Part shown: in pieces, positions 1 through 64,000 of the stretch
How the letters are laid out: the number at the start of each line of letters is the position of its first letter
Numbering within the stretch: the first letter of the stretch is position 1
Assembly: GCF_000827595.2 (NCBI RefSeq)
Contig: NZ_LN776183.1
Location: forward strand, 62,001-126,000
Source: Necropsobacter massiliensis
Lineage (GTDB): Bacteria > Pseudomonadota > Gammaproteobacteria > Enterobacterales > Pasteurellaceae
Direction: 5' to 3'
DNA length: 64,000 nucleotides
The notes under the pieces: model-generated
Databases searched by the model: none
Seen by the model: the letters and a program-made list of their open reading frames with translations, nothing else
Told to the model about the DNA's origin: nothing
Made by a program: the position numbers and the translations under genes

Positions 1-810
1 GGTTGCAAAGGTTCTACCGGTCCCGCTTCATTGAATCCCGCCACACAAAAACCTTACGGTAGCCGATTCCCGCATATCGTAGTGCAGGATTTAGTCAAAG
101 TTCAAAAAGCCTTGTTGGAGCAGCTGAACATTTCTCATCTGCATGCGGTGATCGGCGGTTCATTCGGTGGCATGCAGGCGACCCAGTGGGCGATCGATTA
201 CCCGGATTTTGTCAGCAATGTGATTAATCTGTGTTCTTCCCTTTATTTCAGCGCGGAAGCCATCGGCTTTAATCACGTGATGCGGCAAGCGGTAATCAAT
301 GATCCGAATTTTAATCAGGGTGATTATTATGACGGCGAACCGCCGTTGAAAGGTCTGTCTATCGCGCGTATGCTCGGTATGCTGACCTACCGCACGGATA
401 TTCAGCTTGCCAAAGCTTTCGGGCGGGCGACTAAAGCGGAAGGTGAATTCTGGGGCGATTATTTTCAGGTTGAATCTTATTTGAGCTATCAAGGCAAGAA
501 ATTTCTCGACCGCTTCGACGCCAACACTTATCTGCATTTACTGCGTGCGCTGGATTTATATGATCCGGCAGTGGGATATGCGGATATTAAAACCGCACTT
601 TCGCGTATCAAAGCCCGTTATACGCTGGTAGCGGTCACTAATGATCAGCTGTTTAAGATCGTGGATTTACGCAAAAGTAAGGCTTTATTAGAGCAACATG
701 GCGTTAATCTGAATTATCATGAATTTCCTTCTGATTATGGTCACGACGCTTTTTTGGTGGATTACGATTTTTTTGAACCACGGATCCGCTCAGGACTGGA
801 AACCGCGTGA
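1..810 (+). CDS. metX: Homoserine O-acetyltransferase, C-terminal part (start lies before the window)
   Basis: The protein transfers an acetyl group from acetyl-CoA to homoserine, the entry step of sulfhydrylation-type methionine synthesis in the cytoplasm. The reading frame is open from base 1 (GCKGSTGP...), so about 90 N-terminal residues of a roughly 355-residue family are missing. The alpha/beta-hydrolase nucleophile elbow GGSFGGMQ (bases 151-174) carries the catalytic Ser. The Asp of VTNDQLF and the His of YGHDAFLVD near the end complete the triad. The C-terminus looks intact. It converges with folK, and the two share a hairpin terminator. An internal ATG at base 31 is not the start, because the conserved residues before it are in frame. 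Confidence 0.93.
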
Positions 811-863
811 GATGCTAGCATCACGAAATGGAAAGCGAAACCAAGACCAAGTGTAGGCAGAAT

Positions 864-891
864 AAAAATGACCGAAGTGCGGTCATTTTTT
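864..891. terminator. USS-built hairpin terminator shared by metX and folK
   Basis: An 11-bp perfect stem (aaaaatgaccg at 864-874 and cggtcattttt at 880-890) encloses a 5-base loop and is A-rich on one flank and T-rich on the other, so it can act in both directions between the convergent genes. The USS AAGTGCGGT (875-883) forms the loop and part of the right arm. The arm also contains the folK stop codon (883-885). Confidence 0.75.
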
Positions 892-1365
892 GATAATTTT
901 CATTTGATGATTGGCAAAAGAGCGCTGTAAATCCGCCAGTTTTTCTCCCGTCGGCAGCACCAAATGCGGTGCGATTTCATATAACGGAATCAGCACGAAT
1001 TCGCGCTTTTTCATATCATAATGGGGCACAGTCAAACGCGCATGCTGGATGATTTCATCGGCGTACAGCAAAATATCCAGATCCAGCGTTCTTTCCCCCC
1101 AATGACGTAAACGCACTCTGCCTTGCTGGTTTTCGATCCGTTGTAGCTGATCTAATAAATCCAGCGGCGCAAGGATTGTTTGCAGGGCGGCGACGGCGTT
1201 GACGTAATCAGGCTGATCCTGCGGACCCAGCGGGCTGCTGCGGTAAAAGGAACTTACCGCGCTTAGCTTAGAATCGGGCAACGCCGCCATGGCGGTTAAG
1301 GCGGTATTCAGTTGCTGCATCGGATTATTTAAATTGCTGCCTAAGGCGATGTAAACGGTTTTCAT
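883..1365 (-). CDS. folK: 2-amino-4-hydroxy-6-hydroxymethyldihydropteridine pyrophosphokinase
   Basis: HPPK transfers pyrophosphate from ATP to 6-hydroxymethyl-7,8-dihydropterin in folate synthesis, in the cytoplasm. The 160-residue length is typical. The N-terminus VYIALGSNLNNP, the pterin/ATP-site stretch FYRSSPLGPQDQPDYVNAV and the family motif RHWGERTLDLDILLY are all present. Its ATG overlaps the pcnB stop by 4 bp (ATGA), so the two are translationally coupled in the order pcnB-folK. The stop codon shares its last A with a USS (TGACCGCACTT on the coding strand) and lies inside the terminator stem. Confidence 0.95.
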   Translation of the reverse strand: MKTVYIALGSNLNNPMQQLNTALTAMAALPDSKLSAVSSFYRSSPLGPQDQPDYVNAVAALQTILAPLDLLDQLQRIENQQGRVRLRHWGERTLDLDILLYADEIIQHARLTVPHYDMKKREFVLIPLYEIAPHLVLPTGEKLADLQRSFANHQMKIIKK

Positions 1366-2870
1366 TCGGATATCGGTTTAGCTTTGCGCCGCTTTCTGGC
1401 GCGGTAGAATTTTTTCTTCGGTTTCGGATTTAAGCGCTGCTGCTCCTGCACTAAGGTGGAGCGCTGTTCGCCGTTGCTCAGCTGAAACTCATGCCACCAC
1501 GCAGCAAGCTCCACCGTTTCGCCGCCCTCGATTTCCGCACGCATGACCAACAAATCAAAAGCGGCGCGGAATTTCGGATGTTCCATCACTTTAAGCGGCG
1601 CATTGCCTGTGCGTTTTAACAGTTGCAGCTGCAAAAACCAAATATCTCGAATCACCGTGGTATGTCGGCGCGGTGCGGCAAGGGCACGACAGAATAAACC
1701 CAGAATATCGTTGCCGGCCAAGGCGTAAGCATCGTGATTGTTCAATCCGCCTTCGTTTTTCAGCATATCCACTTTTTCACGCAATGGGTACCAGAAAAAC
1801 GCGGCAAACAGAAATGCTGGATTAATGCGCAGCTTATCGGCAACCCGCTCGTCTGTTGAAGTCAGCGCGGTGAGAATCATACGTTCGGCATGGCTGTCGC
1901 CTTGCTCGGTAAAATAGGGCATCAGGGCCGGGAACAATTGTTCGAAAAGCCCGTATTTGCGCAGCAGCTGATAAGTTTTTACACCATATCCTGTTTGTAG
2001 TAATTTCAGGCTTTCGTCAAATAAGCGGGCGGGCGGAATGTTTTGCAGCAGTCCCGCTAGCCGACGGATAGGCGCTTCGCTCGGTTTTTCCAGAAACATG
2101 TCCAGTTTTGCCATAAAGCGAATTGAACGCAGCATTCGCACCGGATCTTCCTGATAACGTACCGCCGGATCGCCGATTAAACGTAATTTGCCGGCTTTCA
2201 GATCCTCCAGTCCGTTAAAATAATCGCGCAGGGTATTGTCTTGTGGATTATAATACAACGCATTGACGGTAAAATCCCGCCGTTGGGCATCCTGTTCTAT
2301 GCTGCCGTACACATTATCGCGCAACAACATGCCTTGTTCGCTTTGTTTTGCCTGCCGTTCATTGTGGCTGTCGCTGTGATTGGCACGAAACGTCGCCACT
2401 TCAATAATATCGCGCCCGAACATCACATGAGCGAGCCGAAAACGCCGTCCTACCAGCCGGCATTGGCGTTGAAACACTGCCTGAATCTGTTCCGGCAAGG
2501 CATTGGTTGCCACATCGAAATCTTTTGGGTGTTTGCCGAGCAGTAAATCGCGCAGACAACCGCCGACGATATAAGCCTCGTAACCGTGACGATGTAATTT
2601 TTCCACCACGTTCAGCGCGTTTTTACTGATCATACGCGGATTAATGCCGTATTGTGAGGCTTTTACCACATGTTTATTATAACGATGTGCCTGTGCGGCA
2701 GATTTCGCATTACGGGAAAGGCGCGCTGACGCCACGAACGTCGGTTCGGCGCGTTGCGTGGAGGATTCGGTTTGTGATTTTGACTTGGAATCTGTCGTTT
2801 GTTTCAGATTGACTTCAGGGACGGTGCGATGCGTTGTCTTTTTAAACAGATTCTTAATTAAATTTAAAAT
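1362..2870 (-). CDS. pcnB: Poly(A) polymerase I, probably initiated at AUU
   Basis: PcnB adds 3' poly(A) tails that promote RNA decay. The nucleotidyltransferase core is clear: VGGCLRDLLLGKHPKDFDVATNA with the catalytic DFDV Asp pair, then GRRFRLAHVMF and EDPVRMLRSIRF, and a basic C-terminal tail KPKKKFYRARKRRKAK. The first usual start (GTG at 2735) has no ribosome-binding site and would cut conserved-looking basic N-terminal sequence. The frame stays open for 45 more codons to an ATT at 2868-2870, which follows AAGGGGTG at a normal spacing and an in-frame TGA just upstream. That start gives 502 residues beginning MLNLIKNLFKK. E. coli pcnB is known to use AUU, which limits its expression. The gene sits between dksA and folK. 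Confidence 0.9.
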   Translation of the reverse strand: MLNLIKNLFKKTTHRTVPEVNLKQTTDSKSKSQTESSTQRAEPTFVASARLSRNAKSAAQAHRYNKHVVKASQYGINPRMISKNALNVVEKLHRHGYEAYIVGGCLRDLLLGKHPKDFDVATNALPEQIQAVFQRQCRLVGRRFRLAHVMFGRDIIEVATFRANHSDSHNERQAKQSEQGMLLRDNVYGSIEQDAQRRDFTVNALYYNPQDNTLRDYFNGLEDLKAGKLRLIGDPAVRYQEDPVRMLRSIRFMAKLDMFLEKPSEAPIRRLAGLLQNIPPARLFDESLKLLQTGYGVKTYQLLRKYGLFEQLFPALMPYFTEQGDSHAERMILTALTSTDERVADKLRINPAFLFAAFFWYPLREKVDMLKNEGGLNNHDAYALAGNDILGLFCRALAAPRRHTTVIRDIWFLQLQLLKRTGNAPLKVMEHPKFRAAFDLLVMRAEIEGGETVELAAWWHEFQLSNGEQRSTLVQEQQRLNPKPKKKFYRARKRRKAKPISE

Positions 2871-2910
2871 AGTTCACCCCTTAGAAAAACACGGGCAGTT
2901 TAATTAAAGT

Positions 2911-2935
2911 GCGGTAGGCATAAGCCTCATACCGC
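2911..2935 (-). terminator. Imperfect hairpin downstream of dksA, partly USS
   Basis: On the minus strand the arms GCGGTA-GGC and GCC-TACCGC pair around a TTAT loop with a 3-base bulge, followed by ACTTTAATT. A USS (2907-2915) supplies one arm. It may attenuate transcription between dksA and pcnB. The T-run is weak, so termination would be partial. Confidence 0.4.
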
Positions 2936-2960
2936 CGAGTTATCCTTTATAGCGTTATTT

Positions 2961-2980
2961 GAGGGCGGTGTTCCGCCCTC
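2961..2980. terminator. GC-rich hairpin just past the dksA stop
   Basis: A perfect 8-bp stem (gagggcgg/ccgccctc) with a TGTT loop lies 13 bases after the dksA stop. No U-tract follows on the minus strand, so it may protect the 3' end of the dksA mRNA rather than terminate it. Confidence 0.4.
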
Positions 2981-2992
2981 ATTCGATGCCGT

Positions 2993-3430
2993 TTAACCGA
3001 CCATTTGTTTTTCACGGATTTCCGCCAGCGTTTTGCAATCAATGCACAGATCCGCGGTCGGACGCGCTTCCAAACGGCGGATGCCGATTTCTACCCCGCA
3101 TGAATCGCAATAACCGAAATCGCCGGTATCCAGTTTCTTCAGGGTATTCTCAATTTTTTTCATGAGCTTGCGTTCACGATCACGGGCGCGCAGCTCCAGA
3201 CTGAATTCCTCTTCCTGAGTTGCTCTGTCCGCCGGATCCGGAAAATTCGATGCTTCATCTCGCATATGGGCAACGGTGCGAGAGGTTTCTTCACGAATTT
3301 GATCATGCCAAGCCTGTAGGATTTTTCTGAAATGAAGCAGTTGCTCTTCATTCATATATTCTTCGCCTTCTTTTAATTGATACGGCTCTACACCGGCTAA
3401 GGCTAGTAAACTTAAAGAAGCGTTAGTCAT
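2993..3430 (-). CDS. dksA: RNA polymerase-binding transcription factor DksA
   Basis: DksA inserts into the RNA polymerase secondary channel and, with ppGpp, carries out the stringent response. The 145 residues contain the acidic coiled-coil tip DPADRA, which matches the DxxDxA signature, and the C4 zinc finger CDSCG...CIDC. The end IREKQMVG is canonical. The start ATG has a strong AGGAGA ribosome-binding site. It is transcribed towards pcnB and folK. Confidence 0.97.
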
Positions 3431-4059
3431 TTGTATCTCCTAGATAAACTTCATCCATTTAACTTGTTATTCAAACCGCGTTCGGGCGATAAGCATTCTC
3501 ATGGTCTGCATGAAAAAGCCGATTAAAGTGCAACGGGCTTTTTCAAGGGCGATATAAATAACAGAACTTGAAGCAATTAGCAAATAAATTTCGCGTAGAA
3601 ATTCTGATTTGCACGAATAATTTTTTTATTTTGCGATATTCGCGACAAAATTGAAAAAAACAATTTGCTGATTGGGGTTTATCGTTTTAGCTTTTAGCCA
3701 CACGTTCAAATAATCAGCGTTCGCGTTTGTCGCTAAAGGGGCGGCTAAACCTGTCCTGCGCTGCAAACGGGTATCGATTTTGCGACGGAATTCGGCTAAG
3801 ACGAATTGTCGGCAAGGTGCAAAACCTGTTGATGTATATTAAGATGAATAAAATGTTGCATAAAAGTGCGGTCAAAAATCGGAAAGTTTTTAAATAAAAA
3901 ACTCGCTCAACATCGACCGCACTTTTTGCATTTGAACTCATCGGGCGTACACTTAGGCTATTGTCGCGCAATGTGATGGTAAACCGCATGAAGCGCGTGC
4001 GCATAGGCAGCTTCATTGGCGGAAACGGAAAACGAATTTTTAATCGAAACGGAGGCGGT
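3431..4059. other. 629-bp intergenic region between dksA and gabD
   Basis: I see no convincing gene. The open frames on both strands here lack family features and ribosome-binding sites. The region holds the dksA promoter side, a 9-bp hairpin with complementary arms gaaaaagcc (3512-3520) and ggctttttc (3536-3544), and an inverted pair of USS at 3864-3872 and 3916-3924 separated by 43 bases. It then forms the leader of gabD, ending in GGAGG at 4051-4055. The sequence is AT-rich and degraded-looking, which suggests a lost gene or an insertion scar around gabD. Confidence 0.6.
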
Positions 4060-5505
4060 ATGCAGGATTTTTCTCTTATCAAAACCCATGCTTATATTAA
4101 CGGCGAATATATTGCGGCGAACAACGGCAACACCTTTGCCGTAACTAATCCGGCAAACGGGCGGGAAATATGTCGGGTTGCCGATCTCGGTGCGGAAGAA
4201 ACCGAAGCCGCCATTTGTGCCGCAGCAAATGCGCAGCAGCAGTGGAAAAAGGTGTTGCCGAAAGCCCGTGCCGCGGTATTGCGCCGTTGGTATGAGCTTG
4301 TGCTTCGGCACAAAGACGAACTGGCGCAGATTTTAAGTCTGGAGCAGGGCAAGCCGATCGCGGAGAGCCTCGGTGAAATTGCATACGGTGCCAGTTTTAT
4401 CGAGTGGTTTGCCGAAGAGGCGAAACGTATTTGCGGCGACATTCTGCCTTCTGATAAACCCGACCATCGTTTGCTGGTGCTTAAACAGCCTATCGGTGTC
4501 GTGGCGGCGATTACGCCGTGGAATTTTCCGAATGCGATGATTACGCGTAAAGCCGCACCGGCACTGGCGGCAGGCTGTGCGGTGGTCTTAAAGCCGGCGT
4601 CGGAAACGCCATTATCCGCACTGGCGTTGGCGGAACTGGCGACCCGCGCCGGTCTGCCGGCAGGCTTGCTGAACGTGATCACTTCCACCGATTCGGTCGC
4701 GGTGGGAAAGGTGCTGACAGAAAGCCCGATCGTGCGCAAAGTGACCTTTACCGGCTCGACTCGGGTGGGCAAGTTGTTAATGGCGCAGTCCGCCTCGACG
4801 GTAAAAAAACTTGCGCTGGAATTGGGCGGTAACGCACCCGCTATCGTATTTGATGATGCAGATTTGGATAAAGCGGTGGACGGCGTGTTCGTCTCGAAAT
4901 TTCGCAACAGCGGTCAAACCTGTGTCTGTACTAACCGCATTTATGTGCAATCGGGGATTTACGACGCCTTTTTAGCGAAATTCGCTGCAAAAGTCAGCCA
5001 AATCAAACTGGGCGAAGCGAATACGCAAGGGGTGACAATGGGACCGCTGATTAGCCAAAGTGCGGTCCAAAAAGTGCAGGAACATATCCGTGACGCTCTG
5101 CAAAAAGGGGCGCAGCTGGTGCGGGGCGGACAACTCGATGCGTTGGGTGGTACCTTTTTTCAGCCGACGATATTGCGTAATGTGACACAGGATATGCTTG
5201 TGGCGCGGGAAGAAACCTTTGCGCCGTTGGCACCAATATTTAAATTTGAAACGGAAGATGAAGCGGTGCGTATGGCAAACGATACGGAATTCGGATTGGC
5301 ATCCTATCTGTTTACGCAAAATATTGCGCGTATTTGGCGCGTATCGGAAGCGTTGGAATACGGAATCGTGGGGATCAACGAGGGGATTATCAGCAATGAA
5401 GTCGCTCCCTTTGGCGGCATCAAAGAATCCGGTCTGGGGCGCGAAGGTTCCCGCTATGGGATTGACGAGTTTTTAGAATTGAAATACCTGTGTCTGGATC
5501 TCTGA
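4060..5505 (+). CDS. gabD: Succinate-semialdehyde dehydrogenase (NADP+)
   Basis: The enzyme oxidises succinate semialdehyde to succinate in the cytoplasm. I chose the ATG at 4060 because GGAGG precedes it at a good spacing and the product (481 residues) matches the length of E. coli GabD; the open frame runs 33 codons further upstream but that part resembles nothing. Visible are AITPWNFPNAMITRK, the NAD(P)-binding FTGSTRVGK, general-base Glu254 in LALELGGNAP, nucleophile Cys288 in NSGQTCVCTNR and the C-terminal PFGGIKESGLGREG. No gabT or gabP lies nearby. It separates dksA from comEC, which I recall as neighbours in H. influenzae, so it looks like an insertion, though it carries an internal USS (about 5055). 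Confidence 0.9.
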   Translation: MQDFSLIKTHAYINGEYIAANNGNTFAVTNPANGREICRVADLGAEETEAAICAAANAQQQWKKVLPKARAAVLRRWYELVLRHKDELAQILSLEQGKPIAESLGEIAYGASFIEWFAEEAKRICGDILPSDKPDHRLLVLKQPIGVVAAITPWNFPNAMITRKAAPALAAGCAVVLKPASETPLSALALAELATRAGLPAGLLNVITSTDSVAVGKVLTESPIVRKVTFTGSTRVGKLLMAQSASTVKKLALELGGNAPAIVFDDADLDKAVDGVFVSKFRNSGQTCVCTNRIYVQSGIYDAFLAKFAAKVSQIKLGEANTQGVTMGPLISQSAVQKVQEHIRDALQKGAQLVRGGQLDALGGTFFQPTILRNVTQDMLVAREETFAPLAPIFKFETEDEAVRMANDTEFGLASYLFTQNIARIWRVSEALEYGIVGINEGIISNEVAPFGGIKESGLGREGSRYGIDEFLELKYLCLDL

Positions 5506-5531
5506 TTTTTTCCCTGTTCGCATCGCTTAAC

Positions 5532-5563
5532 ACCGCCTGAATGGAAACATTCAGGCGGTTTTT
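5532..5563 (+). terminator. Rho-independent terminator of gabD
   Basis: A 12-bp perfect stem (accgcctgaatg at 5532-5543 with cattcaggcggt at 5548-5559) closes on a GAAA tetraloop and runs into TTTTT, 26 bases past the gabD stop. Confidence 0.9.
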
Positions 5564-5578
5564 AGCGCAATAAAGGTG

Positions 5579-5628
5579 ATTTTTGCGAGCCGTGTCGTGA
5601 AAATAATTCTGAGGCGTTGGCGTATTAT
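5579..5628 (+). promoter_or_regulatory. Candidate competence (CRP-S/Sxy) promoter of comEC
   Basis: TTTTTGCGA-GCCGTG-TCGTGAAAA (5580-5603) resembles the Pasteurellaceae competence element, whose half-sites are TGCGA-N6-TCGCA: the left half is perfect and the right half matches 3 of 5, with an A-run on the far side. A -10-like TATTAT lies at 5623-5628, placing the element about 43 bp before the expected start point, right for class II CRP activation. CRP with Sxy is known to drive rec2/comEC in this family. The site assignment is mine by eye. Confidence 0.6.
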
Positions 5629-5672
5629 CATCAATTTTTCATAGTAACGCAAAATACTGCCCGTTTGTCGTT

Positions 5673-8096
5673 ATGAAATATTGTCGCCTGAATTTAGATG
5701 TTATCGTTGCCCTCATTTTGCTTGCCGCGTTCAGTTTATGCTGGATACCGCGCGCTTATTTGCTGAGTTTAACCGGTGCGACGATGATTTCGGCGGGCGG
5801 ATTGGCGGTGTTACTTACCGCAATTGTGTGCCATCGTGTCAAACTGGCCCACTTTGCTACGGCGTGGTTTCTGCTGACATTATGTCTGGCGTATTTTCAT
5901 TATCCCGCCGCTACGTTGTTGCAGCAGGCAGAACGGATTACCGACTTGCCGAAACGGATAAATACGGAGTTTCGCATTACGGAGATCGTGCGTCATCACG
6001 AGTATCAGACGCTGGTGGCAACGGCGCGGCTGCGCGATGATCTGCCCGAACAACGAATTTATCTGCGTTGGCAGCACACACACCCGGCGAATCTCGGTGA
6101 GCGTTGGAAAGGCGAGCTGCATTTGCGTGTGCTTTCTTCACGTTTGAATGATGGCGGTTTTGACCGCCAGCAATGGTATTTTGCCAAGGGAATAAGCGCC
6201 TATGCGACGGTAAAAAGTGCGGTCAAAATTGCGGATGAATTTTCTTTGCGTCAACGATGGCTGCAACAAGCTTTGCAACAGACCGAAGGATTGTCTGCAC
6301 AGGGCTTGCTGTTGGCGCTTGGATTCGGTGAACGGGCGTGGTTGGATGCGAGGCATTGGCAAATTTACCAGCGCACCAATACGGCGCATTTAATCGCGAT
6401 TTCCGGCTTGCATATCGGATTGGCAATGCTGATGGGCTTCGGTCTGGTTCGCATTATGCAGATAATGTTACCGACCCGACATATCGGTCCGTTCCTGCCG
6501 CTGTTGGGCGGACTGGCGATGGCATGGGGATATGCCGAGCTGGCGGGCTTGAGTATTCCGACTTTCCGCGCGCTGAGCGCGCTGGTGGTCATTGGCTTAT
6601 TTCGTTTTCAGCGGGTGTATTGCACGGCGTGGCAAATGCTGTTGCGGGTGCTGGCGCTGTTGCTGATTGCCGATCCGCTGATGCTGCTGTCCGCTAGTTT
6701 CTGGCTGTCGGTCGGCGCGGTGGCGGCGCTGATCGTGTGGTATCAATTTATACCGCTTGCCTTGCTGCAATGGCGCGGGCGCTCATTGGAGCATTCACCG
6801 TTACGCAAGATGCGCTATGTCATCAATCTGCTGCATTTACAGTTCGGTTTGCTATGGTTGTTCAGTCCGATACTGCTGTTGCAATTTAATGCTATCTCAC
6901 TGAGCGGTTTTGCCGCCAATTTGATTGCCGTGCCGTTATTCAGTTTGTTGCTGGTGCCGTTAGTACTGTTTGCGGTGATCAGTCGAGGCGCATGGAATAC
7001 GTGGTGGGCGGCAAATGAGCTGGCGCAGCTTATCACCGATTGGATCAGTCCGTTGCAGAATCATTGGCTTGCCGTGTCTGACCAAAATAGGTTAATTTTC
7101 ACCGCACTTTTAAGTATGCTGTTCGGCGGTGCGCTGTACGGGCTGGCGCGATGGCGGCAGAAATCTGCCGAGACCATGCCATTTGTCTTGCCGCGTTCCC
7201 GCTTTCCTTTTCAGTTAAACGAGCGGGCGATTGCACCGCCGACTTTGCTGCGAAACGCTATGATCGGCAGTCTGGTCGTCGCATTTTGCTGTTTGTTATG
7301 TTATGTACAGGCGCGCATTAACCGACCGTTGTGGCATGTGCAAACCCTGGATGTGGGGCAAGGGTTGGCGACATTGCTGGTTAAAGATAAGCACGCCATA
7401 TTGTATGATACCGGCGCGGGTTGGCGTGGCGGCAGTATGGCGAAAACAGAGATTATTCCTTATTTGCAACGTCAGGGCATTCAAATTGAAAAATTGATTT
7501 TAAGTCACGACGATAACGACCATGCCGGCGGTGCAGCTGATATTTTGCAGCATTATCCTAAGTCGGAACTGGTGAGTCCATCACACAAAAACTACGGCGA
7601 AATCCACCGCACTTTTTGTTATCGCGGACGTCAATGGCAGTGGCGGGGGCTGACAATCCGCGCCTTATGGCCACCGGCGCCGGTTGAGCGAGCGGATAAT
7701 CCGGATTCCTGTGTCTTGCTGGTTGAAGACGGGCGCTATCGGCTCTTGTTGACCGGCGATGCGGATATTGCGACGGAAAACCGGTTTGTGACGACGTTGG
7801 CACACATTGATGTGTTGCAGGTTGGGCATCACGGTAGTAAAACTTCTACCGGTCAGACTTTGCTTACGCAGACCCGTCCGAAAATTGCGCTGATTTCAAG
7901 CGGACGCCACAATCCGTGGGGATTTCCCCATCCCGATGTAATGGCCAGACTGCACGCTCAACAAAGTGCGGTCTATAATACAGCAGTTTCCGGACAGATA
8001 GAACTAGCGTTTTATCCTGCACACCTTAAAATTCGCCCGGCCAGAACGGATTTCGTGCCTTGGTATCGCGGATTAATTGGCTTGTATGGAAAATAA
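5673..8096 (+). CDS. comEC: ComEC/Rec2 DNA-uptake inner-membrane channel
   Basis: ComEC carries transforming single-stranded DNA across the inner membrane. The 807 residues show the N-terminal membrane and soluble domain (first about 210 residues), the Competence membrane domain starting with LIAISGLHIGLAM (near residue 240) with many hydrophobic helices to about 540, and a C-terminal metallo-beta-lactamase-like domain with LDVGQGLATLLV, SHDDNDHAGG (near 610) and QVGHHGSKTST. It is preceded by a candidate CRP-S promoter and followed 42 bp later by msbA. The gene carries four exact USS (about 6213, 7102, 7605 and 7964). No recognisable strong ribosome-binding site precedes the ATG, so the start is moderately sure. 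Confidence 0.95.
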   Translation: MKYCRLNLDVIVALILLAAFSLCWIPRAYLLSLTGATMISAGGLAVLLTAIVCHRVKLAHFATAWFLLTLCLAYFHYPAATLLQQAERITDLPKRINTEFRITEIVRHHEYQTLVATARLRDDLPEQRIYLRWQHTHPANLGERWKGELHLRVLSSRLNDGGFDRQQWYFAKGISAYATVKSAVKIADEFSLRQRWLQQALQQTEGLSAQGLLLALGFGERAWLDARHWQIYQRTNTAHLIAISGLHIGLAMLMGFGLVRIMQIMLPTRHIGPFLPLLGGLAMAWGYAELAGLSIPTFRALSALVVIGLFRFQRVYCTAWQMLLRVLALLLIADPLMLLSASFWLSVGAVAALIVWYQFIPLALLQWRGRSLEHSPLRKMRYVINLLHLQFGLLWLFSPILLLQFNAISLSGFAANLIAVPLFSLLLVPLVLFAVISRGAWNTWWAANELAQLITDWISPLQNHWLAVSDQNRLIFTALLSMLFGGALYGLARWRQKSAETMPFVLPRSRFPFQLNERAIAPPTLLRNAMIGSLVVAFCCLLCYVQARINRPLWHVQTLDVGQGLATLLVKDKHAILYDTGAGWRGGSMAKTEIIPYLQRQGIQIEKLILSHDDNDHAGGAADILQHYPKSELVSPSHKNYGEIHRTFCYRGRQWQWRGLTIRALWPPAPVERADNPDSCVLLVEDGRYRLLLTGDADIATENRFVTTLAHIDVLQVGHHGSKTSTGQTLLTQTRPKIALISSGRHNPWGFPHPDVMARLHAQQSAVYNTAVSGQIELAFYPAHLKIRPARTDFVPWYRGLIGLYGK

Positions 8097-8138
8097 AGGT
8101 ACAATGACGCGATTTTTTTCTATTTAAGACGATGAACT

Positions 8139-9887
8139 ATGCAGGATAAAGACCTTTCTACCGCGCAAACCTTTAAGCGTTTGTGGCCGATTATTGCGCC
8201 GTTTAAAGCTGGTTTAATCGCCGCGGCGATTACCTTGGTATTTAACGCGCTCACCGACGCCGCGCTGATTCAGATGCTGAAACCATTGTTGGATGATGGT
8301 TTCGGTAAAGCGGATGTTTCGTTTTTGAGAATGATGGCGCTGGTGGTTGTATTGCTGATTATTGTGCGCGGGGTTACCAGCTTCGTTTCAACTTACAGCC
8401 TTGCATGGGTGTCTGGTAAAGTGGTGATGACTATGCGCCGCCGCTTATTCCGTCACTTAATGTATATGCCGGTGGCGTTTTTCGACAAAAATTCCGCCGG
8501 TAAGCTATTGTCACGCATTACTTATGACAGCGAACAGGTGGCGAATTCCTCTTCCGGTTCGTTGGTAACCATTGTGCGTGAAGGCGCCTATATTATTTCT
8601 TTGCTTGGGGTGATGATTTATACCAGCTGGCAACTATCGCTGGTGCTGTTTATTATCGGGCCGATTATTGCGGTGCTGATTCGGATGGTGTCGAAAATCT
8701 TCCGCAATCTAGGGAAAAATATGCAAAATTCCATGGGCGAACTGACCTCAACCGCGGAGCAAATGTTGAAAGGGCATAAAGTGGTGTTGTCTTTTGGCGG
8801 GCAGAATCTGGAGGAAGAGCGCTTTAACCACGTCAGCAACGATATGCGTCGTAAGGGCATGAAAGTGATGATGGCGGATGCCATTTCCGATCCTATTGTG
8901 CAGATTATCGCCTCTTTTGCGCTTTCCGCTGTGCTGTATTTGGCGACCTTGCCGGAAATTATGAGCCAGAATCTGACCGCCGGCTCGTTTACCGTGGTGT
9001 TTTCCTCTATGCTGGCGATGATGCGCCCGCTAAAATCGCTGACCAATGTGAATGCGCAGTTTCAGCGCGGCATGGCGGCTTGCCAGACATTGTTCGCCAT
9101 TTTGGATATGGAAACTGAAAAAGATAACGGGCGTTACAGTATCGAAAAAGCCAAGGGCGACATCAGTTTTAAACATGTAACTTTCAGTTATGAAGGGCGG
9201 GAAAGTCGGGCGCTGAACGATATTTCCTTTGATATTCCGCATGGCAAAACGGTTGCGCTGGTGGGGCGTTCCGGTTCCGGCAAATCTACGATAGCGAATT
9301 TGGTTACGCGTTTTTATGACATTGAACAAGGCGAAATTACTTTAGACGGCGTGAATATTCAGGATTATACGCTGCGCAATTTGCGCGAAAACTGCGCCGT
9401 CGTGTCGCAGCAGGTACATCTGTTTAACGATACGATTGCCAATAATATTGCTTATGCGGCGGCAAACAAATATAGCCGAGAGGAAATAATCAACGCGGCA
9501 AGAGCGGCGCACGCCATGGAATTTATTGAACAGCTGGAAAACGGTTTAGATACGGTGATTGGGGAAAATGGCGCTAGCCTGTCCGGCGGTCAGCGTCAAC
9601 GTTTGGCGATTGCGCGGGCGCTGTTGCGTGATTCTCCGGTGCTGATTTTGGACGAGGCCACCTCGGCGTTGGATACGGAATCGGAACGTGCGATCCAAGC
9701 TGCGCTGGAAGAATTGCAGAAAGACCGTACCGTATTGGTGATTGCACACCGTCTGTCCACCATTGAAAAAGCCGATGAAATTTTGGTGATTGAACACGGC
9801 GAAATCAAAGAGCGCGGCAATCATGCCGAACTGCTGGGGTTAGACGGCGTTTATAAACAGTTACATAGTATGCAATTTGCTCATTAA
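8139..9887 (+). CDS. msbA: Lipid A export ATP-binding/permease MsbA
   Basis: This homodimeric ABC exporter flips core-lipid A across the inner membrane. At 582 residues it equals E. coli MsbA. It has an N-terminal six-helix transmembrane domain followed by an ATPase with Walker [10 protein letters not shown] (near 380), signature [10 protein letters not shown] (near 480), Walker [13 protein letters not shown] and the H-loop IAHRLST. It heads the lipid A/KDO operon msbA-lpxK-ycaR-kdsB. No terminator separates it from comEC, so read-through is possible. Confidence 0.97.
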
Positions 9888-9914
9888 CGGGCTTATTAAC
9901 GGGAAAGTGCGGTC

Positions 9915-10910
9915 ATGAATTTTTGGTATGCTTCCGGAGGCTTGGCGCTGTTGTTGAAATGGCTGTTGGCGCCGTTTTCTGCGCTGTTTTGGTTGATTTC
10001 TCAACTGCGCCGCAGTTTGCTGCAACGCGGTATTTTGCCCACCTATCGTGCGCCGGTGCCGGTTGTCATTGTGGGGAATCTGTCTGTCGGCGGCAACGGC
10101 AAAACACCGGTTGTGATTTGGCTGGTGCAACAGTTACAGCGGCAAGGGCTGAACGTCGGCGTGATTTCGCGCGGTTATGGCAGTCGTTCACCGCTGTATC
10201 CACGCTTGGTGACGGCAAATGACGACCCGGTTCAAGCCGGCGATGAACCGCTGCTGATTGCGCAACGTACCGGCGTGCCGGTATGTATTGCACCTGATCG
10301 GAAACAGGCCGTAGAGTTATTATTGCGCCATGCGGACTGTGATCTAATCGTCAGCGATGACGGATTGCAGCGTTATCAATTACAGCGTGATTTCGAGATT
10401 GTGGTGATCGATGCCGAACGCGGTCTGGGCAACGGTTTTGTGCTGCCGGCGGGACCGTTGCGTGAGTCGGCGCGGCGTTTGGCGTCTGTAGATTTGATTA
10501 TTGCCAATGGAGCGCCCCATCCGTATGCACAAGCGGTAATGCGGCTGGTGCCGAAATATGCGGTTAATTTATTTAACGGCAAATCTCGCGCATTAAGTGA
10601 ATTGCGCGGGGAGGCGATTAATGCCATTGCCGGAATCGGCAATCCAGCGCGCTTTTTTAGCATGTTGCAAAAATTCGGGTTCGAGCTTGCCGAATGTTGT
10701 GCGTTTCAGGATCATCAGCGCTTTGAACCCGCGCAGTTTGAAAAATTCGATAAAAAACGACTGCTCTTGATGACCGAAAAAGACGCGGTAAAATGTCGTG
10801 CTTTTGCACAAGAGAACTGGTGGTATGTGCCGGTGGAAGCGGAAATCAATGATGAAGCGGCGGCATTTTTTATCGACAACATTATGACAGGAGTAAAAGG
10901 TGAACGCTAG
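9915..10910 (+). CDS. lpxK: Tetraacyldisaccharide 4'-kinase
   Basis: LpxK phosphorylates the 4' position of the lipid A disaccharide at the inner membrane. It has an N-terminal membrane anchor ([19 protein letters not shown]), the P-loop region [13 protein letters not shown], the GDEPLLIA segment and the DDGLQRYQL motif typical of the family; 331 residues is the expected length. The 27-base gap after msbA contains a USS (aagtgcggt) ending 2 bases before the ATG, where the ribosome-binding site should be, so translation probably depends on coupling or a weak site. Its last 11 bases overlap ycaR. Confidence 0.95.
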
Positions 10911-11091
10911 ACTATTGGAAATTGTTGCCTGTCCGATGTGTCAGGGCAGATTGAAATACGACAAGGAACACGAACGGCTTATCTGCAATTTTGATAAGGT
11001 ATGTTATCCGATTGCGCACGGCATTCCGGTGTTATTGGCAGAGCAGGCGCAAGCATTAACGGAGCCGACACGGGAGTCTGCCGATGCTTAA
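10900..11091 (+). CDS. ycaR: Trm112/UPF0434-family small zinc-ribbon-like protein
   Basis: This 63-residue protein begins at GTG (10900), with AGGAG upstream inside lpxK, and overlaps lpxK by 11 bp and kdsB by 8 bp. [14 protein letters not shown] carries one CxxC pair; the second expected pair is not complete ([10 protein letters not shown]). It is conserved between lpxK and kdsB in many gammaproteobacteria. Its role is unknown; Trm112-type proteins are methyltransferase partners, which need not apply here. Confidence 0.9.
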
Positions 11092-11863
11092 ATTTACTGT
11101 TATTATTCCGGCCCGTTTCGCATCCAGCCGTTTACCGGGCAAGCCGCTGGCGGATATTGCCGGCAAACCGATGATTCAGCATGTATGGGAAAAAGCCTGC
11201 CAGTCAGGTGCCGAACGGGTGATTGTGGCTACCGACAATGAACAGGTAGCGCAGGCGGTGCGGCAGTTCGGCGGTGAAGTTTGTATGACCTCGGAAAAAC
11301 ATAACTCCGGTACCGAACGACTGGCGGAAGTGGTGCAGCGATTCAATATCGCCGATGATGAAATTATCGTCAATATTCAAGGGGATGAACCGCTGATTCC
11401 GCCGCTGATTGTGCGTCAGGTGGCGGAAAATCTGGCGCAATATCGGGTAAATATGGCAACGCTGGCGGTCAAAATCGAACAGGCGGAAGAGCTGTTTAAT
11501 CCGAATGTGGTGAAAGTGCTGACCGATAAAGACGGCTATGTGCTGTATTTTTCTCGCGCGGTTATCCCATGGGAGCGCGATCAGTTCGCCTTATTGCAAC
11601 AAGGTAAGCTGACGGTCGAGCAACTTAGCTTGGCAGACCATTATTTACGCCATATCGGCATTTATGCTTATCGCGCCGGTTTTATTCGTCGTTATGTGCA
11701 ATGGCAACCAAGCGCGCTGGAACAAATCGAAAGTTTGGAACAGCTGCGGGTGCTGTGGTACGGTGAAAAAATTCATGTGGAAGCGGCCAAAGCGGTGCCG
11801 GCAGTCGGTGTGGATACCGCAGAAGATCTAGAAAAAGTGCGGTCAATTTTGGGGCATTTTTAA
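11084..11863 (+). CDS. kdsB: 3-deoxy-manno-octulosonate cytidylyltransferase
   Basis: KdsB makes CMP-KDO, the sugar donor for the inner core of lipooligosaccharide, in the cytoplasm. The N-terminal nucleotide-binding loop [36 protein letters not shown] and the catalytic-site stretch [11 protein letters not shown] are all present in 259 residues. It overlaps the end of ycaR. A USS lies in its last codons (about 11835). Confidence 0.96.
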
Positions 11864-11873
11864 TGTACAGCTG

Positions 11874-13703
11874 ATGATGTTTGATGCGAAAGCCTTTCTT
11901 GCTAATGTTACCCATGACCCCGGCGTATATCGTATGTATGACGATAAAGATCGGGTTATTTATGTGGGCAAAGCAAAAGATCTGAAAAAGCGCCTTGCCA
12001 GTTATTTTCGCACCAATCTATCTAGCCGCAAAACCGAAGCGCTGGTGGCAGCAATCCGTCGCATTGAAACGACCATTACCTCATCAGAAACCGAGGCGCT
12101 GTTGCTTGAGCATAATTACATCAAGACATTTCAGCCGCGCTATAACGTGCTGTTGCGCGATGATAAATCTTATCCCTATATTCTGCTGACCAAAGAACGC
12201 CATCCGCGTATTACCGCCTACCGTGGGGCAAAGAAAATTCAAGGGGAATATTTCGGTCCGTATCCGGATGCGGGGGCTGTGCGTGAAACCTTATCGTTAT
12301 TGCAGAAATTATTTCCGGTGCGCCAATGTGAAAATTCCGTTTACCGCAATCGTTCCCGCCCTTGTTTGCAGTATCAGATCGGGCGTTGTAGCGCGCCTTG
12401 TGTTGCTGGCTATGTCAGCGATGAAGAATATAACCAGCAGGTGAATTTTGCTCGTTTATTTTTGCAAGGCAAAGATCAGCAAGTGTTGGATCATCTGATC
12501 GCCAAAATGGAACAGGCAAGCGCCCGGCTGGATTTTGAACAGGCGGCGCGTTATCGTGACCAGATTCAGGCAGTGCGTGCGGTGACGGAAAAACAATTCG
12601 TTACTAACGAACGGCTGGATGATATTGATATTATTTCTATCGCTTATCGGCTCGGTGTGGCTTGCGTGCAGGTATTGTTTATTCGACAGGGCAAAGTGCT
12701 GGGTAACCGCAGCTATTTTCCGAAAGTGCCTGCCGATACGGATCTGTCCGAATTGACGGAAACCTTTGTCGGACAGTTTTATTTGCAAGCACATCAAGGG
12801 CGCAGCATTCCAAACAGTATTATTGTGGACCATACACTGACCCAGAAAACCGAACTAGAAACCTTACTAACCGAGCAGGCAGGACGTCGGGTGCTGATTC
12901 AAGACCGTGCAAAGGGCAATAAGAGTAAATATTTGCAGCTGGCGCAAATGAATGCCAAGGCAGCGCTGGTCACGCAACTGAAACAATCTTCATTAATGCG
13001 CGAACGTTATGCCGAGTTGCAAAAGGTGTTGGCTATTGCGCCGATTAAGCGCATGGAATGTTTTGATATTAGTCATACCATGGGCGCACAAACGATAGCC
13101 TCCTGCGTGGTATTTAATCAGGACGGTCCGTTAAAACCCGATTACCGCCGTTTTAATATCAGCGGCATTACCGGCGGGGATGATTATGCGGCAATGGAAC
13201 AGGCATTGTTGAAGCGCTATGATCGCGCGCTGGAAGAAGATAAAATTCCCGATATTATTTTTATTGACGGCGGTAAAGGGCAACTTGGGCGAGCGTTGCA
13301 GGTGTTTCAGCAACTGAATGTGGCATGGGATAAAAACCGACCGTTGCTGATCGGCGTTGCCAAAGGGGTGGACCGTAAAGCGGGGCTGGAAACTCTGATT
13401 ATCAGCCAACAAGGCAGAGAATTGCATTTGCCGCCGGACAGTTTGGCGCTGCATCTGATTCAGCATATTCGCGACGAGAGCCATAACCATGCGATTGGCG
13501 GTCATCGTAATAAACGACAGAAAGCCTTTACGCACAGCAATCTGGAAAATATCGCCGGTGTAGGCGCCAAACGCCGGCAGGCATTGCTGAAATATTTGGG
13601 CGGCATGCAAGGCGTAAAAAACGCCACAGTGGATGAAATAGCCTCCGTACCCGGTATTTCTGCGGCGCTGGCAGAAAAAATTGTCGAGGCGCTGAAAAGT
13701 TAA
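11874..13703 (+). CDS. uvrC: Excinuclease ABC subunit C
   Basis: UvrC makes the 3' and 5' incisions in nucleotide excision repair. Its 609 residues show the GIY-YIG nuclease ([25 protein letters not shown], residues about 18-42), a cysteine-containing segment, the UVR domain [12 protein letters not shown] that binds UvrB, the RNase H-like nuclease ([21 protein letters not shown]) and a tandem helix-hairpin-helix end ([21 protein letters not shown]). Two ATGs (11874 and 11877) are equivalent. It lies 10 bp after kdsB. I recall pgsA following uvrC in other gammaproteobacteria; here the cassette with slam follows instead. Confidence 0.96.
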
Positions 13704-13801
13704 TGCCAATGTCATCTTATTCGCCGGCAGGCGCCGATAAATTCTGTTTGCGCCGCTCTTCTCGTGCCAGATATTCCGTGCTTGAGCCATATCAAGTGCG
13801 G

Positions 13802-15265
13802 TTAAAATTGCCACTCGACATTTAGTTGAATTTCATTCTGTTTATAGGAATACAGCCAGTCCACATTGCTCCGGTTGTCGGAATGTTTCAACCATAGGCT
13901 CGGCGTCATGCCGTAAAACTGCCATGTCGGCATTTTCAATATGACCAGATAAACCTGTTGATTATCCCGTCGAGTTTGGTTTAACGCTCCATTGAAGCCG
14001 CGGTAGTCATAACGGCGCAATAACGCCAGCAGAGTCGCATCCAGTCCGAACCCAAATTGCCGGTTGATGCCCGCGCGTAGCCCGTACAGATAATAATCAT
14101 CAGCCTTGTCTGCGGTGCGCCGATACTGTCCGTCAAGCCCGCCGAACAAGGTTGTTTGTTCGGCAACGGTGTAATACAAGGTCGTATAGAGCGCACTGAG
14201 ATCCGCCATGTGCAGTGCGTTATAGTGCGGTGAATATTGCAGTCTTTTTTGTTCCATTTGTACATTCAGCCAATGTTGCGTACCAATCCGGCGGTTCAGT
14301 GTGCCTTGTACGCCCCACGCCCGCGAATAAGTGCGGTTGCCTAGGCGATTATATTCAAACAAGGGCGTAAGGGTCAGTTCGGTTTTCATGTTCTGATAAC
14401 GATAGCCAAAATAAACTTTGCTGCTGTCTTCGGCATATTCTCCGGCATGCGGATAAAAATGACCGTAGCTGTTCAGATAAAAGTACATGCCGTGATGACC
14501 GGATAATGCCGTCTGTTTCTGTGCGCTGACCTCATAGCGCCAACCCTGCGCATCGGCGGCAGGTGGCGAGGTAAAGCGAGCGAAACAGTGATCGCCTTGG
14601 TTCAGTGTGCAAAAACTGCGTTCGGAGGACTGATTAATATTGGTGGCGTACTGGTACCCTAAGCTAAAAGCCAGCTGCCATTTTTGCCGTTGTGCCAGTG
14701 CCTGACGGTAGTCGTCGATATTGTACCGAACGCTATCCGGCAGCGGCAATCTCGCCAGTTGGTTAAAAAGTGCGGTGGATTCTCGGCTTTTTTTGTTTTC
14801 AAACAGCACGCGTGCCAGATCCAACTGAGCGCGGATAAAGCTCGGATCTGCCTGTAGCAGTTGACGATAGCGTTGTTCCGCCGTCTCCATGTCGCCTTTT
14901 TGGCGCGCCAGTGTAGCTTCAGCAAATAAAACCAATTCGGGGTGATGGGCCTTGAACGTTTGATAGTGCATAAGGAGTTTTTCCGCCTCAGTCCATAACT
15001 GCCGGTTTAAGGCGAAAAATAGCGCCTGCCCGACCGCTTCGGCATTATGCTCAATAATGACTGATTGACCGTCGAAATTGAGTTCATTTTCAGTTGCCGG
15101 TGCATCAATTGTTTGTTCGTCCACTCGGCTTTCTTGTTCTTGTTGCCGGCTTATCCGACTGTGCTGCTGCCAAAGCTGAACGGCATCATGATTATTGGGT
15201 GTTTGTGCCACGGTCAAGGTTGCCGTACAAGCGGTTATCAATAACGGCGGCAGGATGCGAAACAT
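13802..15265 (-). CDS. slam: Slam-type outer-membrane assembly/translocation protein (DUF560)
   Basis: Slams are outer-membrane proteins that move lipoproteins or soluble hemophores to the cell surface. The chosen ATG (15265) starts the signal peptide MFRILPPLLITACTATLTVAQ; an ATG 14 codons upstream (15307) is also possible. A periplasmic TPR region follows (EAEKLLMHYQTFKAHHPEL, DPSFIRAQLDLARVLFENKK), then from about residue 200 a beta-barrel of alternating strands ending in the outer-membrane signature NVEWQF. Mature length and domain order fit the DUF560 family. It is the last gene after the receptor and hemophore, so its client is most likely the adjacent hemophore. Its TAA stop shares its last A with a USS (13794-13802), and another USS lies inside (near 14768). 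Confidence 0.85.
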   Translation of the reverse strand: MFRILPPLLITACTATLTVAQTPNNHDAVQLWQQHSRISRQQEQESRVDEQTIDAPATENELNFDGQSVIIEHNAEAVGQALFFALNRQLWTEAEKLLMHYQTFKAHHPELVLFAEATLARQKGDMETAEQRYRQLLQADPSFIRAQLDLARVLFENKKSRESTALFNQLARLPLPDSVRYNIDDYRQALAQRQKWQLAFSLGYQYATNINQSSERSFCTLNQGDHCFARFTSPPAADAQGWRYEVSAQKQTALSGHHGMYFYLNSYGHFYPHAGEYAEDSSKVYFGYRYQNMKTELTLTPLFEYNRLGNRTYSRAWGVQGTLNRRIGTQHWLNVQMEQKRLQYSPHYNALHMADLSALYTTLYYTVAEQTTLFGGLDGQYRRTADKADDYYLYGLRAGINRQFGFGLDATLLALLRRYDYRGFNGALNQTRRDNQQVYLVILKMPTWQFYGMTPSLWLKHSDNRSNVDWLYSYKQNEIQLNVEWQF

Positions 15266-15330
15266 TGTGCCTGTTATGTGACGGCGATTAACATAAAAAG
15301 AAACCATAAATCTGCTGTTATAACTAATTG

Positions 15331-15359
15331 AAACAAAAAGGGGGGAGCGCGTTCCCCCG
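15331..15359 (-). terminator. Intra-operon terminator/attenuator between hemophore and slam
   Basis: On the minus strand a GC-rich stem GGGGGA/TCCCCC (6 bp, loop acgcgc) is followed by C and then TTTTTG. It lies 8 bases after the hemophore stop. It should stop part of the transcription, making the hemophore more abundant than its translocator. Confidence 0.75.
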
Positions 15360-15366
15360 AATATTA

Positions 15367-16155
15367 TTATTTTTTCGTGCCGCCGAATGCGGTGTCGTAT
15401 TGGTTATGTCCGGCGAATTTCGCATAACCGGCTAACGCCGCCGCATTATTACCGAAGAAATGACCTTGTGTGGTACCTGCTACGGTTTTATTCGCAACTG
15501 CAGCGCCTGAGAACGCATTACCGCTGATCTTCGCATCATTGATGCTCACCGTTAAGCCGGTTTTGCTCATTGAGCCGTTAACTTGTTTTTTGCCGAAATC
15601 GGCGGTCAGCTCGCCTTTTAGCATTTCAGCCCCCAACTTGCCGTGCTGATTAATGCCCTGCACGCTATACACGGCTTTTCCGCCGGTCGGCATGTTTTGT
15701 GTTTGGTTGTTACCGGCATAATATACCACCCGATCCTGCTTGGCATTGGCGCCGTTGCCCAGCCATTCACCGTAGTATAATTCCTGCGTGCCGACTTTTT
15801 TAAACGCAAAGTTGCCTAATTTGCCGTGGAAACCCGGCACCCAACTTGGAATGTTGTTCATGTTTAACACCACAACACCGTTTTTATCCTGCCCACCCAG
15901 TGATTTCGGCACCAGCACGTTATTAGCAACCTTGGTCAGTGATTGAAAGCTGGTAACTTTGGAGGTGACGCCTTGCACTTCAACACCAGGTAATCCGCCG
16001 GGATCGGAATGGAACCAGCCGTCGTGTTTAGCAGAAGGGTTTTTTACGCTCAACACAGCATTGTTATTGGATATGCCGGAGCTAATGTTGGCATTGGCGC
16101 TGAGTGTTATTGCGCAAGATAGGCAAAGTGCGGTGGCTAAAATGGATTTTTTCAT
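15367..16155 (-). CDS. hphA: Secreted hemophilin/HphA-like hemophore (Slam substrate)
   Basis: I start it at the ATG at 16155, which has AGGAGA upstream and begins the signal peptide MKKSILATALCLSCAITLSANA (cut expected after Ala22). The mature protein is about 240 residues. An N-terminal domain rich in Gly and Trp with several His (KHDGWFHSDPGG, VPGFHGKLG) is followed by a TbpB-like eight-strand barrel ending GHFFGNNAAALAGYAKFAG...AFGGTKK, the hallmark of Slam clients. There is no proper lipobox, so it should be released as a soluble protein, like hemophilin of Haemophilus haemolyticus and HphA of Acinetobacter. Heme binding is inferred from this resemblance and from its neighbours. A USS encodes Thr-Ala-Leu inside the signal peptide. 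Confidence 0.75.
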   Translation of the reverse strand: MKKSILATALCLSCAITLSANANISSGISNNNAVLSVKNPSAKHDGWFHSDPGGLPGVEVQGVTSKVTSFQSLTKVANNVLVPKSLGGQDKNGVVVLNMNNIPSWVPGFHGKLGNFAFKKVGTQELYYGEWLGNGANAKQDRVVYYAGNNQTQNMPTGGKAVYSVQGINQHGKLGAEMLKGELTADFGKKQVNGSMSKTGLTVSINDAKISGNAFSGAAVANKTVAGTTQGHFFGNNAAALAGYAKFAGHNQYDTAFGGTKK

Positions 16156-16298
16156 ATAAAATCTCCTAATTTTGTGAGGGCTTTCCTCATTGTAATCATT
16201 GCATACATCATGATGTATGCGCTGCAAGACAGCAAAATTCGGGTCAAGCGAGTGTTTTGCTGTCTTTTTTAAACAACGGAATTATGCCGTTCCATTGC
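16156..16298 (-). promoter_or_regulatory. Structured 143-base leader between receptor and hemophore genes
   Basis: On the minus strand four stem-loops follow one another: AACGG/CCGTT (16275-16291); a 12-bp stem aagacagcaaaa/ttttgctgtctt (16226-16237 with 16255-16266); a perfect 20-bp palindrome GCATACATCATGATGTATGC (16201-16220); and TGAGG/CCTCA (16175-16189) just before the ribosome-binding site. None has a U-tract in the coding direction, so they should not terminate. They could mark an RNA processing or stability element, or an operator for a dimeric regulator. Confidence 0.6.
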
Positions 16299-19200
16299 TT
16301 AAAATTTCGCCGTTAGACCTAGTTTAAAGGTTCTGCCCGGTGCCGGAATCATGGAACGGGTCATCGGATCCAGATAATAGCGATCAGTTAAATTGGTGCC
16401 GGTCAGTTCAATACTTAAATCTGGCGAAAAGGCATAGCGGATGTAAGCATCCACCACCAGTACCGGCTGCCATGACATCGGGCGATTCCAGTTCCAGAAC
16501 GTATTATTTTTATCAAGTCCCTGTTCATAGATCCGTTGTTCATCTTTATTCACCGCCTTGCTGTGGTACAGCCAGCGGCTGCCGATTTCCAGTTTGCGTT
16601 CAAAGAAACGGCCGCCGATATTGGCGCTGATCGAATATTTCGGTTGCAGCTGGGTACGCAGATAGCCCATCGGGAAACCGCCGGTCATACATTTCGGTAA
16701 GCGTAATTCAACAGGATCAAGTTCTACTGCGGTATTGGCATCACAAACTTTATTTTTTAAATGATATTCAAACCCCAGATCGGCAAAGTAGTCGCCGTTG
16801 TCATAACGAGCCTGCAATTCAATACCTTCCAACTTGCGTTTATCCAGCTGTATGAAACGGAACTCGGTATCCCGATCGATCACGTTTTTAGTAACATTGT
16901 GGTAGTAACTGAGTTTAATATCCGCTTTGGTGGGGGTGGCGAACCAGTGACCGAAATCGTATGCGTAGCCCAGTTCGATATTGCGTGCCTTTTCCGGTTT
17001 CAGTTTGGCATCTTTAAAGCGTGCTGAAGTTCCCGGGCTAGCAGAAAAACCGATAGTGGTTTCAAAGATGCTCGGCATGCGGGCATATTGCACATAGCGG
17101 AGATAAACGCGGGAATGGTCGGTTAAAAACGCGGTGGCGGAAAATGCCGGAGAAAAGGCATGACCGCGTTGTTTTTTCACTGATTTCAACAGTTCTTCTT
17201 TTTTTAGTTTTTCTTCAATTGGACCTGTTATTCTCTTTTGATATTTATATTCTGTTTTGCCGGTTTTGGGGTTTTTGACCAGTTCGTTTTTCAATGTACC
17301 GTTATAAAACGGATTGTCTTCTCGGTGTAGGCGTCCATCAGAATGATAACGCCATGATATTGCTTTATTCTCACTAACGATACCGTTTTCGCAGTGACCA
17401 AAACAATTCATTTTTAATAATGTATGTAATGCCTCGTTTCGTTTTTCTTCCGATGAGTTTAAATTATGAAAATCTGCATTGGCTTTAAGATAAGTATCCC
17501 ATTCTTTTTTGGAGAGTACTCTATCGTAGTTAATTTCTTGTCCTACAGTAATCGTATCTGTTGAAAGCTCACCGGAATTCAGGAGTTCCGCCAGATAATC
17601 ATCATAAGACCAGTATTCGTTGTAACGTCCGCCGGCGGTCAATGCCAGCCAGTCGGTTGGTCGGTAATGAAAATTGAGCGCGATGTCCCATTCCTGCCGG
17701 CGTCCGAGACGCGGCGGGGCTTCGTAGGTGGTAAAACCGTCGTTACGGTTTGATTTGCCCGGGTTAGAACTGGTTAAATGTTCGCGTTGCAGCGCGCCGG
17801 AAAAGGTGAGATCCAGTTTATCGGTCAGCTTCATCACATTGCTTAAATTCACCCCGCGGCGAGTGTTATGCGCCTGCATTTGTGCGCTGTTGACCAATGT
17901 ATATTTGCCCGTATTCGGATGTTGTCGCACAATCGGATCGCCGTTGCGGTGCAGACAGGCGTAATCGACAATCAGCACATCTCTGCCGGAATTCGCGCTT
18001 GTCCAGTCCTGCCGTTCTTGTACGCAGCTGCTTGTCATGGCAAACCATTGGTAAAATGCCGGATCCTGTAATATGGCTTTCGGATCATTAATTTCGCGTG
18101 GATTACCGCCCGAGGTGTTGGTCAGGCTATCGGTGCGGGTGTACCACAAGCCCAGTTTTAAATCGAGCCAGTCGTTATCCTCCGGATTGTAGGCATAATC
18201 AAAATTCAATGCGGATTGCTTAACAGTGGAAAGCGGCCATTGCGGAATAAACCCGTGAAAGCTACGGAAATCCAGACGAGAAGGCATAATTTCGCCGTAA
18301 GTGGTTTTAGTATGGCGATAGCCCAGCTTGATTTGCTGTGTTTTAGTCGGTCGCACTGTGGTTTTCAGCAAGTAAGATTCCATCAGACTGGACGTATTCG
18401 GTACTTCCGTATGCGGGCGGTATATGGTGGCGGCAAAGGGCAGATTCGGTTCCATTTGCTTAATGGAAATATCCGAGCCTTTGATATCAATGTCTCCTTC
18501 GTAATTATGTGCGCCGCCTTTGCCCGCTAAATAGTTGCCTTTGCTGCGATAGCTGTAGGCAGCCAGTAAATCAAATTTATCTTCTCTGAGCCCCACTGCC
18601 AGACGCATAGCATTGTCATGCCCCCACGAACCTTTGGTTTTCGGTTTGATGAGCGCATGCGGTGAGAAAAAACCTAAAATACATTGTCCGGTTTCACGGC
18701 AATCCTTACCGTTATCGAAATCAGGAATACGTTCTTTCACCGAATTATTGCTGGCTTCCAGTTTTAATTCGGCGCCGACCCGTTGTCCCGGCTTGAGAAT
18801 ATCGTCCACATCAATGGTGCGCATTTTAATTGCGCCGCCGATACCCGAAGCATTCCCGGAGGCGATATCCGGTCCTTTTTCCACGGTAATACCGGCGATT
18901 AGGTTCGGATCAAGATAGTTGCGGTTATTGGCGCCGTTATAGCCGCGCCAAGTGGTGATTGCCTGCTCTGTACCGTCGATGGTAACCGGAATTCGCCCTT
19001 CGCCTTGAATGCCGCGGATATTCGGATCCACCGCACCGCTGTTGCGCGCATCACCGCTGTAAACGCCGTTAAACCCCTGAAACAAATCCGCCGGTGTTGC
19101 GCCTTTATACCGCTCGACGGTTTCTTTATCGGCATACATATTGGTAATATTGCGCAAATAGACTTCGTCTTTGCGTTGTTCGTCTTGCTGTTCGCTGCTG

Positions 19201-19322
19201 CTTTTGACTTCAATGACGTCCAACTGATCTGAGCCTTTTTGGGCGTGACTTGTGGTATTGACCGCCACAAGCAAGGCAGTTAGTATCAGTTTTCGGTAGT
19301 TTTCGGTGTTTCTGAAGACCAT
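16299..19322 (-). CDS. hphR: TonB-dependent outer-membrane receptor, probably for hemophore/heme
   Basis: The 1007-residue protein has a signal peptide ending near SHAQ, a TonB-box-like DVIEVK, a plug domain (PADLFQGFNGVYSGDARNSG, PNIRGIQGEGRIPVTIDGT, ITVEKGPDIASGNASGIGG) and a 22-strand barrel ending GLTAKF with the usual terminal Phe. Between about residues 574 and 717 lies an AT-richer, Lys/Glu-rich segment with two Cys (MNCFGHCENG), probably a long surface loop. A Fur box precedes the gene. The next genes code for a Slam-type hemophore and its translocator, so I infer a receptor that strips heme from that hemophore. It could instead take hemoglobin or another heme carrier. It has no USS in 3 kb. 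Confidence 0.8.
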   Translation of the reverse strand: MVFRNTENYRKLILTALLVAVNTTSHAQKGSDQLDVIEVKSSSEQQDEQRKDEVYLRNITNMYADKETVERYKGATPADLFQGFNGVYSGDARNSGAVDPNIRGIQGEGRIPVTIDGTEQAITTWRGYNGANNRNYLDPNLIAGITVEKGPDIASGNASGIGGAIKMRTIDVDDILKPGQRVGAELKLEASNNSVKERIPDFDNGKDCRETGQCILGFFSPHALIKPKTKGSWGHDNAMRLAVGLREDKFDLLAAYSYRSKGNYLAGKGGAHNYEGDIDIKGSDISIKQMEPNLPFAATIYRPHTEVPNTSSLMESYLLKTTVRPTKTQQIKLGYRHTKTTYGEIMPSRLDFRSFHGFIPQWPLSTVKQSALNFDYAYNPEDNDWLDLKLGLWYTRTDSLTNTSGGNPREINDPKAILQDPAFYQWFAMTSSCVQERQDWTSANSGRDVLIVDYACLHRNGDPIVRQHPNTGKYTLVNSAQMQAHNTRRGVNLSNVMKLTDKLDLTFSGALQREHLTSSNPGKSNRNDGFTTYEAPPRLGRRQEWDIALNFHYRPTDWLALTAGGRYNEYWSYDDYLAELLNSGELSTDTITVGQEINYDRVLSKKEWDTYLKANADFHNLNSSEEKRNEALHTLLKMNCFGHCENGIVSENKAISWRYHSDGRLHREDNPFYNGTLKNELVKNPKTGKTEYKYQKRITGPIEEKLKKEELLKSVKKQRGHAFSPAFSATAFLTDHSRVYLRYVQYARMPSIFETTIGFSASPGTSARFKDAKLKPEKARNIELGYAYDFGHWFATPTKADIKLSYYHNVTKNVIDRDTEFRFIQLDKRKLEGIELQARYDNGDYFADLGFEYHLKNKVCDANTAVELDPVELRLPKCMTGGFPMGYLRTQLQPKYSISANIGGRFFERKLEIGSRWLYHSKAVNKDEQRIYEQGLDKNNTFWNWNRPMSWQPVLVVDAYIRYAFSPDLSIELTGTNLTDRYYLDPMTRSMIPAPGRTFKLGLTAKF

Positions 19323-19345
19323 GTTTATTTCCCTTTGTTAATAAT

Positions 19346-19364
19346 GTAAATAATAATTATTCTC
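19346..19364 (-). promoter_or_regulatory. Fur box in front of the hemophore receptor gene
   Basis: On the minus strand GAGAATAATTATTATTTAC agrees with the 19-bp Fur consensus GATAATGATAATCATTATC at most positions and centres about 33 bp before the start codon. It would repress the cassette when iron is plentiful. The regulator gene fur is at 30959. Confidence 0.7.
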
Positions 19365-19700
19365 AATAAAAGCTAACAAAGCATAGTCAGAGAACTGAAA
19401 AAATTCAAGTACTGAAATAGGAGTAATTTTATTTTGTGATGAAACTCACACTCAGGCTAAATTCTGAACGGAATTGATTGGTGTCGCACACATTTTGCCG
19501 AATAGTATCGGAATTGGTTGATTTTTTGTGCTAAACATCACAAAAAATCAAATAGGCAAAGCACGTATTGGCGTGCTGAAATGGAGTAAAGCGGTAATCA
19601 AAGTGCGGTCAAATAATGGATCGTTTTTATGAATTATTCTGCCGCACAACAATTAGGATGCAATGAATTAACGGGCGGATAACGCACCGCCCGTGAAGTA
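19365..19700. other. Intergenic region between lldP and the receptor promoter
   Basis: It holds the upstream part of the receptor promoter, one USS (about 19602) and no gene that I can support. A hairpin ACGGGCGG/CCGCCCGT (19671-19694), 6 bases past the lldP stop, is a plausible lldP terminator, followed only by TTAATTCATT on the minus strand. Confidence 0.5.
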
Positions 19701-21296
19701 TTACAGCTGATAGAACAGCGGTATGACGACCATTGCGCTGAGCGCGGCGATAATGCCGTAAACAATCATCGGTACTACCGTGCGTTTGATGATTGCACCT
19801 TCCGTATTATTCATATTCAGCACCGAACTAACGGCGACGATATTGTTGATACACACCATATTTCCCATGGCGCCGCCGACGGATTGCAGCGCGAGTACCA
19901 GGGTTGCCGATAAGCCGGTGAGTTCCGCGGTAGAAAGCTGAACGCTGCCGAAGGTGAGGTTGGATACCGTATTTGAGCCGGAGAAGAATGCGCCGACAGC
20001 GCCCAGATAGGAGGCGAAAACCGTCCAGTATTCGCCGGTCGCTTCGGCAAAACTTTTACCGATGATTTTTACCATGGAATGATCACCGCCGACTAACATC
20101 AAATTCACCATAATTAATGCCCCGACCAGCGCGAAAAACGGATTTTTGCTTTGTTTGAAACTGCCGACAAAAATATCTTTGGTTTTGGCGCCGTTGACCG
20201 CGAACACCGGAATGGCGATCAACACGGTGATCACAAACGGGATCAGTGCCGGCACATAAAGCAGCTTATAGCTTGCATTGATTGAGGTGGCGAAAATATT
20301 CTGCAAACTGAAAATTAAGCCGCGGCTGATGTCAAAAGTGCCAAGCGAACCGAGCTGTACGCTGAATAACGATGTGGCATCATTCATTATTGCTTTAAAC
20401 GGCAGCTGCTGCAAACGGGTAACGATCAGGATCGCGATTAATAAACCGGTCGGAAATAGCGCTTTAACCACCTGTCCGACACTGACTGCATTGCCGTCCA
20501 AGGTATTTTCGGTTTTTGCCAACCCGACGCCGCGGTTAGCCAGAAAAATGGAGACCAGCAAGCCGATCGCGCCGCCCACCAATGCCGGAAATTCATAATT
20601 GATCTGCGCCAACAGAAAATAGGGGATAACGCAGGCAAATACTGATAAGTAAATAAATATCAGGTTCTGACGGATTTCTTTGCCGCTGACGATAAAACGC
20701 AGCGCCATCAGCGGAATAACGAGAGCGGCGATACTGTGGATTAATGCGGACATTGAGCCGATCTCAAGAATTTGGCTTTCAGTCAGGTTGAGCGGTCCAA
20801 AGCCGAACCACGTCGGCGTGCCTACCGCGCCGAAAGACACCGGTACGGAGTTCATCACCAATGCCAGCATCGCCACTTTCAACGCCGGGAAGCCCAAGCC
20901 CACTAAAATCGGTGCGGCAATCGCCGCCGGCGTACCAAAGCCGCTGGCGCCTTCGATCATAAAGGCGAATGCCCAGCCGATGATCATAATCTGTGCAACA
21001 GGGTTCGGATTAATATTGCCCAACCATTTACGCAGAATATCCGTCGCACCGGAGATTTCGGAAAAACGGTTAAACAAAATGGCGCCGAAAATAACGGTAA
21101 TCGGTGTTTGTACCGCAATCAGCGCCGAAGCGATATTTGCACTGACGATAGTAATATCGGTACCGAAGAAAACAAGCTGAATGATAAACACGACCGCGGC
21201 AATCCAAGGCAGTGCCACGTAAGAGGGTAACGCATTGCGTTTAACCATTAAATAAATCAACAGAATGATCGGAAAGATACTTAAAAAAAGCGCCAT
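19701..21296 (-). CDS. lldP: L-lactate permease
   Basis: LldP imports L-lactate (and glycolate) with protons across the inner membrane. The 531 residues form a dozen or more hydrophobic helices; PITVIFGAILFNRFSEISGATD, EGASGFGTPAAIAAPILVGLGFP and the C-terminal SNTVSNLTFGSVQ and QSVGGAMGNMVCINNIVA are family hallmarks. The ATG at 21296 follows GGAG at 7 bases. It lies downstream of lldD on the same strand, but a good terminator separates them, so it probably has its own promoter. Confidence 0.95.
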   Translation of the reverse strand: MALFLSIFPIILLIYLMVKRNALPSYVALPWIAAVVFIIQLVFFGTDITIVSANIASALIAVQTPITVIFGAILFNRFSEISGATDILRKWLGNINPNPVAQIMIIGWAFAFMIEGASGFGTPAAIAAPILVGLGFPALKVAMLALVMNSVPVSFGAVGTPTWFGFGPLNLTESQILEIGSMSALIHSIAALVIPLMALRFIVSGKEIRQNLIFIYLSVFACVIPYFLLAQINYEFPALVGGAIGLLVSIFLANRGVGLAKTENTLDGNAVSVGQVVKALFPTGLLIAILIVTRLQQLPFKAIMNDATSLFSVQLGSLGTFDISRGLIFSLQNIFATSINASYKLLYVPALIPFVITVLIAIPVFAVNGAKTKDIFVGSFKQSKNPFFALVGALIMVNLMLVGGDHSMVKIIGKSFAEATGEYWTVFASYLGAVGAFFSGSNTVSNLTFGSVQLSTAELTGLSATLVLALQSVGGAMGNMVCINNIVAVSSVLNMNNTEGAIIKRTVVPMIVYGIIAALSAMVVIPLFYQL

Positions 21297-21302
21297 ACAG
21301 AG

Positions 21303-21343
21303 ACTCCATGCGACATCAATAAATAGATTAAATTAAATGGAGT
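21303..21343 (-). promoter_or_regulatory. Leader hairpin covering the lldP ribosome-binding site
   Basis: On the minus strand ACTCCAT (21343-21337) is complementary to ATGGAGT (21309-21303), which contains the lldP Shine-Dalgarno GGAG. The 7-bp stem with a 27-base AU-rich loop would hide the ribosome-binding site. Whether it forms in the cell is inference. Confidence 0.35.
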
Positions 21344-21511
21344 TTTATTCTATTGGGTTTTTGAATTTTATGTAGAATCTTTGTTAAAAAATATGACGAC
21401 AATCACAATATTTCTTTAACATTAAAGTAAAAAAACATCAATTTGTTTAAAATTAATACAATAATATCGACGTTAAAGAAAGTGCGGGTAAAATTAAGCG
21501 CGTTTTTCGTC

Positions 21512-21548
21512 TAAAAACAAAACGGCGTATGCTGCTACATACGCCGTT
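21512..21548 (-). terminator. Rho-independent terminator of lldD
   Basis: An 11-bp stem (aacggcgtatg with catacgccgtt, loop 6) lies about 20 bases after the lldD stop and is followed on the minus strand by TTGTTTTTAG. Confidence 0.9.
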
Positions 21549-21567
21549 ACGTTATACTGCGGTAAGA

Positions 21568-22713
21568 TTACAGTTTGCTTAAGTCCACGAGGGCGTCGGC
21601 CGTAATATCACTGATGTTTTGATTGCTGGTCAGCGTCATGGCGACGCGCATTTCTTTTTGGAAAATATCCAGCATATTTTCCACGCCGGCTTGACCGGCG
21701 GCACCGAGCGCGTAAACGTAAGAGCGTCCGAGCATGCAGGCATCTGCCCCGAGCGCGATCATTCTGACGATATCCAGACCGTTGCGGACACCGGAATCGG
21801 CTAAAATTTTGATCTCACCTTTCACCGCTTCCGCAATCGGAGGAAGAGCGCGCGCGCTGGACAATACACCGTCCAACTGACGACCGCCGTGATTTGACAC
21901 AACGATGCCGTCTGCGCCGAACAGTACGGCGTCTTTAGCGTCTTTCGGATCCAAAATACCTTTGATGATCATCGGACCGTCCCAGAATTCACGAATCCAT
22001 TCCAAATCTTTCCATGAAATAGACGGGTCAAAGTTTTCCGTCAGCCAGCCGATGTAATCATCCAAGCCGATTTGTTTACCCATATATTGGGAAACATTGC
22101 CCAGTGTATGCGGTTTGCCTTTAATGCCCACATCCCATGCCCAGAACGGATGTGTTGCGCCTTGAATAACACGGCGAATTTCTTTGTACGGACCGCTCAT
22201 GCCGGAGTGCATATCACGATAACGGGCGCCCGGGGTCGGCATATCGACGGTGAACACCAGCGTAGAACAGCCCGCCGCTTTGGCGCGTTCAAGGGCATTA
22301 CGCATAAATCCTCGGTCTTTCAGCACATACAGCTGAAACCACATTGGACGGTTAATCGCCGGCGCCACTTCTTCGATCGGGCAGATTGACACAGTGGAAA
22401 GGGTAAACGGAATATTTCTGTTGGCAGCGCCTTTGGCGGCTTGCACTTCACCACGGCGCGCATACATACCGAGCGCACCTACCGGCGCCAGCACGGCGGG
22501 CATGGACAGTTTTTCGCCGAACAGCTCAATTTCGGTATTCAGTTGCGACATATCCTTTAATACGCGTTGTCTGAGCGCGATATTTTCCAGATCGGTCACA
22601 TTGCGTTTTAAGGTTTGTTCCGCATAGGAACCGCCATCAGCATAGTGAAACATAAACGGCGGCACGCGACGGCGTGCGGCTTCACGATAGTCGTTGGCTG
22701 ATGAAATAATCAT
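21568..22713 (-). CDS. lldD: FMN-dependent L-lactate dehydrogenase (quinone)
   Basis: This peripheral membrane flavoenzyme oxidises L-lactate to pyruvate and passes electrons to quinone. The 381 residues show [42 protein letters not shown], the FMN-site [14 protein letters not shown], catalytic His275 in [10 protein letters not shown] and the phosphate-binding [15 protein letters not shown]. The start has a USS-free AT-rich upstream region. No lldR-type regulator is next to it. With lldP it lets the cell use host or bacterial lactate as respiratory fuel. Confidence 0.96.
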
Positions 22714-23128
22714 GGGTCTTACCTCTTTTTGTTGTTATTAATATTACATGGTTATAATAAGAATGTAACAATAATGTAAATGTTTTCCCTTTGCAAACGG
22801 TTAATCCAAGAAAGCGGCAAATTTTTTAATAGACTGTGGGAAAGATCACAAAATTAAACAACAACCGCCATTAACTTGTCTGACCACATGCATTAAACTG
22901 AACCGAACGTTTTTCATCACATTGGACAATGGCACCGTTTCTGTGTGTGCGCTTATGCACAAAAAGTGCGGTCAATTTTTTCAGTGTTTTTTATCACAGT
23001 GTTGCCAGCGCAACGAAAGGTTGGGGCGTTTTTTGGTGTGTTTGCGCATCAAAAATACGCTAAAATTTGACCGCACTTTGAGCCTAAACCCGCCCCGTTT
23101 AATTTAAACCGAGGCGGGTTCAGTGTGC
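22714..23128. other. Intergenic region between norB and lldD with an inverted USS pair
   Basis: It contains the lldD promoter, two USS in opposite orientation (22964-22972 and 23070-23078, 97 bases apart) and the norB terminator next to the norB stop. I see no gene; the frame that runs through the region has no family features. Confidence 0.5.
23087..23120 (-). terminator. Hairpin terminator of norB
   Basis: AACCCGCC and GGCGGGTT arms flank an inner GGTTTAAATTAAAC palindrome, giving a nearly continuous stem just past the norB stop. The U-tract is short, so the hairpin's strength must compensate. Confidence 0.6.
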
Positions 23129-25372
23129 TTATCGAGCAGAATGTTTATTAAAAATTAACAAGATCATTTGCCAGAAGAAGGCTAAACCACCGAGGATAAA
23201 AATCATATCGCCGATCATACGCACCCAGCGCAGCGTTTCAAACAGCGGTTGCTGCATAAATGCTTCGCTGCGGGCATACCATAGACCTTCTTTCATGCTG
23301 GCGAACGCTTGGACTAAGCCGATTGGCAACAAGCTGGTGAAGATCATTAAAACTAGCCCCAGATTTAATCCCCAGAAGCCGAATTTCATTAAGCGATCGT
23401 TAAATGCTGCATTCGGGCGTAGATAGCGCGCGATAAGGAACGAAAAACCGAGCGCCAGAAAACCGTACACCCCGAATAACGCGGCGTGAGCATGCACCGG
23501 TGTGGTGTTTAGCCCCTGAATGTAGTACAGCGAAATCGGTGGATTGATTAAGAACCCGAAGACGCCGGCACCCAACATATTCCAAAAGGCGACCGCCACA
23601 AAACAGTAAATTGGCCATTGTAGACGTTTCATCCACGGCGCTTTGTTTTGCATGGACCAATGTTCCCAAGCCTCATAACCGAGCAGGACTAACGGCACCA
23701 CTTCCAGTGCGGAGAATGAAGCGCCGACGGCAATAATCGGTGTTGTTGCGCCAGAGAAATAAATGTGGTGGAAAGTGCCCGGAATACCGCCGATTAAGAA
23801 AATTGCGGCGGCGGCGATGGTGGACACCGTCGCCGTGCGTTGCGAAACCAGCCCGAGGTTGACGAAAATAAAGGCCAGCGCCGCGACGGAGAAAACTTCA
23901 AAGAAGCCTTCCACCCATAAATGCACCACCCACCAGCGCCAGTATTCCATGACGGATAAATGCGTATGTTCGCCGTAGAACAGTGCCGGGCCGTAGAACA
24001 AACCAATCGCAATGACGGAGGCAAAGAATAATGCCAGCAGGTTTTTATCGCCCGGTTGTCTGAATGCGTTAATGGTGCCGCGCAGCATTAATACCAGCCA
24101 GAACAGGATACCGGCGAATTTGACCGCTTGCCAGAAACGCCCCAAGTCAATGTATTCGTAACCTTGATGACCGAACAGGAAGCTGAGCTTTTGTGGGAGC
24201 ATGTGGGAAATGGCAAGGAAGCTGCCGCTAAAAGAACCGATAACCAGCACAACCAGCGCCCAGAATAATACATCGACCCCTAGTTTCTGGAATTTCGGAT
24301 CTTTACCGCCGTTAATAATCGGGGCGAGGAATAGTCCGCCGGCCAGAAATGCCATCGCAATCCAGAACAGTGCGGCTTGAATATGCCAAGTTCTGATCAA
24401 TGAATACGGGAACCATTCGGAAATATTGAGACCGTAAAATTCCTGTCCTTCCACGGTATAGTGCGCCAAAATCGCGCCGAAGCTGATTTGTGCGATAAAT
24501 AATGCCAATACGGTAAACAAATATTTACTTAAGGCTTGTTGTGAAGGCGTCAGCGCAATTTTACTGAGCGGATCGACGCTTGGCGGTGTCGGATCTTTTT
24601 CGTCTTCACGTCGTTTGAACGACCAAATCCAAACCATTGCACCGATACCGGCAATCAGGAACACCACGCTGGCGATAGACCAGATAATGTTTTCCGCGGT
24701 CGGTACGTTATTAATCAACGGTTCGTGCGGCCAGTTGTTTGTGTAGGTGGCATCAGTGTTTGGACGTTCGGCGGATGCGGTCCATGCCGTCCAGAAGAAG
24801 AAACGCGCCAGATCCTGACGGTCTTGCAGATTCGGCAGGGTGTTTTCTTTCATGGCGAAATTTTCACGCGTATCGTGCAAAGTCGGTTCGTCGCCATATA
24901 AATTAATATAATATTGTGCGGTTTGGTTGAGCGCCTGTAAACGGTCGGCAGAAATCACGACTTCGCCGTTTTCATCCACTTTACTCTTGCGATATTCTTT
25001 GACTAAATGGGCTTTCAGCAAGGTTTGCTGATCTTCGCTTAAATCGGCAAAGGGTTTACCAAATTCTTTATTTGCTACGATATCCAGCCAATTGACTAAT
25101 TCGCGGTGTAGCCAATCGGCTGTCCAGTCCGGAGCTTGATAAGCGCCGTGCCCCCAGACCGAACCGAGCTGCATACCACCGGTGGTTTGCCATGCGGTTT
25201 GACCGTGTAAAATATCGGCTTTGGTAAATAGTGTTTCGCCGTTTTCCGTAACATATTTTTCCGGAATAGGCGGCGCCTCGCGGTAGATTTCAAACCCGTA
25301 GTAGCCCAGAATCGAGAACGCCCCGATCAATACGGCGACTAAGGTGTACCAGAGTTTTTTATATTGTCCCAT
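23129..25372 (-). CDS. norB: Quinol-dependent nitric oxide reductase (qNor)
   Basis: This heme-copper-oxidase relative reduces two NO to N2O with quinol electrons at the inner membrane, for NO detoxification or nitrite respiration. It is the fused 747-residue form: an N-terminal helix, a large periplasmic cytochrome c-like domain without heme c (GQTAWQTTGGMQLGSVWGHGAYQAPDW, residues about 57-83) and about 12 C-terminal helices with conserved His in WHIQAALFW, VHLWVEGFFEVF, HHIYFSG and TPVHAHAALFGVYG. The ATG follows AAGGAG. A nitrite reductase that would supply NO is encoded 28 kb away (nirK). I found no clear NsrR or FNR site in the 260 bases upstream. Confidence 0.95.
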   Translation of the reverse strand: MGQYKKLWYTLVAVLIGAFSILGYYGFEIYREAPPIPEKYVTENGETLFTKADILHGQTAWQTTGGMQLGSVWGHGAYQAPDWTADWLHRELVNWLDIVANKEFGKPFADLSEDQQTLLKAHLVKEYRKSKVDENGEVVISADRLQALNQTAQYYINLYGDEPTLHDTRENFAMKENTLPNLQDRQDLARFFFWTAWTASAERPNTDATYTNNWPHEPLINNVPTAENIIWSIASVVFLIAGIGAMVWIWSFKRREDEKDPTPPSVDPLSKIALTPSQQALSKYLFTVLALFIAQISFGAILAHYTVEGQEFYGLNISEWFPYSLIRTWHIQAALFWIAMAFLAGGLFLAPIINGGKDPKFQKLGVDVLFWALVVLVIGSFSGSFLAISHMLPQKLSFLFGHQGYEYIDLGRFWQAVKFAGILFWLVLMLRGTINAFRQPGDKNLLALFFASVIAIGLFYGPALFYGEHTHLSVMEYWRWWVVHLWVEGFFEVFSVAALAFIFVNLGLVSQRTATVSTIAAAAIFLIGGIPGTFHHIYFSGATTPIIAVGASFSALEVVPLVLLGYEAWEHWSMQNKAPWMKRLQWPIYCFVAVAFWNMLGAGVFGFLINPPISLYYIQGLNTTPVHAHAALFGVYGFLALGFSFLIARYLRPNAAFNDRLMKFGFWGLNLGLVLMIFTSLLPIGLVQAFASMKEGLWYARSEAFMQQPLFETLRWVRMIGDMIFILGGLAFFWQMILLIFNKHSAR

Positions 25373-25632
25373 AGATCACTCCTTATTCATTATCATTGCT
25401 AAATTTCAACAGGTGCTATATCAAATAACTGACTAATTATATCAACTATTATGTTCAGCGTATTTACTGAAATCGGGGTATGCGCGGCTTAGCGCGCCAT
25501 TCCTGGCACAAAATGATGCGGCGGTGATGATTGAAAGCCCGTTTAAACGAAAGCTATTTAGCTGAAAAATAAGAAAGAAAACCAAATAATCATACGGCTA
25601 TACATGACAGCTGGTTTTTTTAAAGTGCGCTA

Positions 25633-26538
25633 TTATTTTTTCAATTTTCGATAATGTCCCGGCGTTAAGCCATAATATTTTTTAAACGCTTTACCGAAGT
25701 GAGTTTCGGATTGAAACCCACTGGTAAGCGCAATTGACAGAATGGATTCATTACTCCGTTTGAGTAACAACGCCGCATTTTGTAAACGGATTTTGTGTAC
25801 AAAGGCATGCGGGCTGATAGCCATTTGTTGCTTGAACACGCGCATCAGCTGCGCCCGTGACAGATTGGCGATAGTGCTCATGCGTTCAACGGACCAGTCT
25901 TGTTCGGGGTGTGCCAATATCGCTTGAATTAAACGCTGCAAGCGTCGGTCTTGCCAGCCGTTCAGCGTGCCGCTCAGCGTCACATTATGCTGCTGCAAAT
26001 AGGCGCGCAGGATCGAAACCAGCAACACAACGGAAAGCGCATTTGTCACCAATGTCGCGCCCATCGCAGGGCGGGCGGCTTCGTTGTGTAATAGCTGAAT
26101 GATCGGCGTTAATATATGTTGCGCATCAATATGCAGAAAAATATATTCCGGCAAATTGCTGATTAATTCCGCTTGCCGCTCATATTCAAAACGGGCGCAG
26201 AAGAGGCTAAAATCCGCACTGGTCTCGCCGCAGTGTTTGAGGATAAACGCGCCGTTACGACCGGTTTGCGGAATAATTTTACGCGCCGTCGTATTCGGCT
26301 GATCAGTGAGAGTATGTCCGATTGAACGCGGGAAGAAAATCACATCACCGCTTTTCACGAAGTGCGGTTGCTGTTGACCGTCGATTTGCAGATAACCGCT
26401 GCCTTGCGTAACGATGTGCGCAATACCGCATGCGGTTTTCGGTTCATGCCGTAGATACCAGCTGCCTTGTAAACGGCATTGAATATCCAAATGCCCTGAA
26501 ATCTGTGCCAATGAAATGAGTTGTTCAAGAATATCCAT
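25633..26538 (-). CDS. AraC-family transcription regulator with N-terminal cupin
   Basis: The 301-residue protein has an N-terminal cupin-like sensor domain (HIVTQGSGYLQIDG, KSGDVIFFPRSIGHTL) and a C-terminal AraC/XylS double helix-turn-helix (SVERMSTIANLSRAQLMRVFKQQMAISPHAFVHKIRL, SIALTSGFQSETHFGKAFKKYYGLTPGHYRK). Its ligand is unknown. It is divergent from the AhpD-like gene across 92 bp, the usual arrangement for a regulator and its target. norB lies downstream on the same strand, 260 bp away. Confidence 0.9.
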   Translation of the reverse strand: MDILEQLISLAQISGHLDIQCRLQGSWYLRHEPKTACGIAHIVTQGSGYLQIDGQQQPHFVKSGDVIFFPRSIGHTLTDQPNTTARKIIPQTGRNGAFILKHCGETSADFSLFCARFEYERQAELISNLPEYIFLHIDAQHILTPIIQLLHNEAARPAMGATLVTNALSVVLLVSILRAYLQQHNVTLSGTLNGWQDRRLQRLIQAILAHPEQDWSVERMSTIANLSRAQLMRVFKQQMAISPHAFVHKIRLQNAALLLKRSNESILSIALTSGFQSETHFGKAFKKYYGLTPGHYRKLKK

Positions 26539-26630
26539 AATATTTGACGATGAATTGATACGATTTGACGAGATTTACCGCTGAATTTGCATAATAATAA
26601 CATCGTTTTTTATACAACAGGAGAAAATTT

Positions 26631-26966
26631 ATGTTTAAAGATTGGCAACAACATACCGCATTGGTTAAAAAAGCGTTCGGTGAATTGGGTAAAAATCACC
26701 CTAAAATGCTACAGGCTTACGGCAGCCTCGAACAGGCAGCCGCGGCGGAAGCATTGGATGCCAAAACCAGAGAGCTGATTGCACTGGCAGTCGCGATTAC
26801 CACACGCTGTGAAAGTTGTATCAGCGTACATGCCGCTGCAGCAGCCAAAGCCGGCGCAACGGAAAGCGAAATCGCCGGCGCATTGGCCACCGCGATCTCT
26901 CTAAATGCCGGCGCCGCTTACACCTACGCCCTACGCGCCCTTGAAGCGGTCGAAACACAACGGTAA
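26631..26966 (+). CDS. AhpD-like carboxymuconolactone decarboxylase-family protein
   Basis: This 111-residue all-helical protein has the redox motif CESC-ISVH (Cys60, Cys63, His67), matching the AhpD-type ExxH/CxxCxxxH core of peroxidase partners. A GGAG site precedes the ATG. It is probably a small peroxidase or disulfide reductase controlled by the divergent AraC regulator. The exact substrate cannot be read from the sequence; a true decarboxylase role is unlikely because the CxxC is kept. Confidence 0.85.
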   Translation: MFKDWQQHTALVKKAFGELGKNHPKMLQAYGSLEQAAAAEALDAKTRELIALAVAITTRCESCISVHAAAAAKAGATESEIAGALATAISLNAGAAYTYALRALEAVETQR

Positions 26967-26991
26967 ACGTTATTTTTAATATATTTCTTTT

Positions 26992-27040
26992 ACCACTGAT
27001 AAATTTGACGGTAATCAGTTGAATTTATCAGTGGTTTTTT
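26992..27040 (+). terminator. Terminator of the AhpD-like gene
   Basis: A 14-bp perfect stem (accactgataaatt at 26992-27005 with aatttatcagtggt at 27022-27035) is followed by six Ts. Confidence 0.9.
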
Positions 27041-27385
27041 GTTGTTAGAGCTTTCGGAGAGTAAACACGCCTTAAATACTAAGCCCGACTCAACGTGATT
27101 GCTAAATTGTCACCGCCCGATGATGGCAGACGCGACGACGCCACTGTTACCTTATTTAGGTGTAATTATTTGCAAGTGCGGTTAAAATTTATCGTATTTT
27201 TCTGTTTAGCATTCGAACCCAAGAGAAAAATCTTTTTTTATCAATAAAATCGGTCAAGCTATAGCATTAAGAACGATAGGAAGTCATTCGGAAGAGCCGT
27301 TGTTGTATCATAAAAAAATAATCCGATTAATATATTAACCGGATTATTAAGTGCTCATTGAGAGCAGTCGAATTTTTTGAGCGCG
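27041..27385. other. 345-bp intergenic region between AhpD-like gene and gyrA
   Basis: I see one USS (27175-27183) and, at the right end, the gyrA terminator. A T-arm-like GGTTCGAAT on the minus strand near 27215 has no cloverleaf around it. No gene can be supported. Confidence 0.5.
27312..27348 (-). terminator. Rho-independent terminator of gyrA
   Basis: The arms AATAATCCG and CGGATTATT enclose a self-complementary AT loop, followed on the minus strand by TTTTTTTATG. It lies about 38 bases after the gyrA stop. Confidence 0.85.
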
Positions 27386-30046
27386 TTATTCTTGCGAATT
27401 TTCGACCGCACTTTCTGGCACCGATTCTTCGTCGTCATCGACATCGCAGACCCGTTCTAAGCTGACCAGCTGTTCGTTTTCGACGGTACGAATAAGGCGC
27501 ACGCCCTGCGTATTACGCCCGACCACGCTGACTTCACTGACACGGGTTCTGACTAGGGTGCCGGCATCGGTAATCAGCATAATCTGATCGTTTTCTTCTA
27601 CCTGTGTAGCGGCGACTACTTTACCGTTGCGCTCGCTGACTTTAATGGAAATCACGCCTTTGGTGTTGCGCGATTTGGCAGGGTATTCTTCCAGATTAGT
27701 ACGTTTTCCGTAACCGTTTTGGGTTGCGGTTAAAATTGCGCCGCCATTTTTCGGTACGACTAACGAAACGACTTTATCGATATTCAAATCCAAACGCTCG
27801 TCGCCGTTATCCTCGGAAATCTCGTCATTTTCGACCGCACTTTCTTCCTCCGACGGCTCATTGCTTAAGGCCAGTTTTATACCGCGGACACCCGTTGCCG
27901 AACGCCCCATCGCGCGCACTGCGTTTTCGTCGAAGCGCACTACGCGCCCTTGTGAGGAGAACAGCATGATTTCATTACTGCCGTCGGTAATATCTACCCC
28001 GATCAGTTCGTCTTCGTCACGTAGATTCAGTGCAATAATCCCATTTGAACGCGGGCGGCTGAATTCGGTCAACGCAGTTTTCTTGACGATACCGCCGGCG
28101 GTCGCCATGACCACGAATTGATTTTCTTCGTAAGCGGAAACCGGCAGAATTGCGGTGATGCGCTCATTGTCTTCCAGCGGCAGGATATTGACTATCGGAC
28201 GACCGCGCGCACCGCGGCTGGCTTGCGGCAGTTGATAGACTTTCAGCCAGTATAAGCGACCGCGGCTGGAGAAACATAGGATTGTGTCATGGGTATTGGC
28301 AACCAGCAGGCGCTCGATGAAATCCTCTTCTTTCATTTTGGTCGCCGATTTGCCTTTACCACCGCGACGCTGTGCTTCGTAGTCGGTTAACGGCTGATAT
28401 TTTACATAACCTTCGTGCGACAGGGTGACGACCACATCTTCCTGCGCGATCAGATCTTCCAAATTAATATCGCCAGACGCCGCGGTAATTTCGGTGCGGC
28501 GTGGATCGTTAAATTCCTGTTTTACCCGTTCCAGCTCTTCGCGCAGTACTTCTTTTAAGCGTTCGCTGCTGTTCAGAATACGTAACAGTTCGCTGATTTC
28601 ATGCAGAATATCTTGATATTCGTTGACGATTTTCTCATGTTCCAGACCGGTTAGGCGTTGTAGGCGCAAGTCTAAAATGGCGCGCGCCTGTTCTTCGGAA
28701 AGATAGTATTGACCGTCTCTGACACCAAACTGTTCGTCAAGGTCTTCCGGGCGGGAGGCATTTTCTCCAGCGGCATCCAACATCGCCCGCACATTGCCTA
28801 AATCCCAGCTGCGCGAGAGTAATCCTTCGCGCGCTTCATCGGCGGTTTTGGAGGCGCGAATAAGTTCGATCACCGGGTCAATATTGGCTAAGGCGATTGC
28901 CAGCCCTTCCAAAATATGTGCGCGCTCACGGGCTTTGCGCAGTTCGAAGACGGTGCGACGGGTTATCACTTCGCGACGATGTTTCACGAAAGCGCTGATA
29001 ATCTGTTTCAGATTAAACAGTTTCGGTTGACCGTGATCCAGCGCCACCATATTAATTCCGAAGGTCACCTGCATTTGGGTCAGCGCATAGAGATGATTCA
29101 ATACCACTTCACCGACGGCATCGCGTTTTACTTCGATCTCAATGCGAAAGCCTTCCTTGTTGGAGACATCCAGCACATTGCTGATACCCTCGATTTTTTT
29201 ATCCCGCACCAGTTCGGCGATTTTTTCCACTAATCTGGCTTTATTGACCTGATAAGGAATTTCGGTCACGATAATGGTTTCGCGACCTTTGTCGTTGGTT
29301 TCAATTTCAGCTTTGGCCCGCACATAAACCTTGCCGCGCCCGGTTTTATAGGCTTCCTCAATACCTTTACGACCGTTGATCAGTGCCGCAGTAGGGAAGT
29401 CCGGACCGGGAATGTATTGCATCAACTCATCGATACTGATCTCTTCGTTGTCGAGATATGCCAGACAGCCGTCCAGCACTTCACCTAAATTATGCGGCGG
29501 AATATTGGTTGCCATTCCGACCGCGATACCGGATGAACCATTCACCAATAAGGCGGGGATTTTGGTTGGCAGAACATCGGGGATCATTTCTTTGCCGTCA
29601 TAGTTCGGCGAGAAATCCACGGTTTCTTTGTCTAAATCGGTAAGTAATTCCTGGGTGATTTTTTGCATCCGCACTTCGGTATAACGCATCGCCGCCGGCG
29701 CATCGCCGTCCACCGAGCCGAAGTTGCCCTGCCCGTCCACCAACATGTAGCGCAGCGAGAAAGGCTGCGCCATACGCACGATAGTATCATATACTGCGCT
29801 GTCGCCGTGCGGGTGATATTTACCGATCACATCACCCACTACGCGTGCGGATTTGACATAGGCTTTGTTATGCGTGATACCGCTTTGATCCATGGAGAAC
29901 AGCACGCGGCGGTGTACGGGCTTTAAGCCGTCTCGTACGTCGGGTAAGGCACGTCCGACAATCACGGACATCGCATAATCAAGATATGAAGATTTTAATT
30001 CTTCTTCGATACTGACAGGCGTAACGTTTGGGACTAAATCAGTCAT
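27386..30046 (-). CDS. gyrA: DNA gyrase subunit A
   Basis: GyrA is the cleaving subunit of gyrase, which puts negative supercoils into DNA. The 886 residues show catalytic Tyr122 (AAMRYTEV), the quinolone-determining loop [10 protein letters not shown] with the susceptible residues Ser83 and Asp87, and the GyrA box QRRGGKG before the C-terminal beta-pinwheel. Two acidic linkers, one in the C-terminal domain ([10 protein letters not shown]) and one at the very end ([10 protein letters not shown]), are each encoded by a USS read in the same frame. The gene is monocistronic with its own terminator. Confidence 0.98.
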
Positions 30047-30195
30047 TCAGGTCTTCCTAATATGGTAAAAAACTGGCGGAATTATAGCATAATTTCTATT
30101 GTTCCTCTAATGTTCCGCAAATTTTATAGTGAATTTTTACCGCACTTGAGGAATAATACCGCATTATTTCTATTTTAATTATCAGAAGGTTAACG

Positions 30196-30906
30196 ATGCA
30201 GAATCTTGATCCGCAGGAATTGGACAAATTTGAAAAAATGGCGGACAGCTGGTGGGATCCGCAAGGGGATTTTAAACCGATTCACCGCCTGAATCCGCTG
30301 CGTTTGGACTATATTTTGCGGCAGGCAAACGGGTTGTTTGGCAAACGGGTGTTGGATGTGGGCTGCGGCGGCGGGATTTTGTCCGAAAGTATGGCAGAGC
30401 AAGGCGCACAGGTGACGGGAATCGATATGTCGGCGGCGCCGTTAGCGGTTGCCCGACAACATAGCCGGGAAAACGGTTTACAGATTGATTATCAGCAAAC
30501 CACAGTGGAAGATTTTCGGCAAAAACAGACCGCACTTGGCGCAGAGAAATTTGATGTGATCACCTGCATGGAAATGCTGGAACATGTGCCGCAACCCGCC
30601 TCGGTAATCGGCAGTTGTAAACATTTATTGAAACCGGATGGCATATTGTTTTTATCCACCATCAATCGTACCTTTAAAGCCCGAATGTTGGTTGTGGTGG
30701 GCGCGGAGTACATTCTGAAAATGCTGCCGCAAGGCACCCATGATTATGCTAAATTTATCCGTTCGGCGGAATTATTGGCATGGACCGATGCGCAGGCACT
30801 GGAATGCTGTGATATGACAGGTTATCACTATAATCCGTTAAGCGGCAATTTTTACTTGAATAAGGATGTTAGTTGTAATTATATGGCGACATTTAAACCG
30901 CAATAA
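30196..30906 (+). CDS. ubiG: Ubiquinone biosynthesis O-methyltransferase
   Basis: UbiG makes both O-methylations of ubiquinone using SAM. The 236 residues contain the SAM motif [24 protein letters not shown] and the typical start [32 protein letters not shown] precedes the ATG. It is divergent from gyrA and convergent with fur. A USS lies inside (30526-30534) and one in the promoter gap (about 30138). The quinone it makes is an electron donor for respiration. Confidence 0.96.
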
Positions 30907-30928
30907 ACGGCACAGTGCCAATAAAATC

Positions 30929-30950
30929 AAAGGACGCGTCGGCGTCCTTT
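30929..30950. terminator. Bidirectional terminator between ubiG and fur
   Basis: A 9-bp stem aaaggacgc/gcgtccttt with a 4-base loop lies between the convergent genes; T-rich sequence follows on the plus strand (gtattta) and TTTGATTTTATT on the minus strand. Confidence 0.75.
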
Positions 30951-30958
30951 GTATTTAA

Positions 30959-31399
30959 TCATTTTTTATTGTTTTCGTCGCAATGTTCAATATCACTGCA
31001 TTTGCCGTATAAATACAGGCTGTGGGTTTTTAATTTAATGCCGTGTTCGGCGCTGATTTCACGTTGCCGTTTTTCAATAATTTCATCATTGAATTCAAAC
31101 ACTTTACCGCAATCCACACAAATAATGTGGTCATGGTGTTCGGTCGGTGCCAGCTCAAATACGGATTTATTTCCTTCAAAATTGTGACGCGTCAGAATAT
31201 TCGCTTCGTCGAACTGGTTCAATACGCGATATACCGTGGCAAGACCGATGTCTTCGCCGCGTTCCAGCAGCATTTTATACACGTCTTCTGCAGAAAAATG
31301 TGACATTTCATGCTCTTGCATTAATGCTAAAATTGTCAGACGCGGTTCGGTGATTTTTAAGCCGGCCTTTTTTAGTAATTTGATATTTTCTTCAGACAT
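30959..31399 (-). CDS. fur: Ferric uptake regulator Fur
   Basis: Fur represses iron-uptake genes when bound to Fe2+. The 146 residues show the winged helix (KITEPRLTILALM, VYRVLNQFDE), the metal-site HHDHIICVDCGKVFEF with Cys94 and Cys97, and a second pair Cys134/Cys140 (CSDIEHC). It is the last gene of the ybfF-ybfE-fldA-fur run, 29 bases after fldA. A likely target in this window is the hemophore receptor gene with its Fur box at 19346. Confidence 0.98.
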   Translation of the reverse strand: MSEENIKLLKKAGLKITEPRLTILALMQEHEMSHFSAEDVYKMLLERGEDIGLATVYRVLNQFDEANILTRHNFEGNKSVFELAPTEHHDHIICVDCGKVFEFNDEIIEKRQREISAEHGIKLKTHSLYLYGKCSDIEHCDENNKK

Positions 31400-31428
31400 A
31401 AAATGCCCCTTGTTTGAGATTAAGCGGA

Positions 31429-31956
31429 TTATTCAACCAATTGCGCTAAACACATTTCATCGTAAACCTGTTTAGTCCATTTTTCCACACGCTCGGCCGT
31501 TAATTCGGGCTGGCGATCTTCGTCGATACACAGACCGACAAAGGTATTGTCGTCAATCAACGCCTGTGATGATTCGAAATTGTATCCTGCCGTCGGCCAG
31601 TTACCGACAATAATTGCGCCTTTCGGCTCAATAATATTGCGTACGGTGCCCATTGCGTCGCAGAAATAGTCGGCGTAGTCTTCCTGATCGCCGCAACCGA
31701 AAATGGCGACTAATTTATCGGTGAAATCAATTTCTTCCAGCGTCGGGAAAAAGTCATCCCAGTCGCATTGCGCCTCGCCGTAATACCATGTCGGAATCCC
31801 GATCATCAGAAAATCATAGGCTTCAATATCTTCTTTGGTGCTTTTGGCAATATCGCGGATATCGACGATTTCAGCGCCCAGTTGTTTTTGAATCATCTTG
31901 GCAACATTTTCGGTGTTGCCAGTATCACTACCATAAAATAAACCAACGATAGCCAT
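31429..31956 (-). CDS. fldA: Flavodoxin
   Basis: This long-chain flavodoxin (175 residues) carries single electrons with FMN and can replace ferredoxin; pflA-type radical-SAM activases use it as reductant. The phosphate loop FYGSDTGNTENVA, the aromatic FMN-site WYYGEAQCDWDDF and GCGDQEDYADYFCDAMG are clear. AGGTAA precedes the ATG, which lies 5 bases after the ybfE stop, so the two are co-transcribed. Its proximity to fur fits iron-controlled use. Confidence 0.97.
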   Translation of the reverse strand: MAIVGLFYGSDTGNTENVAKMIQKQLGAEIVDIRDIAKSTKEDIEAYDFLMIGIPTWYYGEAQCDWDDFFPTLEEIDFTDKLVAIFGCGDQEDYADYFCDAMGTVRNIIEPKGAIIVGNWPTAGYNFESSQALIDDNTFVGLCIDEDRQPELTAERVEKWTKQVYDEMCLAQLVE

Positions 31957-31961
31957 GTTTA

Positions 31962-32246
31962 TTACCTGTTTTCCTTAATATTAAAATGATTTTGTAAAAT
32001 CGTTACGATGAGATCCGCACGACTCACTCCCTGAACGGACGCCAACTGTTCCAGTTTCTGCACCAAATCGGTATGCAATTTCAACTCGACCCGCTTTAAG
32101 CCGCTAGATTTATCGCGTCTAAGCTGATTGCGTTTATTAATACGGATTTGCTGCTCGCGGCTCAGTGGATTGGTTCGCGGGCGTCCCACTCTCGGCGTGT
32201 TAGCAAACAGATCTAAAGTTATGCAGTCGGCATCTTGTTTTGCCAT
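31962..32246 (-). CDS. ybfE: YbfE-like ribbon-helix-helix DNA-binding protein
   Basis: This 94-residue basic protein has a C-terminal ribbon-helix-helix-like fold (VELKLHTDLVQKLEQLASVQGVSRADLIVTIL). In E. coli ybfE sits in the same place upstream of fldA and is known as LexA-regulated; I see no SOS box here. Its targets are unknown. Confidence 0.85.
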   Translation of the reverse strand: MAKQDADCITLDLFANTPRVGRPRTNPLSREQQIRINKRNQLRRDKSSGLKRVELKLHTDLVQKLEQLASVQGVSRADLIVTILQNHFNIKENR

Positions 32247-32284
32247 TTTCCAACCTACTGAAATTATTCAACACGCAGCTAATT

Positions 32285-32303
32285 GAGAATGATAAGCTAC
32301 AAC
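32285..32303 (-). promoter_or_regulatory. Partial Fur-box-like site upstream of ybfE-fldA-fur
   Basis: GAGAATGATAA on the plus strand matches one half of the Fur consensus with a single mismatch; the other half is poor. It lies 39-57 bases before the ybfE start, where it could autoregulate fldA-fur. Confidence 0.3.
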
Positions 32304-32367
32304 GCTAAGATTGGGCGAACTATAACATAATTCAAGGGGGATTTAAACCCTATTCACACAACCCGAA

Positions 32368-33147
32368 TCAGGATAAGAAGCGCCGTATGGCGCGGATGAC
32401 CGCCTCCGGTTTTTCTGCGTGTACCCAGTGTCCGCTGCCATTGATGGTAAATGCGCTGACGTGTGGAAACTGCGCTGTAATGTCGTCGCGATATTGGGGC
32501 AAAATATAGTCGGATAGACCGCCTTTAATAAATAACGTCGGTTGATTGACACTTACCGCATGCCAGTCCATCAAGTTGGCATAATTGGCATAAAGTGCGG
32601 TCAGATTAAAGCGAAAACGGTCGGGCGAATGGGCGTCGAATGATTTTAGCATAAACTGGCGAACGCTTTCCTGTGCAATATGCTGCGCCAGAATCGGCTT
32701 TGCCTGCTGACGGGTTTGCGCCAACGCCTGTTTTACCGCGAATAATCCGGCGAATACGCTATCATGCCCGTGATTGTTGTAGCGCACCGGTGCAATATCA
32801 ATCACAACCAGTTTTTCCACCATGTCGGGGCGTAATGCCGCCGCGCTCATGGCTGTTTTACCGCCCATGGAATGACCGATTAAAATCACTTTATTGAGTT
32901 GCAGATGTTCAAGAAGCGTCAGTAAATCCTGCGCCAACAGCGGATAAGTCATGTCATCGCTGTGAAAACTGTGTCCATGATTGCGCAAATCAATGCGCAG
33001 AATCGGATAGTTGTCGGCAAAGGCGCGGGCGATCACGCCCAGATTGTTCATATCACCGAACAAACCATGAATAAAAACTAGTGTCGGCTTGATAGTCGAT
33101 TGTTTTAATTGATTAAATTCGAAATTCAGTAAATTTTGCTGCGACAT
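32368..33147 (-). CDS. ybfF: Alpha/beta-hydrolase YbfF (esterase)
   Basis: This short-chain acyl esterase family protein has oxyanion HGLFGD, the nucleophile elbow IGHSMGGK, an acidic-residue loop after strand 6 and a C-terminal GSGHWVHAEKP catalytic His. I chose the ATG at 33147 (259 residues, MSQQNLLNF) over one 21 codons upstream, because the extra sequence is unlike the family and would run into the promoter shared with the divergent seqA. The natural substrate is not known. A USS lies inside (near 32593). Confidence 0.88.
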   Translation of the reverse strand: MSQQNLLNFEFNQLKQSTIKPTLVFIHGLFGDMNNLGVIARAFADNYPILRIDLRNHGHSFHSDDMTYPLLAQDLLTLLEHLQLNKVILIGHSMGGKTAMSAAALRPDMVEKLVVIDIAPVRYNNHGHDSVFAGLFAVKQALAQTRQQAKPILAQHIAQESVRQFMLKSFDAHSPDRFRFNLTALYANYANLMDWHAVSVNQPTLFIKGGLSDYILPQYRDDITAQFPHVSAFTINGSGHWVHAEKPEAVIRAIRRFLS

Positions 33148-33227
33148 AATTTTTGCATAGAGTATTTGTAAATAAGTCGTTATAATGTTGCAAAAGCGTA
33201 AATAGATCAAGCGAGTGGGGAGAAAAA

Positions 33228-33848
33228 ATGAAAATAATCGAAGTGGATGAAGAACTTTATCAATATATTGCCGGTCAGACGCAATCTATTGGCGAAAGTG
33301 CCTCGGATATTCTGCGCCGTTTGCTGAATTTTTCCTCCGCTAAAAGTGCGGTCAACAATGAGCGCGTTTTTAACCGACCGGCGACGAGCGAAAATACGCC
33401 TGTGCACGAACGCGATACTGTAGTGACCCCGCCGAATCAAGCGGAACATACTGCGCCGGCGCCGAAAAAACAATCTGATGAGGCGATTTTACAGATTGTC
33501 GAGAAAGTCCGCGCGCTGCTGGCATCGGAAATCTTTTTGCAGGAAAGCAAGGCGGTGATTCGCTTTTTAGCCATTTTGCGCGTGCTGTACCGCACCAATC
33601 CCGAAAGTTTCGCTCAGGCGACGGAATCGTTGCAGGGACGAACTCGCGTTTATTTCGCTCGCGATGAGGCGACATTATTAATGGCGGGCAATCACACCAA
33701 ACCTAAACAGATCCCGGATACGCCTTACTGGGTGATTACCAACACCAACAGCGGGCGCAAAATGCTAATGCTGGAAAGCGCGATGCAATCGATGCACCTG
33801 CCGGAGGCGTTGATTGATGAAGTTAGAGCTTTTTTCACCGCAAATTAA
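33228..33848 (+). CDS. seqA: Replication-initiation negative modulator SeqA
   Basis: SeqA binds hemimethylated GATC sites and sequesters the replication origin. The 206 residues have the N-terminal oligomerisation helix (MKIIEVDEELYQYIAGQTQSIGESASDILRRLL), a long linker (about residues 36-85, longer than in E. coli) that includes a USS-encoded KSAVNNE, and the DNA-binding C-terminus (GRTRVYFARDEATLL, IPDTPYWVITNTNSGRK). GGGGAG precedes the ATG. It is divergent from ybfF, the same arrangement as in E. coli. Confidence 0.96.
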   Translation: MKIIEVDEELYQYIAGQTQSIGESASDILRRLLNFSSAKSAVNNERVFNRPATSENTPVHERDTVVTPPNQAEHTAPAPKKQSDEAILQIVEKVRALLASEIFLQESKAVIRFLAILRVLYRTNPESFAQATESLQGRTRVYFARDEATLLMAGNHTKPKQIPDTPYWVITNTNSGRKMLMLESAMQSMHLPEALIDEVRAFFTAN

Positions 33849-33872
33849 TCTTGCAGATTAGGTGCATTTTCC

Positions 33873-35273
33873 ATGCTATTTCCTTGGCGACAATATGCCG
33901 ATTCAACATTGTTCCGACATAAAACGGCGCTACGTGACGGGCAAGGCGCGTCGTTTAACTGGGCACAACTGGCGGATGTTATCGACTGCTATGCCTGCGC
34001 GTTATGGCGACAGGGCGTTACGCCGGGTTGCGGCATCGCGCTATGGGCTAAAAATGATCTTCACATATTGCTGTTGTATCTAGCGGCGATTCAAAGCGGC
34101 GCGCGGGTGCTGGGCATTAACCCGGCGTTTCCGGAACAAAAAGCGCTGACGCTGTGTCAAGATAATCAGATCCAATTTTATTATTCACCCTCGGCAGAAA
34201 CATTGCCGAATTTGACCGCACTTTACTTACCCGCCGGGCAGGATGACCACCGTACGGCTGTTGCGCCGGTGGCGGATTTTCAACGTCCGGCGACGATGAC
34301 GCTGACTTCCGGTTCCTCCGGCATGCCGAAAGCGGTGGTGCATAATGTGCAGGCGCATCTGGATAATGCGCGCGGCGTATGCGAGTTAATGGCATTCGAT
34401 ACGCACAGCAGCTGGCTATTGTCGCTGCCGCTGTATCATGTGTCCGGTCAGGGTATTGTTTGGCGCTGGCTGCATGCCGGTGCGCGGTTGCATTTGAGCG
34501 GGGATGATTTTTATGCCGACGTCTTGCGGGCAAGTCACGTATCGCTGGTGCCGACTCAGTTACAGCGTTTGCTGGGGTATTTGGCGCAACATGACGAGCG
34601 GTCGTTTTCCACCCACCATATTTTGTTGGGCGGCAGCCAGATTCCGATGGAACTCACCCGCCGTGCGCAGGCGTTGGGAATTCGTACCTATTCCGGCTAT
34701 GGCATGACCGAAATGGCGTCCACCGTTTTTGCCAAACCTAGTGATGCTTCAGACGGCGTCGGGCAGCCGCTGCCGGGGCGGGAGTACTGTCTGGTCAATG
34801 ATGAGATCTGGCTGCGCGGTGCCGGGCTGGCGCTGGGCTATTGGCGGCAGGGCGACATCGTGCCGCTTGTTAATTCGCAAGGCTGGTTACAGACAAAAGA
34901 TAAAGGTTTGTGGCAGAATAACGAGCTGGTGGTCAGCGGACGGTTGGACAATATGTTTGTCTCCGGTGGTGAGAATATTCAACCGGAAGAGATTGAGCGG
35001 GTTATATTAACCCATGATGAAGTTGAGCAGGTGTTTATTTTGCCGCTTGACGATGCCGAGTTCGGTCAGCGTCCGCTGGCAATGATCAAATTTAAGGATA
35101 ATTTCAGTCAAAGTGCGGTCGAAAATTTAACACTTTGGCTGGCGGATAAGTTAGAAAAGTTTAAGCAGCCTGTGCGTTATTTGCCTTTGGAATCCGAACC
35201 GTGGCAGCAGGGTAATATTAAAATTTCTCGCGCGCAGCTGAAAGTACGGTTAGCGCAGTTATTAGGAAAGTAA
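33873..35273 (+). CDS. menE: o-Succinylbenzoate-CoA ligase
   Basis: MenE activates o-succinylbenzoate with CoA and ATP in menaquinone synthesis. The 466-residue ANL-family enzyme has the P-loop TLTSGSSGMPKAVVH, YSGYGMTEMAS, the hinge region VSGRLDNMFVSGGENIQPEEIE and a C-terminal catalytic-Lys segment QGNIKISRAQL. No other men genes are in the window. It begins 24 bases after seqA and ends one base before mscK, so these genes probably share a transcript. A USS encodes QSAVENL near the C-terminus. Confidence 0.93.
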   Translation: MLFPWRQYADSTLFRHKTALRDGQGASFNWAQLADVIDCYACALWRQGVTPGCGIALWAKNDLHILLLYLAAIQSGARVLGINPAFPEQKALTLCQDNQIQFYYSPSAETLPNLTALYLPAGQDDHRTAVAPVADFQRPATMTLTSGSSGMPKAVVHNVQAHLDNARGVCELMAFDTHSSWLLSLPLYHVSGQGIVWRWLHAGARLHLSGDDFYADVLRASHVSLVPTQLQRLLGYLAQHDERSFSTHHILLGGSQIPMELTRRAQALGIRTYSGYGMTEMASTVFAKPSDASDGVGQPLPGREYCLVNDEIWLRGAGLALGYWRQGDIVPLVNSQGWLQTKDKGLWQNNELVVSGRLDNMFVSGGENIQPEEIERVILTHDEVEQVFILPLDDAEFGQRPLAMIKFKDNFSQSAVENLTLWLADKLEKFKQPVRYLPLESEPWQQGNIKISRAQLKVRLAQLLGK

Positions 35274-35274
35274 A

Positions 35275-38200
35275 ATGAAACGAAGTAGTATTTTTTTCAG
35301 CTTATTATGTATCGGGCTGTGGCTTGCATTCAGCCATAACAGTTTTGCGGATGTGCCGACCGAAAGTGCCGTTCAGGAGCAGCTTGTGGCGGCAAAAGAA
35401 AAAGATCAAACCGATGCGGCGAATAAAGCGCTGGTGCAGAATCTGCAAGATACGCTGGATTTATTGAGTAAAATCAGCAAACAAAAAGAAGATAACAAGG
35501 CGCTGGATACGGCGATTAACAACGCGTCGAAAGCCACTGCGGCGGCACAGGCCTCGGTGGATAAACTGAAAAGCACCAGCGCGCCGACCGTTGCACAACT
35601 TGCTAAATTATCGCTGACGGAGCTACAAAATCAGTTAACCGCGGTACAGCAGAGCTTACAACAGGTGCAAACGGATTTAACCAATATTAACGGGCAGCTG
35701 GTTAATCAGCGTTCCGCTCCGGATCGTGCTCAGACCGTATTAAGTAATAATTTGATCCGCTCGCAAGAAATTGAGAAATTGCTGTTTAATACTTCCATTG
35801 ATCCGACGGAAAAAAACAAATTGGAAACCGAAGCGGCGCTCATCAAGTTGCAGAACGCGTATAATCAGGCATTATTACAGGGTAATAATGAGCTGACCGC
35901 ACTCTATACCATTCAGTTAGAAGAAAAAAATCTGGTTCAGCAGCAACTGAAAACTAAACAGACGGTGTTACAAGAAATCGTTAACGAAAAAAATCTACAA
36001 GAAACCCGCCAGCAGGCGGAGCATTTACAGCAGGACGGCAATAACAGCACTAATCCGTTGCTGGCGGAACAACAGAATTTCAATCTGGCTATCAGTCAGG
36101 ATCTGGTTAAACAAACTGCCCAGTTAAATACGATGACGCAGGATAATCTGCGCATTAAAAGCGTGCTGGATAACTTGCAGCAAACCGAGCGCAATATTAA
36201 CGAGCAGATCAGCGCCTTACAGGGAACGCTGGTACTTTCCCGCATTATCAACAAGCAAAAACAATTACTGCCGCAGGATCAAATGATCAGTGGATTGGCC
36301 AAGCAGATCACTGAATTGCGGGTGAAAATTTTTGATCTGACTGAGATCCGCGACAATTTATATGATACGAAAAGCTATATTGCCGATTTGGAAAAGAAAA
36401 ATAACGCGAATCTGACCGATACTGAACGCGCGCAGTTGACCAATATATTACAAGAACGGCGTAAATTGTTGTCGGATACAATTACAACGCTGAACAATCA
36501 GCTCAATCTGGCGATTAATATCGAGCTGAATCAGCAGCAGGTTACCGCTATCAGCGATACCTTGCAGGATAAACTACAGCAGCAAAGCTTCTGGGTAAAA
36601 AGTAATTCGCCCATCGATTTAGACTGGCTGACGAACTTTTTACCGCGGGTGCAGTTTCAGTTTAAGGATATCGGCACTCTGATCAATTTTTCCAACTGGA
36701 AAGACAATCTGCTTCCCGCTGCGGTATTGATTGTTTTTTTATCGTTATTAACCGCACTTATTCGCTGGCGCAAAACCAAAATTAAGCAGCGGTTAAGCTA
36801 TATTAACAGCAAAATCAATACGTTGACCGGAGACAGTCAGCGCTATACGCCGGAGGCAATTTTCTGGACATTGATTCTGTGTCTGCCAAGTACGTTGTTA
36901 TTTTTATCTGCCCTGATTCTGATTACATTTATTTGTTTTGAGAATCCGGGGAATTTCTGGTGGTGGTCGCTGAAGATGTCCGGCTATTGGCTATTTTTCG
37001 CCTTTATTCTGGCGATGTTGCGTCCGAACGGGTTGGCTTACCGCCATTTCAATATGCCGCTGAAAAATGTCGAAATTTTTTCTTCCGTACTGAAACGTTC
37101 GGTATGGATTTGTGCATTGTGGCTGAACGCGTCGATATTTACGCGCCTGGATGCCGGTATTACCAATGATGTGATCGGGCAAGTGTTGACCATTTCAATT
37201 CTGATTATTTCACTGTTTATTGTCGGACCGCGCCTGCGTTACGCGGTGCGGGCTTACCAAAGCAGTCAGGAAGAAAGCGGTGGACAAGAGTTTCTGTTTA
37301 AATTTGCGCGGCTGTTGCTGGTTTTTGCGCCGATAGCTTTAATTATCCTGATTATTATGGGATATTACTATACCGCGTTGATTTTAATGGATCATTTAAT
37401 GTCGTCCTACTTCGTTTTCGTTGTTTGGATGGTGCTGCGCGATGTGATTTACCGCGCGTTTACAGTTTCTGCTCGTCGTTTGGCGTATCGCCGCATTCAG
37501 GAAAAACGTGAGCAGCTACAGGCGCAAAAAGCCGAAACCGATGACGGCGAAGTTAATTTAGATGTTCAGCCGGAAGAAGTCATGGCGATTTCGCAAGTGA
37601 AGGCGCAGGTCGGGCGGGTAACCGATTTGTTGCTGTGGGTCGGCTTATTCGGGCTGTTGTATTGGGTTTGGTCGGATTTAATCGCAGTCGCTTATTATTT
37701 GGAAGGCGTTACCCTGTGGCAGCAAAGCGTGGTGACGGATTCCGGCACGGTGATGGAGTCCATTACTTTATTGAACCTGCTGCTGGCGACGGTGATATTA
37801 ATTGCCACTTATGCTTTAGTGCGTAATATTTCAGGGCTACTGGAAGTGTTGATTTTTTCCCGTTTCAGTTTTTCGCAGGGCACGCCTTATACAATCACTA
37901 CATTGCTGATCTATTTTATTATTGCGATTGGTGCCGGCAGCGCCTTTGCGACGCTGGGAATATCGTGGTCGAAGCTGCAATGGCTGTTTGCCGCCTTGTC
38001 CGTCGGTCTCGGTTTCGGTTTACAGGAAATTTTCGCCAATTTCGTGTCCGGTATCATTATTTTGTTTGAACGTCCGGTGCGTATCGGTGATGTGGTGACC
38101 ATCGGCAGCTATTCCGGTACTGTGTCGAAAATCCGTATTCGTTCCACCACCTTGATTGACTTTGATAAAAAAGAAGTGATTGTACCGAATAAAGCCTTTG

Positions 38201-38592
38201 TCACCGAGCGCATCGTCAACTGGGCGTTGACCGACTCCATGACCCGCGTACTGGTTAATGTCGGGGTGGCTTACGGCTCCGATCTGGAACTGGTCAGAAA
38301 ATTATTGCTACAGGCGGCAAATGAATGTGATCGTGTGTTGAAAGATCCTGAACCGATGGCATACTTCTTATCTTTCGGCGCCAGCACGCTGGATCACGAG
38401 TTGCGCGTTTATGTGGGTAAAATCGGTGACAGAACTCGCACAATAGATTATCTGAACCGCCGTATCGATCAGTTATTTGCAGAAAATAATATTGATATCG
38501 CCTTTAACCAGCTGGATGTATTTATTAAAAATCCGTCAACTAGCGAGGAAGTTCAGGTGGCATCGGAAAAACCGGGTGTAATAAAAAATTAA
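35275..38592 (+). CDS. mscK: Large mechanosensitive channel of the MscK/KefA family
   Basis: The 1105-residue protein protects against hypo-osmotic shock and is large like E. coli MscK. It has a signal peptide ([25 protein letters not shown]), a periplasmic Gln-rich coiled-coil domain to about residue 470, about 11 membrane helices, and the conserved MscS module near the end: [34 protein letters not shown] followed by the beta domain and a cytoplasmic tail. Its ATG lies one base after the menE stop, with AGGAAAG inside menE. K+ sensitivity cannot be inferred. Confidence 0.93.
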
Positions 38593-38602
38593 GGAAGCAA
38601 AC

Positions 38603-39685
38603 ATGGCAGGCAACAGTATAGGACAAGTGTTTCGCGTCACGACTTTCGGTGAGTCGCACGGTATTGCGTTAGGCTGTATCGTTGACGGCGTTCCGCCGGG
38701 ATTGGCGTTATCGGAACAGGATATTCAGCCGGATTTGGATCGTCGTAAGCCGGGTACCTCCCGTTACACTACTGCGCGGCGTGAGGATGATACCGTACAG
38801 ATTTTATCTGGTGTGTTTGAGGGCAAAACCACCGGCACCAGTATCGGTATGCTGATCCGCAATGCGGATCAGCGCTCGCAGGATTACGGCGAAATCAAAG
38901 ATCGTTTTCGCCCGGGACATGCGGATTATACTTATCAGCAAAAATACGGCTTGCGCGATTATCGCGGCGGCGGGCGTTCGTCCGCACGCGAGACCGCCAT
39001 GCGGGTGGCTGCCGGAGCGATTGCGAAAAAGTATCTGCGTGAACAGTTCGGTATTGCGGTACGCGGTTATTTGTCGCAGATTGGTTCGCTGAAGATCGAC
39101 TCGCGCACCGTAGAAAATATTGCCGCGATTGATTGGGCGCAGGTGAACGCCAATCCGTTTTTTTGCCCGGATCCAAGTGCGGTGGAAAAATTTGACGAAT
39201 TGATTCGCGCGCTGAAAAAACAAGGTAATTCCGTCGGTGCGAAACTGACGGTGGTGGCGGAAAATGTGCCGGTCGGATTAGGCGAACCGGTATTCGACCG
39301 CTTGGACGCGGATCTTGCTCACGCATTAATGGGTATCAATGCGGTCAAAGCCGTTGAAATCGGCGATGGTTTCGCCGTAGTTGAGCAACGCGGTACGGAG
39401 CATCGGGATGAAATGACGCCGGCGGGATTTTGTTCCAATCATGCGGGCGGCATTCTCGGCGGCATCAGTTCGGGACAACCGATTATCGCTACTATCGCAT
39501 TAAAACCTACCTCCAGCATTACCATTCCGGGACGTTCGGTGAATCTGGATAATCAGGCGGTGGAAGTGGTGACGAAAGGTCGTCATGACCCCTGTGTCGG
39601 CATTCGTGCAGTGCCGATTGCCGAGGCAATGACGGCTATCGTATTGCTGGATCATTTACTCAGATTTAAGGCGCAATGTCGATGA
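38603..39685 (+). CDS. aroC: Chorismate synthase
   Basis: AroC converts EPSP to chorismate with reduced FMN, the last common step of aromatic synthesis. The 360 residues carry the family signatures [18 protein letters not shown], the Arg-rich [21 protein letters not shown] and RGTEHRDEM. The ATG has AAGGAAG upstream. It overlaps mepA by 10 bp (or 4 bp with the second ATG), so the two are coupled as in E. coli. A USS lies inside (39175-39183). Confidence 0.97.
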
Positions 39686-40539
39686 AAGCATATTTGAAAG
39701 CGGTAGTAAGTGCGGTGGTTTTTTTCGCAGTTTTTTGTTTTCCGACCGCAATAGCGGCGCCGCAGGATTGGCAGCAGGTTAAACGCCCGATTCCTGGTGA
39801 GGCGACACCGGTCGGCTCTTATAGCAACGGCTGCATTATCGGCGCGCAGGCATTGCCGTTTAACGGCGACGGTTATCAGGTGATTCGTACGGCGAAAAAC
39901 CGTTATTACGGTCATCCCGATATGATTGCCTATTTGCAACGGCTGGGGCAGAAAGTCAAAGCGGCGGGCATGCCGACCATGTTAATCGGCGATATTGCAA
40001 TGCCAGGCGGCGGTCGTTTTCTGACCGGGCATGCCAGTCATCAAATGGGGCTGGATGCGGATATTTGGTTGCGTATGGGAAGTTTATCCGCAAAAGACGC
40101 ACAGAATCCTGCCGGTATGGGATTGCTGGTGGTTAATCGCAAGGCACAACGCGTGGATGAGCGTTTATGGAATGAGAATCACACCAATCTGATTCGACTG
40201 GCAGCGCAAGATAAACAAGTGAGTCGAATTTTTGTCAACCCGGCAATTAAACTGAAATTGTGCCAAACCGTGACCGGCGATCGCGGCTGGTTGCGCAAAA
40301 TCCGCCCGTGGTTCGGACACGACTCCCATTTTCATGTGCGCCTAAGCTGTCCGCAAGGTGCCGCCTATTGTGAAAATCAGGCGCCGGTGCCGGCCGGTGA
40401 CGGTTGCGGTGATGAGTTGTATTCTTGGTTTGAACCGAAGCCTTCGGTTGTGCCGAGTAAACCGAAAGTGCTGCCACCGGAACCGATTTTATGTCAGCAG
40501 GTGCTGAACGCACCGAATCGCAGCGAGTGGTTGGAGTAA
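39676..40539 (+). CDS. mepA: Penicillin-insensitive murein DD-endopeptidase
   Basis: MepA is a periplasmic LAS-type zinc peptidase cutting D-Ala-mDAP cross-links. It has a signal peptide ([27 protein letters not shown]), the zinc ligands in [14 protein letters not shown] and [12 protein letters not shown], and six Cys probably forming disulfides as in the family. ATGs at 39676 and 39682 both fit; the first is better spaced from AAGG. A USS falls in the signal peptide (encoding VSAVV). It sits between aroC and a transporter gene not present at this spot in E. coli, where yfcA is the neighbour. Confidence 0.94.
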
Positions 40540-40626
40540 CATTAACATTTCGGCATGGCATTGAGGCTAAAAAAGTGTTGTGTAGTTGGCAACATTGCCG
40601 TGAGTTAACATGGAAGGGGGAGAAGG

Positions 40627-41952
40627 ATGGTTATTTTGAATTTGATGATTTTTGTTGCCTGCCTGTTTTTGTTGGGCGTGGTGTACAACAAAACACAAAA
40701 ACTGGGACAAACGGTTTTTTTAGGTTTAGTGTTAGGTTTGCTGGGCGGCGCGTTATTGCAGCTTTTTGCCACGGCGCAGAGCATTAAAGACAGTTTGGAA
40801 TGGATTAATTTGGTCGGTGGCGGCTATGTGCGTTTGTTGCAGATGATTGTCATGCCGTTGGTGTTTATTTCTATTTTATCCGCCATCACGCGCTTAAATC
40901 AGGCCGGTTCGCTCGGCAAAATCAGCTTTAGCGTAATTTCCGTGTTATTAGTAACCACCGCCATTGCAGCAGCCATCGGGATTGCTATGGTGTATTGGTT
41001 TGATGTGTCCGCACAAGGGCTGATTGCCGGTGAACGCGAACTTGCCGCACAGGCAAGGGTGGACGGTAAAGTCGAGCAAATCAGCGGGATGACTATTCCT
41101 GCCATGTTGCTTTCGTTTATTCCGAAAAATCCCTTTGCGGAACTGACCGGCGCCAGTCCGACATCCATCATCAGCACGGTGATTTTTGCCGCTTTTTTAG
41201 GGGTGGCGGCAATCAGTTTGCGTAAAGAAAACCCGCCATTGGGCGAACGTATCGGGCAGGGCATTGATACCTTGAATCAGTTGATTATGCGTCTGGTGCG
41301 TTTTGTCATCCGGTTAACGCCATATGGGGTGTTTGCGTTGATGATTAAAATGGCGGCTACGTCAAAATGGGCGGATATTTTAAGCTTGGGTAATTTTATT
41401 GTTGCGTCTTATGCAGCGATTTTATTGATGTTTGTGGTACATGGCGTTTTACTGGCGTTGGCTGGCATCAACCCGATACATTACTACCAACAAGTGTTGC
41501 CGACGTTAAGCTTTGCTTTTTCGTCCCGTTCAAGTGCGGCAACGATCCCGTTAAATATTGAAACTCAAATCAATAAACTCGGTAACAATAATGTGATTGC
41601 AAATTTTGCCGCGACCTTCGGCGCGACTATTGGACAAAACGGTTGCGGCGGCATTTATCCGGCAATGTTGGCGGTGATGGTGGCGCCGACAGTCGGCATC
41701 GACCCGTTCAGTGTGCAGTATATCGCCACATTGATTTTGGTGGTGGCGATTTCTTCCGCCGGTATTGCCGGTGTGGGCGGTGGTGCGACTTTCGCGGCGA
41801 TTGTGGTGTTGTCAACCTTAAATCTGCCGTTGGCATTGGTGGGATTGTTGATTTCCATTGAACCGCTTATCGATATGGGACGAACCGCACTGAATGTGAA
41901 TGGCGCCATGGTGGCGGGAACATTAAGTCATAAATGGTTGGCAGGAAAATAG
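40627..41952 (+). CDS. tcyP: L-cystine/dicarboxylate-type cation symporter (TcyP-like)
   Basis: This DAACS-family secondary transporter (441 residues, about 8 helices with two hairpins) shows YVRLLQMIVMPLVFISIL, the signature region FSSRSSAATIPLNIETQ and GQNGCGGIYPAMLAVMV, which together resemble TcyP/YdjN cystine importers more than GltP/DctA. GGGGGAG precedes the ATG. Cystine specificity is inferred. It splits the mepA-yfcA neighbourhood and overlaps nothing; yfcA begins 2 bases after its stop. Confidence 0.82.
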   Translation: MVILNLMIFVACLFLLGVVYNKTQKLGQTVFLGLVLGLLGGALLQLFATAQSIKDSLEWINLVGGGYVRLLQMIVMPLVFISILSAITRLNQAGSLGKISFSVISVLLVTTAIAAAIGIAMVYWFDVSAQGLIAGERELAAQARVDGKVEQISGMTIPAMLLSFIPKNPFAELTGASPTSIISTVIFAAFLGVAAISLRKENPPLGERIGQGIDTLNQLIMRLVRFVIRLTPYGVFALMIKMAATSKWADILSLGNFIVASYAAILLMFVVHGVLLALAGINPIHYYQQVLPTLSFAFSSRSSAATIPLNIETQINKLGNNNVIANFAATFGATIGQNGCGGIYPAMLAVMVAPTVGIDPFSVQYIATLILVVAISSAGIAGVGGGATFAAIVVLSTLNLPLALVGLLISIEPLIDMGRTALNVNGAMVAGTLSHKWLAGK

Positions 41953-41954
41953 TT

Positions 41955-42722
41955 ATGCCGGAACTCAGTATTGACATCATTATGCTTTTATTCGGCGTGG
42001 CATTTATCGCCGGTTTTATTGACGCTATCGCCGGTGGTGGCGGACTGATTACCATTCCGGCTTTATTGATGACCGGTATGCCGCCCGCCATGGCATTGGG
42101 TACTAATAAATTACAGGCTTGTGGCGGTTCTTTTTCCGCCAGTTTGTATTTTTTGCGCAGAAAGACCGTAAATCTCAAGGAAGTCTGGTTTTTATTACTG
42201 ATGACCTTCATTGGCGCGGTGATTGGTACGATTCTAATTCAGGCGGTTGACAGTACATTGATCAAAAAAGTCATTCCGTTTTTGGTGCTGGCAATCGGGC
42301 TGTATTTTTTATTTACACCGAAACTTGGCGACGAAGATCGGCAAAAACGCATTTCTTATTCCGCGTTTGCCTTGAGCGCCGGGCTTGGCATCGGGTTTTA
42401 CGACGGTTTTTTCGGACCGGGTACCGGTTCGCTACTGAGTCTGGCGTTCGTTACCTTGCTAGGTTTTAATCTGGCAAAGGCTACCGCACATGCTAAGGTA
42501 CTGAATTTTACCTCGAATCTGGCTTCATTGATCTTTTTCCTGCTCGGCGGACAGATTATGTGGAAGGTAGGGCTGGCTATGATGCTGGGGCAGATCATCG
42601 GTGCGAATTTCGGCGCCAAAATGGTATTAAGCAAAGGCAAAGCATTAATCCGCCCGATGGTCGTCATTATGTCGTTTATTATGACGGCGAAAATGGCCTA
42701 TGATCAGGGCTGGTTCGGGTAA
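41955..42722 (+). CDS. yfcA: TSUP-family membrane transporter YfcA
   Basis: This 255-residue protein has about eight membrane helices and the tandem TSUP signatures GFIDAIAGGGGLITIPALL, MALGTNKLQACGGS and GFYDGFFGPGTGS. TSUP proteins export sulfite, sulfoacetate or related anions; the substrate here is unknown. I chose the ATG at 41955 with AGGA upstream in the preceding gene; an in-frame ATG at 41934 would overlap tcyP. It is followed 15 bases later by lpxM. Confidence 0.88.
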   Translation: MPELSIDIIMLLFGVAFIAGFIDAIAGGGGLITIPALLMTGMPPAMALGTNKLQACGGSFSASLYFLRRKTVNLKEVWFLLLMTFIGAVIGTILIQAVDSTLIKKVIPFLVLAIGLYFLFTPKLGDEDRQKRISYSAFALSAGLGIGFYDGFFGPGTGSLLSLAFVTLLGFNLAKATAHAKVLNFTSNLASLIFFLLGGQIMWKVGLAMMLGQIIGANFGAKMVLSKGKALIRPMVVIMSFIMTAKMAYDQGWFG

Positions 42723-42737
42723 TTTGAGTGAAATAAC

Positions 42738-43694
42738 ATGGCTGAACAACAAGAAGATTTACGCTTAACCGCGCGCGCAGGCTACCAACCGCATTGGTCG
42801 TGGTCTTATTTATCGCCGCAATATTGGGGAATTTGGTGCGGTATATTGCTGCTGCTGGTATTGGCGTTTGTGCCTTATCGTCTGCGTGATAAATTGGCGG
42901 CGAAATTAGGGGGGATTGTTGGGCGCAAAGCCAAAAAGCAGCGTCACCGTGCCGCGGTTAACCTGCGTTATTGTTTTCCGCACTGGCAGGCGGAAAAACG
43001 CGAACAAGTCATTGACGCCATGTTTGTGACTGTCGCCCAAGTGATGCTGGGAATCGGTGAAATTGCCGTACGCTCGAAAAAACATTTACAGGCGCGCAGC
43101 GAATTTATCGGTCTTGAACATATTAAACGGGCGAAAGCCGAAGGGCATAATATCATTTTAATGGTGCCGCACAGCTGGGCGATTGATGCCTCCGGCATTA
43201 TTTTGCACACGCATGGCATGCCGATGACGTCTATGTATAATCCGCACCGTAATCCGCTGGTGGACTGGCTGTGGACCATCACCCGCCAGCGTTTCGGCGG
43301 CAAGATGCACGCCCGCCAAAACGGCATTAAACCCTTTCTCAATACGGTGAAAAAAGGCGAAATGGGCTACTATTTACCCGATGAAGATTATGGCGCCGAA
43401 CTGAGCGAATATGTGGATTTTTTTGCCACTTATAAAGCCACATTGCCGGGGCTGAATAAAATGGCGAAATTAGCTAAAGCGGTGGTCATCCCGATGTTTC
43501 CACGTTATAACGCGGCATGCGGAAAATATGAAATGGAAATTCATCCGGTGATGAATTTAAGCGATGATCCGGCACAATCGGCACGGGCGATGAACCATGA
43601 AATTGAACGCTTTGTTACGCCGACGCCGGAACAATATGTGTGGATTTTACGCCTGCTGAAAACGCGAAAAAACGGCGAGGATATTTATCGTTAA
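42738..43694 (+). CDS. lpxM: Lipid A late acyltransferase LpxM/MsbB
   Basis: LpxM adds the last secondary acyl chain (usually myristate) to KDO-lipid A at the inner membrane. It has one N-terminal membrane helix (GIWCGILLLLVLAFVPYRL), the catalytic HX4D motif HSWAID, and YLPDEDYGAELSEYVDFFATYKATLPG, which distinguishes LpxM from LpxL. 318 residues is normal. It works in the same pathway as msbA, lpxK and kdsB elsewhere in this window. Confidence 0.95.
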   Translation: MAEQQEDLRLTARAGYQPHWSWSYLSPQYWGIWCGILLLLVLAFVPYRLRDKLAAKLGGIVGRKAKKQRHRAAVNLRYCFPHWQAEKREQVIDAMFVTVAQVMLGIGEIAVRSKKHLQARSEFIGLEHIKRAKAEGHNIILMVPHSWAIDASGIILHTHGMPMTSMYNPHRNPLVDWLWTITRQRFGGKMHARQNGIKPFLNTVKKGEMGYYLPDEDYGAELSEYVDFFATYKATLPGLNKMAKLAKAVVIPMFPRYNAACGKYEMEIHPVMNLSDDPAQSARAMNHEIERFVTPTPEQYVWILRLLKTRKNGEDIYR

Positions 43695-43775
43695 ATCACA
43701 TAATCTGTGATACTATTTGCGCCGGTTTCTTTTAGATAAAAAGTCGAAAATTTTCGACCGCACTTTTTAGGTAAT

Positions 43776-44321
43776 ATGATGAACAACCCATTAGAACTGA
43801 TTAAATCATCGATCAAATCCATTCCCGATTATCCGAAAAAGGGAATTATTTTCCGGGATATTACCGGACTGACGGCAGTACCCGCCGCATTTAAAGCCTC
43901 AATTGATTTACTTGTCGCACAATATCGCGATAAAGGTATTAGCAAAGTTATCGGCACCGAAAGTCGCGGTTTTATTTTTGGTGCGCCGGTGGCGCTGGCG
44001 CTGAACGTGCCTTTTGTGTTGGTTCGCAAACCGGGCAAATTGCCGCGCGAAACTCTTTCTCAATCTTACCAGTTGGAATATGGCGAAGATACGCTGGAAA
44101 TTCATACGGATTCCATTGTCGCGGGCGATAACGTATTGATTATCGACGATTTGCTGGCAACCGGTGGCACGGTAGAGGCGACGGTGAAACTGGTTCGTCG
44201 TTTGCACGGTGAAGTAAAACACGCCGCATTTGTGATTAATTTGGCGGATCTCGGCGGCGAGCAACGTCTGCATGAGTTGGGTGTTGAACCTTTTACGCTG
44301 GTGGATTTTCCGGGACATTAA
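43776..44321 (+). CDS. apt: Adenine phosphoribosyltransferase
   Basis: Apt salvages adenine to AMP using PRPP. The 181 residues contain [35 protein letters not shown] and the PRPP loop [13 protein letters not shown]. Two adjacent ATGs (43776 and 43779) are possible starts. A USS (about 43758-43766) lies just upstream, within the probable leader. dnaX starts 21 bases later, as is common in gammaproteobacteria. Confidence 0.97.
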
Positions 44322-44342
44322 TTTGCACAGGAAGGACGGGCA

Positions 44343-46391
44343 ATGAGTTATCAGGTATTGGCAAGAAAATGGCGACCGAAAAATTTCGCTGATGTTGTCG
44401 GGCAGGCGCATATTCTGACCGCACTGTCCAATGGTCTGAAAGAAAACCGTCTGCACCATGCTTATTTATTTTCTGGTACGCGTGGTGTGGGCAAAACCTC
44501 CATTGCGCGCCTGTTTGCCAAAGGACTGAACTGTGTCAACGGCGTGAGCGCCGAACCTTGCGGTGTGTGCGAGCATTGTAAAGCGATTGAAGAAGGGCGG
44601 TTTATCGATTTGATCGAAATTGACGCCGCCTCGCGCACCAAAGTAGAAGACACCCGCGAGCTGCTGGATAATGTACAGTATAAACCGGTGCAGGGACGCT
44701 ATAAAGTGTATCTGATCGATGAAGTACATATGTTATCCCGCCATTCTTTTAATGCGTTGCTGAAAACGCTGGAAGAGCCACCGGAGTATGTCAAATTCCT
44801 GCTTGCTACCACCGATCCGCAAAAATTGCCGGTGACTATTTTATCCCGTTGTATTCAGTTTCATTTGAAAGCATTAGAGCGGGAGCAAATCGCGCATCAT
44901 CTGGCGCGCATTTTGCACGCGGAAAATATTCCTTTTGAGGCACTAGCGCTGGATAAACTGGCGAAAGCCGCGCAGGGCAGCATTCGCGACAGTCTGAGTT
45001 TAACCGATCAGGCGATTGCCATGAGTAACGGCAATATTACCCTTGAGATCGTCAATACCATGCTGGGGCTACTTAGCGACGATCAACCGATTGAGATTTT
45101 ATACGCGCTGCAACAAGGCAATGCGGAAGCCTTGATGAAAGGCATTCAGTCGGTCGCTGATAAAGGCGGCGATTGGGATGAATTACTCAGTGCGGTCGCC
45201 GAAATGCTGCATCATATCGCGATGCAGCAATTATTACCGCAAGGGCAGATTCGCGATGAAAGCCCGCTTGGTTTTTTAGCTAAACATATTGCGCCGGAAG
45301 ATGTGCAGTTTTTTTATCAGATTATTGTTTCCGGACGCAAAGAGCTGCCGTTTGCGCCGAACCGTCGTGCCGGTGCGGAAATGATTTTAATGCGCGCGCT
45401 GGCATTTCACCCGAAATTGTTAAATGAAACGCCTTCTGCCGATACAACAACGCCTGCCCCAGCGGCAGACGCACCGAAAATGCAGCAGTTGCTGGATGTG
45501 CCGGTACTTTCGCAAAACATTAAAGCCAAATATCAGCCGCAAACCGCCGCGCGCCGAACAACGCAGGTTTTCAGCAGTGCTACATCGGATGCGCTAGAGG
45601 CATTAGAACAACTGTCGAAACCTGCGACAAGCGCACCGGACAGCGTAAGCGAAAAAAAAAACCGTAATGTAGCCTCCGAGTTGCCGCCGGCGCAGTCAAT
45701 GGTGTTGCCGGTGGTTGAACCAACCGGCAGAAAAGCGCCTCCTACGACATCCCAACGCGAGAATGCCGATTCGGCGTCGGATTCTTCCCTATCGCCAACC
45801 CCTCAAGCGCAAAGTGCGGTGGAAAATACGGTAGAAAATGAAGTAGAAAACGACAGCGAAATAACCCATCTTGCCGAGAATTACCGCTGGGAATGGATTA
45901 ATCCGGAAATGGCGAAAGAGCAGCAATCGGTGCGCCTTTCCGAGATTAAGCGTGCCATGTTGCAACACAGCACACCGGAACTGCAAAATCGGATTGTTAC
46001 CGCCGCGCGCAAGCAGGACAGTTGGACGGATACCGTGGAAAATATCGCTGTCAGTGGGCTGGTAAAAGAAATGGCGATGCACTGTTTTCTGGTGCAGCAA
46101 TCGGACCGGCAAATCAAATTAGGCTTATCTTCTGCGCATTTTCATTTAAATAAAGATAAAACTCGGCAAATGTTGGGTAAGGCGCTCAGTGAGTTTTATG
46201 GTGCGGAGATTGATTTGACGATTGAAGAAAACAATGATTCGACCAAGTTGACGCCACAGGATTACCGCAATCGAGTTTATCATGAATTCAGTGAGCAGGC
46301 GAAACAGGATTTGCAGGCGGATGCAAAACTCGGCTTATTACAGCAAGAATTTGACGCACAATTGGATCTCGGCAGTATCCGCCCGGTGTAA
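44343..46391 (+). CDS. dnaX: DNA polymerase III subunits tau (and gamma)
   Basis: DnaX is the ATPase of the replicative clamp loader; full-length tau also links the core polymerases to DnaB. The 682 residues show Walker A GTRGVGKTSIA (near residue 45), the zinc site (CVNGVSAEPCGVCEHC), DEVHMLS and the sensor TTDPQKLPVTILSRC. After about residue 365 comes a variable Pro/Ala-rich linker, then the C-terminal tau domain. At codons 437-440 the gene has ten consecutive A (45652-45661), allowing a frameshifted gamma of about 441 residues. A USS encodes QSAVENT in the linker. It is convergent with the antiporter gene. Confidence 0.96.
   Translation: MSYQVLARKWRPKNFADVVGQAHILTALSNGLKENRLHHAYLFSGTRGVGKTSIARLFAKGLNCVNGVSAEPCGVCEHCKAIEEGRFIDLIEIDAASRTKVEDTRELLDNVQYKPVQGRYKVYLIDEVHMLSRHSFNALLKTLEEPPEYVKFLLATTDPQKLPVTILSRCIQFHLKALEREQIAHHLARILHAENIPFEALALDKLAKAAQGSIRDSLSLTDQAIAMSNGNITLEIVNTMLGLLSDDQPIEILYALQQGNAEALMKGIQSVADKGGDWDELLSAVAEMLHHIAMQQLLPQGQIRDESPLGFLAKHIAPEDVQFFYQIIVSGRKELPFAPNRRAGAEMILMRALAFHPKLLNETPSADTTTPAPAADAPKMQQLLDVPVLSQNIKAKYQPQTAARRTTQVFSSATSDALEALEQLSKPATSAPDSVSEKKNRNVASELPPAQSMVLPVVEPTGRKAPPTTSQRENADSASDSSLSPTPQAQSAVENTVENEVENDSEITHLAENYRWEWINPEMAKEQQSVRLSEIKRAMLQHSTPELQNRIVTAARKQDSWTDTVENIAVSGLVKEMAMHCFLVQQSDRQIKLGLSSAHFHLNKDKTRQMLGKALSEFYGAEIDLTIEENNDSTKLTPQDYRNRVYHEFSEQAKQDLQADAKLGLLQQEFDAQLDLGSIRPV
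45652..45661 (+). promoter_or_regulatory. A10 slippery tract in dnaX for making gamma
   Basis: Ten A in a row are read GAA AAA AAA AAC in frame 0. A -1 shift (or an added A in the mRNA) gives GAA AAA AAA AAA CCG TAA; losing one A gives ...ACC GTA ATG TAG. Both alternative frames therefore stop within four codons, yielding gamma-like products of about 441-443 residues. E. coli makes gamma from an A6G slip site and Thermus from A9, so a similar role is likely. Confidence 0.75.
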
Positions 46392-46561
46392 TAGGCGGGT
46401 CTCATTGTCGCTCAGACAGCCGTTAAGATAGCTACGCCAAGCTGGTCGTAAGGTAAAAGGTAGTAGCTAAGGTAAAAAGTGCGGTGTCATTTTCGTCTGA
46501 ATTTAAGCGCTTTTCTCGCCCCGCGCGATGCGACTATCAATTTTCGATTAAAAAGTCATCT

Positions 46562-46592
46562 AAAAAAACCTTCCGCAACGGGAAGGTTTTTT
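46562..46592. terminator. Bidirectional terminator between dnaX and the antiporter gene
   Basis: The self-complementary sequence AAAAAACCTTCC-gcaac-GGGAAGGTTTTTT has A-rich and T-rich flanks on both sides of a GC-containing stem and sits between convergent genes. Confidence 0.85.
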
Positions 46593-46609
46593 CGTCGATT
46601 TGAAACTCG

Positions 46610-47923
46610 CTATTGATTTTTATGATGTAAATCCACATAACCCCGTTGCTGCAAGGTGACTTCCTTGGATTTTTTCACCATGGTTTCAATGGTAGTGCCT
46701 TGCACTAAAATAGAAAACATCACCACCGCATAGGTCATCACCAGCAGCAGATCGCGCACATTCATACCGATTTCCGGCATAAACAGGCTTTCGGCGGGAA
46801 TCGACAGCGCCATTGCCAACGATAGTCCACCGCGCAGTCCGCCCCAAGTCAGAATGCGCAGCGTATAAGGATTGTAAGTGGTTTTCAGACTCAGCAGTTT
46901 AAACGGCATCCAGACACTAAGATAGCGGCAGAGCAGACATACTGGAATGGCGATAAGGCTTAGCGCAATCCCTTGCGTAGTAAAGCTGACCAGCAACATG
47001 GCGGAGCCTATCAGCAGAAACAGTAACGAGTTAAGAAAATGGTCGATCATTTCCCAGAAGTGATCCAGATAATGTTGGCTTTGCGTAGAAAAGCCGGTGT
47101 GTCTTGTCCAGTTTCCGATCATAATGCCGGCAACCACCATTGCCAGTGCGCCTGAAACCTGTAGCAGATTTGCCAGCATAAAGCCGGCGGTGGGAATGGT
47201 GAGCGTCAGCAGAATTTCCAGACTGCCGTCATCGGTGGCGGAAATCAAAAAATGTGCGACCAGCCCCAGCACCAAACCGAATACAATGCCACCTACCGCT
47301 TCAATCAGAAATAATTCGCTAATGCCTTCCACGCTGGGTTCTCGCCCGCCGAAAGCCACCGCAAAAACTGTGGTGAAGATCACCAGCCCTACGCCGTCAT
47401 TGAATAGGGACTCGCCTTCCACTTTCATTGACAGTTTTTTCGGCGCCTTAAGATTTTTAATGATCGCAAGGACGGCAATCGGGTCGGTCGGCGAAATTAA
47501 CGCGCCGAACAGCAAACAATAGATAAATTCAATATGCCAGCCGATTAGCCCGGTAATACCGTACAGCACGAAGCCGACCAAAAAAGTCGATGCCAACGTG
47601 GAAAATAGCGCGAGAATAGTGATTTCCCATTTTTGGCTTTTCATCACCGGCAGTTTGATTCCCAATGCACCGGCAAACAGCAAAAAGCCGAGAATTCCGT
47701 CTAACAGAAAACTTTTAAAATTAATTCGCTCCATGACAGTTCTGGCGATATCATCCAAATTGAACCAGTTTAAATAGCCCATAATCAGCAGCACTAAAGA
47801 ACCCACCATGGCGGAGGCGGTGACGGCGATAGTATATTGAATTTGATCGTTGATTTTTTGGGTGATAAAACCGATAAGAATGGAAATTGCCGAGAGAAAG
47901 CAAATATAGGTATAGATACTCAT
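46610..47923 (-). CDS. CPA1-family Na+/H+ antiporter
   Basis: The 437-residue inner-membrane protein has about 12 helices and the CPA1 hallmarks ISPTDPIAVLAI and the paired-acid motif GESLFNDGVGLV with the ion-binding Asp, plus LTWGGLRGGLSLAMAL. It lacks the long cytoplasmic tail of some NhaP/YjcE proteins. It would exchange internal Na+ or K+ for protons. The ATG has no strong ribosome-binding site. Confidence 0.9.
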   Translation of the reverse strand: MSIYTYICFLSAISILIGFITQKINDQIQYTIAVTASAMVGSLVLLIMGYLNWFNLDDIARTVMERINFKSFLLDGILGFLLFAGALGIKLPVMKSQKWEITILALFSTLASTFLVGFVLYGITGLIGWHIEFIYCLLFGALISPTDPIAVLAIIKNLKAPKKLSMKVEGESLFNDGVGLVIFTTVFAVAFGGREPSVEGISELFLIEAVGGIVFGLVLGLVAHFLISATDDGSLEILLTLTIPTAGFMLANLLQVSGALAMVVAGIMIGNWTRHTGFSTQSQHYLDHFWEMIDHFLNSLLFLLIGSAMLLVSFTTQGIALSLIAIPVCLLCRYLSVWMPFKLLSLKTTYNPYTLRILTWGGLRGGLSLAMALSIPAESLFMPEIGMNVRDLLLVMTYAVVMFSILVQGTTIETMVKKSKEVTLQQRGYVDLHHKNQ

Positions 47924-48064
47924 AGCTAAGCCTTAATAAAAAATAAACCGAGTCAAAAAAGCTTGATGAAAGAAGTGAATAGAAAAATACAGCAAGCAAT
48001 TAATTGGCGTAGTATAAGTAAACTGTTATGATTTAGAAAGCATAATTCCTGAAAATACATTGAA

Positions 48065-48946
48065 ATGAGTAGAATAAAAACCGTTTTTCTTGCCTTGTTG
48101 CTGCTGATAGTGGCAGGTGTTGCCTATTGGTTTTACAGTATTGAGATTTATCCGACCCCGAAGATCAACTTTTCCAGCGCCGCTGCAATGAATTATCGTC
48201 CGATCGCTTTACAGGACAATGTGCAGTGTGCCGCAGCTACAGGCGCAGTCGCCCCAATTGAGCAAAATACTTTCGGGGTATTGGTTTGGAATATTCATAA
48301 AGGACAGGATCAAGGCTGGCAGCGTGCGGTGCGGCAGTTTGCACAGGGTAAAGATTTCGTTTTGTTACAGGAAGTGACTGAGCGGCAGAATATTACGGGC
48401 TTATTTTCTGGGCAATTTTCCACCGCACTTTATGTCACTGCATTTGCTTATTTGGGACAACAATCGGGCGTAAACTCGCTGAGTCGGTTTACTCCGCAGA
48501 TCTATTGCGCTGGCGCTTCCGTCGAACCTTGGATTCGGATTCCTAAAGTCGGCAATGCGATGCGTTTTCCGCTGGCGGACGGGCGGCATTTATTAACAGT
48601 AAATCTGCATTTGGTGAATTTTGAGTTAAATCCGACCTATTATTACCGACAGCTAACCGACATGATGGCGCTGATTGCGCAGCACCAAGGACCGATTATA
48701 TTAGCCGGAGATTTTAATTCGTGGAACGATCGGCGTTTGGCGTTGATTCGCCGACTGGCGGCGCAGTATCAATTACAGCAGGTCAATTTTACACCAGATC
48801 ATCGCCTGCGCTTTTTCGGTAATCCGCTGGATTGGGTGTTTGTGCGCGGATTTAACATCCTTCAAGCGACAACATTGCAAACCTCAAGTTCCGATCATCA
48901 TCCGTTGCTGCTTGAGCTGGAATTGCTTAAACCGCAGCCTGAATAA
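48065..48946 (+). CDS. YafD-like endonuclease/exonuclease/phosphatase-family protein
   Basis: The protein has an N-terminal hydrophobic helix (VFLALLLLIVAGVAYWFYS) and an EEP fold: VWNIHKGQDQGW, LLQEVTERQN with the metal-binding Glu, GDFNSW with catalytic Asp, and the final SSDHHPLL His. It closely follows the E. coli YafD pattern, whose role is not established. The catalytic domain should lie outside the inner membrane, if the helix is an uncut signal. Its last 20 bases overlap the convergent ridA gene. Confidence 0.85.
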   Translation: MSRIKTVFLALLLLIVAGVAYWFYSIEIYPTPKINFSSAAAMNYRPIALQDNVQCAAATGAVAPIEQNTFGVLVWNIHKGQDQGWQRAVRQFAQGKDFVLLQEVTERQNITGLFSGQFSTALYVTAFAYLGQQSGVNSLSRFTPQIYCAGASVEPWIRIPKVGNAMRFPLADGRHLLTVNLHLVNFELNPTYYYRQLTDMMALIAQHQGPIILAGDFNSWNDRRLALIRRLAAQYQLQQVNFTPDHRLRFFGNPLDWVFVRGFNILQATTLQTSSSDHHPLLLELELLKPQPE

Positions 48947-49277
48947 CGATTTCCACTTTCCAATTCGGATCGGCAAGCCGTGCCTCGACAGTGGCGCGGC
49001 TCGGCGGATTGTCTGCATCGACCCATTCGTCCCATGCGCGGTTCATTTGCGCATAATCCGCCATATCCGCCAGAAAAATCTGCGCATTCAAAATATTGCT
49101 TTTATGAGAACCGAGCGAAGATAATAGCGTATCGATTAACGCCAGCACTTCCTGCGTTTGCGCATAAGCATCGGTATCAGTATGCTCGGGCACTTGCCCC
49201 GCTAAATAAGCCACACCGTTATGCACGCTGATTTCTGATAAGCGCCGGTTGGCATAAAAACGTTGAACTTTTGACAT
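48927..49277 (-). CDS. RidA/YjgF-family protein (YoaB subgroup)
   Basis: At 116 residues from the ATG at 49277 (AAGAGA upstream) it is a full RidA-fold protein: VAYLAGQVPEHTD, GSHKSNILNAQIFLADMADYAQMNRAWDEWVD and RATVEARLADPNWKVEI, matching E. coli YoaB. Classic RidA hydrolyses reactive enamines/imines; YoaB-type members lack a defined role. An upstream in-frame ATG (49313) would add 12 residues unlike the family. It overlaps the preceding gene tail to tail by 20 bp. Confidence 0.88.
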   Translation of the reverse strand: MSKVQRFYANRRLSEISVHNGVAYLAGQVPEHTDTDAYAQTQEVLALIDTLLSSLGSHKSNILNAQIFLADMADYAQMNRAWDEWVDADNPPSRATVEARLADPNWKVEIVIQAAV

Positions 49278-49381
49278 TTTTGTTTCTCTTAATAATAAAG
49301 GGTAAATTAACACGGAAAGATTATAGCCGTTTTCATTAAAAACGACTAAAATTCTTTTATTTTTAACCGCACTTATACAAG

Positions 49382-50095
49382 ATGAAGTTATTAATTTCCA
49401 ATCAGCATGGCGCCATTGTCATGGCACTGTTGCCGTTTTTATACGGTATGTTTTCATCGCATCCGATTTGGCAGCATATTTTTTTGCTGGCGGGCTGGTT
49501 TGCGTTATATCTGATGACATATCCGTTCCTGAATTTATTTAAGGGACGTAATTTAGCCTTTTATGCCAAATGGAGCGGTATTTATGCGGGCGCCGCGCTG
49601 ATTTTGGCGCTGCCCGCTTTATATTATAATTGGCGTATTCTGTATTTTCTGGGCGCAATGTTGCCTTTCGTCCTGATTAATATTTATTTTGTTAAACAAA
49701 AAAACGAGCGCGCATTTGTTAATGATGTGGCGGGCATTATTATTTTTGCGCTGGCTGGAATGGGCGCGTATTATTTTTCGGAACGTGCATTTGACGCAAC
49801 TATCTGGCTGGTGGCGCTGTATCCGACGCTGTTGTTTTTCGGCACCACGTTGTATGTCAAGTCCGTTATGCGCGAACGTAAGAATCCGCGCTATCTGCAA
49901 GTATCGATTCTGTTTCATTTGCTGTGTGTGCTCGGGTTTATCGTGGTAGGGCAATATGCTTTGGCGCTGGCGTTTGTACCGCCGTTTATGCGTGCGGTTG
50001 CGCTGCCGAAAGTCAAATTGTCGGTGAAGCAGATTGGGTTAATTGAAATGGTGATATCCTTGTGGTTTTTAGTGATATTACTGTTTGCAACTTAA
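49382..50095 (+). CDS. YwiC-like integral membrane protein
   Basis: The 237-residue protein consists of about seven to eight hydrophobic helices and starts with SNQHGAIVMALLPFLYG, the characteristic start of the YwiC-like family, whose function is unknown. A USS (about 49365) lies 10-odd bases before the ATG. It is followed 12 bases later by the Sel1-repeat protein, so the two may be co-expressed. Confidence 0.8.
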   Translation: MKLLISNQHGAIVMALLPFLYGMFSSHPIWQHIFLLAGWFALYLMTYPFLNLFKGRNLAFYAKWSGIYAGAALILALPALYYNWRILYFLGAMLPFVLINIYFVKQKNERAFVNDVAGIIIFALAGMGAYYFSERAFDATIWLVALYPTLLFFGTTLYVKSVMRERKNPRYLQVSILFHLLCVLGFIVVGQYALALAFVPPFMRAVALPKVKLSVKQIGLIEMVISLWFLVILLFAT

Positions 50096-50107
50096 TGTAG
50101 AGAAATT

Positions 50108-50836
50108 ATGAAGTTATATCGATGGTTATTATTGCTGCTTGCCGTGATCGGCGTTTATGCGCACGCACAGCAGTCGGCGGATTATCAGGAAGCTCTTGCC
50201 GAGACGGCTGATATGTCGTCAACGGAAAGTTTTACCGATCAGCAGCGGCGGAGTATGGCGCAGCTGGCGGCGAACTGCGGCGACTGGCCGAAAGTGTTTG
50301 AACTGATTTATCCGCTGGCAGAAAGAGGCGATGCCAACGCACAGGCCAATTTGGGCATTTTATATGTGCAGGGCAAAGGTGTGGCGCAGGATGCGGAAAA
50401 AGCCTATTGGTGGTTTAGTGAAGCGGCGGAGCAGGGCAATATTAAAGGCATTAATTATCTGGCGTTTTTGTATCTGGACGGATTTGGCATACAAAAGAAT
50501 ATTGCGCATGGCATTAAACTGTTAAAGAAAACCGCACAGGCGGGCAATCAGACTGCAATGTTTATTCTCGGCGTATTGTATTACCGTGATTTACAGGATT
50601 TTAAAAACGCGTTTATCTGGTTTGAAAAAGCCGCCAACACCGATCATAATGAATCCAAATTTCGCCTCGCTACCATGTATGAAGAAGGCAAAGGCATTAA
50701 AAAGAATGAACAAAAAGCGATTTATTGGTATCGCGAAACCTTAAAACATCCCGATCAATTCGCTGAACAGGCACAACAACGCCTGAATGCGTTGAAATCT
50801 CACGATATTAATCCGACCAATATGGACAACAAATAA
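50108..50836 (+). CDS. Periplasmic Sel1-repeat protein
   Basis: A signal peptide (MKLYRWLLLLLAVIGVYAHA) is followed by about four Sel1/TPR-like repeats: ANLGILYVQGKGVAQDAEKA, YLAFLYLDGFGIQKNIAHGI, LGVLYYRDLQDFKNA and LATMYEEGKGIKKNEQKA. Such repeats form protein-binding scaffolds. The partner is unknown; the upstream YwiC-like gene is the nearest candidate. Confidence 0.85.
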   Translation: MKLYRWLLLLLAVIGVYAHAQQSADYQEALAETADMSSTESFTDQQRRSMAQLAANCGDWPKVFELIYPLAERGDANAQANLGILYVQGKGVAQDAEKAYWWFSEAAEQGNIKGINYLAFLYLDGFGIQKNIAHGIKLLKKTAQAGNQTAMFILGVLYYRDLQDFKNAFIWFEKAANTDHNESKFRLATMYEEGKGIKKNEQKAIYWYRETLKHPDQFAEQAQQRLNALKSHDINPTNMDNK

Positions 50837-50849
50837 AAACGGGAAAGAT

Positions 50850-50880
50850 AATCAGGCGGACAATCACAGTCCGCCTGATT
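50850..50880. terminator. Hairpin between the Sel1 gene and parC
   Basis: An 11-bp perfect stem aatcaggcgga/tccgcctgatt with a 9-base loop ends 2 bases before the parC stop codon. It can serve both convergent transcripts; the U-tracts are poor. Confidence 0.65.
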
Positions 50881-50881
50881 G

Positions 50882-53137
50882 TCACTGTGGATTTTCCGGT
50901 TCGATCACCTCAATTCTGGCATCACTGTGCAGACCGCGTGGCAGGGCGGAACCTTTGCGCCCGCGTTCGGCTCGGAATTTCTGCCAGTCTGCCGGTTTTA
51001 AGGTGATTTTGCGTTTGCCAGCGTGGAATACCAGATTGGCGTTTTCACTGATAAGGAGCAATCGAACCAGCAATTCGGTTCGGTTTTTCGCATTTGCCGC
51101 CGGAATGGAGATGATTTTGTTTCCTTTTCCTTTTGATAATTCCGGCAAATCCGCCACCGGGAAAATCAGCATACGCCCCGCCGATGTCAGCGCCACTAAA
51201 AGTGCGGTCGGATTTGTCAGGGTTAATGGCGCGAGCACCTTGGCGTTGGTCGGCAGTGAGATTAAGGCTTTGCCCGCTTTGTTGCGCGCGATTAAATCTT
51301 CAAATTTACAGATAAAACCGTAACCTGCATCGGATGCCATGAGCAAAGGCTGTGCGTCATTTTCCATTAATACCTGTTCTACCGTCGCACCGACCGGCAA
51401 CGACAGTTTACCGGTCAACGGTTCGCCCTGTGAGCGGGCAGAGGGCAGCGAAAGTGGGTCGAGAGCGTAGCTACGCCCGCTGCTGTCGATAAAGACCGCC
51501 GGTTGGTTAGTTTTGCCGTAAGCGTGTGCCAGATAGCTGTCGCCCGCTTTATAGTTCAGTCCGCGCACATCAATGTCATGTCCTTTGGCACAACGCACCC
51601 AACCCATTTCCGACAGAATCACCGTGACCGGTTCGGTCGGCAGCATTTCGTTTTCGGCAATGGCTTTGGCTTCGCCACGTTCGACCAACGGTGAGCGGCG
51701 CGGGCTGGCAAAGGTTTGCGCATCCTGTTGGATTTCTTTTTTAATTAATGTGTTCAAACGACGCGCGGAATCCAGAATCGCCTGTAGATTTTGGCGTTCC
51801 TGCTCCAGTTTATCCTGTTCTGCCTGTAGTGCATGTTCTTCCAGTTTTGCCAGCTGGCGCAGACGCAGGTTTAAAATCGCTTCCGCCTGCTCATCGCTCA
51901 AATTAAAACGCTGCATCAGCACCGGCTTCGGTTTGTCTTCATTGCGGATAATCGCAATCACTTCATCAATATTCAGAAATGCAATCATTAACCCTTGTAG
52001 AATATGCAGTCGCGCCAGCACTTTATCCAAACGATGGCGCAGGCGACGGGTCACGGTGGTGCGGCGGAAACTCAGCCATTCGCTTAGAATCTGTTGCAGA
52101 TTTTTTACCGCCGGTTTGTTATCTAGACCGATCATATTCATATTGACGCGATAACTTTTTTCCAGATCCGTCGTCGCGAATAAATGCGCCATCAGCGCTT
52201 CGCTGTCCACGCGATTGGAACGCGGTACAATCACGATGCGCACCGGATTTTCGTGATCCGCCTCATCGCGAATATCTTCTACCATTGGCAGTTTTTTGGC
52301 TGTCATTTGATCGGCAATCTGGGTGATGACTTTGGACGGCGAAGATTGATGCGGCAATGCGCTGATAATAATTTCACCGTCTTCTTTTTTCCACACCGCA
52401 CGCATTTTGATCGAACCGCGCCCCTGCTGATAAATTTTCCGAATTTCATCTTTCGACGAGATAATCTCCGCGTCGGTCGGATAATCGGGACCTTGCAGAA
52501 CAGTCATCAGCTGGTCAAGATCGGCTTGCGGATTATCCAGTAGCATCACGGCGGCGGCGGCAACTTCATTAATATTGTGCGGCGGAATATCTGTCGCCAT
52601 ACCGACGGCAATGCCGGTCGTACCGTTTAATAGAATGTGTGGCAGGCGTGCCGGCAGATATTGCGGTTCTTCCAGCGTACCGTCGAAATTCGGCTGATAA
52701 TTAACTGTGCCTTGTCCCAGTTCGGCAAGCAGCAGGTCGGCAATGCCGGCCAGACGAGATTCCGTATAACGCATTGCAGCAAAGGATTTCGGATCATCCG
52801 GCGCGCCCCAGTTGCCTTGCCCGTCCACTAACGGGTAGCGATAGGAAAAAGGTTGCGCCATTAACACCATGGCTTCATAACAGGCGCTGTCGCCGTGCGG
52901 ATGAAATTTACCCAATACATCGCCGACGGTACGCGCCGATTTTTTATATTTTGCCGTGGCGTTCAGACCGAGTTCGGACATGGCATAAATAATGCGACGC
53001 TGAACGGGTTTTAGCCCGTCGCCGATAAACGGCAGCGCACGATCCATAATTACATACATGGAATAATTGAGATAAGCGCTTTCGGTAAAATGGCGGATCG
53101 GCATTTGCTCGACGCCTTCATAATTCATTTCTGGCAT
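50882..53137 (-). CDS. parC: DNA topoisomerase IV subunit A
   Basis: ParC is the cleaving subunit of topoisomerase IV, which unlinks daughter chromosomes. The 751 residues include the catalytic Tyr124 ([10 protein letters not shown]) and the quinolone-region [10 protein letters not shown], with Ser84 and Glu88 corresponding to the susceptible E. coli Ser80 and Glu84. A C-terminal partial pinwheel follows. It lies downstream of parE, with a nitrite reductase gene in between; a 60-base gap containing a USS (53171-53179) separates it from that gene. Confidence 0.97.
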
Positions 53138-53197
53138 AAAATTTGTTTCTGTGTAGTGTGATGACCGAAAAAGTGCGGTCGTTTTTTTCGTTATTTT

Positions 53198-54295
53198 TTA
53201 ATGTTGGAATCCGCTGTCGGTATCGGCGTCAGGATTGCGTTTTTCATAAATTTCGTCTTTGATTTTTCCGCTGAAAATCGTCGGATTGTCCTCTCCTTCG
53301 ATGATTAAGGTGCCGCGCGCGCCTTTGTCAGCGCGGAAAATCGAATGATCAATAAAGGTGTAGCGACCGGGCACCGGAATACTGACTTCCGCGATGGTCG
53401 CGCCGCCCGGCGGTATCAGCGTGGTTTGCACATGCTGATTGCGCAGAGAACCACCTTCCACATAAACGTTGTCGAAAGCTTTGCCGACTAAATGGAACGC
53501 GGAAGCCTTGTTCGGTCCGGCATTACCCACATAAAAGCGGATTTTTTCGCCGGTTTTGGCTTTCAGCGCCTGCTCTTCCGTCATGGCGCCGTAATGCCCG
53601 TTGAACACCACGTAATCAGGCAATTCATAGCCGGCTTTTTCTGGGCTGAATACTTGTAAACCTTTTTCACCGAAACTGCCGCGGGTATAAAATTCGTTTT
53701 GCACAATATAAAATTCTTTGTCTGCCGGCGCCAGTCCTTGTTTCGGTTCCACCAACATTAAGCCAAACATGCCTTTGCCGATATGAATACCGGCGCCGGG
53801 CATGGCGGCGCAGTGGTACAGATACAGACCGGGCGAGAGTACCTGAAAACGGTAAATGCTGCTATGCCCCGGTGCGGTATCACTGACCAGCGCCGTTCCT
53901 TCCGGCGCGGCGGCGGAATGGAAGTCAAGGCTGTGCGACAGTTTGGAGTTGACCGGGTTGGATAAGTGAACTTCGACCGTATCGCCTTCACGCACTCGAA
54001 TAAAGGGGGCCGGGGTAGTGCCGTTAAAGGTCCAGTATTTGAACTGCACCGCCGGCATGATTTCCATGATTTTTTCTAACGCTTCCAGCCTGACCACCAC
54101 TCTTGCTGGCGTGGTGCGATTGAGCGGTTTAGGCACATTCGGTGCCGCAGTCAGCTCCGCTTCGATAACGGGCAGCTCGGAAACTGCCGAATTTTCCACC
54201 GCACTTTTTGCCGGGGTTTCAGGTACAACTGCTTGAGCAGGTGCGGTAATGGCTAAAACGCTGCCGATAATGAAGGATAACAAGGTTTTTCGCAT
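53198..54295 (-). CDS. nirK: Copper-containing nitrite reductase (NirK/AniA type)
   Basis: NirK reduces nitrite to nitric oxide in the periplasm. The 365 residues start with a Sec signal (MRKTLLSFIIGSVLAITAPAQA) without a lipobox, so it is soluble, unlike neisserial AniA. Two cupredoxin domains carry type 1 copper ligands His121, Cys162, His171 and Met176, type 2 ligands His126, His161 and His317, and catalytic Asp124 and His268. The Cys-His loop has 8 residues (AAMPGAGI). A Ala/Val/Glu/Pro-rich linker after the signal includes a USS-encoded KSAVENS (54197-54205). It lies 16 bp after parE and 60 bp before parC, an odd place for a respiratory gene. Confidence 0.95.
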   Translation of the reverse strand: MRKTLLSFIIGSVLAITAPAQAVVPETPAKSAVENSAVSELPVIEAELTAAPNVPKPLNRTTPARVVVRLEALEKIMEIMPAVQFKYWTFNGTTPAPFIRVREGDTVEVHLSNPVNSKLSHSLDFHSAAAPEGTALVSDTAPGHSSIYRFQVLSPGLYLYHCAAMPGAGIHIGKGMFGLMLVEPKQGLAPADKEFYIVQNEFYTRGSFGEKGLQVFSPEKAGYELPDYVVFNGHYGAMTEEQALKAKTGEKIRFYVGNAGPNKASAFHLVGKAFDNVYVEGGSLRNQHVQTTLIPPGGATIAEVSIPVPGRYTFIDHSIFRADKGARGTLIIEGEDNPTIFSGKIKDEIYEKRNPDADTDSGFQH

Positions 54296-54311
54296 GTTTC
54301 GTTTTCTCCGT

Positions 54312-56210
54312 TTAAACGGTTAAGTCCACCTGATCGCCTTTGCTTTGCAGCCAATTTTTGCGATCTTCCGCGCGTTTTTTCGCCAGCAGCATATCCATTA
54401 ACTCTAAGGTTTCCGTGGCGGTTTGAGTGTCCTGCTCAAAGGTCAGTTGCACCAGACGGCGGGTATTCGGATCCATCGTAGTTTCGCGCAGCTGGTTGGG
54501 ATTCATTTCTCCTAGCCCTTTGAAGCGTTGCACATTGAGCTTGCCTTTTTTATTTTTCAGGCGATCCAAAATGCCTTCTTTTTCCCCCTCGTCCAGCGCA
54601 TAAAACACGTCGTTGCCTAAATCAATGCGGTACAGCGGCGGCATTGCCACATGCACATGCCCTTCGCGCACCAGTTTTGGGAAATGGCGTAAAAACAGCG
54701 CACACAACAAGGTGGCGATATGCAGCCCGTCGGAGTCCGCATCGGCAAGGATACAGACCTTACCGTAGCGCAACTGAGACAGATCGTCGCTGTCGGGATC
54801 AATGCCGAGGGCGACGGCAATATCATGCACTTCCTGCGATCCCAACACTTGATCCGCTGAGACTTCCCAAGTATTCAGGATTTTACCGCGTAACGGCAAA
54901 ATCGCCTGATATTCGCGATCGCGCGCCTGTTTTGCTGAACCGCCAGCGGAATCACCTTCCACCAGAAACAGTTCCGTGCGAGCGGAATCCTGTTGGCTGC
55001 AATCCGCCAGTTTACCCGGTAATGCTGGACCGCTGACCAGCTTTTTGCGCACCACTTTTTTGGCCGCGCGCAAACGCCGTTCGGCGGAGCTTATCGCCAG
55101 TTTCGCCAGTTCTTCCGCCTCCTGCACATTCTGATTCAGCCATAAGCTGAACGCATCTTTTACTACGCCGCCGACAAAGACCGCACTTTGGCGCGATGAC
55201 AGGCGTTCTTTGGTTTGACCGGCAAATTGCGGGTCTTGCATTTTGATTGACAGCACATAAGCGCAGCGTTCCCAAATATCGTCGGCAGTCAGTTTTACGC
55301 CGCGCGGCAACAGGTTACGGAATTCGCAAAACTCGCGCATAGCGTCCAGCAATCCTTGGCGCAGACCGTTGACATGAGTGCCGCCCTGAATGGTTGGAAT
55401 TAGGTTGACATAGCTTTCGCCGAGTAATTCTCCGCCCTCCGGCAGCCAGAGTAATGCCCAGCTGGCGGTTTCTTTGTCAGTTTTGAAATCGCCGACGAAA
55501 GGCGTGGCGGGGAGTGTTACGCTGCCTTGTACTGCTTCTTGCAGATAATCCGATAAGCCGTCTTGATACAGCCAGCTCTCTTCGGTGTTATTGATTTTGT
55601 CGATAAATTTGATTTCCAGCCCCGAACACAGCACTGCTTTGGCGCGCAGTAAATGGCGTAAACGCGTGACGGAAAAATTGCTGCTGTCGAAATATTTCGG
55701 ATTCGGTTTGAAATGCACCGCAGTGCCCGTATTGCGCCGACCGCAGGTGCCGATCACTTCCAGCTCTTCAGTTTTCATGCCATTTTCAAAGGCGATTTTA
55801 TAAATCTGTCCGTTACGTTTAATAGTGACGGCTACCCGATCGGACAGGGCGTTGACAACGGAAATCCCGACCCCGTGCAAGCCGCCGGAAAATTCATAAT
55901 TTTTATTGGAAAATTTCCCGCCGGCGTGCAATTTGGTCATAATCACTTCCACGCCGGACACATTTTCTGTCGGGTGAATATCTACCGGCATGCCACGCCC
56001 GTTATCAATCACTTCCAGCGACTGATCTTTGTGTAAAATCACCTCAATTTTGTTGGCGTAGCCCGCCAGCGCTTCATCCACGCTGTTATCTATGACTTCT
56101 TGGGCAAGGTGATTGGGGCGGCTGGTGTCGGTGTACATACCGGGGCGCAGTTGGACTGGTTCCAGATCTTTTAACACCGTGATTTCATTTGCGGAGTAAT
56201 TGTTTGTCAT
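54312..56210 (-). CDS. parE: DNA topoisomerase IV subunit B
   Basis: ParE is the ATPase subunit of topoisomerase IV. The 632 residues show the GHKL ATP site (EVIDNSVDEALAG, DNGRGMPVDIHP, GGLHGVGISVVNAL), the Toprim motifs LVEGDSAGGSA and DADSDGLHI, and the C-terminal RFKGLGEMNPNQL. It is the first gene of parE-nirK-parC. A USS lies inside (about 55182). Confidence 0.97.
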   Translation of the reverse strand: MTNNYSANEITVLKDLEPVQLRPGMYTDTSRPNHLAQEVIDNSVDEALAGYANKIEVILHKDQSLEVIDNGRGMPVDIHPTENVSGVEVIMTKLHAGGKFSNKNYEFSGGLHGVGISVVNALSDRVAVTIKRNGQIYKIAFENGMKTEELEVIGTCGRRNTGTAVHFKPNPKYFDSSNFSVTRLRHLLRAKAVLCSGLEIKFIDKINNTEESWLYQDGLSDYLQEAVQGSVTLPATPFVGDFKTDKETASWALLWLPEGGELLGESYVNLIPTIQGGTHVNGLRQGLLDAMREFCEFRNLLPRGVKLTADDIWERCAYVLSIKMQDPQFAGQTKERLSSRQSAVFVGGVVKDAFSLWLNQNVQEAEELAKLAISSAERRLRAAKKVVRKKLVSGPALPGKLADCSQQDSARTELFLVEGDSAGGSAKQARDREYQAILPLRGKILNTWEVSADQVLGSQEVHDIAVALGIDPDSDDLSQLRYGKVCILADADSDGLHIATLLCALFLRHFPKLVREGHVHVAMPPLYRIDLGNDVFYALDEGEKEGILDRLKNKKGKLNVQRFKGLGEMNPNQLRETTMDPNTRRLVQLTFEQDTQTATETLELMDMLLAKKRAEDRKNWLQSKGDQVDLTV

Positions 56211-56403
56211 GTTGTTTTCTGTGCTTTAACATCAAATTTGCAGGGGATTCTAACAAAAAAACGCATGGCTTGCACCTAACAAAAAAGCGTGCATCAGCCC
56301 GTCGCCCGCTGTGCACAATCAATGTGCGGCGGGTGGTTTGGGCGCTCATGTGCGATCAGACGGGCGGCACCGACATGTTGTTCAGTGCCCGTTAAAAGTG
56401 CGG
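56211..56403 (-). promoter_or_regulatory. parE leader region with a GC-rich stem-loop and a repeated T-run motif
   Basis: A stem-loop CCCGC-GCACA / TGTGC-GCGGG (56305-56333) lies in the middle. On the minus strand two related segments follow, ACGC-T6-GTTAG and TGCG-T7-GTTAG, the second giving a -10-like TAGAAT about 40 bases before the parE ATG. The hairpin plus T-run could end the argA transcript and the second T-run lies in the parE promoter. A USS overlaps the argA stop (56396-56404). Confidence 0.4.
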
Positions 56404-57720
56404 TTATTTTTCGGCGAGATTCTGAATTAAGATCTTGGAACGGCGCTGATAATTATAATTTTCCCGTTTGTATTTAGGTAAATCTTCCACGCCGGCGAGT
56501 CGGAATCCGCGTTCCTGAAACCAGTGTACCGTGCGGGTCGTCAGCACAAATAACTTGTCGATCCCGGCTTCCCGCGCGCGTTTTTGAATAGCTTCCAATA
56601 ACGTATCGCCGCGTGAGGAATTACGGTAATCGGGATGCACCGCAACGCAGGCCATTTCCGCCATGTTTTCTTGCGCATAGAGATTGAGTGCCGCGCAGGC
56701 GATAATCACGCCGTCACGATCAATAATGGTGTAATTGGCAATATCCATTTCCAATTGTTCGCGCGAGCGTTTCACCAAAATACCCAGTTGTTCAAGCGGA
56801 TGAATCAGCTCCAGCAGCCCCGGAATATCTGCCACGGTGGCAATGCGAATCTGTTCGGAGCTTTCCATGGAAAGCTGCGTTCCCACCCCATCGCGGGTGA
56901 ATAATTCCTGTAGTAAGGAACCGTCTTCTTCATAGCTGAGCAGGTGCGAACGTTTTACTCCGGCGCGGCAGACATCAATTGCAGCCTGTAGGAAACGCGC
57001 TTGCGAACTGTGATAGCGATTTGCTTCAATCAGCGCTTGCAAATGCGCGGCGGCATCTTGCGGCAGCAGATCTGAAATCGGCATTTGTTTATCATCCAAA
57101 ATCCCTTGAGTGGAAGAAAAGCCGATCAGTTTCTCCGCCTTCAGTTTAATCGCCACTTGCGTCGCGATTTCCTCAAACGGCAGATTGAAGGTTTCACCGG
57201 TAACTGAGGGCGCAATCGGACCTAATAGCACAATCGCCTCCCGTTCCAGCTGTTGTTTGATGTTTTCCGTATCAATACGGCGGATCTTGCCGCTCAGCAT
57301 ATAATCGACACCGTCGTCCACGCCGATAGGTTGCGCCAGAATAAAGTTGCTGCTGACCACATTGATCACCGGCGAATGAGGTAGCCGCAGTGACAAACGA
57401 GCGGAAATATCATAATGCAGTTTGCCAACCGCTTGTTTAACCAGCTCAAGGGTGCGCGGGTCGGTGATGCGGATATTTTTGTGATAAACGGATTGGATAT
57501 GATGCTGCTCAAGCAGTTGATTGATCTGACAACGCGCGCCAAACACAATCACCAGCTTAATGCCGAGGCTGTGCAATAGACTGATATCGCTGATAATATT
57601 GACAAAATTAGGACTGGCGACGGTGTCCCCGTCCAGCATAATAACAAAGGTTTTGCCCCGATGCATATTGACATAAGGCGTGGATTGTCTGAACCATTGA
57701 ACTAATTCTGTGCTGCGCAT
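56404..57720 (-). CDS. argA: N-acetylglutamate synthase
   Basis: ArgA acetylates glutamate with acetyl-CoA, the first step of arginine synthesis. The 438 residues combine an N-terminal amino-acid-kinase-like regulatory domain ([32 protein letters not shown]), the site of arginine feedback, with a C-terminal GNAT acetyltransferase domain ([38 protein letters not shown]). The TAA stop shares its last A with a USS. It lies upstream of parE on the same strand. Confidence 0.95.
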
Positions 57721-57803
57721 AACCCTTCCTATATATAATTATTCATTTTTATTGAATTTATATTCGTTCAGGTAAATATGCAAGCAAAATTTTCTTCCAT
57801 ATG

Positions 57804-57831
57804 AAAGTGCGGTGAATTTTCACCGCACTTT
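57804..57831. terminator. Perfect USS dyad acting as grxA terminator
   Basis: Two head-to-head USS form a 13-bp perfect stem, aaagtgcggtgaa (57804-57816) with ttcaccgcacttt (57819-57831), 20 bases past the grxA stop. USS dyads are well-known terminator forms in this family. Confidence 0.8.
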
Positions 57832-57851
57832 ATTAGGCTTCAGCGCATTGT

Positions 57852-58115
57852 TTATGCCACAACGTTAAACTGCGCTTTCATTAAGGCTTCAAAATCCGTA
57901 CAACCGCCGATTGGTTTTTCATCAATAAAAATCTGCGGCACCGTTTCCACCGGTTTACCCACGGACGCGGATAAATCCGCTTTACTGATACCTTCTGCGA
58001 TAATATCCACGTAACGGTAATCGAAATCTTCCAGCGTATTTTTTAATTTTTCCGCCAAATTTTTGGCTCGAACACAATAAGGGCAGCCCGGACGCCCGAA
58101 AATAACCACGAACAT
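57852..58115 (-). CDS. grxA: Glutaredoxin 1
   Basis: Grx1 passes electrons from glutathione to ribonucleotide reductase and other disulfides. The 87 residues have the dithiol active site CPYC (residues 11-14), the cis-Pro TVPQIFIDE and the glutathione-site GGCTDFEAL. The ATG has AAGGAAA upstream. It has its own USS-dyad terminator. It marks the end of the GC-richer core before the AT-rich catabolic island. Confidence 0.96.
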   Translation of the reverse strand: MFVVIFGRPGCPYCVRAKNLAEKLKNTLEDFDYRYVDIIAEGISKADLSASVGKPVETVPQIFIDEKPIGGCTDFEALMKAQFNVVA

Positions 58116-58235
58116 AATTCATTTCCTTTTAGTGATAAAAAAATCCCAACAATTCTACCCGATTAACGGAAAAAGAATAAAGCGTTTTTCTGCATTGTTG
58201 CGATTGGTGTAATATATGAGAACGGAAAATCACTG

Positions 58236-58334
58236 ATGGAAATTAATTATGACGGTGCAAATGAACTTAACTTAGAATTATCTCAAACGATATTAATGTC
58301 ATTCGTCGGAAATTTTAAATCAATCAAGCTATGA
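58236..58334 (+). CDS. Possible 32-residue peptide of unknown function (doubtful)
   Basis: An ATG frame reads MEINYDGANELNLELSQTIL and on to 32 residues. The composition looks protein-like, but there is only a weak GGAA upstream, no recognised family, and the region between grxA and pflC is otherwise empty. It may be a fragment of a lost gene at the edge of the island. Confidence 0.15.
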   Translation: MEINYDGANELNLELSQTILMSFVGNFKSIKL

Positions 58335-58365
58335 TAGCGCTATATTGGCTTAGTCTATTATATCG

Positions 58366-59268
58366 TCATCCTCCTTGAACTACCCGATATCCACGTTCTT
58401 CAATCAAATGTTTAATCGGTTCAATGTCGCTTTCTTCGGGGGTAGGAAGGTTTTTTAAAGCATAGGGTTTATTGATTAATTCATATTTTGGCGTACCAAA
58501 TTGATGAAATGGTAGAATGTGAACTTCTTCGATGGCGGCAAAGGCATGGAGAAAACGCAATACTTTTTCTACGTTTTCCATTGAAAGCGTATAAGTTGGG
58601 ATTAACGGCAGACGAGGGATTAGATTAATACCTTTTTCATAGAGTCTTTGGAAATTAGAAAGCACGCGGTCTAAGTGGATATGCAATTTTCTTTTAGCTT
58701 TAGTTTCATCCATAATTTTGAAGTCGAAAAGGACTTCGTCGCAGTATTGAGCGACGGAATAAAAGTCGTCAAAATTACAATCACCGGCAGTTTCAATGGC
58801 AGTCGAAATGCCGAGACGTTTGAGTTCTTTAAGTAATTGGCTGGCGAATTCCGCTTGTAGTAATACTTCTCCACCTGAAAGAGTAACGCCGCCACCAGAA
58901 GTGCGGTAAAAAATTTCGTCTTTTAGAATTTTATCAATAAGTACATGAAGGCTGATATCATAGCCAATCCATTCCAATGCACCGCTTGGACATTCCTTGG
59001 GATCGTTGCTGCACAGGTCGTTATGAATACATTTTGATAAACGACGAACTAGCTGTGGTTGGTAAGATATTGATTCAGGGTTTGCACACCAAGGACAGCG
59101 GTGTGCACAACCTTTAAAGAATATTACTGTACGAATACCCTTGCCATCATTGAGTGAATAACGTTGAATATTGAATATTCGCCCCAGATGACCTTTTGGC
59201 TTAGTAAAATAAGCTGAATGGGTTGAGTCTGTTTTACAGTTGATGCGATGTTCTACGAATGATGTCAT
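58366..59268 (-). CDS. pflC: Glycyl-radical enzyme activating enzyme (PflC-like)
   Basis: This radical-SAM protein would generate the glycyl radical on the neighbouring PflD. I start it at the ATG at 59268 (AGGAAA upstream), overlapping pflD by 35 bp, giving 300 residues. It has the SAM cluster motif CAHRCPWC (CX3CX2C), the GGEVLLQ SAM-binding segment and TSGGGVTLSGGE. The extra ferredoxin-like insert reads KCIHNDLC...KECPSG, in which the second Cys that I remember from E. coli PflC (CLHCAKC) is Asn, so the auxiliary 4Fe-4S site may be altered. A USS lies inside (about 58907). Confidence 0.9.
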   Translation of the reverse strand: MTSFVEHRINCKTDSTHSAYFTKPKGHLGRIFNIQRYSLNDGKGIRTVIFFKGCAHRCPWCANPESISYQPQLVRRLSKCIHNDLCSNDPKECPSGALEWIGYDISLHVLIDKILKDEIFYRTSGGGVTLSGGEVLLQAEFASQLLKELKRLGISTAIETAGDCNFDDFYSVAQYCDEVLFDFKIMDETKAKRKLHIHLDRVLSNFQRLYEKGINLIPRLPLIPTYTLSMENVEKVLRFLHAFAAIEEVHILPFHQFGTPKYELINKPYALKNLPTPEESDIEPIKHLIEERGYRVVQGG

Positions 59269-61534
59269 CTTGAATTTCCTTCGACAACTCAACAAAAAAA
59301 GCGCTATAGCCGGCCACTCTCACCACTAAACCTGCAAAATCTTGAGGACGTTTTTGCGCTTCACGTAAGGTCTCTGCGTTCAATACGTTAAATTGTATAT
59401 GTTGTAATTTGAGTTTACTAAAAGCTTGTAAGAAATCAGCAAGCTTATTCAAGCCGTTGTCGCCATCTAAGGTAGCAGGAGTAAATTTTACATTTAATAG
59501 TGTGCCATTCGAGAGTAAATAATTATCCAATTTACTCACAGATTTTAGCACTGCGGTTGGTCCGTGTTGATCTTGTCCAAGCATTGGTGATAAACCGCCA
59601 TCGGCAAGTTGTTCTTTGGCATATCTACCATCTGGCGTCGCCCCAACTACAGCGCCTAATGGCACGTGAGCCGATACAGTGTAGGAGCCAGGTGAGAAAT
59701 GTCCGCCACGAGGATTTGTGTATTTTTCCACTTCCTTGCAGTATAAACGAAGTAATTCGGCGCTGATGTTATCCACTTCGTCAATATCATTGCCGTATTT
59801 TTCAAAGCGGTTGATTAAGCGGGTACGGATTTTTTGTCCTTCTTCGGTTGCAAAGTTAGAACGTAGCACGTCAAGTAATTGATTAAAACTCAATCGTTTT
59901 TCATTAAACACGATACCTCTTAAGGCGTGTAATGAATCGCTCAGATTGGCAATACCGATGCCTTGTACGCCTGAAAAATTATATCTTGCTCCCCCTTCTG
60001 TGATATCTTTACCATTTTGAATGCAGTCTAATACGAATGATGAGAGTAACGGTACTGGCGCCCAGTCGCGGTGCCCGATATCACAAATGTTGCTGCCTTC
60101 TGCCATCAATTTTACATAATAGCGAATATTTGCCTTGATTTGTTCGAATAGGCTTTCGTAAGTGAGATTTGCAGTATTTTCATTTTCGTAGAGCGTGATT
60201 TCCATGACTTTCAATAGGTTAAACATCGCGATGTCGTGTAAACCGTAAGTGCGACCTGGAATTGACAATTCTACGCAGCCCACTACAGAATAATCACGGG
60301 CATCTTCTAATTTAACACCTCGATTTAGGAACGCCGGTACAATAACTTCATCATTGAAAATTTGCGGAATTCCTGTGCCTAAGCGAATAGTCTCGGCTGT
60401 TTTGAGCAAGAATTTACGATCGATCAGTTCATTAATTCGCACGCCTAAATTTGGTTGTGGCAAGCATACATCTTGGTAAGCCTCTAAACATAAGAATGAT
60501 AATTCGTTTACCGCACTATGCCCAATTTTATCCAAACCGCCTAATAATGCAGTGTAGCCGGATGGAAAGCCGGCAAAGTATCTTGCGCTACCAGTTGAGC
60601 GCAATAATACGATATCATTACATTTTACCCAAAGGCTGGTTAAATATTCTTTTAAATCGGCAATATTTTCACCATTTGCCACAGATGCACGATAAAACGG
60701 CAACATATATTGGTCGAACCGCCCAAGAGAAATAGAGCTAGCATTAGATTCATATTGCAAAATGATGTTTATATACCAGAATAATTGGCAAGCCTGATAG
60801 AAATCAGTCGGTTTATTTTCCACCACAAATTCAGAAATGTCTGCAATACGAAGCAATTCTGTTTTACGCACAGTATCCGCACAATTTATCGCCATTTCAC
60901 GAGCTAGTGTCACATAACGCAAAATATGACGTTGTGATGCTTTTAGCAAGATTAGCACCGCTTGATAAAAATCATTGTTAGGTTTTTTATCACAAAGTGC
61001 GGTCAATTCTGCCACCAATTTGCCCAGACCGTTTTCAAGCAAACGTGGGTAATCAATGATAATATGTCCTTGCCCTTTATCTGTTTGATTGATGCTGAAA
61101 ATCCGTTTTGTTTCAGCATCACGTACAATTGGTGGAATTTGGGCATTGATAAAATCTTTCATGGAACGTTTTTCCCAATAGGGAAACAGTGTTTCACGAT
61201 AGTATTGTTTATCTTCCTCCGAAATGAAGAATTTATCCTGTGGTCGTGTCGAAAATATATCCAGTTCTTGTAAAATCCAGTATGGATCCATCTCTGGTGA
61301 AATTATTCCAGCACGAGGTTTTACTGTACGATTTCCTGCTATCAATTCATTTTCACGAATAGAAATCTGCACTTTATCTAATATATTCGCAGTTGCTTTT
61401 GCTCGGCGAATAATAGTTGGTTCGCCTTCCGTTTGTTGATGACTTTCCGTATAAAGTATAGATCGTTCTAAAGAAATTTCACGGCCGCCAGTAAATAAAC
61501 CCGTTTTGAGTAAATTAATGCGAGAACTAGTCAT
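59234..61534 (-). CDS. pflD: Glycyl-radical enzyme of the PflD type, substrate uncertain
   Basis: The 766-residue enzyme matches E. coli PflD in length and sequence character. The active-site Cys420 lies in VVGCVEL and the radical Gly742 in RVAGYSAFF near the end. True pyruvate formate-lyase has two adjacent Cys; this has one with a following V-E, as in the dehydratase/C-O lyase branches, so it is probably not a pyruvate formate-lyase. AGGA precedes the ATG. It is between pflC and the PTS genes, so its substrate should derive from a PTS-imported, phosphorylated polyol or sugar. The gene is AT-richer than the core of the window and has one USS (about 60993). Confidence 0.9.
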   Translation of the reverse strand: MTSSRINLLKTGLFTGGREISLERSILYTESHQQTEGEPTIIRRAKATANILDKVQISIRENELIAGNRTVKPRAGIISPEMDPYWILQELDIFSTRPQDKFFISEEDKQYYRETLFPYWEKRSMKDFINAQIPPIVRDAETKRIFSINQTDKGQGHIIIDYPRLLENGLGKLVAELTALCDKKPNNDFYQAVLILLKASQRHILRYVTLAREMAINCADTVRKTELLRIADISEFVVENKPTDFYQACQLFWYINIILQYESNASSISLGRFDQYMLPFYRASVANGENIADLKEYLTSLWVKCNDIVLLRSTGSARYFAGFPSGYTALLGGLDKIGHSAVNELSFLCLEAYQDVCLPQPNLGVRINELIDRKFLLKTAETIRLGTGIPQIFNDEVIVPAFLNRGVKLEDARDYSVVGCVELSIPGRTYGLHDIAMFNLLKVMEITLYENENTANLTYESLFEQIKANIRYYVKLMAEGSNICDIGHRDWAPVPLLSSFVLDCIQNGKDITEGGARYNFSGVQGIGIANLSDSLHALRGIVFNEKRLSFNQLLDVLRSNFATEEGQKIRTRLINRFEKYGNDIDEVDNISAELLRLYCKEVEKYTNPRGGHFSPGSYTVSAHVPLGAVVGATPDGRYAKEQLADGGLSPMLGQDQHGPTAVLKSVSKLDNYLLSNGTLLNVKFTPATLDGDNGLNKLADFLQAFSKLKLQHIQFNVLNAETLREAQKRPQDFAGLVVRVAGYSAFFVELSKEIQDDIIRRTSHQL

Positions 61535-61552
61535 TTTTGATTCCTTGATACG

Positions 61553-61864
61553 TTATGCCAAATGTGTTGCGATTTTGTCCAGGATTTGTGGCGCTTTTTT
61601 CACAGCATCGCTAATTCCGATTTTTGCCATAGGTTTACCTGCAAAGCGTTCTTCATTTTTGATACCAATATCTTTTGTTAAGATGATGAAATCTGCTTTT
61701 GCTATATCATCAGTGGTTAATTCATTTTCAATACCAATAGAACCTTGAGTTTCTACTTTACATTCCCAGCCACGAGCTTTTGCAGCACTTTCAAGGGCTT
61801 CTGCTGCCATATAAGTATGAGCGACGCCGGATGGACAAGCGGTTACAGCAATAATGTATGTCAT
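61553..61864 (-). CDS. frwB: Fructose-like PTS enzyme IIB
   Basis: This 103-residue cytoplasmic domain carries phosphate from IIA to the sugar. The phosphorylated Cys10 is in VTACPSGVAHTYMAAEAL, the fructose-type IIB signature. I use the ATG at 61864 with AAGGAGTT upstream; an ATG 14 codons earlier lies inside the end of frwC and lacks a site. It follows frwC by 28 bases and precedes pflD by 18. Confidence 0.95.
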   Translation of the reverse strand: MTYIIAVTACPSGVAHTYMAAEALESAAKARGWECKVETQGSIGIENELTTDDIAKADFIILTKDIGIKNEERFAGKPMAKIGISDAVKKAPQILDKIATHLA

Positions 61865-61892
61865 AATTAACTCCTTGGAGGTTTTGTATAAA

Positions 61893-62966
61893 TTAAATAA
61901 ATTCAATATTCAAATCATCATTAGATTCATCAGTTCTCAATGGCGTATTTTTAGTTAATTTTTTCAAAATAACGATAGACAGCGCACACACTAATGAACC
62001 TACAATCATGCCTACGAGATAACCTAGTTTGCCTGTGACGACCGGTAGTACGATAATTCCTCCCCAACCGGCATAACATTCTGCACCGAGTAAGACAGAA
62101 ACAACACCGCCAGCAACCGCACCTAGCATAGTTGATGGAATTATTCGCAATGGATCCGAAGCTGCAAATGGAATCGCGCCTTCACTTATACCAACACAGC
62201 CCATAATAATAGCTGCTTTACCAGCTTCACGTTCATCAGCAGTGAATAAATTTTTGGCTAAAAATGTGGCTAAACCAGCTCCAATGGCCGGTACTGCGAT
62301 TGCAATGGCTATGGCTGCAACAATATTGTAAATGCCTTCACCAACACAAATCAGCATAAATGCGTAGGCAACTTTATTTACAGGACCGCCTAAATCAAAA
62401 CCGATCATGGCACAGGTAATAATTGCGAGTATTACCGCGCCACTTGCTTGCATTCCTTTTAACCAAGTGGTTAAGCTCGTAGTCAAATATCCAATAGGCT
62501 CACCTAGACCCCACATCATAATACCTGCGGTAATAAATGTGCCGATAATCGGGATGATGAAAATAGGCATAACCGAGCGTAACACTTGCGGTACTTTGAT
62601 CTTTTTTAAATAAAACACCACAATACCACCGATTAAACCCGCAAATAATGCGCCAAAAAATCCGGCTCCAAATGAATTGCCCACCCAAGCCGCAATTGCA
62701 CAAGGTGCAAGTGCCGCGCGTTCTGCAATGGAATAGCCGATGTAAGCCGCTAGGAATGGGGTCATTAGTGTTAAACCCGCTACGCCAATGTTAAATAATT
62801 TATGTAAAAATGGATCATTTGTCACATCCGGCACGCCACCTTGTCCAAATAACATTACAGCTACGGCTAACAAGATCCCACCTGATACCACAAATGGAAT
62901 CATATGTGACACCCCTGTCATTAAATGTTGACGAGTGTGTTTTAAAATCTGAGTTAAGTCATTCAT
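61893..62966 (-). CDS. frwC: Fructose-like PTS enzyme IIC (permease)
   Basis: This 357-residue inner-membrane domain forms the sugar channel of a fructose-family PTS. It shows GVSHMIPFVVSGGILLA, the conserved GFDLGGPVNKVAYAF, the IIC motif MGCVGISEGAIPFAASDP and about nine helices. Two ATGs are close; I chose 62966, since AGGAG lies 6 bases upstream of it and abuts the other. It is the first gene of frwC-frwB-pflD-pflC, divergent from the PTS phosphotransferase gene. The true sugar is not known. Confidence 0.93.
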   Translation of the reverse strand: MNDLTQILKHTRQHLMTGVSHMIPFVVSGGILLAVAVMLFGQGGVPDVTNDPFLHKLFNIGVAGLTLMTPFLAAYIGYSIAERAALAPCAIAAWVGNSFGAGFFGALFAGLIGGIVVFYLKKIKVPQVLRSVMPIFIIPIIGTFITAGIMMWGLGEPIGYLTTSLTTWLKGMQASGAVILAIITCAMIGFDLGGPVNKVAYAFMLICVGEGIYNIVAAIAIAIAVPAIGAGLATFLAKNLFTADEREAGKAAIIMGCVGISEGAIPFAASDPLRIIPSTMLGAVAGGVVSVLLGAECYAGWGGIIVLPVVTGKLGYLVGMIVGSLVCALSIVILKKLTKNTPLRTDESNDDLNIEFI

Positions 62967-63273
62967 GGTCATCTCCTGAAAATTATTATTGGAATTAAAA
63001 TAACATCAGAACGTTATTGGCAAATATATTAGGAAAAAGCAAAAAAGTGGAATAGTGGATTTTTTTATTATTTTCTGGATTTTTGTATTCTTTTATTCAA
63101 AGTGTGAAGTACTTCAAATTTTTTTAATATATTATAACTTAATGATTTTTAGGTGTGATTGTAAAATAATAAGTATCTTACATTTATCCAGTTTTTAGAT
63201 TTTTTTTCATATAGCTTGATATTCGTCCATTTCGTATTCTATAAAACACAAACATACATATAGGAGCTTGGCG
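62967..63273. promoter_or_regulatory. AT-rich divergent promoter region of the PTS/glycyl-radical island
   Basis: The 307 bases drive frwC to the left and the HPr-EI gene to the right. A CRP-like site TGTGA-AGTACT-TCAAA (63103-63118) includes the perfect 12-bp palindrome TGAAGTACTTCA (63105-63116). A second TGTGA lies near 63155. AGGAG at 63262-63266 is the right-hand ribosome-binding site. Glucose control through CRP would fit a PTS operon. Confidence 0.5.
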
Positions 63274-64000
63274 ATGTCTTTACAAATTCAATTTATCTGC
63301 GAATTGCCTAATGGTATTCATGCACGTCCGGCAAGCCATATAGAAGCCGTGTGTAAACATTTTAAAGCCGATATTCAATGGATGAATGAACGCACTCAAA
63401 TAATCGGTGATGCTAAAAGCGTACTTTCCCTAATTGGTACTAATACTATGAAAAATGATGCTTGCCGCTTAACGATTGACGGTGAAGATGAGCAAGCTGC
63501 CTTTGAACGCTTAAAAACTTATCTCGAAAATGAATTTCCGTTCTGTGATGAGATACTTACTCAAATGAATGGTAATGTTGAACCGTTACCGCGCTCACTT
63601 GCTAATCTCAAGCCGAAAATTATTCGGGCAAAAACAGTTTGTAATGGTTCAGCCAAAGGTAAGCTGCATATAGTGGGGGGAATTGATTTTACAAAATACT
63701 CTGATTTCCCGATTGTTTGTTCTCTGGATGAAGAAGCTGGGCAACTAAAAAGTGCGGTTAAAAATTTGCAAAAATTCATTAATATGCAAATTAGTCTTGC
63801 CACTGACTCATCAAAGGATATTTTGGCAGCCCATTTGGCTATTTTGACAGATAGTCAGTTTAATCAAAAATTAATAGAGAGTGTAGCAGAAACAGGCTGT
63901 GCGGGCAGTGCTATTGTGGCGACCGCTGAGTACTTTAGTGCACAATTTAAATCCTCCGATAGTGAATATTTGCGAGAGCGCGAATTAGATATCCGTGATA
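63274..64000 (+). CDS. ptsA: Multiphosphoryl transfer protein (HPr-EI fusion), N-terminal part
   Basis: The frame is open from the ATG at 63274 (AGGAG upstream) through the window end, giving 242 residues. The N-terminal HPr domain has the phosphorylated His in PNGIHARPASH and a regulatory-Ser region (GDAKSVLSLIGTNTM). From about residue 108 an EI N-terminal domain begins (RSLANLKPKIIRAKTVCNGSAKGKL). This matches E. coli PtsA/FrwA, which ends in a IIA domain, so the missing IIA of the adjacent IIB and IIC is expected beyond base 64000. A USS encodes KSAVKN (about 63749). Confidence 0.92.
   Translation, partial: MSLQIQFICELPNGIHARPASHIEAVCKHFKADIQWMNERTQIIGDAKSVLSLIGTNTMKNDACRLTIDGEDEQAAFERLKTYLENEFPFCDEILTQMNGNVEPLPRSLANLKPKIIRAKTVCNGSAKGKLHIVGGIDFTKYSDFPIVCSLDEEAGQLKSAVKNLQKFINMQISLATDSSKDILAAHLAILTDSQFNQKLIESVAETGCAGSAIVATAEYFSAQFKSSDSEYLRERELDIRD

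Follow-up and report, generated by a model that had tools for sequence, protein, structure and literature searches.

The mRNA between the heme receptor gene and the hemophore gene of this locus carries four successive hairpins, SL1 to SL4, and the same four are found in the same order at the receptor-hemophore junction of 20 genomes from 9 genera. Since the order of the hairpins has been kept although their letters have almost wholly changed, this stretch of mRNA very probably does a job, as judged from sequence comparison. Most likely, it lets the receptor and hemophore genes be expressed at different levels.

The window (the whole stretch of DNA analysed, 64,000 nucleotides) contains a hemophore operon of the HphA-receptor-Slam type, with co-directional neighbours in the minus-strand order receptor, 143-nt gap, hemophore, Slam. 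Its features are as follows.

19346..19379, minus strand: probable operon promoter (TTGTTA-18-TATTAT), overlapped by a Fur-like box, 5' of the receptor
16299..19322, minus strand: TonB-dependent outer-membrane heme receptor (HphR-like), first gene (Pfam TonB_dep_Rec_b-barrel 2.6e-28, Plug 5.5e-11)
16153..16167, minus strand: hemophore ribosome-binding site (AGGAG) and ATG, from the sequence; relatives keep a GGAG-type site
15367..16155, minus strand: secreted hemophore, HphA/hemophilin family (Pfam HphA_N 2.5e-22, HphA_C 3.3e-18)
15336..15358, minus strand: intrinsic terminator past the hemophore gene, GGGGGAACGCGCTCCCCC plus T-run, present in all loci that have the four hairpins
13802..15307, minus strand: Slam (surface lipoprotein assembly modifier), hemophore exporter (Pfam SlipAM 2.5e-51, TPR_Slam)

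On the minus strand the receptor stop codon is at 16299, and the hemophore starts with the ATG at 16155-16153. The Fur-like box matches the Fur consensus at 14 of 19 positions, the best score in 64 sampled 400-nt windows being 13. The hemophore is 97% identical to that of Haemophilus massiliensis FF7 and 85% identical to that of Necropsobacter rosorum. Its reading frame is also open upstream (16156-16227) as far as a TTG at 16227, so that gene callers may annotate the start too early. The window is recognisable as Pasteurellaceae DNA, the uptake core AAGTGCGGT being present in 47 copies against 0.5 expected; one of these (16126-16134) falls within the part of the hemophore gene that encodes the signal peptide, where many relatives retain the complement, ACCGCACTT. 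A plasmid search gave no match.

The original prediction, of four successive stem-loops filling the gap, is borne out by inverted repeats and by folding, and the positions are correct. The stem sizes it gave are right for the 12-bp hairpin, the 20-bp palindrome and the 5-bp hairpin near the ribosome-binding site; the receptor-side hairpin, described as 5 bp, is really one of 15 bp. The four are listed here from the receptor side.

16267..16304, minus strand: SL1, 15-bp stem that takes in the receptor stop codon, with TTTTAA...TTTAAAA at its base (inverted repeat; conserved in 12 of 12 lineages)
16226..16266, minus strand: SL2, 12-bp stem (16226-16237 / 16255-16266) with a 17-nt loop, directly adjoining SL1 (inverted repeat)
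16201..16220, minus strand: SL3, a perfect 20-bp palindrome in the window (inverted repeat; arm-swap control)
16175..16189, minus strand: SL4, 5- to 6-bp hairpin ending 7 nt upstream of the ribosome-binding site (folding)

The arms of SL1 (16267-16281 / 16290-16304) include two G.U pairs in the window, and the final codons of the receptor gene, stop included, make up its base. Folding of the coding strand from 16130 to 16320 gives z = -5.2, with none of 200 dinucleotide shuffles as good, and the plus strand from 16150 to 16310 (z = -3.6) also folds better than every one of 200 such shuffles. Among 900 sampled 143-nt minus-strand windows of the 64 kb, the lowest z (-6.1) belongs to the one starting at 16189; windows of this kind around 5468 and 3835 fold nearly as unusually (z = -5.8 and -5.5). 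As had been claimed, none of the hairpins is a terminator in the coding direction: the gap has no U-tract and no minus-strand terminator site. A Rho-independent terminator in that direction is thus ruled out, the combination of GC-rich hairpin and U-tract being absent from the gap's minus strand. In several lineages, not including genus g30, SL4 (GGGGAA..UCCCC) resembles the terminator past hphA (GGGGGAA..UUCCCCC) closely enough for the arms of the two to cross-pair, the corresponding sites in the window being 16175-16189 and 15341-15358.

Of 140 Pasteurellaceae genomes, 27 have a relative of hphA (E<=1e-20), with receptor and Slam genes alongside in related loci. The four hairpins occur in the 20 genomes whose hemophore shares at least about 54% identity; below about 46% identity, hphA loci do not have the element. 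The two situations can occur together: genome G085 has two hphA systems (loci L039 and L058), one with the element and a divergent second hphA without it. Across the 20 genomes the receptor-hemophore gap measures 130-153 nt (181 in G086), with fold z-scores of -2.6 to -7.2. The G086 locus (L051, G086:C4:125135-125984) keeps all four hairpins, and its hphA lacks a ribosome-binding site and a signal-peptide start, so the gene looks decayed. The same junction can also be arranged in another way, as in a Neisseriaceae MAG (L062), where the receptor-hemophore gap holds a canonical terminator, AAACGCCAGCCC TTTG GGGCTGGCGTTTTT.

No consensus fold came out of a plain MAFFT alignment of all 18 sequences (A1), which was misaligned. 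A second alignment (A2) and hand segmentation were therefore used. By hand segmentation the order SL1-SL2-SL3-SL4 is present in 18 of 18 sequences from 9 genera, the linkers between them being 0-5, 5-11 and 8-14 nt long in that order. Alignment A2 is sequence-based, not fitted to structure except for a structure string named by hand, and leaves out the most divergent genus. In it, 84.8% of cells are paired and 18 of 30 pairs have changed on both sides, values that none of 500 shuffles reaches; sliding the partner by 1-3 columns lowers the pairing to 44-55%. Changes on both sides affect 7 of 12 pairs in SL2 and 4 of 6 in SL4. SL3 is not alignable by sequence, and for this hairpin an arm-swap control was used: its own duplexes average -9.9 kcal/mol and swapped ones -2.4 kcal/mol. 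In this control generally, the arms of each lineage pair far better together than with the arms of other lineages. The prediction had been made to depend on pairing being conserved in relatives, and the order, the covariation and the arm-swap control all strongly indicate that it is.

The strand on which selection acts is indicated by SL1. When stems are counted symmetrically across 12 lineages, SL1 has 17 G.U and 0 A.C pairs, distributed over 8 of the 12, which implies that the selected molecule is the sense mRNA. The corresponding counts give no strand signal in SL2 (1 vs 2), SL3 (3 vs 2) or SL4 (0 vs 0). This bears on a reading of SL2 as the terminator of an antisense, plus-strand RNA, which would cover the hemophore ribosome-binding site or shield the receptor gene. 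On the plus strand SL2 is terminator-like: in the lineages examined a T-rich tract comes after it, and the energy predicted for it averages 3.3 kcal/mol better in the antisense than in the sense direction. However, the T-rich tract is the complement of the A-rich 3' arm of SL1, an arm that must in any case pair with the receptor-gene end TTTTAG, and this weakens the argument. Most of the energy difference comes from the A/C-rich loop, while the 12-bp stem has 2 antisense-only wobbles against 1 for sense. Such a terminator would also leave SL1, SL3 and SL4 unexplained, and we regard it as quite improbable. A fold-based G.U tally for SL2 of 20 vs 4 in favour of antisense was rejected, because it too arises mostly from the A/C-rich loop, the stem alone giving 2 vs 1.

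The sense-RNA specificity of SL1 also counts against the suggestion that the gap holds an operator, that is, a DNA site such as the SL3 palindrome for a repressor of an internal promoter. SL3 is indeed a perfect 20-bp palindrome in the window, but apart from one close relative of the window species (L010) this perfection is not conserved: elsewhere SL3 is a looped hairpin of different sequence, with no palindrome and no shared sequence. The palindrome is unique in the genome, matching only its own site, and neither a sigma-70-like promoter on the coding strand nor a Fur-like site was found in the gap. This part of the prediction is thus largely disfavoured, and an operator here seems extremely unlikely.

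When 140 Pasteurellaceae genomes are searched with a covariance model of the element (R1), 17 have a match at E<1e-6, in each case a single one located at the receptor-hemophore junction. Sixteen of the 17 are loci whose gaps, or near-identical ones, entered the model or the hand segmentation. Their recovery is therefore not the informative test; the absence of further copies is. Three further genomes, all from one genus and not used in building R1, give weak but in-register matches; six additional matches with E of 0.03-0.09 look like chance for a search of 140 genomes. Distant hphA loci, including the second copy in G085, have no R1 match. The single match per genome, always at the junction, and the lack of any at distant hphA loci point to a locus-specific cis element, not a repeat or a regulon-wide motif. 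A repeat or mobile element of the REP/BIME type was ruled out, the gap DNA being unique in the genome and the covariance model matching once per genome. Rfam gave no matches at the gathering score for the window and 12 related loci, the element being absent from Rfam 15. No RNA element at a receptor-hemophore junction was found described in the literature, as far as open-licence papers go, where absence is not proof.

The hairpins could act by translational or trans-acting control without cleavage, either as a binding platform (for CsrA, Hfq/ProQ or an sRNA) or by shaping a standby site for ribosomes and so setting hemophore translation. The distance of SL4 from the ribosome-binding site in the window fits this idea, as does the large loop of SL2 (about 13-18 nt). 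GGA is present in the 5' arm of SL4 in nearly all lineages, and usually in the ribosome-binding site too, as in CsrA targets; this GGA is however in a paired arm and not in a loop. Against it, the ribosome-binding site is only partly paired in models (unpaired 0.25-0.64), without a conserved helix; the loop sequences are not conserved, and with one element per genome there is no regulon-wide motif. Such control is, on balance, rather unlikely. A riboswitch-like RNA that senses heme or iron and controls hemophore expression would account for a conserved multi-stem structure immediately 5' of a single heme-uptake gene. A ligand pocket would, however, call for sequence conservation in a loop or junction, and there is none; the stems are simply in a row, and nothing in Rfam matches them. 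We consider this very unlikely. A search for conserved loop-loop or pseudoknot pairing found none, an extreme value for the SL2 loop with the SL4 loop being an artefact of duplexes that are unable to form.

Our preferred reading, to which we give about an even chance on the present analysis, is that the gap is a papBA-like intercistronic element for processing and stabilisation, which would uncouple hemophore from receptor expression. It would be a cis-acting structured element of the receptor-hemophore mRNA. A single Fur-type promoter 5' of the receptor would drive a transcript spanning receptor and hemophore, and the terminator past hphA would limit read-through into slam. The transcript would be cut within the hairpins or in the linkers that separate them, with RNase E or RNase III as the probable nuclease. 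SL1 and SL2 would then protect the receptor fragment from 3'-5' exonucleases by capping its 3' end, while the hemophore mRNA would begin with SL3 and SL4 and, with its 3' terminator hairpin, become a stable short message. In this way the hemophore, which is secreted and lost, could be made in excess over the receptor. The original prediction had likewise suggested RNA processing as what sets the receptor:hemophore ratio, and this is plausible.

The terminator past hphA accompanies the element in every locus, so that the hemophore cistron is flanked by hairpins on both sides. From this, and from the known intercistronic hairpins that set ratios, we infer differential processing and stability, and with it the cleavage, the stabilisation and the direction of the ratio. 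No RNase E motif is conserved above chance in the linkers of 12 lineages: 5 of 12 have RN|WUU between SL3 and SL4 (p = 0.37), and 1 of 12 has it between SL2 and SL3. Codon adaptation (hemophore 0.551, receptor 0.544), an uninformative proxy, gives no sign of a higher hemophore level. Two further observations count against a processing element, namely that more distant hphA operons manage without the hairpins and that strand specificity is seen in SL1 alone. The receptor stop codon lies within SL1, which would therefore be melted by ribosomes completing the receptor. It is conceivable, though unlikely, that the array is an mRNA switch for hemophore production, responsive to a ligand or a protein, in which receptor translation gates refolding or cleavage and so feeds back on hemophore output.

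We know of no hairpin array comparable to the present one in the hasR-hasAp operon of Pseudomonas aeruginosa. The proteins of that system are unrelated, but according to the article that cites the work, hasR-hasAp is under post-transcriptional control (Dent et al. 2019, cited in PMC12670364), and would be a precedent for such regulation in a receptor/hemophore operon. The closest parallel for the processing and stabilising element is papBA of E. coli, where RNase E cuts upstream of the hairpin at the 5' end of papA, the opposite end being shielded by a 3' terminator (PMC5927463); differential decay in E. coli is a further precedent (PMC5927463). Both systems have an upstream cistron separated by hairpins from a downstream one whose product is likely to be needed in larger amount, with a terminator hairpin past the downstream cistron (PMC5927463). 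The present element differs from papBA in having four hairpins, with the upstream stop codon built into the first, and in lacking a conserved RNase E motif; its cleavage is only proposed. Stem-loops that are not terminators and have no U-tract are known to set subunit or cistron ratios (PMC4423207, PMC5927463). The present hairpins, stable and intercistronic with no U-tract in the coding direction, are in this respect like malE-malF, other 3'-protective structures and the SRPS stem-loops of cip-cel in C. cellulolyticum (PMC4423207, PMC5927463). In malE-malF and cip-cel it is the upstream cistron that is stabilised, whereas here either cistron may gain. The element described here is also single-copy and locus-specific.

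The proteins belong to the same families as HphA/HphR/Slam (HsmA) of Acinetobacter baumannii and hemophilin of Haemophilus haemolyticus, and the gene order receptor-hemophore-Slam is common to the related loci examined. The A. baumannii HphA paper mentions no RNA element, the words 'transcript', 'intergenic' and 'mRNA' not occurring in its text.

Heme uptake by secreted hemophores matters in the colonisation of animals and humans, and the mechanism by which more hemophore than receptor is made from one operon has been little studied. A strongly covarying RNA element, present in at least 9 genera and new to Rfam, lies at exactly the receptor-hemophore junction, which makes the question of the expression ratio directly testable.
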